Of a DNA stretch of 64,000 nt, positions 1 through 64,000 are shown piece after piece. Both the position numbers and the translations under genes were made by a program. Numbering within the stretch: the first letter of the stretch is position 1; each line of letters begins with the position of its first letter. The DNA is from Marchantia polymorpha subsp. ruderalis (taxonomy: Eukaryota > Streptophyta > Marchantiopsida > Marchantiales > Marchantiaceae), in contig AP031352.1 of NCBI GenBank assembly GCA_037833965.1, positions 27,096,501 through 27,160,500 of the forward strand. Reading direction: 5' to 3'. The notes beneath the pieces were generated by a model. The model did not search any database. It saw nothing but the letters and a program-made list of their open reading frames with translations, and was not told where the DNA came from.

Positions 1-1500
1 ACCGAACTCTCGGGCCAGGTCGAAGATGAAAGCCATGAGGTTGATACTAGAAGAGGACAGCAGCACGGAGAGTATAGTTGCTGCATCGAGAGGACGTCCC
101 ACTCGAGAAGCGAGACCCGAGGCGAATACGGTAAGAGAGAAGGAAGCACCGGCGGGGAAGGGGCCTTGAACTTCTGAGGTAAGGTCGACGCCCGTAAAGC
201 CAAGCCGGGCTACAAGGAAAGACAAGGGAAAAGCTGTCTTGAAGGAGGAAGTATCCCCGAGACATGATGAGGTTCCTTCGGCAGGTATCAGGATGAAGAC
301 CCCTCGGAAGAGAACCACTGAGGTGTTGGTAGTGTCGTCGGACACTGAGGAAGACCTTGCGGCCCTGGAGGAAGTTGTTGTGAAGGCCGTAGAAGACGTA
401 GGTGTAGCCGAGTGTGGACCACAGAAGGTGACATCACCCCGGACGTCCACCAGAATAGTCATATTGAAGACGGGTGAGGATTCTTCAGCGAAAGAGTCAC
501 GGTCACAAGCCTTCAGTGCTGCCGATGTTCTATGTGTGCAAGTAATTCCGTTGCTCCAGTACCTCGACAGGAAGCGGGAGAAGTACACTGGAGCGATCAC
601 CACTGGATCTTACGTGGAGATAGTATGTAACAAGACGCGGACCAAGGTGGCAACGGCTTCCACGGTCGCAATGAAAGAACATAAGTGCCAGTCGACGAGG
701 CGAAGTACCATGTACTTCAAAAGAGGTTGGCCGAGGAAACTGAGAAGCGGAGGTATTTGGAGAAGGCCTGTGATAGTCTTCGTGAGGACGTTGAGAGGGC
801 CAAATGTGTCACCGTGGACCTCATGAGTAGGTTGGAGGCGTGCCGGACTGCCTATAACGCTAAGTCGCTGAGAGTAGATGAGCTGATGGCAGCAGCGGAG
901 AAGGAGCAGGAGTACGATCTCGAGCTGGGAGCGAGGGCGAAGAAGTTAGCCGAGTATGAGGCTGCGCGGATCTCGGACCTAGAGTTAATCAAGAAGCTGG
1001 AGGCTTGGTGCAGCGAGCTGAGGTCACAACAGACGCAAGCTGAGGAGCAGTTATGCGAGATGGAAACAAGATTGATGGAGGCTGAGGGGAAGAATCCGCA
1101 GTTATCCAAACAAGTGCGTGACGCCTTAACCGCGAGGGTGAATCAATGCTTGCACGAGTATGTTTTATGGCAGGTTGAGAGGCACAAATGGCTACGGTTA
1201 CGAGAACTTGAGCATCGTGCGGCGGAATTAATAGTAGGGAGCGGTCGAAGGCAGCATCGGTTAGCCAAGAAGCTCGACGCGTTCCTCTCGAGATCGCGCG
1301 ACGCGATAGTAAATTTGGAGTTAGAGCTAGCGGCCTTTATTAGGTTTAGATCGGATGTTAGAGGGAGCGGCAATTGCTGACTCCGCAAGTGTAGGACTTG
1401 TTAGGAGCTCGCATTAGAGCGAGTGACAGTTTTGTGGTAGTTAGGAATAAAGTAGTCCAAAGCATTGGCCTTGGAGGTCTTTTCTCGATTTAGTTTCTCT
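1..1500 (+). mobile_element. Coiled-coil element, truncated copy 1 (fossil)
   Basis: This is the 3' part of an unclassified repeat family that also occurs at 10971-14376 and 18997-22488. Coding remnants between about 239 and 1380 encode a charged protein. It has an acidic/serine segment, a conserved block including IPLLQYLDRKREKY (compare VPLLKYLDGKRERY and VPLLKYLDKKRGKY in the other copies), and a long Glu/Lys/Leu-rich coiled coil. The tail has an AATAAA-containing block near 1445 followed by a GTCCAA stretch, as in the other copies. No transposase, RT or integrase is visible. The window edge cuts the 5' end and the 3' terminus is not recognisable. It is broken, with at least one break in the remaining coding part. 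Family membership is seen directly; its classification is unknown. Confidence 0.6.
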
Positions 1501-1566
1501 TAGTTTTGAAGTCTGCATTCTCCTTGCGTTGGTGAGTTGAGTGTGTTGGTGTCATGTAGTTTTTAA

Positions 1567-1809
1567 TCTTACTATATTTAGTAGTCACCTAGGGTTTCAG
1601 GTCGTAGGGTATAGCGTCGAAGGAGACTCGAAGAACGTTAGTTTTTCGAGTCAAGCCTAACGCGTTGGGAGTAGTGCCCGTGAGCGTCAGACCTGGAATC
1701 TCCGAGTGTGGAGTGGGTTGGGCTTGACTATGTTTGTGACAGTGACGGTTTTGTTTCCAGTAGGGTAATAAGACCGACAGAAATTCAATGGGGAATCTCC
1801 CGTTTATTT
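1567..1809 (+). repeat. 243-bp dispersed repeat, copy A
   Basis: This segment is closely matched at 17785-18028. Both copies begin TCTTACTATATTTAGTA and end CCCGTTTATTT, and they differ at scattered sites. It contains no coding potential that I can support. It sits just past the AATAAA block of the truncated coiled-coil element. The sharp loss of similarity on both sides suggests a mobile unit or an LTR fragment. I see no clear target duplication. Confidence 0.6.
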
Positions 1810-4272
1810 CACTCGAAGAACTCACTAACGTTTGGGTTTAGTTAGAAGCTCGGGCAAGTTTCCGATTGTTTACAGTAATTCGAAGTCTTGGGATTAGTGA
1901 TATGGATCTTGTTTGTGGTAATCTCGATTGGAGATTTGAAGTGTATTAATTTTCAGTGGAGCTTAGTCTTTCGGGGTTTGTTATGAGGAGTCTGGGGTTT
2001 TAAGTCACACTCGGGCCAGTTTACTCAGCCTGGAAAATCATTCGTGTCGAGTTTGATTTTCACGTGCCATTCTATCGTAGTCTTGCAAGTGGTGCATGCT
2101 TCTTTCTTGGCAAATATGATTGCAGAAGCTACAGAAATCTCCGCGCATGGGTACAGTTGTGTGAGCACGGATTGTCGACAGTGAACTTTGAATCGATTTG
2201 AGCTTGGCTGAGCTCTGGTGACAGGGAGAGAGGCCGGCGGGTGAAGGAAGATTTATCTAATTAGAGGGTAAAGATCATGGATCTGTAGGCCGCCTCATCT
2301 TGTGTTACGGAGAGGCTTTAATTTCTCTTGGTCTCTTGGGTAGCAGTTCTTTTGCAATGGCGATGAAAGAGGAGTTTGTGGTTAGCTCCAGGCACGTGTT
2401 GGGTACGGTTCGAACATTGCTTTGGAAAGGAGACTGCCAGGGCTCGAGAATGGCCTTGAGTGACAGCGTATGTTGCGAGCAAACTGTACGCATGCGTTAG
2501 TAAAGTGACAAGGTATGACTCAAGTGGAGTGAAGGTTTTCTTAGGCCGGCCTTTACGAACCAGGATTGCCACTTCGGGAAAATTAGGTTGAAGCTTTACG
2601 GAAATTCTAAGTGGAGTTTTATCGAAACTTACTGTGGGCTCAAAAACAAGGTCCCAACCGGGTGGTATTTTAAATGATCTAGGCTAAAGAAGAGAGGAGA
2701 AGATAGCCCTGGCTGGCGTTTAGGTCATGGCTCAATGGAACCAGGGGTTAAGCGGAAGGTGAAGTAGACATTCAAACCGTCAAAGCCAAGGACTTGAGGC
2801 CATCCTATGTATGAAAAAAAAAACGGAGAATAGTTGCAGTGGAACCTGTTGCGGCAACCGTAGTTACGAATCCTGAATTATTGCCGGAGCCTTTGAAGGT
2901 GAAACAGAAGCTAACACTAGCTTCTAGTCCATGAAGTGACCAAGGTAATCTTCACTTCACCTCACGGTGATTGTACTTGTGAATGAGAAAGACAAAGTAA
3001 AAATCGGGTCTGAGTTTTTCCCAGGCTGGTGAATTGCAATTCACTAGCCTTTAAACGGATAAAGGACAAGTAACAGTCGTTGACAATGAAGGCGAATACC
3101 CTTCTATCGCTCTTAGAATATTGCGGAATGAGACCAATTGCAGCGAGGAGGTGGATCCGACGAGTGTCTCTAGTCCATCACGAAGTGAACCAGATCTAGC
3201 TAATCTTTACCGGCAGCGAAACAGAAGGAAAGCGGAGGAGAGCTCGGTTATTTTCAGTCATGAATGTGCAGTGAGCTACCAACAACTACATTGGAAAGTA
3301 AATGCTGAAGGAGTACGCAATTTCCCTCCAAGTCCCTGAGTACGTTTTACTAGTTACTTCTTTTTATTTTACTGTCATGCAAAGACTGTATATGATATTC
3401 ACGTAGACTGTACCCAGTGAATGGAAAGCGGAAACTGAAACTGACAACCATTCTCGAAAGGCTGAGGGACTGTAGATCAAGAAGAAAGTGGTAGTATTGG
3501 TTGTACTTTTTGCAGAAAGACGGAGTTAGAATTTCAAACCTGTTTTCATCTCTCAGACATACTCTTCATGCCATGCCATAGCTATTTACCATATGATCAC
3601 TATACCTTAGGTATTTTCCTTACGTGAAGTCAGGATGACAATAAACAATGAGAATGTTCCATCTGTAAAAGAACATTCTGAGTCTCCCTATTGAGGAGTA
3701 GAGGTAAGTTGGGTGTACCATTCTAGAAGGTAGATTTTTTGAAGTTCTTTACCACGACAATTGAAGTTTAGAAACAAAAAATATAATAAAATATAATATA
3801 ATATAATAATACTTCGCTGAACTTGTTACTTTGTTTAGACATTCTTACTTGACAGTAGAAGTAAAGATATCTTGGTAATACATTCTAATTAGAGTTATTA
3901 TTCACTTGAAGTACATTGAAGGTGAGTGCAAAGAATAAACTACAAGAGGCAAATGTAGTTAGTGAAGGTTTGAATGAAGGTGAAGTTTTATAAACTGCTG
4001 TGTACGACGCCGTTAAGCCGGTGACTACCTACAGTGGTAAAATACAATAATATACCCTTACACTAGGAAGTTTTTGATTTATGCTCCTTATGAGTAACTA
4101 TAGTTCTGAATTTGCTGGTTAGAGTGAACTTCTTCATAATCAGTTCTTTAAGACTATTAAAACTTTCTGATAGTTTTATAGTTTAATTGTTGTTAGTTTT
4201 TACTTTAGTGATTTAGTTTACAAATACCTTGTAAACAACCCTCGTACATAGTGAAGTTTTGAGTAGACGACA
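1810..4272. other. Gap with no recognisable gene
   Basis: Several short open frames occur here, none with a recognisable domain and most overlapped by frames on the other strand. A low-complexity AT stretch lies near 3779-3811. The first part may be the decayed tail of the coiled-coil element, judging by loosely similar text, but I cannot align it. I see no other feature. Confidence 0.4.
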
Positions 4273-4632
4273 ATGCCGCTTGGAGAGAAAGTGAGAGACA
4301 GTGAAGTACCAGAAATTCAAACGGTGGAGGTCGTCAGCAGCGAGGAACGTGATCAGGAGCAGGAGGTGATGGTGCAGCCTCAAGTAGAAGAGAATCCGGT
4401 AAACACTGCTGTGGTAGAAGAAAAAAATGCTGGGTTAGATTGGGACGAGGCACTAGCCGTAGAAAAACTTCTAGAGGAATCCCGCCTAGAGTACAGGATA
4501 TGTGAGGATGAGTTACTAGACCTTTCGAAGGATATTGCTGATCATTTGCAAGATGTTCAGTATGTTCAAGACTGTATGTCAGAAGAAATTCTTGTACTAG
4601 AGAAATTTCTTGATAGTCTTAAAAAGTATTGA
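4273..4632 (+). CDS. Hypothetical acidic 119-residue protein
   Basis: An ATG-initiated frame encodes a 119-residue, strongly acidic protein. It has a Glu/Val/Gln-rich N-terminal half and a helical, possibly coiled-coil C-terminal half (around LEESRLEYRICEDELLDLSK) and ends in KKY. I do not recognise the family. It lies between repeat fossils, upstream of a TA microsatellite and a Ty3 element, so it may be a gag-like or accessory remnant of a mobile element rather than a host gene. There is no clear splice structure or promoter. Composition (clean acidic reading, no stops) favours real past or present coding, but the call is weak. Confidence 0.3.
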   Translation: MPLGEKVRDSEVPEIQTVEVVSSEERDQEQEVMVQPQVEENPVNTAVVEEKNAGLDWDEALAVEKLLEESRLEYRICEDELLDLSKDIADHLQDVQYVQDCMSEEILVLEKFLDSLKKY

Positions 4633-4719
4633 TAGCAAATACCTGTAGCGTTTAGAGGTACTGAAGGGATCGGGAGTTTGCACCCGGTCTCACTGCCTAT
4701 AAACTTGATGTTTTGAAAA

Positions 4720-4724
<5 letters not shown>

Positions 4725-4753
<29 letters not shown>
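4725..4753. repeat. (TA)n microsatellite
   Basis: An uninterrupted TA dinucleotide run of about 29 bases. Confidence 0.95.
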
Positions 4754-4755
<2 letters not shown>

Positions 4756-4828
4756 CGTGGTCAGAATATATTGAACTTTCAGTGTGTAGTGTGTTTGTTG
4801 AGGTGAAGTGTGATCCAAGTGTGAAGGA

Positions 4829-4878
4829 GAAAAAAAAAAGAAAAAAAGGAAAAAAAGAGAGAAAAAAAAGAAAGTAAA
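4829..4878. repeat. Poly-purine A/G low-complexity tract
   Basis: About 50 bases of A with scattered G only. It produces spurious Phe-rich open frames on the minus strand. Confidence 0.85.
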
Positions 4879-5539
4879 AGTTTTCAAACATTTTTTGTTT
4901 GCAATTTGATGGAAGAGGGCATCGTAGGCGCTGAAGGCCGAAATTGATGGCGGGCGATGGAGATCGAATCGGGATCGCAAAGCGATGTGATGTCTTGTGT
5001 GTGTTGTCTTGTTTTGTGATGTGTTTCCTTTAGACTCGAGAGTCGTTACTAGCCGTTTGCTTGTGTTTGGATCCTCTCCAGTCTTGCTTCCTGGTGTGCG
5101 CCTGTGTAGGTGTGACGTTGATTTCCGGAGTAGTTTTACTCCTGTGCTGTCGATAGGGGGCTTGACTTGATCATCGGCCGGCCTATCTATGTTTCTCTCA
5201 CGGTGAGACTAGAGTGATGACCAGTAGACCGTGAGAGTCTTCTTGCTGTGATGACAGGTTAGGTTGCTCATACCCCTTAGCTAGTAGGGCTAGAGTAGCT
5301 CAATGCGGCACGACGTCAAGTGCGGATAGGGTTATTGGGTGGAGATTTTGCAGTGGTGCCAGTTGAGGTTTCATCATCACGGAGCAGTCTAGTGGTCCTG
5401 TTGAGAACCGCGGTGGATTTACGCGGAGTGGGTTGAGCTATCGGCTACCTTCATATATCTCGCCAGTTGTTGCGGAGTAGGACCAGAGTGTTGCAGACAT
5501 AGAGTCTTCGGTGGTGATATCGTCCAATGTTCCAACCCA
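4879..5539. other. Sequence upstream of the Ty3 gag; 5' LTR not resolved
   Basis: GT-rich text runs up to the first gag-like frame. A TGGTGCCAG string at about 5354 could be a primer-binding site following a 5' LTR. I could not match this region to the presumed 3' LTR starting at 17662, so the 5' LTR is not called. Confidence 0.25.
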
Positions 5540-7061
5540 TTGATTTGGGACATGGACGGGATGTATTGGGCCGTGAAGGGCTCTCGAAGTTACTCTGATG
5601 TAGTGGGCACCATCGAGCTCGATGATTTTATTCAGGAGTTTGACACGTGGTGTGATATGCAGTTTCTGCGTAACTCCACGTTGTTCACACCCTTCTTTGC
5701 ATGGAAGAGGTTATTTCAGCATTTGGAGGGGCCTCCCATGGACGATTATCATGAGTTTGGGAGAGATTATGCTTCAGAGATTGATGCATGGAGACGTCAT
5801 TGGTCTCCGAACTACTTATCCATTACCCAGGGTGGTGTGGATACCAGTGGAGGTGCGAGTATCGGCATCAGCGGAGGTGCGAGTAGTAGCATCAGCGAGG
5901 GTACCAGTGGAGCAGTTGGCGCAACTGGTACTAGTACCAACAGCGGTACTGTTAGCATTGCTGGTGGCAGCATGAGGGGAGATGCTAGTGGCGTACCTTC
6001 GTTTAGCCCCATTCCTGAGTTCTTCCAAAGGTTGAGGAAGAACTATCAGAGGGTGAAGATGGAGAGGTTGAGGAGTCTCCAGGAGTTCGAGCGGAAGACT
6101 GGTGAGAGTCTTCGTGAGGCATACACTTGTATGTGATGGCTGATCTCAGTTACTCACGGTGTGACTGAGGCACAGGTTATCCAGTATTGGTATCGGATTC
6201 TGGGTAGAGAGTTGCGGAGGAGAGTTAATGATGCTACTCTCATGAGCGACGCATCACCCACATTAGCCCATGTGTTTGCTCTTTCTGAGAAGATTGAGCT
6301 TAACATGGTGGAGGAGAGGGTGGTGATGCCTACATTTGCGAGGGACATGACCACTACCTCGTGTATCCCACATAGCACAGCACAGTCTCGCCCCATGGGT
6401 GGTGGTAGTGGGAGTTGTGAAGTTCATACATGACATCCTTCAGATCACAGAGACCCTAGTGCGCGGCCACCATTACCTTCATTTTGGGCCAGCCACAAGG
6501 ACCAAAATGTTGGACATGCGGAGGTGGTCATAAGAAGAAGGATTGTCCTCCGGATAGAGGGGGACAAACTTCACAAGCTAGGCCATAGCCGGCATGTGTG
6601 ATCATTGTGGTCAAGAGGGTCATCCTCGAAAACGTTGTTTTGACCTTCATCCGGAGTTGAGATCTAGAGGTAGAGGTCGTGGCGGTGATGCTCCACGAGG
6701 CCGAGGTGGTCAAGGTGGCAGAGGCGGTAGAGGTACCGGTGCCATTGAGCTTACCGCAGCAAGTGCTACTTCAGCCACAGAGAGCGCTATGGCCGCCCGG
6801 ATTGAGCAGTTGGAGCAGAGGCTTGCTGCTGTGGCTAATCTGGGGGCGAGCACTTCCACATCTTACGAGGGAGAGGATTTCTCCTATTTGGCCAGTGCAG
6901 CACTGGTTGAAGCATCAGTTGCAGTGACCAGAGGTGGTGCTCGCACTTCAGAGCCACGTGATGCGACTGTGGAGTTGGACCCTCAAAGGGGTGATGGTGA
7001 ACGTCACTCTAGACTTCCCCAGCCTTTTTGTTGTCCGAGATGGGTAGCAGTTCATCTATGA
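5540..7061 (+). pseudogene. Ty3 gag-like region with two zinc knuckles (fossil)
   Basis: The N-terminal part looks like a Ty3 gag, with the segments DDFIQEFDTWCDMQF and RSLQEFERKTGESLREAY. A Gly/Ser/Thr-rich linker sits in the middle. Two CCHC knuckles follow: CWTCGGGHKKKDC-type at about 6510-6546 and CDHCGQEGHPRKRC at about 6597-6638. An Arg/Gly-rich stretch comes next. The order is typical of retrotransposon nucleocapsid. It is broken. Confidence 0.7.
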
Positions 7062-7117
7062 GACCTGCACCGCCTCGTGACACTAGAGTGAGAACTAAGG
7101 TTCTTACATAATCTGTT

Positions 7118-7882
7118 GTGGAAGCAGACGTGCCATCTAGTGCAGTGATGCAAATGGCCACTTCACTCTCGCGATCTCCATTGTTTTCAGCTGTGGAGTT
7201 GATAGATTATGGTATTGATTTGACTCGAGTATTTCGGCTAGCAGCCACATTGTGTGAGCGTGGAAGAGTCATTGCTACGAGTGCCGAGATTCGTGAGGAT
7301 TCGGTTGAGGGGCCATCCTCAGCGTCTACATTGTTCGACGAAACGACTTGGCAGGCGGCAGCGACAAGGACGGAGTCCTTACCAGCTCGACCAGCCATTG
7401 ATGGTGAGAGGATTGTTCCTTGTGTGTGTATGGTGGACAACCGGGGTGGCTTATTTCGCTTAGTGAGCTCTACCGGACAGATGTATGTCCCAGCCAGAGC
7501 TTTGCTGGATTCTGGTGCACAGCCCTTGATGTTGGGCAAGGCTGCATGCATTAGTTTGGGTATTCGGAGGTCAAAGTTGGAACCTTGCCCATTCTAGATC
7601 CATACTTCACTTGGTGGTGCCAATAATAGATCTTATTTTGTGACCAGGGAGAGCATATCGGTGCAGTTGAGGCATGATCATGTTCATGATAGCTCGTTGT
7701 TTGGAGTTCGTGCGGTGGTTACATCAGCAAAGTCATATGATGTGCTTGTTGATGGAGCTGTGTTATATCCGATGGGTTTTTGGATGGACTATTGGACGGA
7801 AACTGCTGCCTATTGTCTTGGTTGGCAGTGTGACTATGGACGTCTCAACGAGCTGCCAGTGAGATTTATTTCTCGGGATTGA
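7118..7882 (+). pseudogene. Ty3 aspartic protease region (fossil)
   Basis: The frame at 7118-7597 contains ALLDSGAQPLMLG, the flap-proximal D-S-G active-site motif of retropepsin-like proteases. The following frame (7640-7882) reads like the segment linking protease to the rest of pol in related elements. The position between the zinc knuckles and the RT fits. It is a fossil. Confidence 0.65.
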
Positions 7883-8547
7883 TCTCTTGGATCTTCATCA
7901 GCGGTCTTAATCTTTGTTGTGGGTTTTAGCGGAGTGCTTACCTGGCTAGATGACTTGTTAGAGGGGAACATGTCCGCCGACGATACCTCAGTCTACAAGG
8001 ATGTGGAGGAGGTTGTGAGTTTCGCAACGGTGGTGCCTTCACCCTTAGATGTTCCACTTTGGAGTTCTTGTAAGGCACTATAGCTGGAGGCTGATAGGTT
8101 GGTGGAGAAGGCTTGAAGTGAAGCCTCTTTACCAACAGAGGCAGAGAGAGCTTCAGGTGACCGGCTAGTATGTGGTTCTAGCACGCTATCACCATTGGTT
8201 ACTACACCTATTGCCTAGGAGTATTCCTCAAAGGGCGTTTGTTTGCTGTATTTTTTTGGTGGGATCAGCACAGGTTTGGTTGTAGTGTTGCAGTCAGGTA
8301 TTCTCGTACGGAGATACTTGTATGTGAAGAAGGACAAGACTGCACGTCGAATCTCTTCACGACATGTTGCACAATTGATGCAACGTTTTCCTTCGTTATT
8401 GCCGCGATCAACTGTTCGAGGATACCAGAAGGCGTTGCCTTCAAACATTCCATTGCTGGGGGCGCCACACCTTGACCGCGTTGGCCATATTGATATGGTG
8501 ATTGCGGGCTAGCCATGTCAGGGACACACACGTGCTGGACATGGGAT

Positions 8548-9320
8548 TGTTATACCGGATATTGTGTGTGTGAACTAGAACTAGAATTAGCCAAGAAGTT
8601 AATCATGGTTATGATAGTTATGACCAAATCTAGCTAGTTTTGACTAAGTCTAGCTAGTTTAGCTATAATGTCTATACTTGGCGGAATAACTAGAGAAGTT
8701 CTAGAAGATTTGAGTAAGCACTTCTATTTTGTCTTGTACAAAAGTCTAGATACCAAGAGAAAAGACTTATTGGACTTCATGTTTAGTTTTGATTGGTTTG
8801 ACTAAAGTAAGGAGTACTCCATTGGTTAGACTAAGTCTAATGTTGACTTAGTGGAAAGTGGAAGTTCTAGAAGTTAGAAAGGCACAAATGGCATGTCGCC
8901 ACCTCAATCTAGGTATTAGTAAGCATCTAGAAGGTTTAGGAGGCCAATGGCATGTTGCCACATATTGATAACTAGTCAACCTTACTATGGTTTATCTTTG
9001 TAAAAGTAAGTTAGATAGGAATTACCATTTGTTACTATGGTAAATTCTCAAGTAGTATATACAGAGATGTAGGGAAGAGCCTCTCAAGCAAGTTTGGAGA
9101 GTTCATATGTAGAGACTTGTTTCATATATGAAAGAGTGACAAATTTTCAGTAGCTTGGAGTGCCGATGAGTGTGTGAGTTGGATTGATACCCTTGAGAGA
9201 TTGTGTAAGAGGGTGTTTGGGCTATGAGTATGATGCGGAACCCTAGTCTTCTAGATCCATGATGAGCTACCGAAAAGCCATATGAGGTAAACCTGAGTGA
9301 GAGTCAGCCTGGAGGTTGCA
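8548..9320 (+). mobile_element. Solo LTR, family L, copy 1
   Basis: About 773 bp with TG...CA ends (TGTTATACC at the start, GGAGGTTGCA at the end). It is nearly identical, in inverted orientation, to 16211-16981. It interrupts the Ty3 fossil and has no internal region. No clean target duplication is visible at this copy; GGTTGCATGA is repeated just outside its right end. Strand is given relative to the other copy and is arbitrary. Confidence 0.7.
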
Positions 9321-10185
9321 TGACAAGGTTGCATGATCCCAGATCTCTGATGTTTTAGGAGATGATGCGAGTACTACGTCATTTCTAGGTGCAGTAGATA
9401 CGATCTCCAACATACATTCTGGAGAACGTACTATTGTTGGGTGACACTCGGGCTCAGTTGATGACGAGTGTCCATCAGGTCCGAGCATGGATTGGATCAG
9501 CAGTACTGTTGGATGCTGCGCGGGTTGGATTACGTGCTCATGGTGCACGTTTATGGTGGACTAACCTTTTGCCACAAGAGATATTGCGTCATGCCTATGA
9601 TTCTGTGCAACGTGATCCTAAACTCACTGTTGATAGTATCTTGGATGTTTCCAACAACTCTCACCTATGATAAACCGCGTAGGTCAGCCTCGGATGGCTT
9701 TACCTACGTTGGTCAGTTATCCGGCATCACATGCATATCATGATGGTGGACTTGGACTACTGTGGGACAGTACAGTACATCAGTTGGTGGACCCCAAAGC
9801 TGATGAGGGAGAGCGTGCGATGAGATTGATGACCGGTGTGACCTCAACTGCTTCAGTTTCAAAGGCTTCGCGTCGTCAGGTTTTGGATCAAGCTATGGAC
9901 CTGAACTGCTTGACGTGGATTGTGAGCTTGGGTTTGGCGAAGCAATGCCGTTTGCGCGTTGATTTGATGGTTAGTACACCACTTGTTAGCTCATTGCCTA
10001 CCAGGACAGTAGTGCCAATGGCTGGGGGCGACAGGCGAGATATTCGTTATCCTTGTAGTTCATGGGACATGACGAGAGGACTTGCAAGAATTGCAGCCCA
10101 TGGAGTTGGAGAGGATTCTCATGTGGAGATGGCTACGAAGGAGGGTACGGAGAACCCTACTTTGCAGGATGTAGCGTAGCAACCA

Positions 10186-10965
10186 TTGACAATGTCGCCC
10201 TCCTCTAGTGTGTCTATGGAGGAGGAATGGGAGCCATTGATTGGTTCCCAGATCACAGGAGGAAAGAGGCGACGATTGACACAATTCCTACGAGACTACA
10301 GGAGTTGTTTTGCTTTCAGTATGAAGGAGTTGGGTGTGTTGATTGGATCCGGTATACGGATAGAATTGGCTAGTGATACGCCAATCTTCCGTCGTCCTTA
10401 TCGATACAGTGAGATGGAGAGGGATTTGATTCAAAGTAGGACGTTGGACCTACTGGAGGCTGGACTAGTGGAGTTATCACATGGTGAGTATGCGTCAGCC
10501 ACTGTCATGCCGGTGAAGAAGGATGTACATGGCAATTACACGGCTAGGCGCATATGTGGAGACTAACGTCATATCAATCGGCAGACGAAGTCCGATAAGT
10601 ATGCCATGCATACAACTGAGGAGATCTTTGATGTGGTGGGACATGCGAGGATTTTTAGTACTTTGGATCTTCGGGCAGGATACCATCAGTTGCCAATTCG
10701 GGAGGAGTACAAGACCAAGATAGCGTTTTGGGGCGTCAACTCCCACGGCAAGGATTATTTGTATCAATAGCGATTCTTACCTTTGGGTTGAAGAATGCAC
10801 CTGCCGAGTTTCATAGGGTTATGGAAAGAATCCTAGCGGGGTTGGATATTGTTAGATGTTACATTGATGATATCTTGGTGTTTAGTGACACTGTGGAGCA
10901 ACACCAGATACATTTGCAGATGTGTTTGAACGGTTGAGAGCTCATGGTTTGAGGTTACATCCTGG
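10186..10965 (+). pseudogene. Ty3 reverse transcriptase, N-terminal part (fossil)
   Basis: Motifs in order are STLDLRAGYHQLPI, LPFGLKNAPAEFHRVM and the catalytic YIDDILVFSD. These identify a Ty3-type RT palm and fingers. The coding text is cut by the coiled-coil element inserted at 10971. It is broken. Confidence 0.85.
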
Positions 10966-10970
10966 AAAGT
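10966..10970. repeat. Target-site duplication AAAGT (left)
   Basis: AAAGT directly precedes the coiled-coil element and is repeated immediately after it at 14377-14381. The pair marks the exact insertion into the Ty3 fossil. Confidence 0.85.
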
Positions 10971-13900
10971 TGTAATGACAGACAAATACCAAAATGGAGC
11001 ATAATGGTACAGATCTGATCCCACGAGGACGGAAACAACCACAAAAGTCACGATTTGTCACAGAATAGCATTCTATTAAAGAGTTTTACTTCTTAGGCCA
11101 CTGCCATTCCCAGAAGACACTACCTAGCTAGAGCCGAAGACCCGTAGAGCAGTGCGTAACCACAACCACAGCCTGAAACTTTTTCAAACACCACCTGTAG
11201 GAATCGCTTGCGACTCCACACTTATATTTTAGGGGAAAAACTTCCCAGCATTGCATACATCTCAACTCACTGACCTGAATACTCAGACCCGAATTTGCTT
11301 AAATCCCAAGGAGCCTCGATCACTAAGGACATTCAAGCCGAATACACACAACTCCTGATGCGGTAACTTCGACAAACAGGAGCGCACCGTGCCCAATGTC
11401 TGGATCACACACCAGCACACAAACACAATGGATACAGGTTTACAGTCAAAACAAGCCAATTGACAGAAAAGCCCCCCAAGGAAAGAGCCTTGGACCTCTT
11501 TATTCACAATGGCAACTCTGGAATATCAACCGCCTGAGGGCGAATCGGTCTTAGGGGCTGTGCCGTCCGACGTAGCGGTTACGGCGTCTTCTGAACTTAC
11601 ATCTACTCCTATCCTACGCAACACGTTTACAATCTCTACTTCCACATTCTGGCGCGCCTCATTCAATCCCTCTGAAAATGTAGAAACTAACTCTACAATC
11701 TGTTTGTGTCCTGCGGATCCGTTGGTCTTCGCGCTCATCAACCGTTGCTCAAGCAAATCAAGCTTCAACCACTCACCGTTTGCAATCTCCACATCGCGAA
11801 TCCGTTCAGACACTTCTTCAAACGCAACTTCAACTCGTCTGTTGACTCCTCCTGTAGCCGATGGTAGGCCTGCTTTGTCTTCTCCATTCTCCTCTGCGAC
11901 TCTTGCGATCTCATCTCTGCCTTTTCTAACTGCTCCCGTAACCGTCGACAGTCAGATTCAAACTTTAATTTACATTCGACCTCCGAAGACCTGGCCGATT
12001 CAAAATCCATCAATTTCTTCGCCCAATCCGCTAACTCTTCTTCCCTGCGATTTTGCCCTGAAGTTCTTTGGCAATACGAACATCTTCAGCTCGTCGGGCC
12101 TCCAGCTTAGCAAGTTCCTTGCTGTAATTCTTCTCTTGCTTCTCCGCTGTGGTGATCAGCCGCTCCGATCGTTTGACTGCTTCATCGTAAGCTTTTCTGG
12201 ATTTTTCCAATCTCGTAATCAAATTCATTGTCACTTTCTGTGCATTCTCATTAGACTTACAAAGTCCACCACAGGTTTCTTCTAACTCTGTACATCGCCC
12301 GGATTCCTTCGCTAGATTCAGCTGCAACACCTCACACTTAGTTTTCTTCTCTCGAAGCTGGGCTTCTCGCTCCTGCAATGTCACCTTCACCGCCGCGCAC
12401 TCGATTGACAAGGTTGCAGCTCGCTCCCGTGCCAATGCAGTCGCGGAATCCCACTCCCTCTTTACAACAACTGCTCTCTTGAGCTTCGTCCTATTCCTAA
12501 TCAACTTTATGTAGAATTCTGACTCCTTTGATAGAGCATATCTCTCTCTCTTCCCATCCAAGTACTTCAACAATGGAACTACACTATCGTGCAAGAAATC
12601 AGGAAATGTTACTTCCAATACCTTCGCATCTTCGCCTGAAGCTTCCTTCTCTTCTTCGGGTCTCACCTCTTCCACCAGAGATGTCGGCAGTGTAATGCCA
12701 TCGGCCTTTACCACCGTCCCTCCAATCCGTGCAACAACCTGCTCCATAATCTCATCACTCAAAGTGGACTCCTTCACCGAGTCCTCGTTCATCTTCAGTT
12801 GTGGTATTTCTTCACCCCGCGCAGACCGCGAAGACAAAGAAATCGGACTTATCAACTCCGTTCCCTCCTTCAAAGGTTCTGCCGGTATATATGCTGGAAC
12901 TTCGATTAACACCCCCCGAAGGTTCTCTTATTTTCACAAGCCACGTCGACTCGCCAGCTGCGACTTCGGATGTATTCACAATTGGTGCCACTGTCTTCTC
13001 TACGCTGCTGTCCGACACTTCAGCTGTCACCATTCTCCAATTCGCCCTCTTCTTTGATCTTGCGCGTGATCTCGGTTGCTTAACTCCATCTAACTCCATG
13101 TCCACCCTTCTCACTTCATGGGCCAATTCTTCTTCGTCATCACTCACTACCTTCCTTCTCTTCGCCAATCGTCTCTCTTGCTTCTCCCGTCTCTGCACCA
13201 CGTCCACCCGAACTGGTCCCCGGGCTGTCGTATGTGTTGGGATTGAGGGAGGTCGGTTCTCGTCTTCGGTCTCTTCACTGGACTCGGCTCTCAAGATTTC
13301 CCTTTCCCTCGGAAATCGCTACTTCTCCTCCCTCGTAAGCAACCCCATTCCTCGATAGAAATTCACTAGAAAGGAAGTGATGTGATGGGTCAAAAGTCCC
13401 GTCCACCGGGAGCCCGCATTCACCTAGACAAGATCGTGAAAGATCCATGCCCAATGTACTCTTCTTCCCTTCAGGATGCGTTCAAAGAACCCTACTTGCA
13501 AGGCCGTCACATATGTCGTGCGCGCCGGCCGCAAGATGTGCATAAGTCCCAAAGCGATCGCCCTTCTCTTCGGATCTTTATAATCGATAGTCTTCCATCC
13601 GTTAGTACCCTGTCTCCCAGACTCGAAGAGAGGCCCTTAAGAGAATTCCTCGACGCGTGTAAGTCCTACACTATTCTTCTCAAATAGAAGATCTCCGTCG
13701 CTGCCCGCACACGGTCCCAATACCTTCGTCCAATGCTCAAAGGTCCACAGAATGGGATTACCGCGAAGCTCCTCGCCTTAACTTGTGCTCTTGTCCATTA
13801 CCTCCTTGTAGATACTCGCCGAGAGGCAATTCCAATTCCACAAAAGGAATTCAAGCTGCTATTCACTTAGCTCGAGTCTGAAGGGTCGCAATTCTTCGTA

Positions 13901-14376
13901 AGGCACCTTCAAGGGAACCAATCTCCTCACCTTCTCACTCTTCTTGGGCGCCATGTCTTCAATTTGCGTTTCGCTACTTGCGAGCTTGGTCGATTTTGCT
14001 TTCTCTCTCTCGCTCGTTCTTGCTCGATATCGCAATGTCGGCACGAGGTCTCCTTGTACTGCCTTTACCTTCAAAGCCCTAACATTGACTCCTCCTGCGC
14101 CCAGTACGACTCCCGACGCGTGCGAACGTCGTCCGGCCCGTTTCGCGATTTGAAATTGATTCCGATGTCTTCGCCGAAGACGCAGCTCTTCGCATGTCCA
14201 GAAAAGGTTGCGCCGAAGGCCCAAAGATCCAAAGATCTTCGGACGTAGACGAATTCTAACTAATTTTATCATTTCTCCTCATAAGCTGCTCATTTTAACT
14301 CTTACAACTACTTTCTAGAAAAATATCTTTTTGTTTTGTTGATTTTTAAAGAAAAACAAAAAAACTAGGCACCACA
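10971..14376 (-). mobile_element. Coiled-coil element, complete-length copy 2 (fossil)
   Basis: This 3406-bp unit is inserted in the Ty3 RT region and flanked by AAAGT on both sides. Read on the minus strand it starts TGTGGTGCCTAG and ends GTCATTACA. I see no long terminal direct or inverted repeats; only a short, imperfect TGTRRTG similarity joins the ends. Coding remnants (14272 down to 11526) begin MAPKKSEKVRRLVPLKVPYE. They continue with a conserved middle (DYKDPKRRAIALG, FYRGMGLLTREE), a basic segment with KRRKVVSDDEEE, the VPLLKYLDGKRERY block and a long coiled coil. An AATAAA block lies at 11499-11504 (as TTTATT on the plus strand). No enzyme domain is visible. It is broken in several places. 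It could be a non-autonomous element moved by another element's proteins. Confidence 0.75.
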
Positions 14377-14381
14377 AAAGT
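14377..14381. repeat. Target-site duplication AAAGT (right)
   Basis: Right-hand partner of the AAAGT at 10966-10970. Ty3 RT text resumes directly afterwards. Confidence 0.85.
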
Positions 14382-15229
14382 GTAAGTTCTTCCAAGAGAA
14401 GGTTGAGTACTTGGGTCATGTGATATACCCAGGTGGTTTAGGAGTTCAGCAAGCAAAGGTGGAGGCTATTGCACGCATCTCTCGTCCCACGGATGTGAGT
14501 AAAGTTCGTGCATTCATGGGTTTGGCGAACTACTACCGGAGGTATGTGAAGGGGTTCATTGCTATAGCCAAGCCTTTGAACCAGTTGCTGAAGTCAGATC
14601 AGCAATGGCAATGGGGAGATGAGCAGGAGAGAGCTTTTGTTGAGCTCAAGTCCAGGTTGATGGCTGCTCCCATCTTCAGATGACCTATCAAAGATCGTCC
14701 ATACCAGTTGCACACTGATTAGAGTATGTTGGGACTTGGAGCGGTGTTGACGCAGTGTGATGATGAGGGCAAGGAGTTTGTGGTGGCGTACGCTAGTCAT
14801 TCGAACAATGCAGCGGAGTCGCAGTATAGTTTGTACGAGGGAGAGTGCTTGGCACCGGTGTGGGCTATGGCACACTTCAGGTGTTACTTGTTTTGTACAC
14901 AGTTCACCCTTGTTACTGATCATCAGCCACTCAAGTGGTTGATGGAGCCCGACAAGCTCATAGGGAAGCTTGCACGGTGGGCTCTCATCTTACACAAATA
15001 CGACTTTCAGGTAGTGCATAGACTTGGAATTGCGAACCTAGATGCCGATGGTTTGAGTTGGAATCCATGCACTAGCGAGGAGGATGACATTGGAGCTAGA
15101 TGGCATGGCGAGGTTGACGAGGAGATGGTGCCTGGTTGGCATGCATCTGCCTTCATGTGTTGGTTACGTGGAGACTCCTGCAAAGAGGATCATCTGACAT
15201 CTGACTCTAGTCAGGGAGTGGATGGTTGA
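14382..15229 (+). pseudogene. Ty3 RT C-terminal part and RNase H (fossil)
   Basis: VEYLGHVIYPGG and RAFMGLANYYRRYVKGF are the RT thumb/connection motifs of Ty3 elements. An RNase H region follows, with LGLGAVLTQCDDEG, AAESQYSLYEGECLA, LVTDHQPLKWL and a terminal HRLGIANLDADGLS. Order and spacing are normal for the family. It is broken. Confidence 0.8.
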
Positions 15230-15429
15230 TCTTCAGATCCTGAGGTTGAGGATGGTGGTGTGAATCAGCGTGATGTTCACAATGATGCATTGGTGTTGGA
15301 GTTCCTACGGACCAACATGGTGCCAGGCACAGTGGGTGCCAAGGAGCGAGATCGTGTTCTCTAACGGGCGAAGAGAGACCGATTGGAGGGATCACATGTT
15401 CTCCGAGTGTGGGCAGACGGTAGGGTACG

Positions 15430-16206
15430 AGTAGTACCACATCTCGCTCAGAGAGCACGCATTGTGAGGCATGCTCATGAAAAGTTGGGACATTTCGGAG
15501 TGAAGCGTACATACAGCTTACTCCTTGGTCAGTATTGGTGGCGTGGTATGCATACTTAGGTACAGTAGTTGGTATCACGTTGCATAGTTTGTGATCGGAT
15601 GAGGGCATCGTTCAATGCCCCGACACCAGAGTTAAATCCATTACCCATTATGGGGTTGGGTTACCCTTGGAGTTTGGACTTTGCTGAACCACTACCTTTG
15701 ACTGTACGACATCATCGGTATGTGTTGGTCATGGTAGAACATTTCTACAAGGATTTTGAATTGGTGGCATTACCGGACAAGGCGAGTGATGGAACAACGT
15801 ATGCCTTCCTTGACGGAGTGCTTAGTCAATATGGTGCACCAGCTGAGGTGTTGATCGATCAGGGGACGGAGTTTCAGGGTGAGTTTCAGGTTTTGTGTGA
15901 CAAGGCGCTGTTTGATCACCGGACCACGTTGCGAGATCATCCAAAGGCGGATGGTTTAGCCAAACGTGTTGTACAGACGGTGAAGAGGGCGTTGTGCAAG
16001 TATGGCCTGGAGGCCTGAAAGGTCATCTTGAGGACTGGGATATTCAGTTACGATGATTGGCTATGGGATATCGGTTCAGTCGGCAAACATCCTTGGCTTC
16101 CTTCTCACCATATTTTTTATTGTACGGCCGAGATCCACACTTGCCAACATCGATTTATCTAGCGAGGTAGTGAACCTTGATGATCCGAACATGTGGGTGA
16201 TAGTAT
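15430..16206 (+). pseudogene. Ty3 integrase, zinc-binding and core parts (fossil)
   Basis: The HHCC-type zinc region is visible in the segments LGHFGVKRTYSLLL and SRCIVCDRMRA. The catalytic core shows WSLDFAEPLP and EVLIDQGTEFQG, the first two acidic positions of the D,D-35-E triad. Text runs up to the solo LTR at 16211. It is a fossil. Confidence 0.75.
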
Positions 16207-16210
16207 GTTC
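16207..16210. repeat. Target-site duplication GTTC (left)
   Basis: GTTC precedes the solo LTR and recurs directly after it at 16982-16985. Four bases are convincing; a fifth does not match. Confidence 0.6.
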
Positions 16211-16981
16211 TGCAACCTCCGGGCTGACTCTCACTCAGGTTTACCTCATATGGCTTTTCGGTAGCTCATCATGATTCTAGAAGACTAGGATTCCGCATCA
16301 TACTCATAACCTAAACACCCTCTCACACAATCTCTCAAGGTATCACTCCAACTCATACACTCATCGACACTCCAAGGTACTGAAAATTCGTCACCCTTTC
16401 ATATATGAAACAAGTCTCTACATATGAACTCTCCAAACTTGCTTGAGGGGCTCTTCCCTACCTCTCTATATATATTACTTGAGAATTTATCATAATAACA
16501 AATGGTAATTTTTATCTAATTTACTTTTACGAAGATAAACCATAGTAAGGTTGACTAGTTATCAATATGTGGCAACATGCCATTGGCCCCCTAAACCTTC
16601 TAGATGTTTACTAATCCCTAGATTGAGGTGGCGACATGCCATTTGTGCCTTTCCAACTTCTAGAACTTCCACTTTCCACTAAGTCAACATTAGACTTAGT
16701 CTAACCAATGGAATACTCCTTACTTTAGTCAAACCAATCAAAACTAAACATGAAGTTCAAAAGTCTTTTCTCTTGGAATCTAGACTTTTGTACAAAACAA
16801 AATAGAAGTGCTCACTCAAATCTTCTAGAACTTCTCTAGTTATTCCGCCAAGTATAGACATTATAGCTAAACTAGTTAGACTTAGTCATAACTAGCTAGA
16901 TTTAGTCATAACTATCATAACCATGATTAACTCCTTGGCTAATTCTAGTTTTATTTCACACATGCAATATCTGGTCTTACA
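16211..16981 (-). mobile_element. Solo LTR, family L, copy 2 (inverted)
   Basis: A 771-bp unit with TG...CA ends, flanked by GTTC, inserted in the integrase region of the Ty3 fossil. Its reverse complement matches 8548-9320 along the whole length, by eye roughly 93-95% identical. With no internal region it is best read as a solo LTR left by recombination. The parent family is unknown. Confidence 0.75.
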
Positions 16982-16985
16982 GTTC

Positions 16986-17500
16986 TCAACGTGCAGAGCT
17001 CTTTCGAAGAGTTATGCCAGCAGCGTTTGAGAATCTTGCGATTGCTCAACATGGAGATACGTTGCGATATGCAACCATTCGGGGAGGAGTTTATCGACCA
17101 TCGATTCGTAGATTCCATGTGGAAGACTACGTCTATCTACAATAGATTGCACCAACAACATTGGATGTGACAGTGGGACGCACAATCTTGCGAGTGCGGG
17201 ATGTGTTATCTTCTGGAGTTCTCTTGTTGGAGGGTCGTGACGCCTTTGTTTGGAAGGATCATGTGCGCAATTGTGTGCCATGGCACCTCCCAAACGTAGA
17301 TGGTACTATGGACCCAAGCTTAGCAATAGTACGTGCTGGCTTGAGGTGCATGCTATGTGGGTCCGTTGGTCGGGCGGCCCGTATGTTGGTGTGTGATAGG
17401 TGTTCTAGGGGATGGCACATGTTGTTCATGACTCCACCTATCGATGTTATTATGGCTAGACGATAGGGCTGTCCTCGATGTACTTCAGAGGGGTAGATGA
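16986..17500 (+). pseudogene. Ty3 integrase C-terminus with PHD-like finger (fossil)
   Basis: The integrase tail (ELFRRVMPAAFENLAIAQHG, GVYRPSIRRFHVEDYVYL) is followed by a Cys/His cluster. It reads CMLCGS, then MLVCDRCSRGWHM, then a PP-I-D stretch and a final CPRC. The C-x2-C...C-x2-C-x4-H...C-x2-C arrangement resembles a PHD finger, a histone-tail reader. Many plant Ty3 elements have a chromodomain at this position. The PHD assignment rests on spacing and the GWH signature. It is broken. Confidence 0.65.
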
Positions 17501-17658
17501 CTTGATCTTCACATGTTATGAATTGCAGATAGGCGACGAACGATGGGGCGACATAGCATCCGGCCTACTGGTTCGCGCACCCACAAAGGTGTATAGCATG
17601 TAGTTGTTGATAGGGCTACCTGGGAGTTAGAGGGACCTGACCGCCAGCTAGGGGGGCG

Positions 17659-17764
17659 AGTTGTGACATTTGAGTGTGTACTCTCTCGCGTCTTATATGT
17701 GTGTATGTGTATGTGAGTAGCATGTTAGCAATGTAGTATGTATGGCGATACGTATTCGCACGAC
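17659..17764 (+). repeat. Direct repeat R, left copy (possible LTR)
   Basis: It starts AGTTGTGACATTTGAGTG and ends TATTCGCACGACA. It is repeated at 18030-18146 with a few substitutions and a longer GT-rich part. It follows the Ty3 polypurine tract, so it is either the start of the Ty3 3' LTR or the left LTR of a tiny TRIM-like element. Confidence 0.6.
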
Positions 17765-17784
17765 AGCTGTCATTTACTTTTTGG

Positions 17785-18028
17785 TCTTACTATATTTAGT
17801 AATCGCCTAGAGTTTCAGGTCGTAGGGTACAGCGTCGAAGGAGACTCAAAGAACGTCAGTTCTTCGAGGCGAGTCTAGCACGTTGGGAGTAGTGCCCGTG
17901 AGCGTCAGACCTGGAGTCTCCGAGTGTGGAGTGGGTGAGGCTTGACTATGTTTGTGACGGTGACGATTTTGTTTCCAGTATGGTAATAAGACCGACGGGA
18001 ATTCCAATGAGGAATCTCCCGTTTATTT
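17785..18028 (+). repeat. 243-bp dispersed repeat, copy B
   Basis: Second copy of the unit at 1567-1809, here lying between the two R repeats. Similarity starts at TCTTACTATATTTAG and stops at GTTTATTT. A shared internal landmark is AGTAGTGCCCGTGAGCGTCA. No coding content. Confidence 0.65.
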
Positions 18029-18029
18029 T

Positions 18030-18146
18030 AGTTGTGACATTTGAGTGTGTACTTTCTTGCGCCTTATATATGTGTATGTGTGCGTATGTGTATGTGAGTA
18101 GCATGTCAGCGATGTAGGATGTATGGCGATACGTATTCGCACAACA
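18030..18146 (+). repeat. Direct repeat R, right copy (possible LTR)
   Basis: Partner of 17659-17764, ending TATTCGCACAACA. Together the pair encloses about 265 bp, a size and layout like a TRIM element. No primer-binding site or target duplication is convincing. Confidence 0.6.
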
Positions 18147-18630
18147 TTGGTCACCACACGAGAGGTACTTCGGTTTGTCAAAGATACCGCTTCTGAAGTA
18201 GTAGCCCCAATTCGAATGTTCTGAATAGCGATTGGCTAAAGTCATGATTTAAGCAAATTCGCAATTAGTAGCCGTGTGCAGAATCCGTGAATGTATTCTT
18301 TGGGAATTTTCCCCCCTCAATACTAAGACAAGATCGCGATCGACCTTTGTGTTGCTACATTTGATAATTTCAGGAGTAATGTGTGTATTACGATGCAGTG
18401 AGTGTCCTCTGAGTCGAACACCTGCAATACTTCTGGAGTGACAATGGCCTGAGAATTCAAACTCCTCAAAAGACTGTTAAATACGTGACACTTGGCACTC
18501 TTTGTGTTGCTTCTGTCATCGTGGGATCGGATCTTTACCATTATGCTCCATTTTGGTTTTATCTATCATTACATGTTGAGTGTGTTGTCACCGCGCGAGA
18601 GTTTCTTTGATTTTTCAAAGATACCACATC
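18147..18630 (+). mobile_element. Tail-only fragments of the coiled-coil element
   Basis: 18147-18573 matches the non-coding 3' tail of copies 2 and 3. Shared landmarks are a GTCACC start, TTTGTCAAAGATACCGC, CTTCTGGAGTGACAATGGCC, ACCATTATGCTCCATTTTGG and a CATTACA end. From 18574 the beginning of the same tail (TTGTCACCGCGCGAGAG, CAAAGATACCACATC) starts again and runs into an AT microsatellite. The two tails are therefore stacked head to tail, without coding parts. Confidence 0.6.
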
Positions 18631-18631
18631 A

Positions 18632-18659
<28 letters not shown>
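18632..18659. repeat. (AT)n microsatellite
   Basis: A pure AT dinucleotide run of about 28 bases. Confidence 0.95.
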
Positions 18660-18664
<5 letters not shown>

Positions 18665-18996
18665 ATGAATATAAATATCATTTGATTGGAATTTGTATTT
18701 TTTGGGGGGAAGAGCTTTGTTCTATGGTCGATCTCACAAATACACGTCAATTTTGTGCGATCATCGAGATGGTTCACTCGGTGATGGAGATCATCATGTC
18801 GGAGTCGTGATTGTTGCAGACATTCAATTGTTCAAGACATTGATTATGTCAAAACATGTGATATGCTCCATATCGTGAAGGGGATGCCAATTCTTGGGAA
18901 TGACCCCGGCTTCACCCGTCGTGAGAGGTCGAAACTCTCCATCGCACGTGAGGCTCAAATGATTCATATCACTCACAAAAAATTCACAAAAAGCTG
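18660..18996. other. Gap between element fragments
   Basis: A short open frame on the plus strand has no recognisable domain. I see nothing else. Confidence 0.35.
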
Positions 18997-21900
18997 TGTG
19001 GAGCTTAGTTTTTTTGTTTTTTTTAAATTAACAAAAACTTAAACATATTCGTGTTAGACATATAAGTCCTAAGTGGTAGAAGTTAGAAGAATTATGGAAA
19101 ATTTAGCTACATAGGGAAGGAAAGCAAGATTCGTCTTGGAACGAAGACCTTCAGATCTTTGGACCTTTGGCATAGTCATTTTGGAGGATGCAATAGCCGA
19201 GTCTTCGGCGAAGACGCCGAATTTCAAATTGAATTCGCGAAAGGCTGGTCAATGTTCGCACGCGCCGAGGGTACCAATTCGGACGCGTGAGAGGAATGTT
19301 AGGGCATCGAGGGTAAGGGAAGACGAGGATATTCGCACCGACATTGCAACATTGAGGGAGAACGAGTGAGAGTGAGAGAAAGCAAAATCGATCAACCTTG
19401 ATAGCAGCGAAGACGCGATTTGAAGATATGGCACCACCCAAGGTGCGGAAATTGGTTATGTTGAAAGTGCCATACGAGGAATTGCGACCCTATAGACGGG
19501 AGCTCAGCGAATTGCATCTAGATTTCCTCTTGTGGAATTGGAATTGCGTATCGACGAGCTTTTGTAAGGAGATCATGGACAAGCTCCGGAACGAGGGAGA
19601 GGATCTTTGAAGCAATCCGATGCTGTGGACAATTGAGCACTCGACGAGAGTGCTGGGGCTGTGCGTAGGAAACGACGGGGATTTTATGTTCAAGAAAGAT
19701 AGCGTGAAAATAATCCGCGCGGAAGAATTCACTTTTGCCCCACTCTTCGAGAACGCGTGATCAGGAACAAATGGATGGAAGACCGTGGATTACAAAGATC
19801 CGGTGAGACATGCGATTGCATTGGGAGTCATGCACATCTTGCGACCGCATCGCACGACTTATGTCACTGCTTGGCAGGTTGGTTTCTTCGAGCGCATCTT
19901 GAAGTAAAAGCGAGTACATTGGGCGAGTATCTTTTATGATCTGGTTTGGGTCAATGCGAGTGGCCGATGGGAAGGAGGATTGGTAAATCACCTAACCCCT
20001 TACATCGTGAATTTCTATCGGGGGATGGGATTACTCACGAAGGAGGAGGAGAAGCGATTTCTGAAGGAATGGAAAATTCTGGCAATCGAGTCCAGCAAGG
20101 AGACTGAGGAAGAAGACAATGGTCGAACCGGAGCGCCACCACAGACGACAGCGCGCGAACCAATACAGGTGGATGTTCTGCCAACACGAGAGCGGCCAGA
20201 AAGGCGACTGGCAAAAAGGCGGAAGGTACTGGCAGACGACGAGGAAGACCCACTATTAGAGTCGCGGATGGCAGAGACTGAGATAGTGGGAATCAGGTAG
20301 TCAAGGACTTGAGCTAGAGCGAAGAAGAAAGCGAATCCCATGATGGTTGTGTCAGATTCTTCAGGCAGCAATGTGGAGAAGACAGATGCAACAACTTTGG
20401 CGACGGCTGAAGACAAGAATAACGAGCCTACTCTTCAAGTGTTGGAAGGAGGAACTTCGACGGTACCAGTTGAAGTCCCAACGGAAGTAGCAGTAGATAT
20501 TTTGGAGCAGACGCAATCTGTGGGGAGTGAGTACATACCTCAACTGAAGAGAAGTGAAGAGCTAGCGCAGGAGCTCACGCTGAGTGAGGAAATACTTGAG
20601 CAGATTGTTGCACAGGTTGGCGGGACGGTAGAAGACATCACCGATATTCCAGCGCCGCCACCACCTAAGGAAGAAGTGAGATCCAAAGTTGAGGAGAAGA
20701 CTTCGGAGGAGGGACCGAAAGAGTTAGAGGTTGCCTTCCCTGATTTCTTGCATGATAGCGTAGTACCTTTATTGAAGTACTTAGACAAGAAGAGAGGAAA
20801 GTATATAGTGAGGAGGGAATCTGGATCCTATGTAGAGCTGGTAAGGAGTAGAATTAAGTTCAAGAGTGCAGTGGTAGTGAAGAGGGAGTGGAATTCTGCA
20901 ACTGCGATGACAAAGGAACGAGTTGCAAGCTTGACAGCCGAGTGTGCGACCACGAGGGCGACATTGTAGGAACATGAAGACCGACTCAAGGCAAAGGAGA
21001 TGGAGTGCGAGGTCCTATGATTGAACTTGGTGAAGGAGTCCGATCTTCGCGCGTCATTAGAACATGATTGTAGCAGTCTTCGTACCGCCAACGAGAATGT
21101 ACAGAAGGTAACCGTGAAGTTGTGCGAGAGATTGGAGGCATCCAAGGGAGCCTACACCGCGGAAGTGCAAAGTGTGAAGAAATTGATTATGGCTGTAGGG
21201 AAACGTGATCGGTTGCATGCCAAAGAATTAGCTAAGGCGGAAGTGCGAAGAGTCGAAGAGGCACGGATCGCCGAAGATCTTCAGGGACAGATTGTTGCGA
21301 CGAAGACGGGACACAAATAACTTCAAAGTAGGATCGCGGAGCTCAGAGATGATCGTGACAAGGAATTCAAACACGCAGAGGAGCTTACGGCAAATCTGGC
21401 GGAGGTACTCCGGAAGCACGAAGATGAATTCACGGATTGGGCCAAGAAATTGACAGATTGTGAAGCGAATAGATCTTCGAAGGTCGAATGTAAACTAAGG
21501 TTCAAATCGGAATGTGGACGTATACAGGAGCAGTTGAAGAGAGCTGCTCTGCATCTGGAGGAGTCGCAAGGAAGAGCGAAAAAAGCAAGGGCGACAAACC
21601 GATAGTTGCGGGATGAGACGACTGACAAATTGCGAGTGCGAGTTGAGAAGTGCCTGCGTGGATTTGCAATGTGAGAATTGCAATCGGTTAAGTGGCTGAA
21701 GTTGGATTCACTAGAGCGACATCTGATGTGTGCGAAGGCCAGCGGATCCACGGGGCACAAACAATTAGTAGAATTAGTTCATTCTTTTACTGAGGGATTG
21801 GAAGAGACGCGAGAGAATGTAGAGATAGAGATTGTAAACGTTTTGCGTAGGTTATGAGCCGACCGAAGCTCAGAGGACGTTGTAATCGTTACGTCGGATG

Positions 21901-22488
21901 GCACCGCACCTGAGAGTAATTCACCTCAGGCGGTTGAGATTACTAGGAGATCAGAATGAATAAAGAGGTCCAAGGCTCTTTCCTTGGAAGGCTTTTCTGT
22001 CAAGTGGCTTGTCTTGACTTTCAACCTGTATCCATTGTGTGTCTGTGCGCTTGTGTGTGATCTTGTCACCGAGCATAGTGCGCTCCGGTTTGTCGAAGCT
22101 ACCGCATCTGGAGTTGTGAATATCTAGACTGAATGTATTGCCATGGGTTCTTCGGGATTTAAGCAAATTTGGGTCTGGGTATTCGGGTGAATGAGTCGGG
22201 AATATGCAATTCTGGGAAGTTTCCCCTGAAATCATAGTGTGGGATCCAAGGCGATTCTCACAAGTGTCGATTAGAAAAGTTTCAGGTTGTGAATGTGATT
22301 ATACTCTGCTCTTAGGGCCATCGGCTGTAATTCGAGCAGTGTCTTCTGGGAGTGACATCGGCCTAAGAAGTAAAACTCTTCAATAGAATGTTAATACGTG
22401 ACAAATCGTGACTTTTAGTGTTGCATCTGTCTATGTGGGAACGAATCTATACCATTATGCTCCATTTTAGTATTAGTTGGTTATCATA
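18997..22488 (+). mobile_element. Coiled-coil element, copy 3 (fossil)
   Basis: It begins TGTGGAGCTTAGTTTTTTTG, matching the 5' end of copy 2, and ends near TATCATA at 22488 after ACCATTATGCTCCATTTTAG. Coding remnants from about 19398 to 21900 show MAPPKVRKLVMLKVPYEEL, FYRGMGLLTKEEEKRF, RLAKRRKVLADDEED, VPLLKYLDKKRGKY and a coiled-coil C-terminal half. The AATAAAGAGGTCCAAGG tail block is at about 21958. The flanks (AGCTG and GGGTG) do not give a clean duplication. It is broken in several places and encodes no visible enzyme. Confidence 0.7.
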
Positions 22489-23594
22489 GGGTGGGGATAG
22501 GGTTGGAGAGGGTGGAATCGTTCCCATCCACCGTATTCCGGGGTGGGTGACTGTTATTTAGCCACCACTACATATTTGTAGTGGTGGTAGGGTGACAATG
22601 TGTCAACCCCGAGCGTGATATCACCCCGACATCCTCAACATGCACTCACGCCCTTATCATCTATATATGTGATCTTGTTCAAGCATCATTGAATGATTGT
22701 AAGTCATAGCTACCTCCTCAATAAATTATGAGATTTGCCTAATGTTGTTTTTGGATTTTACAAGATTACTATCATTCATTGATTTTATGAAATTGCCAAA
22801 TGTGCCGGTAAAGAAGCCCTGTAACGGATAGAATGGTCAAACAACACATTCGCTATAATTTGTTTACGAATGTAGTAAAAAGCCTCCATCCATATTTTTA
22901 CTTATAATAAACATCCCAAGGTTATATTGACTAGATTTTATATAGGCTTAGTACAGTCGCGCTAATAAATGATACTGAGTAGATTTGTAGTTTGCTATAT
23001 GGAACTTAAGGTCACACTCGTTCTTTCCTTATGTAGGATGATCAACATTTATTATTATTTTTATCAAACAGACCCAAACCCACCCATGCCCATAGGTTGT
23101 GGGTGACATTATTTTTTACTGGGTGGGCACAAGTAATGCTAACGTCAGTGTTTGTGAAGATCCAACCAAGAATATGCGTAATTTGAGTAGCATGGGAGGG
23201 CTTAAGTCGCTGCTGATGGTTATGGTCTGGTCTGGTCTGGTTGCAGATTTGAAGTAAAATGTTGGCCTCCGATCAGAACTGAAGAAATGGTTTGGGTATC
23301 CCGCTTATTGCGAGACATGATTTGTCTTTACAGCCCGACAACTGTCAAGAGGGTGTACATCGCTTCAGAGGAAGTTCGATGGAATGGCTACTACAACACA
23401 CTGCAGATTACTCAAGAACGTGAATGCAATTTGTCGAACAGGAGGAGAGGCCCTGCAGAATTACTTGATTCTCTGGTGTAAGCGTGAATTGTGATCGGAG
23501 TTTGAATCTGGAAGAGAAATCTTAGTCTAAGTCGTGCAGCTGTGGAATTCAGAGGAAGAAATCTTTGAGCATTGTGTCTGTTGGAACTGAACAG
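22489..23594. other. Gap upstream of the hydrolase gene
   Basis: It contains the hairpin at 22562-22587 and AT-rich sequence. It presumably includes the promoter and 5' UTR of the hydrolase gene. A 64-codon frame at 23287-23481 has no recognisable domain and may be upstream leader. A TCTGGTCTGG tandem is seen near 23227-23241. Confidence 0.35.
22562..22587. repeat. Perfect 11-bp hairpin
   Basis: CCACCACTACA, a TATT loop, then TGTAGTGGTGG. The stem is perfect. It is not followed by a T-run, so no terminator role is implied. Confidence 0.85.
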
Positions 23595-26500
23595 ATGGCG
23601 GTGCTAGAGGAGCTTGGTGGTTTGAAATACGTAAGGCTGGCAAGCGGCAGGCGGATATGTTATAAAGAGCAAGGAGTACGTCGCGAAGAAGCAAAGCGGC
23701 AGTTGATGGTACTCCATGGTTTAGGTTCTTCCCGTCTTGCCAGTATGCCAGGTAGTATGCTCATCATCTCCACTATGTGACTCCTTGACCTTTTTCACAA
23801 GCTTTTCCGCTTCAGATTTGTTCAAACGCGTCTGAATATTGAGATTGCCAAGGATCCGATAATACTGTATTTTCACTTTTCCTTAAAGAGTCCTGCTTTT
23901 TGTCGATTCTTGATTGCTGATTTCATGTGTAACCTGACAAATTATTCCACATGGATTCAGCTCAGCTGTATAACACTCATGCGTACTACATGAGCTGCAA
24001 CCGTAATCTGTAAGTTCTTGAAAGCGTAACTCTAAGTCGATTACGTGTTAAATGAATGAAGCAAAACATCAATTATCAGTGAAACCACGAGGCAACGCAA
24101 GAGCATTATTCAAATCAATTTAGATGCTAACATCAGGGCAATAGATTTGTCGTGAAATATCTTAGAATTGGCAGTCATCAACTATTCCGGATGATTTTTC
24201 TGTATTCTTTCAATCTCTCCCGTAGAATTTTGTAGTAACGTCGAACGTCGAACGTGGAACTAAATCGACATCAGTCTTCCCCTAATAAAGACTTTCGAGC
24301 CTAGCCTTTCTGCAGCAAAGCCATTTTGAATCTGGAATCTAAGAGTGAAGTATGATCGTGTAACAAAACAAGATTGAACATGGCGTTCATGCCTTTTCAT
24401 TTTCCATTTATAAAAAAAGCTTCATTTTTACAGAATCTGTCGCAGTTCTTTCTACTTTGATTGAAAGCATAGTGTTCAGTCGTCTGCTTAAGCTTTTTAG
24501 TCTTATATGTTCCGTCCTGACTAACAAAGTCGATTATTTCTTTATTATGTGGTGTAAAATATACTAGGCAAATTAAAGATGGAACTTCCTTCTTTCAGTT
24601 TTTTCAGACGTTTTAATTGAATGTTATGGCTGAGCGGCTCTCGAGTCCAAAAGATCACCTAGCTCGGCTCCACAGCATAGGGCTCGCGTGCCCTAATCTT
24701 GAAGGTTCAATGCTGACTTGAACTATACACTTTTAGGTGTATCAGATACATTACTGAAGGCTTATGGAGTGAAGATTGTGGCAATAGATAGACCTGGTTA
24801 TGGTAGAAGTGACTGTGACACAGAGCAGACATTCAAGTCAAGTGTACAGGATATTGAGGAGGTTGCAGATGCCTTATCAATGGGAGATAAGTTTTGGTTG
24901 TTGGGATATTCTTGTGGCGGCGCCTTTTGTTGGGCTTGTGCTCGATACATCCCTCATCGACTTGCTGGTGTTTGTCTGTGGGCTCCTGCCGGAAACTACT
25001 ATTGGAAGGTGAATTATATTACCTAAATTTGCTCCCGAATTGTTATCTTGTGGCTCAGAAATAAGCTAGTAATTTGGTCATAAGTATCTCTGCAGTTTTT
25101 TCTTGAGCTTAAGAAAGATATCAAGAAAAGGTACCAACAGAAACTTATGACGTCTATCACAATAGGGTATATCAGATGAAGAACGATCGGCGATGTGGAA
25201 GGATCTTGTCTCCAGCAACAAATTCATATTTGGTTTAGGGCGGAGAACTCCAAGTTGGATACTTCGTCTTTATACTCAGCACTTTGTTAGGCCAGGATCT
25301 AACTGGTTCAAACGACTCGAGCATACACTTTCAGCACCTGATAGGCAGCACTTGCTGATTTATGGTCCAGATGGTTCTCTAATCAGGTTACGTTCTTATA
25401 CTTGCGATGTTTTATCGTTCAAAATGCACTTCTTTGGAAACAGAAATCGTATGGATAGTGAAGTCCAACATGTCGGTGCTTAATGCGGTTTTCCCCGTAT
25501 CACGATAATCCTCACGCATTAGTGGACATCGTCCTTAATAGACCTGAATCTTTAATTACATGGAATAGGTTTACAGGCGCATTGACCTATTCCACACTCA
25601 TTACTTGCTAACATCGTCTAGGCCTCAGACCGTTTTGACTTCAGTGTTAGAACTTTTTCTCTATGGATCTTTTGACCTGATCCTGCATTGTCTCTCCCGG
25701 GCTTTCGATGTTTTAGGTCCATTATAATTCAATGTGTGATGTATAGTATGTACATTAGGGCTGGGCAACAGTTCTAGAAACTCTTTTCTGTTGGGTTTTG
25801 AGTTATCTTCATCCCCGCGCCGCTCAGTGCAGAAACTTATTCACCGCGTTACTCACTGATGAAGCAGCGGGGATCATGGAATTATCTGACGGAGGAGTGA
25901 TACCCGTTGGGTAGATATTGTTGTCGGTTACCTCTTTCGCATCCGACTCGAGGTTCCATACCTCACCCCGTTGTGTGAGTTCGTGTGCATTCGTTTCTCT
26001 CTTTAATCATGTTTTCATTTTAAGTCGAAGACCACGTGCATTATATCCCATGGATTATGGCTGCCTTCTTTCTTTTTCCAACTTTCAGGATTTTCATCTG
26101 TGTACTCTGTGAATGTGTCTGCATTCAGTCCGTCGCTTTCTTTACCAGTATATGGATCATATATTTCGTGCCTCTTCATTATTCCTTGACAGTTACAATG
26201 TATCAAGTTCTACCTTAGATAGAGCCCTATAGTTGGAAATCCTGGCTCTGTGCTCTCGTTTCTCCTTGGGTTAGAAGTCCTTGTAGGTGGTCCCGTGGTA
26301 TAACAATCGTTCAACTCGCTCAAGGTTTCTCATTATGTTGCATACAGAAAACTGCATTAGTTTCCTCCTGTTCAATGTGACTCTGGCACTTTTGAAGCGT
26401 GCCTTGCACCTCACTAATTTATCATCGCTTAGTTTTTTCTGTCCTGTGGATCTACCTACGCAGGGACATTTCCTTACTCAGACATTGGAGTGCACCTACC

Positions 26501-28600
26501 TATCCCCAGGTCCACCTATACTCGGTTTGTGTCATACGTTTCTATCTCTTGCTCATGTTCCTTTTGAAGTCGAATCTCGAGGATTTTTGCAGTCGAAGTA
26601 CTTCCCTCTACCTATGCGTGCTAGTTACTTCTGTGAAAATTAATGGCCACTACGTCGATGTTGTTGGGTCTTCTCTATAAACCCATCGAGTATCGTACCT
26701 ATCATAAGAGGTCCTACGTTTACTTCGCATTCGGCGAGCCCTCTTTGTTTATAAATTTCAAACTCTGTCTTCACTTGCTGGTTTCTCCCACTTTAGCAGA
26801 GGCGCTATCTAATATTTCTGTGCATATTATACCATGTTGGTTTCATCCATTTTGTTCTAGTCTGTCACTCTTACAGCACTTACTAATATTAAAGGCAGGA
26901 TAGCACTGATCGGCCGGAAACCCGCTCAGGTTTGGTACTGTACTGGTCTGTTTTATAGATGTTTTCTTCTTTACGCGGGTTTACATGACAACCATATTTC
27001 AAGTGTTAATTGACACGATTTGCAATATGCTCTTTGTATGCCGTGTTGACCTATTATATATTTTTACATGTACAAGGGGTATTTGTTCTTCTGCTCAGTT
27101 ACCTAATTTAAAGTTCCTACTTTTAGATTACACGATATCTCTTTCACGGACTTGAGAGGACATTGTAGAGTCATTGCAGCCATTCATTCCATTTGTCCTT
27201 GTACCCGCATGTACACTGGTTAGTATATCCTGCCCAGTATCTCCATACAAATACTCATGTGGTCTTCAAAACCAAGCGACTTATGCTTCTATGCATTCTG
27301 CTACTTGAGTTTTCTTAAGCATTTACTTTGTCCTCAATTGCTGGTCACTTGTTGTCAGCACTAACGTGTCCTCATATCTTTTGTGTATCAAGGATATACA
27401 CTTCGCTTGTCTATACCCCTTGAAATGCTTCTGACCCTGGTCTACTTTTTCTCTCTACATTCCGTTACCACTTGACGATGAAACATCCTTGCACAAGAAT
27501 TTTTGTGCGCGTCCAATGTCTATGCTTCTTGCTATAGGAGAGTACCGTTCGGTATTACCGCGGTTCGGTATTACCGAACCTTGTTAGCAAATTTATAGTA
27601 ACTTACGACGTTTTACGATGTTTTTATGTATGTCTACGATAGAGACAATTGCTGTTTTTGGGGATTACTCTAGATATAGATGCATGATAACAGCAAGTAA
27701 TCACGTGGTATTAAGGTCAGCTGACTTGTGTTCTCAATGCTATTGGCTTTGCGAACAAATATAAGCTTGAATAGAGTATGTCTATAGGGTTCACTTTCTG
27801 TTTTTGGGTTTCACATCGTAGAAAACAATTTTGTTCTGCAGAGTCTTGAGTGTTGATTTGAGGGTTATGTATATTGCTGCGGCAATACTGATTCTGCCTG
27901 TAAGGAAAATCCCGAAACTTAAAATTGATCACCTGCTAATCACAGGGACAACACGGAGTCAATGACGTGGAACAAGGGCTTTGGAATGTCGAAAGACATC
28001 GAGCTCCTCAAATCTGACTGGGGGTTTGAGCCCGAAGATGTTGCAGGCGTTTACAAAGGTCCTTTCCACATCTGGCAGGCAAGGAACTGCAATTTATAAT
28101 CTCATCTCCTTGCGGTTATCGCTATCTATCAATTGCAAGTATTGTTTCTAGTTGTCACAAGCATCGGATAAGATGTGCACAACTGAATTTTGAGTACTTT
28201 TATGAAAGCGTATACTATCAAGTTCAAACCGGCGTGCTTTGCTCTGTTATGATGCTGGAGTCCATGTGTTGCTGGTCCTGGAGAATCTGTCGATTTTCCG
28301 TATGTTCATATCTTGCGTAGCATTCTCTGGATGTGGGACATGTAGGATGTGACAGGGTACAGAGGTTGAATTATTACCAAACTGACAGTGCGTATCCGTG
28401 GCTGTTTATTTCAGGGGGTGGAAGATAACCTGATTCCAGTTGGATTGCAGAGGTGGGTGAAGAGCGTCGTACCTGAACTGGTCGACTTGTATGAGGTACC
28501 AAACGAAGGTCATCTGTCGTGGTTTTGCTTCAATTCCAAGGCACATCATAAAGTATTTGAAGCATTATTTGGAGAAGATGTACAGCTGAATGAACATTAA
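23595..28600 (+). CDS. Alpha/beta-hydrolase fold protein (five exons)
   Basis: Proposed exons are 23595-23751, 24737-25008, 25166-25386, 27946-28078 and 28415-28600. They keep one frame and give 322 residues, a usual size for the fold. Catalytic features are the oxyanion HG at residues 41-42 (VLHGLGSS), the nucleophile Ser111 in LLGYSCGGAFCW, a probable acid Asp265 in HIWQGVEDNLIPV and His294 in NEGHLSW. VAIDRPGYGRSD before the nucleophile is typical of plant soluble-hydrolase-like proteins. The start is the ATG opening MAVLEELGGLKYV; a TTG-led upstream extension is not needed. Introns 1-3 are GT-AG; intron 4 has a GC donor. I see no signal peptide or membrane segment. The substrate is unknown. 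An unseen upstream non-coding exon is possible. Confidence 0.85.
23752..24736 (+). other. Hydrolase intron 1
   Basis: GTAGTA donor and TTTTAG acceptor, phase 1. No gene is seen in it. A TGGCTGAGCGG string near 24627 resembles a pol III A box but is not a tRNA gene. Confidence 0.7.
25387..27945 (+). other. Hydrolase intron 3 (2.56 kb)
   Basis: GTTACG donor and CACAG acceptor, phase 2. This long, T-rich intron has several short open frames without recognisable domains. It contains the near-palindrome GGTTCGGTATTACCGAACC at 27562-27580, preceded by a further half copy at 27544-27560. Its size suggests decayed repeat insertions, but I cannot name one. Confidence 0.65.
28079..28414 (+). other. 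Hydrolase intron 4 with GC-AG boundaries
   Basis: The donor reads CAG/GCAAGG and the acceptor TATTTCAG. Using the GC donor keeps the family-typical HIWQG joint intact and in frame. The nearest in-frame GT donor, after the VYK codons, would delete that conserved stretch. Confidence 0.75.
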
Positions 28601-29154
28601 CAACTGCTGAAGCAAAGGTACTAAGCGATGAGTTTTATGCTGATACAGTATCAAAATACTCATGTGAATTGATCTGTGTGGGTTGTCATGAAAGTCATCC
28701 CAACATACTGAGTAGAAGGCTCTGCGGTCTGTGTAGATTGTTTAGTTCTACGTAAGATGTATCTTTAAAATTATGATATGTCCGTCGTATAATTTGCAGT
28801 TGCCGGTGTTTTGTTGCACTAGCATATTTAGCTCGTTAACATTGACTTTAAATACCATGACTTGGAGATGATTATTCTGCAGTCCATGATGATAATGGGA
28901 GTTAATGTACAGTATTTTAGATCAGTCAAGACACGGAACCCACATTCAATCTCACCAGTGAACAGAAGGGAGACTGGGAAATTTAGGGTAGTCAAAGTGT
29001 TTCATATCTGTCCGTTTCAAATGAATAGCTTTCATTGGAAACAACTAGACTCCTCCTTTCAAGATACATAATATTTTCGTCCCAAGAGTAACTACACACA
29101 TCTCCTCAGGCCCGGACTGAGTACTTATATTTGGTCTCTGAATTATGACCTCTG

Positions 29155-29585
29155 GATTGTCTTCCGTATCTGTGAAATCCAAGCCTGCACATCATTTCCA
29201 GGGTACTTGGTAACCCTTCTCTTGCAGTTCCACAGTTTCTCATTCTGAAATCTTGTCTTTCTTGGAGTTTTTCCTGCATCTACAGCGTTTGCTCTCAATT
29301 ACAGACATCCGCATACGAGTTTTCTTTAGGCTGCTCCTCTATTCTCTATACGGAGCAATTTCTGTTATTAACCTGCAGGTACAGTTGGACATTTATCCGC
29401 GCACCGTCTAATTACGTGTCACTACTTGTGCTCGATCTGTTACGTGAATATGCACATGTTACTTCACTCTTGGCTTGTATTCCGTATATATAGAATCCAA
29501 GCTTGAACATCAATTCCTGGGTACCTGCCAACTCTTCTCTGGAGGTTATTCATTTTGAATCTTGTTTTTGTTGGACTTCTATTTG
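29155..29585. repeat. Degenerate direct repeat, about 120 bp, 318 bp apart
   Basis: The segment starting TCCGTATCTGTGAAATCCAA (about 29164) recurs as TCCGTATATATAGAATCCAA (about 29481). Further agreements are the GGGTACTTGG/GGGTACCTGC and ATCTTGTCTTTCTTGGA/ATCTTGTTTTTGTTGGA stretches. Confidence 0.6.
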
Positions 29586-29623
29586 ATGAGACTCCATATC
29601 TAATTAATATGGAGTCTCATCAA
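29583..29623. repeat. Perfect 17-bp inverted repeat with 7-nt loop
   Basis: Arms at 29583-29599 (TTGATGAGACTCCATAT) and 29607-29623 pair perfectly around a seven-base loop. It could be a small foldback remnant. It is too short for a typical plant microRNA precursor. Confidence 0.85.
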
Positions 29624-32600
29624 CTAGATATCGCCATCCGCTTATACTTTTCTCTTTATTCACATAGGTTGCATGTATATACTCAATGCGAAGCCAAAAT
29701 GTGGCTACTAATTTTCAGGTACAATTAGAACCCTTCAATGGCATAATTTCAATTTCTGTGATAGCACTATCACTGGTTTCGAGGTTTTGCACCCAATCTT
29801 GCTAATATACACGTCTGAATTAAAACGCAACGCAACTCAACTCCTTACAGTCTTATTGATATTTCATGGGCTAAAGAAGATCTCTGCAATTTAGGCTGTC
29901 ACAAACAAAGATATTTTTGAAAGAAACTACTAAAACTTTCTGAACACTTCAGGAAACTATTCGCTTCTATACAAGATATGGTTAATTTTAATGTGATGTC
30001 ATAAGTTTTCGAACTGTACGTACGGATAATCTATCGTCTATCTAATCCACATAGATTGAGAAGAGGTGAGCGAAACTTATTACGAGTTCTAAGGATGGTG
30101 GTTGCCTTCACGTCAAATTCAAGTTGGTAGAGACTCTTGTGTTACCTTTGCAGTGCGAGCGCGTATTTGTCTGAACACCAGATGACCGTCGTCGTCTTAC
30201 AGTTTACGACGGACTTGGGCCAAAGTATGAGTTCTGGAAAACCAATTTGAACAGACCACCTGGGCTTGCAAAAATGTTTCAATTTGTCCACGTAATCTGA
30301 AGAGTCGGAAATAAACTCTTTGCAATGATTCTTCAGCTAAAATGTGACGTACCTTCCCCTGGAAGAGGAAGTGTGTAGTATCGTTAAGAGCTCACCCCAA
30401 AGAGACTTGACCGGCAACATGCTTTCACGACCTGAACCTCCTCTTTAACATTTAATATCTCAGTATCCGACGTAGCCTTCCGTTCTGATTATGAGAATAT
30501 TTCGTCTTCTAACCTAAACGTGTCTAAAGTTGAAAAGCCTGAGAAGAAATTGTAGCTTCACTATCCTGATGTAACGATCACCTTATATTTGAACATGCTT
30601 CCCCAATGCTTTGCAAACTATCTGAAAATCGTATAGATAATATTGTTATTACATAGTATCTTGTGAGAGGAGAATAATTACATTCATGTCTAGATGAGAT
30701 CTAATAACTTTGCCTCCAAGTTGCATAACTGTCGCATCAAAGGGAAATATGTAACTCTCATCAACAGATGTAGGAAGTGGGGTAGTTTGGGTAAGGATAC
30801 ATGGTTATCTCCAATATTTGTTAAAGATCTGCTATGCTTATGCAAAATGAGCTTGATACTATTTGATATATTGTTGATGAACGCAGAAAATTACATGATG
30901 GTGAAGAATGCTCGAGAGATTATCATACTAGGTATTAAGTTGTATTACTTCAACTAGCTTATTGTGTAGCGAGTTTTGGCAATTTTTCTTCATTGCTCTA
31001 CACAAACTACCAGCTAGTGCTCTGCACAATGTAAAAATCATGTGACTTATTGTGAAATCGAATATTCATGATATTTGTCAAACAATAGTTGTTCATACAA
31101 TTTGATCATATATATCATAATTTTTCATAACTTACACCTAGTTATTGATGTCACACCTAGCCACGTTTGTTTGGCTTCCTGAGATCTATAATGTTTTGGT
31201 TATTACTCTATATTCTTTTACTCATTGACAGGAATTAGTAATAAATATTATAAAAAAAATAAAACGTTACAAACTAATTCAAAATAGTTCCAGTCGTTTT
31301 CATTTTGATCGGTTAAACTAAGGCTGACATTCTGTGATATTGCAAACTCTTATTTGAAAAAAGTAAAGTTTTAAAGAAATACTCTAAGTGATGCTTGTAT
31401 TTCAGGTGAACACTTATGTTCATGCTAATTTTTATCCTGATTGTAATGTTAATGTTTTACTTATGCTGATTCTTTTGGACAACAACAGGTATTTTGAGAC
31501 TTTCAATAAATATAACCAAGAAGGATTACTCATGAATGTTAGCAACAATTGATATTAGTGAGTGTTACAAACATAGGATAATAAAAAAAAATTAAAAAAT
31601 TTCAGATTTTTGGTGTTCATGTCAGCTGGTCGTGGTTTGCTGTAGTCGTTGCATTTTAACAACCAACCATAATGATTAAAATAATAAAATTTAACTTTGG
31701 AACAAAACAATCTTTAACAAATGTTGTTATTAGCTGATTTTGATACGTCTTCAAATTAGGATTTTACATAAAACATAATATCGGCATATAAATGGCAGTT
31801 TGGGTTTTGATAGATTAATCTTGAACATGAAATTTCAACCAATTAAGAGATTTGTTTCATTTTTTTAAAACTTATTAGAAATAGTTGAAATTGACGATAG
31901 AGTTTTTTAAGATGACATGTATGAATTATTATATTTTATAAAATTTATAACTAGCAACAAAATATAAAGTTCTTTAATGGTAATTTTAAATTCAAATTAT
32001 TTTTTCAAAATTCAAGATTAAATTCACGGTATTGCTAATTTAGTTGATGTAATGCAAATTTTAAACTTTGCAAACTGTATTAGTAATGACTGTTAGCGAA
32101 TTTTTATATATGTATTCTCACATCATTTAAAAATTTTCCTTGAATTTCATAACAAATGACAAAAAAATTTGCATATAATTTTATGTCAATTTCATATTTT
32201 CTTGTTTTCATAACTTTAAATTTTCATGATGATATCATTTTGTATGTTATTTAATGCTTAAATTGATATACAAAGATGTATTAAGCATCTATCCTGGTCT
32301 AATCTATTGTATACCAGTAAAGTAGCCACAATTTGCAAAACAATTTCTTCACATGATGCTAAAATGTTCTATATCTCATTGTCTAAAATGTTGAATCTTT
32401 TTGTACATAATCAAAATCTTCAAGTCACCATTTTTTCAATTTAAGCTCAGATTAATTTTTGGTAGTTATAACGGATCAATTAAAATGTTGTTAATTCTCA
32501 TAGTCTTCCATGATTTACACACTTAATATCAACTCTCATAAAAATTTGAATATATAATGATTTTCACATTGATAAAATATGTTATTATATAAGTAAATTT

Positions 32601-32984
32601 TTATATTTTAATATATAAATTCAGTTTTTTTCATATTATGAAATTATTTTTTTTGTATAACAAACTTAAATTCAAAATTAAAGCTAATTTTGAAAAATAA
32701 ATTCATTTTAATTATAAAATTAATCATATATTAATATGTAGTCAAATATTGTTTTGATATGAAATATGAAAATACATTTTTTATGAAAATCATTATTTTT
32801 AAAGTTATTTTTGTTTGTTTTGACAAATAAAAACATTTTTTATAATTTAAACATGATTGAAATTATCAAACTTTAATCTTTGAATATACATATAAAAAAC
32901 ACAATATCTCAGTTTCAAAATTTATTTTTTGTTGATATTCTAAATTTCATCAAAATTAATCATTGATGAGAATTTTTAAGTTCA

Positions 32985-33008
32985 TTATATATATATATAT
33001 ATATATAT
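32985..33008. repeat. (AT)n microsatellite
   Basis: A pure AT run of about 24 bases inside AT-rich DNA. Confidence 0.9.
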
Positions 33009-33227
33009 CATAAATTTTAAAACTTATGATGAGTTTCAAAAAAAGACATTTTTCTTGATAACTTATGCAATATATATTTATAATATGTTTCAAACGCATA
33101 ATTGGAGGTAAACATGATATGAGTTTTTTTAGAGTGAGGATGATCATAAGCATAGATCTTGATTTGCATTAGCACAAAAACAACATGAATCAAACAAAAC
33201 TTATTGAAGATAATAGAAAATACATTA

Positions 33228-34367
33228 CACCATAACCTTGATAATGTCACACTTGTTAATGGAACACCTTGAGATTGTCACATACAAGTTCAAAACCAAT
33301 TTCCCTAGTGTAAAACTCACTCTTTAATATCACTATCACCCTTGATAATGTCACTCTTTTTTTGCAAAATTTCTAGTGTAAGTGTGATAATATCAAATAT
33401 GAATGGATTATATGTGACAGTTGGACATGTAGTATCATGAACCTCCCTTGTGATACAGTAAATGAAATGCTACTTGCTTGTACGTGGATGAGGGGTTCGA
33501 GCTGCAAGGAAGATGATTTTGCGATCGGCTAGTGTGGACGGAGGGTTCGAGCTGAGAGGAAGATTATTGGTTCTCAGAAAAGTCTCAACTTGCAAAGGCA
33601 CCTCCCTTGTGATACAGTAAATGAAATGCTACTTGCTTGTACGTGGACGAGGGGTTCGAGCTGCAAGGAAGATGATTTTGCGATCGGCTAGTGTGGACGG
33701 AGGGTTCGAGCTGAGAGGAAGATTATTGGTTCTCAGAAGAGTCTCAACTTGCAAAGGCGCCATAGTAATATGGCTTACTCGGGAGCAGCAAGTTTCAATC
33801 GGGGACAACTGAGCTGCCAAAGCTAGGACGCCATGAGAGATCAGAAGTCATAACAGTATCTTGTGATGGCTCAGGTTTGGAAGATTTAAATGTTCAGCCC
33901 GCCTAATGGACTTTCTTCCTTTTTTGCTTGTAAGCTTCGGGTTGTCAATTCTCGCTGGCCAGAGTTGACATTCTTGAGACGTTTGTCACAATAACAATTT
34001 TTTGTAATCCTCGAAGGCTTGTTGCCTTAGATAGATTCGACCATTAAACTGCTTCAACGACAATAGTGCATAAAAATAAACAAGCAAGGGCTGACAAGAA
34101 ATACGTAGGATTTGCATGTCGATTTCTTGGTCTGATTAGATATGTAGACAATCCGAATAACAGTCTTGCGCACTCACTATATATGGTTGTTTGAATATTT
34201 TCATTTGTTATTTTCTTCTTCATATTGTAATTTTATTTTGAGTTTTTACCTATTTTTTTGATAATATCACATTATGCACAAAATGTGACATTATCAAAAA
34301 TGTCACACGTTGTTTATATCACACTTTTTGGTGAAACGGAGGGTGTGATATTATCAAGGTTAGGGTG
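33228..34367. mobile_element. TA-flanked terminal-inverted-repeat element, 1140 bp
   Basis: Ends are 25-bp inverted repeats at 33228-33252 and 34343-34367 (outer part CACCATAACCTTGATAAT / CACCCTAACCTTGATAAT), matching at 23 of 25 positions. TA dinucleotides sit immediately outside both ends (33226-33227 and 34368-34369). TGATAAT(G/A)TCAC motifs recur inside the ends, at about 33354, 33386, 34259 and 34285, in both orientations. There is no transposase frame. TA flanks and this size suit a non-autonomous Tc1/mariner-like or large MITE-like DNA transposon. The superfamily is inference. Confidence 0.7.
33441..33758 (+). repeat. 159-bp tandem duplication (two copies)
   Basis: Units 33441-33599 and 33600-33758 differ at only two positions by eye. 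Each unit contains an internal degenerate repeat of a GGGTTCGAGCTG...GGAAGAT segment. It creates short mirrored open frames that I do not regard as genes. Confidence 0.95.
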
Positions 34368-37300
34368 TATTCGTAAAGTATCGATGATTATATTTCAGTC
34401 TATTGATTTCAAGATTTTTATGCATAGCTTATGGCTTGACATTATGTGCAAATCGTTTGAAATAAAATATATTTCATTTATGATATTACATTAAAATATT
34501 TAATTACAATCGAATAAACAGTGAACAAAGAAGAATTTTTTCAGTTTTGTTGAGGGTATCATCTCGTAAGAAATGTTCAAGTGTTCTTCAAAACAATACA
34601 ACTTCAAATCCTGATTCAAAAAAGCTTGGTCTATTACTCTTAATCCCTCGTTTGAATCAGCTAGTTTTGTGCGATATAAGACAAGAGCCAAGTTTGAGTG
34701 TTTATGCGAGAAAAGAATGAGAAAGATTTTCCGGACAGAGATCGCTATTTGACCTCATTTCTTTCAATTGCCCTACTACTATCACCCGTATACTTCAAGA
34801 GAACAGGAGTTTAAGACTTGTATTATCTGATGTACTGTATACAACAGTTTCTAATACAAACTTAATATCTGAACAAGCCGAGTAGAATGGTGAACCATTT
34901 GGTCCCGATACTTGTCCTGTCGTGAGGTCGAGAATAACCGACTCTCATCCAGCTGGTAAAATCTGATGGAATCAGGACTCACTCCAGAACGTTAGTGAAA
35001 GATTGGCCCATTTTCCCTAGAGCCATAGGAGTTCATGCTTGAAGTGCCATGTTCATGCTAAAAACGAATTTAGAAAAGAATCTCGAGTATTAGACTCAAC
35101 ACTTCGTCGATATACAAACATTGCGTTCTACATCTCGGGTGAGAGAGAAAAGCACTGAGATGGAATTAGGCAGGACGAACTTCGGGTTTTTTATTCAAGA
35201 CTTCTCGAGGACAGAAGACTGGAATGCTTTCTCGAATAAATGTATCAACTTATTTTCTACGAGAAAGCATGTTCGCTTCTTCTTCTCACTCGTATTTCTT
35301 TCGGGGATTTGTTTCGGGGCCACGCTAGGGATGCAGAAGAATTGTAGAATGGAAGGCTGAAGCGTATGTGAGTGCCGCACGTGCAGAACGAAAGTGAGGA
35401 CTTACTGAGCGGCAGTGTACAGGTAAGGGTAGACGTACAGGTGTGAGTTCCTACATTATGAGACGCAAGGGCACTATAATTCCGCTTGAATCAATGATGT
35501 TTCAAAACCATTGCGTGATTGCAGGGGCTCAGGCTCGTAGCCGTGGTTAAGGAACAAAGAAAAATCTCTTTTGAACGACGATGCGTAAATCTAGTGACCA
35601 CTATCTTCGCACGTGTTGAATAACAGCTCAGGAGTTTATCATGAGAGGGAGAAGTACATGCTCAAGAATGTGGAATGTACTTGTGCAACAATCATAAAAT
35701 CTGCACCTGAACTTGCCCGGAAAATATAGGGCGACCTTCTCCGTGTTTCTGCTCCCTAGCTAACGTTAGTTCACTCGATGCTCGCTGAAAAGCCAGAAAG
35801 GGAGAGTGTCGCGACGCATTGTGTCGGCGGGCGTCGCGGGCTTGTCACGCGCGCCAACGCACCAGCGGCCGTTACAATTTCCAGCCTTGGACTACAAGAT
35901 CCAGCCTTTAGACCTTAACCCGGCCCTCTTTATTGTACATCGCTCCATCCAATTATCGTCATATCGCTCTCATCCACAGTCTGGCCCGTTGAAGACTCAT
36001 GGGCAGATGCAAGAGTTTTTTCTACAGCGTGTGAGACTTGTACTTTGCGCCACATTCCTATTATCTCAGTCGAAGCATGTGCAGCTCAATTTTCCCAAAT
36101 TCTTCCATCAGAACGATTTATGTTATATCACTCTTGAATTTTACCACTCATTTCGATCATTTACCAAAAAATTGAATTTTCTGTGTACTATTTCCATATA
36201 GAAATTTACTTATCAAAGTATTTGGAGACCATTCATTTCGTTTATTTCCCAAAACTTGAAATTTCAGTGGACTATTTACAAATAGATATTTGCTTATCAA
36301 AGTATATGGAGTCAATACGCATACCATAGCGGAAATCAACTACTAAGATACCGATTTTTAGATCTTGATCCATATAATGTATATGAAATGACTTTTGACG
36401 GACAAGTTTCAAGAGTCATTTCTTTATTACATTTATCAAGTTGCAGTTGGATCGAAGGACAACTTTGATATAAGCATCCATTAATCTTTAATATCGAAGG
36501 AATTTGAGAGCCCAAGTTGTGGCTAAGCGTAGGCTCTGAAAGCCCGTAGATGTTATTATTGAGCTGCTTTGAAGATCCCAAATATACGCATGTTCACATC
36601 TTTCATGGAATTGCTGGATAGTGGTCATTTATAGATAGGGTTGCTTACAGGCAAAACGTCCAAATTAAAACAATTAGAGCGATTACTGTATTTTGCTTCA
36701 TCCGGTGTCACACCTCATTCCCACCAACTGTGGGAGTACCGTATGTTGCAACAGGGTTCCAGAATTACATCCAGCTACCGACATTCAAAACAAATTTCTC
36801 GATATTGAGAACATAATGCGAGATGGTAGAAATTCCAACCTACATCTGTACCCTTAGTCCATTTCCAGGGTGCTTGAACTCATAAATTTCCTTTTATGGT
36901 CTTGGTTTAGGATTGCAAAATAATTGAAGAATCTTCTTCCATTTTCAAATAAAACATATCTTCTGCAATTATGTACTCAACAAATGCAGAAGTGTACATT
37001 TTCAACATAGTTCTCCTGAGTATTAAATATTACACTATATATTTGATTCTTCCTTAAAAAATTTCAATTTTATATTTGATTCTTACTTAAGATTATTCTA
37101 ATGAAAATTTTCAAAACTCATAGGAAAGAAAGGTCAAGATATTATTTTTTTGAATAACAAGAGCTATTTTAAAGCTCAAAATTTATTTTATGATTAAATG
37201 ATATTTATCATCTATAACAGTCATTCAAAATTCTTATAAGTGTGCATGAATTAAATATTAAAGATAATTTTTTTTTATTTTTTTAACATAGACTTTAAAA

Positions 37301-40300
37301 ATTTTTGAAATTTTTGAAAATAATAACAATAAATTCAAAATCTAGTTCTATTATTTTTTGAACCAGTATCATTTCAACTAAATTATATTTACATATGATT
37401 TATTAATTTTTCAACTGAATATAATAAAAAAAATTTCAAAATTGTTCAAGATAATCAAATTATTAGAATTTAATTATCTTGAATTTACGGTTAAAATTTG
37501 AAGGATACAGGTTTATATCAGAGAATACGAATAGAATGTAATAAATTGACTGTATATGAGTATATGAATTTATTTCTAACCTCCGAGTTTTCCATTCATT
37601 CTTAACTCATAGTAAATATTTTCTTTGATATGACACTTTTTCCCCATTTTTTAAAGAATCCACTCCCCTACGTTTTACCCGTTTACTCGCCATTTGCTTC
37701 ATGATATGCCTTCAATAGGCTCCCCAGGGAATCTAGGTTTGTAAAAAAGGTTTGTAGGTTTGCATATAAGTAGAAAAAATTCTGGGTTTGAAATTACAAC
37801 ATGTAGGAAATGTATTATTCTTTTCTAAGCTAGTCCTACTAATTCTGTATCTGTGTAGGTTTATGATTACTAAAAATGTACTAGATATATATCCTTGATT
37901 AAATTCGTATTATTAATAGTTTTTTTATGACGCACTTATTCCATGAAGAAAAAATTGAGATGATTTGAGTTAAGAATCTTTATTGAAGATAATTCCTGCT
38001 CAAACTTTGTTTCATTTACGAGGATATCGTTAAAACTTTACCAAGAAAGCAGAAAATTTGGCCTACAACGCATCCTCGAATTTTAGAGTTCAATGAAAAA
38101 AAAAAGATTCAAATCTATGTGTTGGTGCTGATTTTTATCTTGGAATTTTTTTAAAATATTCATTATGATTTCATACTTTGAGTAAATAATTACATATATT
38201 TTCTCTACATAGTTCAAAAATAGTATGTAATTGTAGTGTCAGCAGAAAATAATCTGTTTTTGAAAATGCATGGATAAATGCAACGGGAAATGCATATCAG
38301 TTGTATCACTTTTAATCTACTGTGACAAGTTTCCATTAAATTTGAACACTTCTTGAGCTCTGGGTATACTTCAAGCAAACATTTACTAAAGTAACAATAA
38401 TTATAGGAATTTACACAGAAATGCTAACTTTATGCTAACTTTATATTTATAATCAGATATGCTCATTACTGAAACATACTTCGAGAATTAGACAACGCGA
38501 GCAGGATCAGTTGACATTGCCTAGCATGCTGGAGGTTGTATCATGCAGAAAAGGGGCTGCTGATACATGTCATGAAGCCTATGCAATCAGATTTAGAAAA
38601 TTCTGAGAGGTAGAAAGGAGAAATACCACTTGTAGGTCGATAAATACTTAATAAGTTATTGATGTGGCTGCTGGAATGATTTGAAATATTGTTTCTTTGC
38701 CGCGAATGCCATGACGTTTTCCGTTTCCAGACAGCCAAACAAAAGAAACGGGTCCAGTAAGCTTTCAGAATCAAGGCCAGATTGACGTATGTATGTTCAC
38801 CACTACCCATTAAATCCGTTGCCTCAATTGCTCGCAATCTGTGGGGTCATCAAATTAATTCTCCACCGGAGACTGGAGGTTAATGACGGGCCACTGGGTG
38901 ATGTCCACCAGCGGCACTCTTCTATGTGGTGATGCAGAAAGGCATGGGGCCTGTTCAGAGATTTCGCACGGCCCCATGTTTGCAACACGATAATTGCGAT
39001 CGGAGGACTAGGCAAACTTGGAATTAAGTACTATCATCAAATCGAAAGTTCGCTCGCCTGTAGTCGAACTGTACGAATTGTCGCATTCTAGAATTACAGT
39101 AAGGATACTCTACTTGTAGACTGACTACCTTCTCTGGGGCCAAATTCTCTGAGATGTCCTTACAACTGTCGAAGGTTTTAGCCGGCAAGTTCTGAAGATG
39201 GAAGGACAGCAGTACCAGATCGCCACTTCTCATTCGCCCAAGCTTAAAAAATATCGCTTATAAATTCTAGCGGGTTGCCCTCTTAGTAAAATTTGAGGTA
39301 GCAGTGGACAGACAGACAGACAGGAAGAGGCAGCTCCATCCAACCTTCGGATCTAAAGGATGCCAAATGTAGAGGCTCAGGCCCGAAAGCCCCACATACA
39401 AACGACGGTCGAATCACCTTCGGACAAGTCTGGCCGAATGTACTGTACTCAAATTCGCTGCTGGGCATGATATGGGATGGAGACGTTTTAATGCGCAACG
39501 GACTCGGACTGGTCTAAAGACAGGAAGGAAGGAAGCTCTTTGCATTAAATTACCTGTCGGCAGAATTTTGAGGTTAACGAGTTCATAGCTTATAGCTTAC
39601 AGCTTACAGGGCTCATTCTAGAAGGATCGGAAGGATTCCAGCTAACAGGGATGAGACGGATATATTTACGATTTTCTTCGAGTAGAGTAAGATCCAGATT
39701 CCAGATTCCGGAGCCAAATGACTTGTACGACACAACTTCAATGGCATGACAACCTGTTGAGAAAATTCGTTAACCCAGTACCTGTCGGCTGTAATGCGAA
39801 TTCGCTCGGCAATAAGAGAATTATTGGGACCGTTAGACCAAATACAGGGTCATACATGTGACCGAAGAGATATTCACGAATTTTACCGAGCTCTGCAGTC
39901 CAGCAATCTTGGGATTGGATAACCTCGGACTGAGCCATGCTGGGGGTAGGGATGGGTGTGTCCAATGAGACTGCAGCGAGTGGTCTTCGTCGGTATCGTC
40001 CGAGTCTTCGGATATCGTCCAGATTATTTTTGACAGGAGAGGAAGATGGGGAGTTTGGAAGAGAGGGAGACGACGATTAGTGTGGGCGAAGCGCTTGGAG
40101 GTCAGGGTGGCTTTAGAAGGAGTTTTTTACTTCTTCCATGTGAAACGATGTTCCTTGTCGGGACACAGGAAGGAGAAGGAACCGCAAGACACCGTAATCC
40201 ATGTACATGTGGTCCCGAGGCCATCCGAAAGTTCATTAAGTTCCACTCTGAGCGACTCGGGCTTTAATGTAGGTGCTGGAGATGGGCGACGGTGTTGGAA

Positions 40301-41688
40301 CGATGTTGTCTTCTGCTGTCATAGGGTGTTCCATTCAATAGGTAAAGCAGTTTCGACAGGCGGACATTTGCTATACTCCAGGACTGTCGAAATCAGACTC
40401 ATTGCTTCAGCGAAAGGTCTGCTTGGTTTGGTACGCACAGCTATGATGGAGTGATCGGAGTGTGACATGAAGTGTATCGGGGAGCTTTGCCTAGTAGATG
40501 ACATCGTTATTGTGCTGGGGACTGAAGAACGCGGTTATACGACTTTCGGTGTGAAGTGTGGGTGGTGAGAAGGGCGTGATGGTTGACGTTTAGAGCTGAG
40601 CTTTCTTACCTAAGGCTGCTTCTGATCAGACAGTGACTGGTCCAGAAGTTTGGATATAAGTTTTTTGATGGCTAAAGGCAGCTGCAGCCTTCTCCAGATT
40701 TAAAGCGTACGAGTCCAGTGCAGGGATTCTGTCGAGATATATGCTCCACCCATGTTCATTGGGTGAAAGGATGCACAAACTTGGGATGTGAACTTCTCGT
40801 CACGAGCAAGTCTTTTCTCGATAATAACGCTTATATCGAAGGGTCGATGCACTGTGAGTGCGTTTTCTAACCGAGAGGAATCTGACCACAACCACCTTTG
40901 GAACCAAAGTTGAGCTGAGAAGGATTTTAGAACATATCGATTACCGCTTATTCAACTTCTCTCCTTCTGCTATCATTTCAAAGAGCTCAAAATCTCCGCA
41001 CTGTGGCAGCGCGCGTCAAAGTCGTGCCGGTTGAAACAGCTCCAAGACCTGGTGATAAAACCTATGAAAATCCCGAACACAAAGTGATTCGGGAGTCAGG
41101 ACGACAGAAGGTAAACTTTCAATGGGCTGCGTGATCATCATCTCAGGTCTGGTTCAAAAGGGTCTTTTTGATAGACATATAGAACTTCTGTTGGAATAGC
41201 ACTCGGGAGAGGTTACAAGAACTTTTTAAGTTCCCATAGTGGAGTCTGATACCTTTTTTGCTTGTGTTTTGCCTGAGCACTGAAGGTGAGCTCTGAGCTC
41301 CTTTCATGTAGAGTCCCTACTATTCTCAAAGGCTAGAAATTCAATTTCTCTTGATGACCATTATTTGTGTTCTGTCCACTTCACGGCTTTGAACCAACTC
41401 GACTGCACCCTGGGACAATTAGTGGGTGATCAGGTCATTCTTTTCTTGCATGTCTGATCTCTGCGCATGCTTCACAGACAGATCGTACACGCTCGTGACA
41501 AGTCTAGACCACATAGACCCAACCTTGGATTGTTCCTTGTGTGAAAGAAGTAAAAGCCTCTTACTTCTTCTCCTCTTCGGGGTCCGTGTCATGTTTATAC
41601 AGGCCTTCTGAAAGTGGTATGGTCTGTCTATCGTGTTAAGGTCCCATAATTCAAAGCCTTCTCCAGAGTCTTCTGAAGTCGCTGCAAA
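34368..41688. other. Intergenic DNA upstream of the BES1/BZR1 gene
   Basis: No supportable gene is seen. 36900-38500 is very AT-rich. 38500-41688 is of more mixed composition, with short frames on both strands but no recognisable domain. Its last kilobase should include the promoter and 5' leader of the gene at 41689. A short GACA tandem lies near 39309-39321. Confidence 0.45.
36144..36313. repeat. Two-copy tandem repeat, 85-bp unit
   Basis: Units start at 36144 (CCACTCATTTCG) and 36229 (CCATTCATTTCG). Both contain a TTACTTATCAAAGTATTTGGAG-like segment. The copies are diverged at about one position in five. Confidence 0.75.
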
Positions 41689-44600
41689 ATGGCGAATCGT
41701 GCTGCCGAAGCTAGCAGCTCATACAACTTCAAGGTTCGTGGATGCATAAAGTCCACCTCTGGTCCGTGGATAGTAAGGAGACCTCCCACCAAGAATTCCG
41801 GCCGAGGCGCGACTTCTGTACTTAGAATGCCTTCTCCTAGGGAACGGGAGAACAACAAAAAGAGAGAGAGGAGAAGGAGAGCAGTCGCAGCTCGCATTTT
41901 CGCTGGCCTGAGGCAGTATGGTAACTACAGGCTACCGAAACACGCAGACCACAATGAGGTTTTGAAGGCTTTGTGTGCAGAGGCTGGATGGATCGTGGAG
42001 GAAGACGGCACAATATACCGCCAGGTTTGTGGACAGTCGTTCAAATGCTATGATTCACATTCAAGGGACACACGAGATTTTGAAACCTAGATGAAGTTCG
42101 TTGTAGTATATTCTTAAGAGGTGCGATGAAGATCATGAATTTTGGAGACGTTATAGTATCTTCATAGACAAAAGGTGGAAATGGTGATGGTTTTTATTTT
42201 GGTTTCACATCGAAAACTTTTCGAGTACTCTCTTTGCTACCCGGACCCTAGCGTGGAATATTGAGTAACTAGTTTCAAACTGCTGAATATGTGAACCGGA
42301 GCTAAGCACTCCGATTTACAAGATTCAAGACGAAAGTCGATGAGGTCTCTAAACTTCATTTTTCTTTAAGTTATATCAAGACGTCTAGTCACCTAAACCA
42401 GCCAGTAAACATTCAGAGCAGTCTCTGATATCTTTGGTGATGGTGTGTTATCGGAGTAGTTGAAATCAAGCCAATTATGTGCAGGTCAAGGATTTTGATC
42501 TGGAAAATTGTAATTCCTTCCATATTCCAGTACTATATTTCCCACATTTGGCAGTCGAGGTGGCCTTTCACAATGACAGGATTATAGCACTAATCGTTGT
42601 ATTTTGGCAGTGGACTAATATCAGTGACAACTGTTGCACGCACTTTGCAGGGACACAAAACCCCTGAACTTAAAGCTGATCTCCAGGAGAGCGAGGTCAT
42701 CAACGTAAACTGCACATGTGAAATACAAGAGGCGGCTCTTGATTCCGACGGACCCGAGTCGGCGCTAGATCGCTTCAAATATGAGACGAGCACTCCTTCT
42801 TCGTCATGCGGTCAGAGCGATGAGACAACATGCTCTATAAGATCCAGAAATAGTGGTAGAAACAACTGTGATCAACCGACTGTTGCAGGAATCTGTGATT
42901 ACGACTTGAATCTTAGTGGGACAGAAGGCGATTATGAAGAGCTTGACCAAGTTGCTGTGGAGAACGAAGAGAGTACAGTCATGATGTCGGGTCTTCCAGA
43001 GCCAAAGAATTTAGAGACAAGTGCGGAAGATTGCGACACGAATATCGAGTTCTTCATAAATCCAGAATCGCGACCAATGAACCTTCCTAAATCAGAAAGG
43101 TCCACTGGAGAATGCAACGCTTCATATCATCAAGAATTTCAGTTTTTCGCTGGTCTTTTCCCTGGACCTAGTGACCTACTCACTGCAGCTCTCGCCGTTG
43201 CTGATGACACACCGAGCTGCTGTGTTCGTCCAACGAGAGATCTGAATTCACCGCCTATATTTGAGGGAAGCACGTCAACTGAGTTTCCGAATGCCGTTAA
43301 TTGCAGTCTGCCTCCCGCGCCGTCGATGGATAATACCTTTATTAAAAAGGAGAGCTATAATGATCAGATCTATCTGAAGAATATGGGCAGACAGGACTCG
43401 ACGTGGATTCCTGCATGTAACGACCACAATGGTCGGAGTGGAGATGCCGATTCATCCCCTTCATCATCAGATACGCCTGAGCTCGAGCTCTTATCCAGCG
43501 GTGGTAGGTCTCAACTTCGATGTACAGAGCAGTTACATACGTACATTACACAACGTAGCTTAACTATTTCTTAAGAGAGCCTGCGATTTTTGTTTGTTCA
43601 TCGATTTCTGTACGTTTTGTGAGTCTTGCAGATGTGATGATTGATTCGACGAGCCCATGCAGGATGGACGCGGGCCGCGTAAGCTGTTCTGATGCTAGCG
43701 ACTGCCCTTGTGCTATTTCTGGTATGTATATATTTATCAACTTTTCTCCCACTACTCGGAGGACTCGCATTTATTTGCCATTTCTTCAAAGAACTTCCAA
43801 TTGATTATTAGTGCACCTCCATGTCTGCTCGAATTATCTTTTCTAGTCCACGTTCGCGCATCCAATTGTCTCAAAGCCCATCACATCTCCACATATAAAC
43901 GTTCGGAAGTTCCGTGCGGGGCAGGTAGGGAAGCTGTCGAGGACAGCTTAGGTCTTTTCCATTCAGTAGGGTCTAGAGCGGATCACACTGACGATATAAA
44001 TAGTAAATGACCGATATCATATAATCCTGAAAGATGGATTTGACGCCTCTGAGTTGCAGTTCAAAGCTTTTTATTTTCGTCAGTTCATAGCTCGACTTAA
44101 CATGGATGCAGATCAGATAGTTGACAGCTCCAATGCTATTTGCAGGACTGGTTATTATAACTGGAATTTTTAATTATATTTTCGTATGAGGAAATTTATA
44201 TAAAAATTTTAGAGAAAAATTGCCCTCTCAACTCCAAAATTTTATTTTGGAAATGATATATTTAATTGCATTGTGTTAATTATGTAGTTGCAACTGATTG
44301 ACATAAAATATATTCGTGTCGAAAATGCAGCAGACTCCTTTGATTTCCCTTTTTCGGGATGTATAATATAGTTTTTATAGTATAACTAGTTTAATGTACA
44401 TAAGAAAACAAGATCGGTTCTCACAAGTAATTAGGTGTTTGATGCTTTGTACTTAACGATCCAGTTACTCGGTCTCTTCTATCTAGCATCCCAAGGCGGA
44501 TCTTCGCAGTCCGATGGTGGATTTAACTTGCCCGATTTAAATTCAGAAGGTTTCGAACCTTGAGTCTCCAGTCCGAACCATTGTTCGAAAGCTCATCCTC

Positions 44601-46929
44601 TACGCTTTGACAATTCTTCCAACAAGATGATTGAGACTGAATTAAGAAACAGTCTCAATGATTTAGTACCAACAGAGGTAATATACCATCACTGTCGCTA
44701 CTGGTATGTCAAAATCCACCATGATATTCCTAGACCTGTTATTCCTTCTTTTCAGTGGGCTCTTCCAAGTAGGAAGTAACATAAACCATTTTGGGTTGAT
44801 ACAAGCAAACATTTGATATACGGGCTGCAAAATTTCGTAGTGCTAATATATTTTATTAGTTGCTGCTCAGCCAGCTTCTTCTTTGTATTTCTTTTGTCAC
44901 TTGTTTCTGTCTACATGAACCACAAGCTTCTGGAATATTCCTTTTCAATTAGTTTTGCGTTGAATTTCTGTAAGCCTTGTAGCTGTGTAGTCAACGCTGC
45001 TTTGGTAGATGTGATCTTCTGATCTAAGATGCACAACAATACTACGAATTTCTGTAGGGGTCACAACTGTCTCATCGGTATTTCATTCAAGCATATCTCT
45101 TATAAATACCAAAAACGAAGAATATCTAGGCCTAGACTGCATTCGAAGTATTTAGATAAGAATATTATATATCCAGAGGTGTGAAAATATAAGTTTATTT
45201 ATGTATTCATTTATTCATACTTGTAGAAAATTATTCTTGAGTGCAGCATGTTCTTAGTATTATTCATGAGATGAAGTCTGAATGCAATGTGGGGTTGTAT
45301 GCAAGGGACTCTTGTAATATGTATCGTATGGGGAGGAGAAACTTATTTCCGTTGTCCCAAAAATGACATGCAACGAAACTTCTTTGCTTATCTTCGGTTT
45401 CCCATTGTTCTTGTCAGGGTGTGCTGCTATTTTTATTATTTTTTTAACCCTGTGAGCCCGTCCTAGTTTCCGGTCCTCGCCTATTATCAATATTATTGTT
45501 AGTGTGCATTGTGGATTGATGAACACTTTGTGGTAGGGTTTTTAATTCATTTTCTGGTATTATTGCAGCCGTATCTTGTATTCTGCTTTTGCTGTTAAAT
45601 TTCTCCATCCACGGTGTGGTTCTCTTCAGGTTGTACATGTGCAAAGTTCTGCTTCTTGTCATATCTAAAGTACATAACAGTTAAGTCATGTATATCTTCA
45701 TTTGAATTCAAGCTATAGCTTGCATTTTAAAGTACCTTAACGCCGGATTTGCTTCGTAAGGCTATCACCTTATATTTTCCAAAACACTAGCCGATCACAA
45801 TACCTTGTCCGAGCGTAGTGTATATATGTTTCATGATGCAAAAGATGGCTATGAAATTATAAGAGCGTATGAAACTTGTAATCAAGATTAGAAGCAAGAT
45901 ATGCTATTTAGCGGAAATACTGCTACCTTTCAGTACCTATAAATTACAGATTTTATGACTGATCCAAAAATGCTTCCTATTCACATTTAGTTCATAACAC
46001 TACTTTGTTCTTTCTTTCATCTAAGACAAAGATTGGAAGAAACTCTACAGGCAGTGAGCAGTCTAAATCAGGAGTAATGTATAACCGTTGGATGAGCTGG
46101 TCCAACAATGTGCTACATAAATGGTCAAATGAAAATTCTTCATATTGTTAAGGGCAGGAGGTGGAAGGCTGATAAACGTAAATTCACAAACTTTGAAACT
46201 TCATTTGATTTTTTTCGTGATTTAATCTTTTGAGACGTCCATAAGTTGTCTCACTCCAGCTCTCTATGTGCAGATGAGACCCCATTGCAAAGCTCAGTTT
46301 CCAATGGCTTACTTATAGCGAGAAACTATCGAGTTCCACCAGTCTCATACGCAGGTATCCACAGACATCTGACGCTCCAGCATTTGGGTATGTCAAAACA
46401 CAGCTGCAGTATTCATTTTCCATCAGTTTGCAGGGGAAGCTCAAGGGCTAAATATGATAACTTTGCCACAACTGGTGTTTCTTCTGCAGGTCCAGATCAA
46501 GGGTATCTCCTCGATCGGAAGAATGGAAGTAGTTCAGCACTCAGCAATCAGCGATCTATGCAGTCCACCCGTGAATATAGCAATTGGAACGACCTCACCC
46601 ACCGCGCTTCTGGCCGAGGTGGTCAAACGGCAGCAGCCACCAACATAGGCCACCATCAGTCAGTATCGATCACAACAGCTGCTTCCAAGCCCTTTGATAA
46701 GACTGCTTTGTATGAATTTTCTCCAGGTACGGATTTCCATGGTCAGAACAAACAGCAGTACCGCGGGCCCTTGATATTACCACCGAAGCAGCAGCAGCTG
46801 CAGTCAGCACCACCGGTGGATGCCCTGTCCCTCACCCTTTGCACATCTACAGGCTCTACCGGTCTTAGCTCAGAATATCCATTTTGCTTTATCAAACGTC
46901 ATATTAAGCTTCCCATCCCCCAAACTTAA
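41689..46929 (+). CDS. BES1/BZR1-family transcription factor (four exons)
   Basis: Exon 1 (41689-42024) encodes a Ser-rich leader and the BES1/BZR1 DNA-binding domain at residues about 50-112: [39 protein letters not shown] and [14 protein letters not shown]. It ends in phase 0 exactly where BES1/BZR1 genes carry their conserved first intron. Exons 2 (42651-43503), 3 (43632-43721) and 4 (46274-46929) join in phase 1 throughout, giving about 644 residues. The C-terminal part is Ser/Thr/Pro-rich and holds an LSLTL EAR-type repression motif at about 611-615. No beta-amylase domain follows, so it is not a BAM7/8 type. Family members bind E-box/BRRE DNA in the nucleus and are targets of GSK3 kinases. 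The domain after IYRQ diverges from the usual RKGCKP. If exon 2 were left unspliced, a 419-residue form would end at 43574. Orthology to BES1 or BZR3 is not settled. Confidence 0.85.
42025..42650 (+). other. BES1/BZR1 gene intron 1
   Basis: GTTTGT donor and CTTTGCAG acceptor, phase 0, at the position conserved in the family. I see nothing else in it. Confidence 0.8.
43722..46273 (+). other. BES1/BZR1 gene intron 3 (2.55 kb)
   Basis: GTATGT donor and TATGTGCAG acceptor. No coding domain is seen inside. A minus-strand GGTTCGAAACC (about 44551-44561) matches a pol III B box and sits in a small T-arm-like hairpin, hinting at a tRNA-derived SINE remnant. The rest is T-rich. Confidence 0.6.
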
Positions 46930-49027
46930 TCGTGTACCCTCTTTCCTCAATATCATTATCTCCGACTGAATATTATAGTTTCGTGTTTCAAACGCCTCAT
47001 CATTGATATAAAACTCGCCTTTTTGCATCGGCAAACCATGATAATTATGGGGTAATAACGAATGTGCGTTTAAATTGTAGATTCATTTCTACCAAGAAAG
47101 TTGATCAGAAATATATGTGAACGATTTTGTGAGCTGCTTTTGTCGACCTTAACATTTCAACTGTAAATTAGTTGCAACTCTTATGTCGAGTTTGTCAGCA
47201 GCGTGTTAGCAGCAAAGGGCAGTGGCGAATGCCATTCTCTGAGCATGGGCTGAGATGCTGTTTGCATACGCCCTATTTCGATCAGTTGATCAAATTGAAC
47301 CAAATTTTCTAACCGCATCAAACCTGAAGAAGGTTCAGTTTTATGTTTCTTAACTTCAAGCTGATTTTGTAAAATTATGCTCTTGTGCAAGCAAAATAGG
47401 TGTGCTGTCTGCAGACTCCTTGGTTTTTATTTAGAAGTTTCGGCTTATGTTCGACCTATGCTTCGGCTTATGCTATGACTAGTGTTTCGACTTATGCCTT
47501 TCGACTGTCCCAAATCCACATGATTCAGAGCTCGTAAACTGTAAGTATGATATTGACTGAATAGATGAGGTTTTATTTCATTTCTTTACTGTTGAGTTGC
47601 TCCATGATGGCGATTTATACAACCTCAAATCACTCTAGTTATCTGATCGTTGTCATACTTTGAAGAACCGATTGACCGATTTATCTTCGATTAAGCTCGA
47701 GAACCGTCGCAGCGAAGGGTTAAGAGAATTTTTACTTAGAATATCCTTGTCAATATTTTCCATAAAATTACAGTTGATCTCTTACCGTGAGACTTACCAT
47801 AATCCTTAATTGACATTTCAAACAGAATAAACGGAATGCTTCAACAGATTTCACCAGGAGAGATTGTGTGCATTCATAAGGTGATGCAGCCAAAGCAGAA
47901 AACTGTTACAATAGATAGAACAGAAAAATGGGTATCCTTTCACGAAATGAGGTAAGGAGGCCATCCCTGCAGAAACGGGAAGATTAGGAAGAAAAGCACG
48001 AAGAACAAACTTTGCTTCTTCATGTAAAGAGATTAAAGTTGAATCTAATTTTTCCTATAACAACCACGGATATTAACCTGTTGACTTTGTGGATACAAAA
48101 TCTTTTTGTATCCACGACGTCAGTTATTAAGTCAGTTGTCATAGAAAATTGTTATACTTGTATTTCTTAATAGCTTCTCAATAAAATAACATTTTACATA
48201 GAGCTTAAATGAATGATATATTCTTATGACAGATTTTAGATATAACATTAGTTCATTAGCGTCATTAACTATAGACTAATTTATTAAAGTTTATCAATTA
48301 TTAAATTTACACATAAAAATTTCACTTTTCATTCATATTTTGAGGTCTTTGATAACAAAAATTAATATGATTACTATGTGAAAATTTTGAAATCAAATCT
48401 AACAATTCTAAAATTAAGTTTTAAACTGTAATTCACAAATGAAAATTTATATATATAATAAATTATTGTGCATTCTTTTTCCATCTATGTGCAAAATATG
48501 CAATATGAAAGGAACTTTTTCAAAAAAATTGTTAACTATCAAAATTAAATAAAGATACATGATTAATATTGAAGATATACAACTGAATTTATTCTCAATA
48601 TTAATGATTTAATCATTTTTAATTAAACATAAATTTTCACAAAATTATTGACTTTCTATAATTTTACATCAAACACAAGATTAAAATTCGGAAAAAAACT
48701 TGGGATATATAAATATTTATCTCACAACTTTCAACATTTTTTTTCAGAATTCAGTTCAATAAACTAGTCTTTGAAAAATACGTATTTATAGTATTGATTT
48801 AAAAGATTGGATTGTATGACAATTGAAGGGTTTTTAAGATCTTTAGTATCATTACATTGCACTAAAAATGACAAAATTATGTTTAAAATTGATGTGAGAC
48901 TTTAAAAATCAATTTGCCTAAGAATATGTACTCAAAATTTACTAACTTATTAAAAAAAATCAAGATTATCATTCATTTTTTCATATTCTTTTGATGATAA
49001 TTTGATGAATCAAATGATGAAAATATT
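46930..49027. other. 3' flank of the BES1/BZR1 gene and AT-rich spacer
   Basis: The first few hundred bases are likely 3' UTR. From about 48050 the sequence is very AT-rich. No supportable gene. Confidence 0.45.
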
Positions 49028-49032
49028 ATTGA
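49028..49032. repeat. Target-site duplication ATTGA (left)
   Basis: ATTGA immediately before the left copia LTR. The same five bases follow the right LTR at 55844-55848. Confidence 0.9.
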
Positions 49033-49277
49033 TGTTGACATAAAACCAAGAATCATTCAAGCCAAGTACGAAGACACAAGACACTCATATAACGTGGTTC
49101 ATACTTAAGGGCTATGTCCACGGCTGGAACATTGAGCAGGTTTACTGAGAATTGAATACACAAAAAAAAGACTCGAGTAGAAGCCTTCGAGGTATACTTA
49201 TACCCAAAGCCAGCGACACACCTAGCTATTCATAGCTATAGCCTGAGGCTACTCCTTAATCAAAATTAACCTCAACA
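49033..49277 (-). repeat. Copia 3' LTR
   Basis: 245 bp. On the plus strand it starts TGTTGACATAAAACC and ends AATTAACCTCAACA. The polypurine tract AAGGGGGAGATTG lies just inside it on the minus strand (49278-49290 region). Confidence 0.9.
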
Positions 49278-49961
49278 ATCTCCCCCTTAACTCGTGTTAA
49301 GGAAACAGTAAACTCTGTAGCCTATATTATTACTCAACAAAAAGTTCTAGACGGAAACCTAACACAAGGTACCTCTTTAGTAAAGATGTACCTTCTAGTT
49401 AACTCATGTGTAAAGAGTCTTTACACAAGAGTTAACTAGAACCAGACCGTAACCATAACAAGATAGAGTTATAACATAAAGAGGTAAACAGTAAACTTGC
49501 TTGCATAAAAATATCAGAGATCTTGTAATCTATATAATTACTCTGCGTGAAGTTCTAGAAAGAAACTTAAAACAAGTTCTCTCTTTACACAAGAGTTAAC
49601 TATAGCTAAACCGTAGCCATCACAAGATAGAGTAAATATTTAAAAAGATAACTGAAGTTACTAGTTAGCAAATTCTACATGTGCTCCCCATGCACAAACT
49701 ACATGATAGAACAGTGTCGCTTAAAATTCTCCAAAGGAATAACTTTGGTCAAAGCATCAGCTGGATTGAGTACCGTCGATCTTGACTAGCTCAATCGTTT
49801 TATCAGACACTGCTTGTCTGATAAAATGGTACTTGATGTCGATGTGCTTCACTCTGCTATCCATGACCTGCTTCGCAACCAAATGTAAAGCACTTTGGCT
49901 ATCACAATGAAGATTTAACTACACCTTGCTTCAATCCCATTTCCATGATAACCCTATCTAA

Positions 49962-51087
49962 TCAAATAGCTTCCTTTGCCGCTTCTCCTGTTGCCACATA
50001 TTCAACTTCCGTCGTTGACCGAGCTACGCATTTCTGCAAGGTTGACCTCCAACTAATGCTTCCACCGCAAAATGGAAACACATACCTAGTTGTAGATCTA
50101 TTTTTATCTAGATCTTGTCCGAATTTAGCATCAACGTAACCAAACAAGGATTTGGCATTGTTTAATAAACCATCAAACAATAAGCCATAATCCAAAGTAC
50201 TTTCCAAATATTTCATTATCCATTTCACTGCTTTCCAGTGAACTTTACCTAGATTTGACATATACTTGCTCACCTTGCTCATCGCAAAAGCAATGTCCGG
50301 CCTAGTGCACACCATCAAATACATGAGGCTGCATACAGCTTGTTCATAGGGAACACATGACATATTTCCTTTCTCCACAACATCCGTAGGACATTGAGCT
50401 GCAGAGTGCCGCCAAAGAAGTCCATACTCCTTTGGAATCAATCATGTTGAATCTGTCAAGTATACGACGGACATACTTGCCTTGACTCAACCATAGTCTC
50501 TTCTGTTCATGATCCCTATGGATCTCCATGCCTAATATTCTCTTCGACTCCTCCATATCCTTCATCTTAAATGCAGACCTCAACTTACTCTTGCATTCAT
50601 CAACATCGGATTGGTTTTTTGCCAGTATGAGCATGTCGTCAGCGTAGAGTACGAAAATGATGAGATTGAACGTCTCATCATTTACCTTCTTCATGTAGAC
50701 ACAAGGATCATACACGCTCCGTAAAAATCCTTGTGCTTTCATGAACTCATCAAATCAAATGTACATCTCCTCCTCTAAATATCCATAGAGAAAAGTTGTA
50801 ATCACATTCATTTGTATCATAACAAGATCAAATATTGCAGTCAGTGCACATACCATATGAGTTGTAGCATACTTAGCTACCTGTGAGAAAACTTCGTTGT
50901 AGTTCACGCCCTTCTCTTGGGTGAAATCTCTAGCCATCAACCTAGCTTTGAAGATTCTCGCTTCGTCTTCTCCTTGATTGTATTTCAGCTTGTACACCCA
51001 CTTGGAGTCAATCAGCGTTTGATCTGTAGGATACTCAACCAACTTCCAAATCTTATCGTCAATCAGGGATTCCATCTTCCGCTTCAT
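49962..51087 (-). pseudogene. Copia reverse transcriptase and RNase H (fossil)
   Basis: RT motifs include WVYKLKYNQ, KARLMARDFTQEKGVNYNEV and the catalytic VLYADDMLILAK. RNase H follows with GYVDAKFGQDLDKNRSTTRY and a CVARSTTEVEYVA stretch. These are typical of plant Ty1/copia. It is broken. Confidence 0.85.
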
Positions 51088-51114
51088 AGCGGCATTCCAC
51101 TCAAGCTTGTTGAC

Positions 51115-52330
51115 TCAAGCTTGAGCTTTCCTGTATGAAGAAGTCTCAACTTCTTCCAAAATCAACGCCATACCATCCCTATCTTCGACATCAAAGTCAC
51201 AATCTTCTAGAATGGATGAATCTGCCCATACACCATACCTTTTAGGAGCCCTACTAGCACAATGTGATCTCCTAGTAGACGTTTCCGGTTGATCTCTATT
51301 GTCTGAAACTATTGCAATAGGCTCATCAATGATAATTCGCTCATAATCCTCCTGTTCTTGATGCTCCGGTGCTTCTTCTTGTGACAGATCATTACTAATA
51401 TAATGATCAAACTCCCCCACAACGATATCTATGATTGGAAATTTCCCCTTGTCAATACGAGGAGTCTTAGAATTCTCCTCCTGTTTCAATAAGCCAAGCT
51501 CATTGAAAGAAACATCTTGACTGACAATCACCTTACGGGCTAGTGGATCCCATAGTCTATAACCTTTCACTCCACTAGCATATCCAAGAAAACGACATTT
51601 CTTGGACGTATAATCTAACTTAGTTCTGTGCTTCTTTGGTGTAAGAGTATAAGCAGTACACAAAAACCTTCAAGCGACTATAATCCACCATCCGTTTATG
51701 CTTGAGTTCAAATGGTGTGGGAAAATGGAGTGCATTAGAAGGAGAGAGGTTTACCAAATAAACTGCGGTGTTGACAGCTTCAGCCCAAAACTCTCTTGGT
51801 AAACCAGATTCACTTAGCATACTCCGCAACTTCTCCAACACTGTTCTATTGAATCTCTCAGAAACAGCGTTTTGTTGGGGAGTGTAAACTGTGATGAAGT
51901 GACGAGTAATTCCCTCCTCTGTACAATACCTCTGAAACTCTTCAGAAGTGTATTTGCCGCCATTATCTGATCGTAAATATTTTACTCTTTTGCTAGTCTG
52001 AGACTCAACTTGTATGCGCCAAGTTTTGAAGGTGGGAAAGACCTCAGACTTGTGAGTAAGAAAATATTCCCACACAAACCTGGAGTAATCATCTATAAAA
52101 GAAACATAGTAGAGCTTTCTTTAGAGTGAGGCAGTAGGAGATGGACCCCACACGTCACTATGTACATACTCCAGTATCTCCTTGAAATTATGAGTTCCAA
52201 CACCAAAAGCTCGTCTATGTTGTTTTCCCACGATGCAGTGTTCACAAAATGCAAGATCAAGTGTACCCAAACCCGGTAACACTTTTTTTCTCATCAAGAA
52301 GAGACAACTACCTATCACTCATATGGCCTA
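51115..52330 (-). pseudogene. Copia integrase region (fossil)
   Basis: The zinc region (LGTLDLAFCEHCIVGKQHRR) and core (EYVHSDVWGP, YLRSDNGGKYTSEEF, YTPQQNAVSERFNRT) carry the acidic catalytic positions. A GYASGVKGYRLWDPLARKVI segment follows, typical of copia after the integrase. It is broken. Confidence 0.85.
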
Positions 52331-53801
52331 GTCTGGAATGCCATAAATGAGACATCTCTCCGCGAGATCTAGTAAAGTTGACTTCTCCACAAATTGTGAT
52401 GCCCTCTAGTAAGTACAGATTATTGTGCTTGTATCCCCTAAGTATAACCTTCTTATCATTGGATTTGACATCTAACACTCCATGTCTAGAGCTCCACTCC
52501 AAGCCGTGTGAGTCTAACACTCCATGGGAGATCAAGCTTTTTCTCACATTAGGTATAAACCTAACGTGTGTCAGTGTTCGGTTGACACCATCAAACATGC
52601 GGATTTTGACAGATCCCACACCCTCAATCTTACTAGATTGGTCATTCTTCATAAGAACGGATCTGTTTGATCCTGAGAAAGTACTAAAAAACTCTCTAAT
52701 ATAACAAATGTGATAAGAACAAGCACTATCCAAAATCCATACATCAGCAATAACTGTTGGTGAACTACTTAGGGCATACCTCTGGCATCATAGACCGTCG
52801 GCAAACACGTCTTCCTCTTCGGATTGAAGATGCTCCGCAACATTCGCCACTTGAGAAAGATTCGCATCTCTTATTGTCATCCAACAGTCCTTCTTGATGT
52901 GGCCATTCTTGCCACATCTCCAACACACCAAGTTCTTCAAGTTCCTCGTGTTAGGAGATGGAACCCGAAACTTAACTCTCCCACGCTCAGGAGATCTGGA
53001 TCTCTGTCGCTTGAGCCCAGTACGCTGCAAATTGTCCTGACCCGATGAATGCGACTAACCTCGGATCACAAAAAGTGCACTACTTGAAGTGAGTGGGCGA
53101 GAGAATGACAACATCTCTTGTTCCACCGCGTCCGCCAGGAGAGCACTTACAACCTCGTTGTAAGTTAGAGCCTTGTTATCACGATGAAGTAGAATCTTTG
53201 ATAGTGTTTGGTAGGAGGGAGGCAATGAGTGGAGTGGATGCATAGCTTTCTTAATTTCATAAAGCTCCTCTTCCATACTTTGAAGATCTACCAACAAATC
53301 TCCGTATGTGTGAATGTGATCCTGAATTTTCGACCCTGGCTTCATCCTAAAATTCAATAGCCTCATGTAGGTGTTGATCACATGGGAGATTTACTTTTGA
53401 TGAAACCGCCACTAGAGGGCATCAAAAAGCTGTGTAACCTTAGGATACTCCTCAACTTGCTTCATAACCAAAGGATCTAGATAACCCATCACAATGTAGA
53501 TTGCTTGCTCTTGTGAATACTACCAATCAACGTCGGTAATGTGCATTGGTTTGTCATTTGCGAGACCCATAGATCTCAACTTGCCTTTTACCTGCTTATT
53601 CCAAAACAGGTAATCGGATCGGCCATCAAGAGGAAGAATGTTGTACCCTATTCCTCCAACTTGTTTCGATGCCATGTCAGTTCGACAAAAACTAGAGACA
53701 ATGTTTGCTGCCGCGTCAATTTGTCCTTCGGATGCATTTTCAGCAACTAAAAAATGATCAAGATGCACTATTCGCGTCAAGAGCTTTCCAACGATACCCA
53801 A
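52330..53801 (-). pseudogene. Copia gag, zinc knuckle and protease (fossil)
   Basis: The gag part carries LDGRSDYLFWNKQVKGKLRS and a UBN2-like MRLLNFRMKPGSKIQDHI. A CCHC knuckle (CWRCGKNGHIKKDC) lies at about 52880-52920. The protease begins with DSACSYHI near 52730, and a pre-integrase LWHSRLGHMS lies near 52340. It is broken. Confidence 0.85.
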
Positions 53802-55581
53802 TTTGCCTATATGTCAGCAAAGAGTGGATGGAATCAAATATGCACAAACGAAATATTCTCCAAACAGGACAGAATCTTTCGAGGAGTGGAATCTTGAGCG
53901 CCAAAAACTGGTCTGACTGGCACTGCCCGCCTGTGCGCAATTTTTTGTTGAAACTACTATCGCGCACGACTATATCTGTCACTCGCGTCTCCTGTCGTCC
54001 ATGATCACCGTCGCTCGCGATTGTAAAAAATGTGTCACCCACGACTACCGTCGCCTGTGACTTAAAATACCCGTCACCAGTGACTACCGTCGCCCGCGAC
54101 TGGAATTCTGTCACCCACGACTGACGTCAACCGTGATCACCGTCGCCCGCAACCTGCACTGTCACAGTGAGGACCGTCAACGTCAGTGTCTAGACGCACT
54201 AACCACGTTCACAGAAACCACGGTCTTGTGAGCCTTGACCACGTCTACCACCCAACAACGGTACACCTTGACCACATCTAACGTCTACCACGTCAACACG
54301 ACCACGATCACTCAATTGAGGTACACCCTGACCACGTTTGAATGTGACTGTGATCAAAAAAGGAGGTTTGGTCGACGCTCCCGTGACATGCGCGCCGGTT
54401 ATGGGGAAAAAAAACTAAGCAAAATTGGAAGGAGGGATGGAGTTGCCGATGATGTAGGGGCACCGTCGCAACTGCAGTTGTCGCTTCTGCGCAACGTTCG
54501 GGGGTGACCCCGGAGCGCTGCGACCTGCGGAAGGGCTGGTGGAATTGTCTTCGGGGTCGCCGCTCTCGCTTTGGGGGTAAGAAGGGACCGCCGCTCGAGC
54601 TCTGCTCCCGCCTCGGGGGCCGCCGCTCCCACTTAGGGGGGAGGGAGTACTTCTGCCTCGGGCTCGTCGCTCCCGCTTCTGGAGGGGGGGACTGCACTTA
54701 AAAAAGTTACTCGCTCATCTCTCGGCCTCCGCTCCAGGGGGCTGTATTGGAGGGGGCGGCTGCACCTCAGAAAGTTACTCGCTCGCTGCTCGGCCTCCGC
54801 TGCCCGGGGGCTGTATTGTAGAAAAAAATTATCCGCTCACCGCTCGGCCTTCTCTGCGGGGGATACCATTCAGAAAAAACTTCGAGGTATCGCTAAGTTA
54901 CTCAATCGTCTCGAAGCTCTAAAAACTCGGCCGTCCGACGACAGAAGAAATTGATTAGGATGATCGTTCAGCTTCAACGCAGATTCTGAATCTGACGAGA
55001 AACATGTTAGAAAACTTCGTGGGACCATAAATCCTAAAACGGACGTAGCAAAATGAGGCTCTCAACTTCAATTGCTAGGGCTCATTGTCAATCCCAAAAA
55101 CATCGTAAAAATAAAAATAAAAAATGTCACTTGTCAGAAACTATTCTGAAAATCGTCCACTAAATCATCGTTCAAAAAACCATCTTCAAAATGTCACTGA
55201 AAAACAACCAAGGTAGTCTCCCAAACATACGAGCCATACGACAGTAATTTTTCAAACTCGAAGAAACTTCAAAACCGTCACAGAATCTCAAGAACGTTAG
55301 AAACCAAATTCATCTCAAGGTCACTCTACGATCATTGACATAAACTACAAATCTGTCAGAAAAAAAAAACCGTCACTAAATATCATCTCTGAAAACCATC
55401 ACTAAAGTGTAACCTATCACTAAGAAAACTGTCATCAAAATTGTCCGTGAGAAACCGTCAGCTGAAATTGTCAGTAAGAAAACTTTCAACACACAAACTA
55501 TTAGTGAGAAAACCGTCAGCTGAAACTGTCACTAAGAAAACCTTCAGCACACAAGCTCACTACAGATCCGAACCTAAAACC
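53802..55581 (-). other. Copia untranslated leader, GC-rich and repetitive
   Basis: It contains recurring CCGTCGCCCGCGAC-like words (about 53950-54150), a GC-rich stretch with CGCTCGGCCTCCGCT repeated near 54718, 54785 and 54837, and recurring GAAAACCGTCA words (about 55370-55540). Open frames here on both strands arise from the composition and are not called. Confidence 0.6.
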
Positions 55582-55594
55582 GGCTTTGATACCA
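55582..55594 (-). other. Copia primer-binding site
   Basis: Minus-strand TGGTATCAAAGCC two bases inside the 5' LTR. It resembles the initiator-methionine tRNA complement TGGTATCAGAGC used by most plant LTR elements. Confidence 0.8.
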
Positions 55595-55596
55595 TT

Positions 55597-55843
55597 TGTT
55601 AACGTAAAACCAAGAATCATTCAAGCCAAGTACGAAGACACAAGACACTCATATAACGTGGTTCACCCTTCGAAGGCTACGTCCACGGCTGGAACACTGA
55701 GCAGGTTTACTGAGAATTGAATACACAAAAAAGAAGACTCGAGTAGAAGCCTTTGGGGTATACTCATACCCAAAGCCAGCGACACACCTAGCTATTTATA
55801 ACTATAACCTGAGGTTACTCCTTAACCGGAATTAACCTCAACA
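55597..55843 (-). repeat. Copia 5' LTR
   Basis: 247 bp, matching 49033-49277. It starts TGTTAACGTAAAACC and ends AATTAACCTCAACA on the plus strand. Confidence 0.9.
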
Positions 55844-55848
55844 ATTGA
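55844..55848. repeat. Target-site duplication ATTGA (right)
   Basis: Right partner of 49028-49032. Confidence 0.9.
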
Positions 55849-58800
55849 TTGTGTTTATAAATTTATATCAAGGAGTTTCCAATTTGATTTAATATATAAA
55901 AAAAAAATTTGATATCATAAAATTGAACTAACCGATTATTTCATACTTCAACATTTCTTATTTCATTCATGTAATGATTTTTGAATCATGGTAAATAAAA
56001 TTAAAGCTTGAGAAAAAATTTGTTTTTATATTTGTGTAATACATCACAACAATTGTTTTGTGTTTGGCAAATAACATGCTTTGTGTTTCAAATGATAAAT
56101 TGATTAACTAATTTTGAATATCTTTTCATACTTGACAGATTGAAAACTTTGATCTTGATACTCAAGCAAAATTCAACTTAGATTGTTTCTGTTATGTTTT
56201 TAAAATAAAATTTTGCTAAAATTTAAACTTTAAGTCAATTTTGAGATTTTAAATTATTTTTACTGGGACTAAAGTTGATGATTTTTTTTGTGAATAGTGT
56301 ATGAGATTGATCAAACTAGTCTCTTTGAAAATTTTATGATGATATATTTCTATCAAAATCAAAAATATGATTCGGAGTTGAAAATTTGACCTTGTAATCT
56401 ATACGTTAATTCAAAATTGAGAATTTTGATAAATTAATTGAGACATTTAAATTTATTAATAAATTAAAAATTCTACAAATATATTCAATCATTGTGATAG
56501 TGTTGTAAAAAAAATTGTATAACATATTACCACTTAGGAACTAAAAATTATATTTTTGTGAAAAAAAATTTCAAACTTGATGAAGGTTCAAATTTGATGC
56601 AATGTAATATATATATACAATGCAACCTATATATTGTGTCATTGTTTTTTCATTGTCATCACTTTTATATAATATTTATAGGTTATCTATAACATTCTTT
56701 TGTAAATAATAAAAATTTATCTGAGATTCAAATAATAAAATATATCATTTGAAACATGATGATATCATATCAAATTTCATATCGATTGAAACTTAAATTC
56801 AAATAATAAATTTTATCACTTGAAAATTTGATATCGATTGAAACTATGTCTGAAGAATTGTAAACATAATACAGTATATATAAAAATATGATATATTTTA
56901 ATAATAACATGTAATTTTGTAATATCAGCTTGCCAAAATTTTAAAAAAGTATTGGAAAAAAAATGATTTATTTGTAAAATGTTATATTAAATTTATATTA
57001 AAATTATCATAATGGGATAAAATTTAGTATAATAAATGTAATTTATGAATAAGTGTTATAAAAAATATATGTATGTTTTTGTGTCAATTGTCATTCATAA
57101 TGCATAATGTAATAAAAAAAATTCAACTTATTGGAAAATTCTAATTTATGCTTTCTTTGCAAGGTTTTTAATTGTGTTTTTTATACCATATTATTCATAT
57201 GAGAGTATATTGAGTGTGATTATTGTAAGATACAAATAAATATCAAAGTTAACATAAATGTAGAGATAAATTTCAATATTAAATCAATACAGATTGTTAA
57301 AATATCAAAATATTGTGATTTTTTCAAATCATGAAATTATATATGTATGACTTATAAATTATTAAAAAAATCTCATGAGAAATAAATATGTTAGCATTCA
57401 TCACTAAAAAAAATCCTATATCAAATAATTAAAAATTTAATAAAAATATCAATTATATATGATTGAATATGTCAAATTAATTAAAAAAATTTTGTTAATA
57501 ATTTTAAATTTATAAATGGTTTGATTATATATATATATATATATATATATAAGTTTAATTTCCAAATCTCAAAAAATGAAGCAAAAAAATATAATTGTTA
57601 TATCTCAAGAGAAAAAAAATATCAAAGTATGAAATCTACAAACCAAATAATATAATCCAAAAATTTTAAAAAAATTGATCATTAAGTAACATTTCAAAAC
57701 GAAATTGGTATATTATGACTTCACTAGTTGAAAAGATATTTCAACCTACTAATAGATATACTACATATCTCTCTTGTTAGTACTTGATAACGATATATCA
57801 TAAGAAAAACAATCACTTCAATTTTGTATAAACTCTATTTATAATATATATCTTCGAACTATTATTTCTTCATAATTAAACACAATCTACATGACTAGAT
57901 ATAGTACAAAGTAAGAACAAAACAACAAGAAACCCTCTCCAATCAGAAATCTTTTCTCTTATCCGACAATTTTGTTTGATGGTATATACTTTCAGAACAC
58001 CACTCCCATGACAATTTTCATAACCCCAAACTCCAAGTGCAAATTACAGAAACCAACATATGCAACACCCCAAGATTTAAGATGTCAACACAGATCACAA
58101 TGAAAACGCCGTAGCTACCAACACTTCAAATTCCTTCCAATCAAGCAGGAGCAAACTAAAACTCACGGAATGATGCATTTGGCCAACGCGAATGCCATTC
58201 CTAAACAATGAATGCGAAAATCGCCAGGACTTCACTAATCTTCAAACCATATTTGCAACGGCAGGTCACAGGAAGAGACTACTCCTTGCGACAAGACAAA
58301 ATATGTCCTGTCGTTTACTGGAATGAAATAGATATCTTACTGCTTTACCTCATGCATTCAAATGCCTACACAAGGCTAGATAACGACCAAGGAAAATATA
58401 CATGGTCATGCGATTCAAACCGAAACTATATAAGAGAGGTCAAGTTTTCGAATGGAGAATTTACCGTCGGAACTCAAACGTAGATTCAGAGAATTGACAT
58501 ACTGACAAAAGAAATTCATTCTTGTTATCTCCACTTGCACGATTACTTTTTGATACGCAGAGGCACTAGTCCGATCAGGATCGTTCGAGGTGAAATAGGA
58601 AGTCTTCCGGGGTCTTTGTTGGAGGCAAGACTTCAAACTCCACATTAAAATGCCGTGAGACATTTACCGCCACTCTCAGTTTGCCATCGCGCTCTCAGCC
58701 GAACAAGAATGACTTGCTTCCCACAAGCCCAACACCTTTTTTTGTATAATCCGTTCGACAATCGACACGTTCGACAATAGGGATCTGATTCGCTATCACT

Positions 58801-60791
58801 CTCATACCATGACGAATGAGTTTTACTGATAACTTGTCTTCATTTCAGACTATTCAATGCCAAAATTTGATAAATATTTATAACCTTTGTCAGAGTGGAA
58901 AAGGAACGCACTTTACGGTATCGTATGAAATGGTGCCGTCTATCAATACAAGCTTGACACGCTTGGTATACTATCCGTGAATATTAAGCAACACAGTAAA
59001 ATTTCGTCAAAACTTTGCGACTGCGAAATACAAGATATATTTGCGGCAAATTAACCACCAGCCGTAAGAAACAAACAACTGAGAAAGGGGGACACTGCCA
59101 GTGGTCGTATAAGTCGAAGCTTAGAAACAAAAACAAACAAAAAACCCCCACTAGCTGCGGTATCAGAAATATCTAACACTTTCATTACTGTAAAATATGT
59201 ACATAAAAAGTGGATGAGGAAGCTCGCCTCCAGCTTCTCCTGAATGACAGGGCGAATGTTTAAATAGAAGAAACACTTGCAATCATCCCTTTCAAGACAC
59301 GTCCCGAATATGAAGGCAAATATACACAACAGATCTCCATCCATATTCACATCTCTGTAGCAAATTCTCCTTACGTAGCCTGCAAGAAATTTCCGTGCAA
59401 TTCTGTGTAGAACTAAACTAGACAGTATCCGTTGGTGTTTTCCTCTCAGAACCTGGAAGCATTTCTTGATGAGATCCGAGTTATCGTCCATATGGCTTAA
59501 GGTAAAAACTATGATCTGCTTATTGTCATGCATCCGGCTGGCTGGAGAAAAGCATGCTTCAATGCGACCGGTCGAACGGCGTGGTTAGTACAGGACAGAT
59601 GAAAAATTACTAGAGAAGATAATGCTCGTGTTGTGTTGTAAACACAAAAAAAACCCACCAGTTGTTGAAGCCCGGTTGTATTCAGCTCTAAACAATACGT
59701 CCGCTCTACACAATCCTGGCAGCAACGAATGACGCACTTCGTTGCTGGAATCATCAAGAACAAAAACTAAAAGAACCTTGCACTGACGCTGGCATCCATT
59801 TGGGAATTCCGCAAGTCGGTGCTTGTTCGCGAAAATACCAAAGTTGACGGAGAAGTATTCTCTGAACATTTCTTTACTTCATAAATCCTTCCTATCTGCC
59901 TCAAATTGAAAACAGCTTTCGGTGAACAAAGAATTATAGTCTGTCTCAAACGCTGGCCACATAGACCAACAGAGAAAATTGTGTGCACCAGAAAGGTCCA
60001 GTAGCTATGGAAAAGTTGCCCCAACACTAGTCTGCGCTCGGCAATGACTCATGATTGAAACCTTCGATTATGGAGAAATCTGGAAAGCAGGGCCAAATCA
60101 AGAGCTTTGCATCTAGAATTCATATTTCTAAATGTAAAATGAGGTCGCTTTGGACGAAAAAATAAACGGAGAGAAGAAATACACGAAATCACCAACACTC
60201 GAGGAGAATAGCGAGGGTAGAAATAGAGGATAGGGAAATGAGCAGAAGGAGAGTAAATGCGAGTATGCAATAGAGTCCGTGCTTATATTCACAATCGAAT
60301 GCAAGTGAGGTCAAGAAAACCCTTCCTTGTAATCTGACAGATTCTATACCTATGTCTGATGTATCCTTTTGAAGGAGAGCCATAACCTATGACAAAATGC
60401 TTGGAGAGTGGCAAGAGTTCCCCAATTAAGGGACTCGCATTCTTTCAGCTAGCGGTGCCTTGAGATACAAAGGAATGGCTACTATATGCAGGTGTAATAC
60501 GCAGCCTCACAGGATCCTAGCTGAAACAAGAATTGAATAAAGTACCAAAGAGTTCCGTATATGGAAGTGCAATCTTATACTAGAACCCTAACAAGACAAA
60601 TGCTGTCGAGGTACAAACGTTGCCAAGACAAGGTGCACAATTTAAGACCACTGCATAAGGTGGTGGAATGTACATGACCAACATAGGAGAAGAATCGATG
60701 AACGTTGTGCACCAGAGAGCAAGTTTGAACACTAAGAACGAACTTGAATGATGAAGAGTGCGCCAAATGATCCCCCTGTCCTCGGAGCTGA
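55849..60791. other. AT-rich spacer and 3' flank of the Rab gene
   Basis: 55850-57900 is extremely AT-rich without genes. 57900-60791 has mixed composition. Minus-strand frames at 59051-59533 and 59509-60383 overlap one another in different frames and show no domain. Part of this region could be Rab 3' UTR or undetected small exons. Confidence 0.4.
57525..57551. repeat. (AT)n microsatellite
   Basis: A pure AT run of about 27 bases. Confidence 0.9.
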
Positions 60792-61400
60792 TCATGTGCA
60801 ACAGCCTTGCTTTTGGGCGAGGGGCTGGCCCTTCATTTGCACTGTCGCGGGCTTGCTGCTGTTCATGGTCGGTTGGCTCGCCATCCTATTCTTGATCTCC
60901 GCTGCCATGGTCATGAACGCCTGCTCCACGTTCGTGGCATTCTTTGCACTGGTCTCCAAAAAGGGGATTCCCACTTCATCGGCAAACGCCTTAGCAGTCG
61001 CTGAATCGACTACCTTTTTGCTGGTGAGATCTGACTTGTTGCCCACCAACAGCTTGTTCACGTTCTCGCTTGCATACCGGTCAATCTCATTCAACCACTG
61101 TTTCACGTTATTGAAGCTCTCTTGATCTGTGACATCGTACACAACGATAATTCCATGAGCCCCGCGATAGTAGCTGCTCGTGATCGTCCTAAAGCGCTCT
61201 TGGCCGGCAGTATCCCAAATCTGAAGCTTGATAGTCTTGCCATCCAGTTCCACCGTACGAATTTTAAAATCCACGCCGATCGTACTTATGTAGCTCTCCA
61301 AATACGAATCATCCGCAAACCGGAGAAGCAAACATGACTTTCCTACTCCGGAGTCTCCGATGAGCAAGAGCTTGAAGAGGTAATCATACTCGGGATTCAT
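60792..61400 (-). CDS. RAB1: Rab1/RabD-type small GTPase, intronless
   Basis: An intact 202-residue Rab, the normal length for Rab1/RabD. GTP-binding motifs are GDSGVGKS (15-22), Thr40 in switch I ([13 protein letters not shown]), WDTAGQE (62-68, catalytic Gln67), NKSD (121-124) and ETSAK (149-153). The C-terminus ends GCCT, a two-cysteine prenylation site for membrane attachment. The start chosen is [10 protein letters not shown], the family N-terminus; a 24-codon in-frame upstream extension is Arg/Glu-rich leader. Rab1/RabD proteins control ER-to-Golgi vesicle tethering. The coding region has no intron, whereas flowering-plant RabD genes are usually split into many exons, so this may be a functional retrocopy or a lineage-specific intronless gene. 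I see no poly-A remnant or flanking duplication. Confidence 0.93.
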
Positions 61401-62530
61401 CCTTCCTTCTGGCCGGCGACGAACTGCTTCCCTCCCTCTCTCCCTCCTCTCGGGCTCGCTCCAAAAACACACACCACCAACTCGCTCTCCTCGTCTAGCG
61501 TCGCGCCCCTCCCTTCCCTCGAACCCCGCTTCCGTCTCCTGCCTGCCCTTCCTTGCCCTCCTTGCTCTCCGACTCGCACCCGCCCGTAATCCCTACACAC
61601 TCCTGTCCGCCTTACGACTATGCAACTCCCTCTCGCCTGCCTTGCGTCGCCTTCCTCGAATGTGTGGCCGCGGACGTGGTCGCCCCTCCCTTGCTTCGTG
61701 CTCGCGTGCGTGCGCGCGTGCGTGCGTCTGCGCGCAGAGTGTTCGATCAGTCGATCCCTCGATCCCTCGATCAATCAATCAATCAGTCCAAAAACGCCAG
61801 ACACCCGCCCCGGCGCCACTACCGTCAGAAAAACGGGGGATGGGGTGGGATGGGATGGGACGAGACGAAAGAATGTATAAGAACGCAAGCCAAGTGAGGC
61901 GCGAGTGAAGGCGTGAGGCGAAGCACAGGCCCAGAAAGCAAAGCAGCAACAACAATAACAACACAACAACAACAAGCACAAGCAGAAGCAGCAGAACAAC
62001 GCACCGGACACGATGCCAGACACAACAGCGCTCGCACAAAAGATCAGATCACTCGCAGCTTCCGAAGTCTCGCCTGCGCCCTCCTTCCCTCCCTTCCTTC
62101 CTTCCTTCCGGACCCCTTTCCCTGGAGTCCCGTCCCTTCCCTTCCTTTCCCTTCCCTTGCCTTCTGACCCGACCCGTTACTTGGTCCAGCGTGCTCCTGC
62201 GCAAGGCGACCCACACTTTAGGGTTATGCCCGTTCTATTCCGACGGGCGTTGGCCACTTTCATCGTTTTCCTTCCGTTCTTTCCGTCGGTTTGAAGTAAA
62301 GTCTTCTCTCTCCGTCCCATCTGCTCGCTTCCTTTGGCTCCTCCTCTTTTGGAGTCAACGAGTTAATAGTTCGGTGGAGATCTGGCCGGCAGCTTTTCTC
62401 TCCTCCTCGTTTGTCTCTTTCGGCCCTCCGTTATTTTTAGCCTTGCTCACCTCAATGAACGTTACGTCCAAGTCGTATCACCTCACCGCTTACGTGAGCT
62501 CGTGGTCTTTCGAACATCTATAAATATGGT
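61401..62530 (-). promoter_or_regulatory. Rab 5' leader/promoter region, GA/CT-rich
   Basis: The coding strand upstream of the start is GA-rich, with many GGGA/GAGG words. It holds a TGAT/CGAG tandem run (about 61748-61785) and GTT repeats (about 61945-61980). A TATTTATAG string on the minus strand at about 62518-62526 could be a TATA box; if so, the leader is about 1.1 kb and could contain an intron. Long open frames here on both strands are composition artefacts. Confidence 0.4.
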
Positions 62531-64000
62531 TTTCCTCCTTATTATTATATAAGGCACACGCTAATACATTGCGAGAACGCTATCAGTAAGTTCGAAGACA
62601 CTAGAAAACAATTACCGACATTTTTTAATGAAAGAGAAAGAGGTTAAGCATGAGTAGTGCATTCAAGGAACACAAGGTTGTGAGGCCGGAAGGTAGTTGA
62701 CGATGGAAAGGTCAGGGATTTGCAACAGTGCACCACTTACGAAAAGCCATCGGCTCTAAGTAGAGTGTAGGACAAACGAGGTACTGCAACCAAGACACTC
62801 GTGATAAACTTTCCATTTTCATTTTAGCCTCATAATTCTACTGAATATATTCTCTAATAACCATACATACTGCACGTTTGGTGAATCTAAAGTGACGCTA
62901 CCCAACCGAACCTCATCGAAGTCCATCGGGCTTCATGCCTTCACATGCAAATGATAAACAATTCATAAAAGATATAAATTGAACCAGATATTTACAATAT
63001 CTTGACCATAGATATGGTGAAACAGAGGGACTTTTATTTCGCCATTTTGGATCACTTTATGTATATAGTGATTATAGTGTGATGGAGAATATATGTTGAT
63101 AGTCGTAAATGTTCATCGTATGAACTTGTACTTCATTGTCAAACTAGCCACACAACACAAATATTCATCCAGTGAATTATGAAGAATCCCAAAACCAGAT
63201 GTGAGAAGACTTCCAATTAAAACTCAAAAGCACAAGTCATGGTCACAAAGTGTCACAATAGTATTTTTTTTATCTCAAATAAAAAGATGTATTTGTGTCA
63301 AATGCAATCGTTTTAATTTCATTATTACCAACTAATATTTTTCTGAAAATTATGTAATTCTATTTCTCACAACTGCACAACGAATCTTCTTTTTTTTTAA
63401 GTTTTTTTTTAATCTTAGACTCAATTTTAAGTTATACAACACACATAAAGACAAAAATAATCAACAAGTATGTTTTATGTTTTATACATAAAATCTATCT
63501 CAACAATTATGAATATATTTTTTGAGTTGAAATGAAGAATCAACAAATTTTTTATCAGAGATTTATTTTATTTTGATAGATTTTTTATTAATATTTTGTA
63601 AACACTAAGAAAAGTCCTATATCATTTAAAATTTAAATCAATAAATTAAAAAATACCAAAATAAATTTTATATCATGAAAAAATATAATGTATTGAATTG
63701 AATTTCCCTCTACATGACTTATGATGTGACTGAAATCAAGATAACATACTTATAGATAAACAATAAACTACATCAAATACTTCTGTACTCTTTGGATTTT
63801 AAAAACTTTGTCATTGAATTTGAAGTCAGATATTTTTTTAACAAAATAAAATATTTAAATTCTTAAAAAAAATAACAACAATCTACAGTATCTTTCTATT
63901 TGCAAGAGAAATAAAAATATGTCACGAATATAAATATTCATTTTTTTACAGAGTTAGTTTTTATCCTATCAAAAATTAAAATTTTAAACATTGATCCAAT
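62531..64000. other. AT-rich spacer at the window end
   Basis: No supportable gene. AT content rises sharply after about 63200. Confidence 0.5.

What the first reader, a model, noticed from the sequence alone, without database searches (positions are those of the whole stretch)
10971..14376. Unclassified coiled-coil-encoding mobile element with precise ends and a 5-bp target duplication
The unit is flanked by AAAGT on both sides, so it moved as a discrete 3406-bp piece. Yet it shows no LTRs, no long inverted repeats, no poly-A end and no enzyme. Its ends are TGTGGTG... and ...CATTACA. It encodes a protein with a conserved N-terminal region, a basic KRRKV-type segment, a PLLKYLDGKR block and a long coiled coil. 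Copies at 1-1500 and 18997-22488 share the protein and the tail. This does not match a standard class that I can name.
Basis: partly seen in the sequence, partly recalled or inferred. Interest (0 to 1): 0.7.

Follow-up and report, generated by a model that had tools for sequence, protein, structure and literature searches.

The report
Solo LTR carrying a coiled-coil gene
The piece is the leftover end repeat (solo LTR) of a roughly 13-kb plant retrotransposon, which is ordinary, but the end repeat itself carries a long conserved protein gene, which is unusual for plants.

Summary
In detail: a discrete 3406-bp piece (minus strand TGTGGTG...CATTACA) sits between two AAAGT copies and splits the reverse transcriptase of another Ty3/gypsy element. 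The reading "unclassified" is wrong. The host genome holds 596 such 3' ends (up to 3 mismatches). Of 24 complete copies examined, 20 stand alone with their own 5-bp duplication. Others lack it and instead adjoin a primer site matching host tRNA-Asp, or follow a purine tract. Between such pairs lies a ~6.1-kb internal region with gag, protease, RT, RNase H and integrase. The unit is therefore a solo LTR of a Ty3/gypsy element with 3.5-kb LTRs, probably left by LTR-LTR recombination. What remains unusual: the LTR carries a sense ORF of about 850 codons (N-terminal region, basic segment, long coiled coil) whose TGA stop overlaps a conserved AATAAA (22 of 24 copies). Codon statistics show past selection on the protein. 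No Pfam family matches it. The plant surveys I read in part describe extra ORFs as internal. Every copy sampled is broken, and its function is not shown.

The parts
10971..14376 (-). solo LTR, family A (TGTGGTG...CATTACA on the minus strand)
   Evidence: the same ends are joined to PBS or PPT in other copies
10966..10970 (.). target site duplication AAAGT (one copy)
14377..14381 (.). target site duplication AAAGT (other copy)
11504..13954 (-). LTR-borne ORF region, disrupted here (about 850 codons in the family; ATG of MAPKK at 13954, TGA at 11504-11506), sense with respect to gag-pol of complete relatives
   Evidence: codon-position pattern
12034..12912 (-). longest open stretch of the window copy (293 aa): PLLKYLDGKR block and start of the coiled coil; helix predicted for residues 129-291
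12036..12043 (-). 8-bp microhomology at a deletion of about 120 bp in this copy
11499..11504 (-). AATAAA 522-541 bp before the LTR 3' end in 23 of 24 complete copies; overlaps the TGA of the ORF
10731..10970 (+). left part of the interrupted gypsy X reverse transcriptase (stretch used in the empty-site test)
14382..14621 (+). right part of the interrupted gypsy X reverse transcriptase (stretch used in the empty-site test)
   Evidence: RNase H part follows at 14726-15229
18997..22477 (+). related LTR, family B (69-75% identical in the longer DNA-alignable parts, same ORF, 3' terminus decayed)
1..1550 (+). part of a more distant related LTR, family Y, with a related coiled-coil ORF (starts before the window)
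18147..18573 (+). rest of the same family Y LTR, ending TATCATTACA

Best explanation
The unit is a solo LTR of a Ty3/gypsy retrotransposon whose complete form is LTR (3.5 kb) - PBS for tRNA-Asp - gag - protease - RT - RNase H - integrase - PPT - LTR (3.5 kb), about 13 kb in all. Shown: ends, 5-bp duplications, insertion into the RT of another gypsy element, and paired LTRs around PBS, gag-pol and PPT. Inferred: the stand-alone copies arose when the two LTRs of an inserted element recombined, deleting the inside and leaving one LTR between the original 5-bp duplication. The LTR also carries a sense ORF of about 850 codons (N-terminal region, basic segment, long coiled coil) whose stop overlaps AATAAA. 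Codon statistics show that it was conserved as a protein while source elements were active. Its role (an accessory protein made from the LTR) is inferred.
For: TSD: of 24 complete copies among 30 fetched loci, 16 have 5/5 identical flanks and 4 have 4/5; 2 have 3/5; the last 2 do not match, of which L011 is preceded by the PPT and L018 followed by the PBS leader. Of 12 further copies or fragments shown, five stand-alone full copies have 5/5. 26 LTR-PBS junctions and 33 PPT-LTR junctions genome-wide at up to 3 mismatches, controls 0. The PBS matches the 3' end plus CCA of host tRNA-Asp(GTC) over 18 nt in L044, with one mismatch in L042 (two of the 33 tRNA sites were checked by ARAGORN). In one element (L034/L035) both outer flanks read ATGCT. 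LTR pair L041/L042 is 88.9% identical over 3571 columns. Pfam, pieces of two elements (L040, L034): Retrotrans_gag 2.2e-7, zf-CCHC 2.4e-5, Asp_protease_2 1.8e-5, RVT_1 6.6e-12 and 1.6e-12, RT_RNaseH 1.5e-22, Integrase_H2C2 2.2e-14, rve 2.1e-13. LTRs of complete elements are scattered among the stand-alone copies on the tree (5 label changes, all forced by starred branches). ORF: Ka/Ks 0.21 and 0.31-0.32 for family B against A (Ks 1.1-1.3, near saturation); per-column excess of differences at third positions p 6e-16 and 1.5e-8 in the two ORF halves, no position significant in leader or tail.
Against: One paired element (L041/L042) has no matching outer duplication (ATGAC against GGTCG), so it may be a recombinant. 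In L043/L044 the 3' LTR is incomplete in the stretch fetched. Stand-alone ends far outnumber junctions with an inside (596 against 26 and 33; mismatch limits are equal but pattern lengths differ), which is a high ratio. None of the 24 complete copies has an uninterrupted LTR ORF (longest open stretch 524 codons), and the gag-pol frames seen are broken. Labels on the tree were somewhat clustered (33 and 36 of 500 shuffles as low), in part because two elements contribute both of their LTRs. In the pooled table the tail also showed one raised position (0.115 against 0.087 and 0.089), which the per-column test does not support.
Confidence: 0.94

Rival explanations
1. The unit moves on its own as a non-autonomous element that borrows the integrase of the complete element (stand-alone copies are direct insertions, not recombination products).
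For: The ratio of stand-alone ends to complete junctions is high (596 against 26 and 33). Label clustering on the tree is slightly stronger than in most shuffles (33-36 of 500 as low). A unit with both LTR ends could in principle be integrated if made as DNA.
Against: The unit alone has no PBS or PPT, so no route is evident to make its DNA by reverse transcription. Stand-alone copies are interspersed with LTRs of complete elements. PPT-LTR junctions are over-represented on the small contig C1 (24 of 33, against 28 of 89 exact 3' ends; Fisher p 6.6e-5; exact PPT 8 of 8, p 2e-4), as expected if complete elements survive where recombination is rare. But the two sets have different mismatch limits, and the PBS junctions do not show it clearly (14 of 26, p 0.06; exact 5 of 11, p 0.50).
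Confidence: 0.05
2. A new class of DNA transposon with TGT...ACA ends and a coiled-coil transposase.
For: Short inverted similarity of the ends (TGTGGTG / TGTAATG) and a 5-bp duplication.
Against: The same ends bound complete Ty3/gypsy elements with PBS, PPT and gag-pol. No transposase family matches the ORF.
Confidence: 0.01
3. The LTR ORF is not a gene: open stretches are chance or composition-driven.
For: No sampled copy is fully open, no significant Pfam match, no transcript data.
Against: Third codon positions vary most in one frame, inside the ORF only. Ka/Ks is 0.21-0.32 between families A and B. The stop position relative to AATAAA is the same in 22 of 24 copies. Protein similarity reaches family Y, where the DNA barely aligns (25-48% identity in matched stretches, E down to 1.6e-29).
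Confidence: 0.03

Closest known systems
Plant Ty3/gypsy non-chromoviruses of the OTA group (Athila/Tat; Neumann et al. 2019, PMC6317226, passages read)
   Same: 5-bp TSD, long LTRs (the paper: non-chromovirus elements up to about 24 kb, LTRs up to about 5 kb), primer tRNA other than Met (Asp among those listed), an extra ORF besides gag-pol
   Different: The extra ORF lies in the LTR; [quoted passage not shown] No plant mobile domain, Transposase_28 or Athila ORF-1 match. RT phylogeny was not tested here.
Additional ORFs (aORFs) of plant LTR retrotransposons: Grande, RIRE2, Retand and others (Vicient and Casacuberta 2020, PMC7264820, part 1 of 3 read plus a term search; Retand paper PMC11963269, passages read)
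   Same: Extra protein of unknown role kept in most copies; for Athila gag and env-like ORFs purifying selection has been reported (PMC2410132, passages read)
   Different: Those are described as lying in the internal region, most often between pol and the 3' LTR, in sense or antisense. This one is sense and LTR-borne, so it is present twice per complete element and is kept in solo LTRs.
MMTV sag/naf ORF in the U3 of the LTR (PMC9412291, passages read)
   Same: An accessory protein encoded inside an LTR of a retroelement
   Different: Vertebrate retrovirus; no sequence relation was tested or claimed; Sag is a superantigen

Membership tests
LTR of an LTR retrotransposon | TG...CA ends | tested here: met
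   31 of 33 full-length rows (L009 starts GG, L022 ends AA)
LTR of an LTR retrotransposon | present twice, in direct orientation, around an internal region | tested here: met
   L041/L042 88.9% over 3571 columns; L043/L044 92.8% over 2321 (3' LTR incomplete); L034/L035 89.2% over 656 (3' LTR partly deleted)
LTR of an LTR retrotransposon | PBS just inside the 5' LTR complementary to a host tRNA | tested here: met
   26 junctions; 18-nt match to tRNA-Asp(GTC) in L044
LTR of an LTR retrotransposon | polypurine tract just before the 3' LTR | tested here: met
   33 junctions GGGGAGAGGAGTA|TGTGG at up to 3 mismatches, control 0
Solo LTR | single LTR between a target duplication, no PBS or PPT adjoining | tested here: met
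   window unit and 19 of the other 23 complete copies (at most 1 mismatch); five
Ty3/gypsy superfamily | gag, then protease - RT - RNase H - integrase in this order | tested here: met
   L040 and L034/L035 internal pieces
Ty3/gypsy non-chromovirus (OTA: Athila/Tat) | no chromodomain after integrase | tested here: inconclusive
   no chromodomain match in the pieces scanned, but the last 45 aa of the integrase frame of L034 were not scanned and frames are broken
Ty3/gypsy non-chromovirus (OTA: Athila/Tat) | placement in RT-RH-INT phylogeny | not tested
   no reference set of lineages at hand
Tat | additional RNase H domain (aRH) | tested here: inconclusive
   not seen in the scanned pieces; not every stretch was scanned
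Known plant extra-ORF families (plant mobile domain, Transposase_28, Athila ORF-1) | match to the Pfam models | tested here: not met
   none of these among the matches of 9 members of alignment A1 with the limit set at E 10 (HMMER's filters drop most matches above about 0.1), nor

The most novel reading that the evidence does not exclude
A plant retrotransposon lineage has moved a protein gene into its LTR, so that each LTR, and each solo LTR left behind, is a complete gene cassette (leader, ORF, poly(A) signal overlapping the stop). The coiled-coil protein would act in trans for the elements, for example in nuclear export, particle assembly or evading silencing, and solo LTRs could go on supplying it after the rest of the element is lost.
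Probability: 0.25. Interest if true: 0.72.

Novelty: new variant of a known kind. Interest (0 to 1): 0.45.

Why it matters
It turns an apparently unclassifiable element into a classified one, which bears on the annotation of several hundred copies in this genome. It also shows an LTR that carries a long protein gene related across three LTR families. In the surveys of plant elements that I read in part, extra ORFs are described as internal. An LTR-borne gene is copied twice per element and outlives it as a solo LTR, so it offers a test of whether solo LTRs can remain genes.

Tried and rejected
Considered and rejected: DNA transposon; TRIM or TR-GAG type small element (the complete form has 3.5-kb LTRs and gag-pol); LTR pair formed by two neighbouring copies on C8 (10.5 kb apart, same strand): each has its own duplication, AAAAC and AAACG, and the identity is only 77%, so they are two independent insertions. 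The two 3' ends 7 kb apart at C1:5072484/5079526 were likewise no LTR pair: the first copy has its own AGAGG duplication. The copy in L037 begins its 3' flank like a complete element (TAGATAAATTTTTCTTTTG) but the primer site itself is changed, and it was not counted.

Led nowhere: Pfam and PDB sequence searches with the LTR ORF (best 0.035 and 0.034, not significant); paper searches for an ORF inside a plant LTR, which gave the MMTV case but no plant case in what I looked at (listings, and passages of a few papers). A first tRNA-Asp pattern had one base too many and found nothing; the corrected pattern found 33 sites. Dating was not attempted for want of a rate. No transcript evidence was available, so promoter, R region and splicing are unknown.

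Dropped rows: 6 of the 30 loci (L002, L020, L024, L026, L028, L029) lacked a complete LTR and were left out of the counts; in the tree L003 and L014 (3/5 duplications) carried no label. Of 1300 candidates, 39 were scored; the sample therefore favours copies closest to the window unit.

Full report
Check of the observation. The piece at 10971-14376 reads TGTGGTG...CATTACA on the minus strand and is bounded by AAAGT at 10966-10970 and 14377-14381. Taking the piece and one AAAGT out gives an unbroken stretch of a Ty3/gypsy reverse transcriptase (...LRAHGLRLHPGKCKFFQEKVEYLGHV...), while keeping both AAAGT copies breaks the frame. The RNase H part of that interrupted element follows at 14726-15229 (RT_RNaseH 5.7e-29). 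So the boundaries are exact.

Genome copies. The window lies in a 241.5-Mb assembly of nine contigs. A 27-base pattern of the 3' end has 596 matches at up to 3 mismatches and none for the reversed control. Of 30 loci cut from the best matches, 24 hold a complete copy (3406-3582 bp). Of these, 16 have identical 5-bp flanks, 4 differ at one base, 2 at two bases, and 2 do not match. Of 12 further copies or fragments looked at, five are full stand-alone copies with identical flanks. Flanks differ from copy to copy, so these are independent insertions.

What the unit is. The two copies without a duplication explain it. L018 is followed by TAGATAAATTTTTCTTTTGGCGCCGCTGCC. L011 is preceded by GGGGAGAGGAGTA, the polypurine tract. 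Genome-wide, 26 LTR-PBS and 33 PPT-LTR junctions match at up to 3 mismatches, controls 0. The primer site TGGCGCCGCTGCCGGGGA (L044) is the reverse complement of the 3' end plus CCA of the host's tRNA-Asp genes (33 sites; two checked, both anticodon GTC). Between the paired copies lie about 6.1 kb (L040) with gag, CCHC knuckle, aspartic protease, RT and integrase; RNase H was matched in the pieces of L034. The order is that of Ty3/gypsy and the frames are broken. LTR pairs are 88.9%, 92.8% (partial) and about 89% (partial) identical. The outer flanks of L034/L035 agree (ATGCT); those of L041/L042 do not. The unit is thus a solo LTR.

How solo copies arose. Recombination between the two LTRs of one insertion is the standard route (general knowledge) and fits here: the single LTR keeps the original duplication, and stand-alone copies and LTRs of complete elements are mixed on the tree (34 rows: 25 solo, 7 from five complete elements, 2 unlabelled; 5 changes, all forced by starred branches, against a shuffled mean of 6.5, with 33-36 of 500 shuffles as low). 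The ratio is high. Complete junctions are relatively more common on the small contig C1 for PPT (24 of 33 against 28 of 89 exact 3' ends, p 6.6e-5), less clearly for PBS (14 of 26, p 0.06; exact matches only 5 of 11, p 0.50). This fits slower loss on a chromosome that recombines little, but the sets differ in mismatch limits and perhaps in age.

The LTR-borne gene. The LTR has a leader of about 425 bp and an ORF of about 850 codons. The TGA stop begins two bases before AATAAA (TGAATAAA) in 22 of 24 copies; L015 lacks the AATAAA, and in L016 the matched part ends early and the stop read lies two bases after its start. AATAAA lies 522-541 bp before the 3' end in 23 of 24. The ORF runs in the same direction as gag-pol. 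No sampled copy is open throughout (longest open stretch 524 codons). Substitution statistics show past selection on a protein: Ka/Ks 0.24-0.76 within the sampled family and 0.21-0.32 against family B, whose Ks of 1.1-1.3 is near saturation. Per alignment column, third positions differ more than the others in both ORF halves (p 6e-16 and 1.5e-8) and no position stands out in leader or tail (p 0.3 or more). The pooled table had shown one raised position in the tail, which this test does not support. Family Y, hardly alignable as DNA, encodes a related protein (25-48% identity in matched stretches). The 293-aa open piece of the window copy is predicted to hold a 163-residue helix (mean pLDDT 70, single sequence). 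Pfam and PDB sequences give no significant match.

Nesting in the window. Family Y LTR (1-1550 plus 18147-18573) was split by gypsy element X, with TTGG(T) on both sides; the homologue in L045 reads through the site. The unit later entered X's RT. Family B (18997-22477) lies beside them.

Known and new. Extra ORFs in plant LTR retrotransposons are well known. The survey PMC6317226 and the review PMC7264820 describe them upstream or downstream of gag-pol, the review explicitly in the internal region (passages of the first; part 1 of 3 and a term search of the second). I found no plant case of a conserved ORF inside the LTR in searches, which cover only the open-access library and exact phrases. 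MMTV encodes Sag and Naf in its LTR.

Noticed in passing
1-1550 and 18147-18573: One family Y LTR split by a gypsy element X (about 16.6 kb including the unit) with TTGG(T) on both sides; a homologue elsewhere (L045) reads through the site.
   Followed up: partly
G000 contig C1 (5.6 Mb): 28 of 89 exact 3' ends and 24 of 33 PPT-LTR junctions lie on this contig, which is 2.3% of the assembly; possibly a sex chromosome (inference).
   Followed up: partly
whole genome: 1361 sites resemble the tRNA-Asp primer site at up to 3 mismatches; in the part listed, many read TTTTTGGCGCCG, so other families may use the same primer.
   Followed up: no
8548-9320 and 16211-16981: 94% identical inverted repeat of about 770 bp inside gypsy element X.
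   Followed up: no
60792-61472: Uninterrupted Rab-type GTPase ORF (226 aa, Ras family 1.7e-68); no intron visible, so it may be a retrocopy or an intronless gene.
   Followed up: no
49962-52075: Fragments that look like a Ty1/copia pol on the minus strand (read by eye from the ORF list; not scanned).
   Followed up: no
49033-49279 and 55597-55845: 92% direct repeat of about 250 bp bracketing those pol fragments, possibly their LTRs.
   Followed up: no
56001-58000: Very low G+C (0.199) in this 2-kb bin.
   Followed up: no
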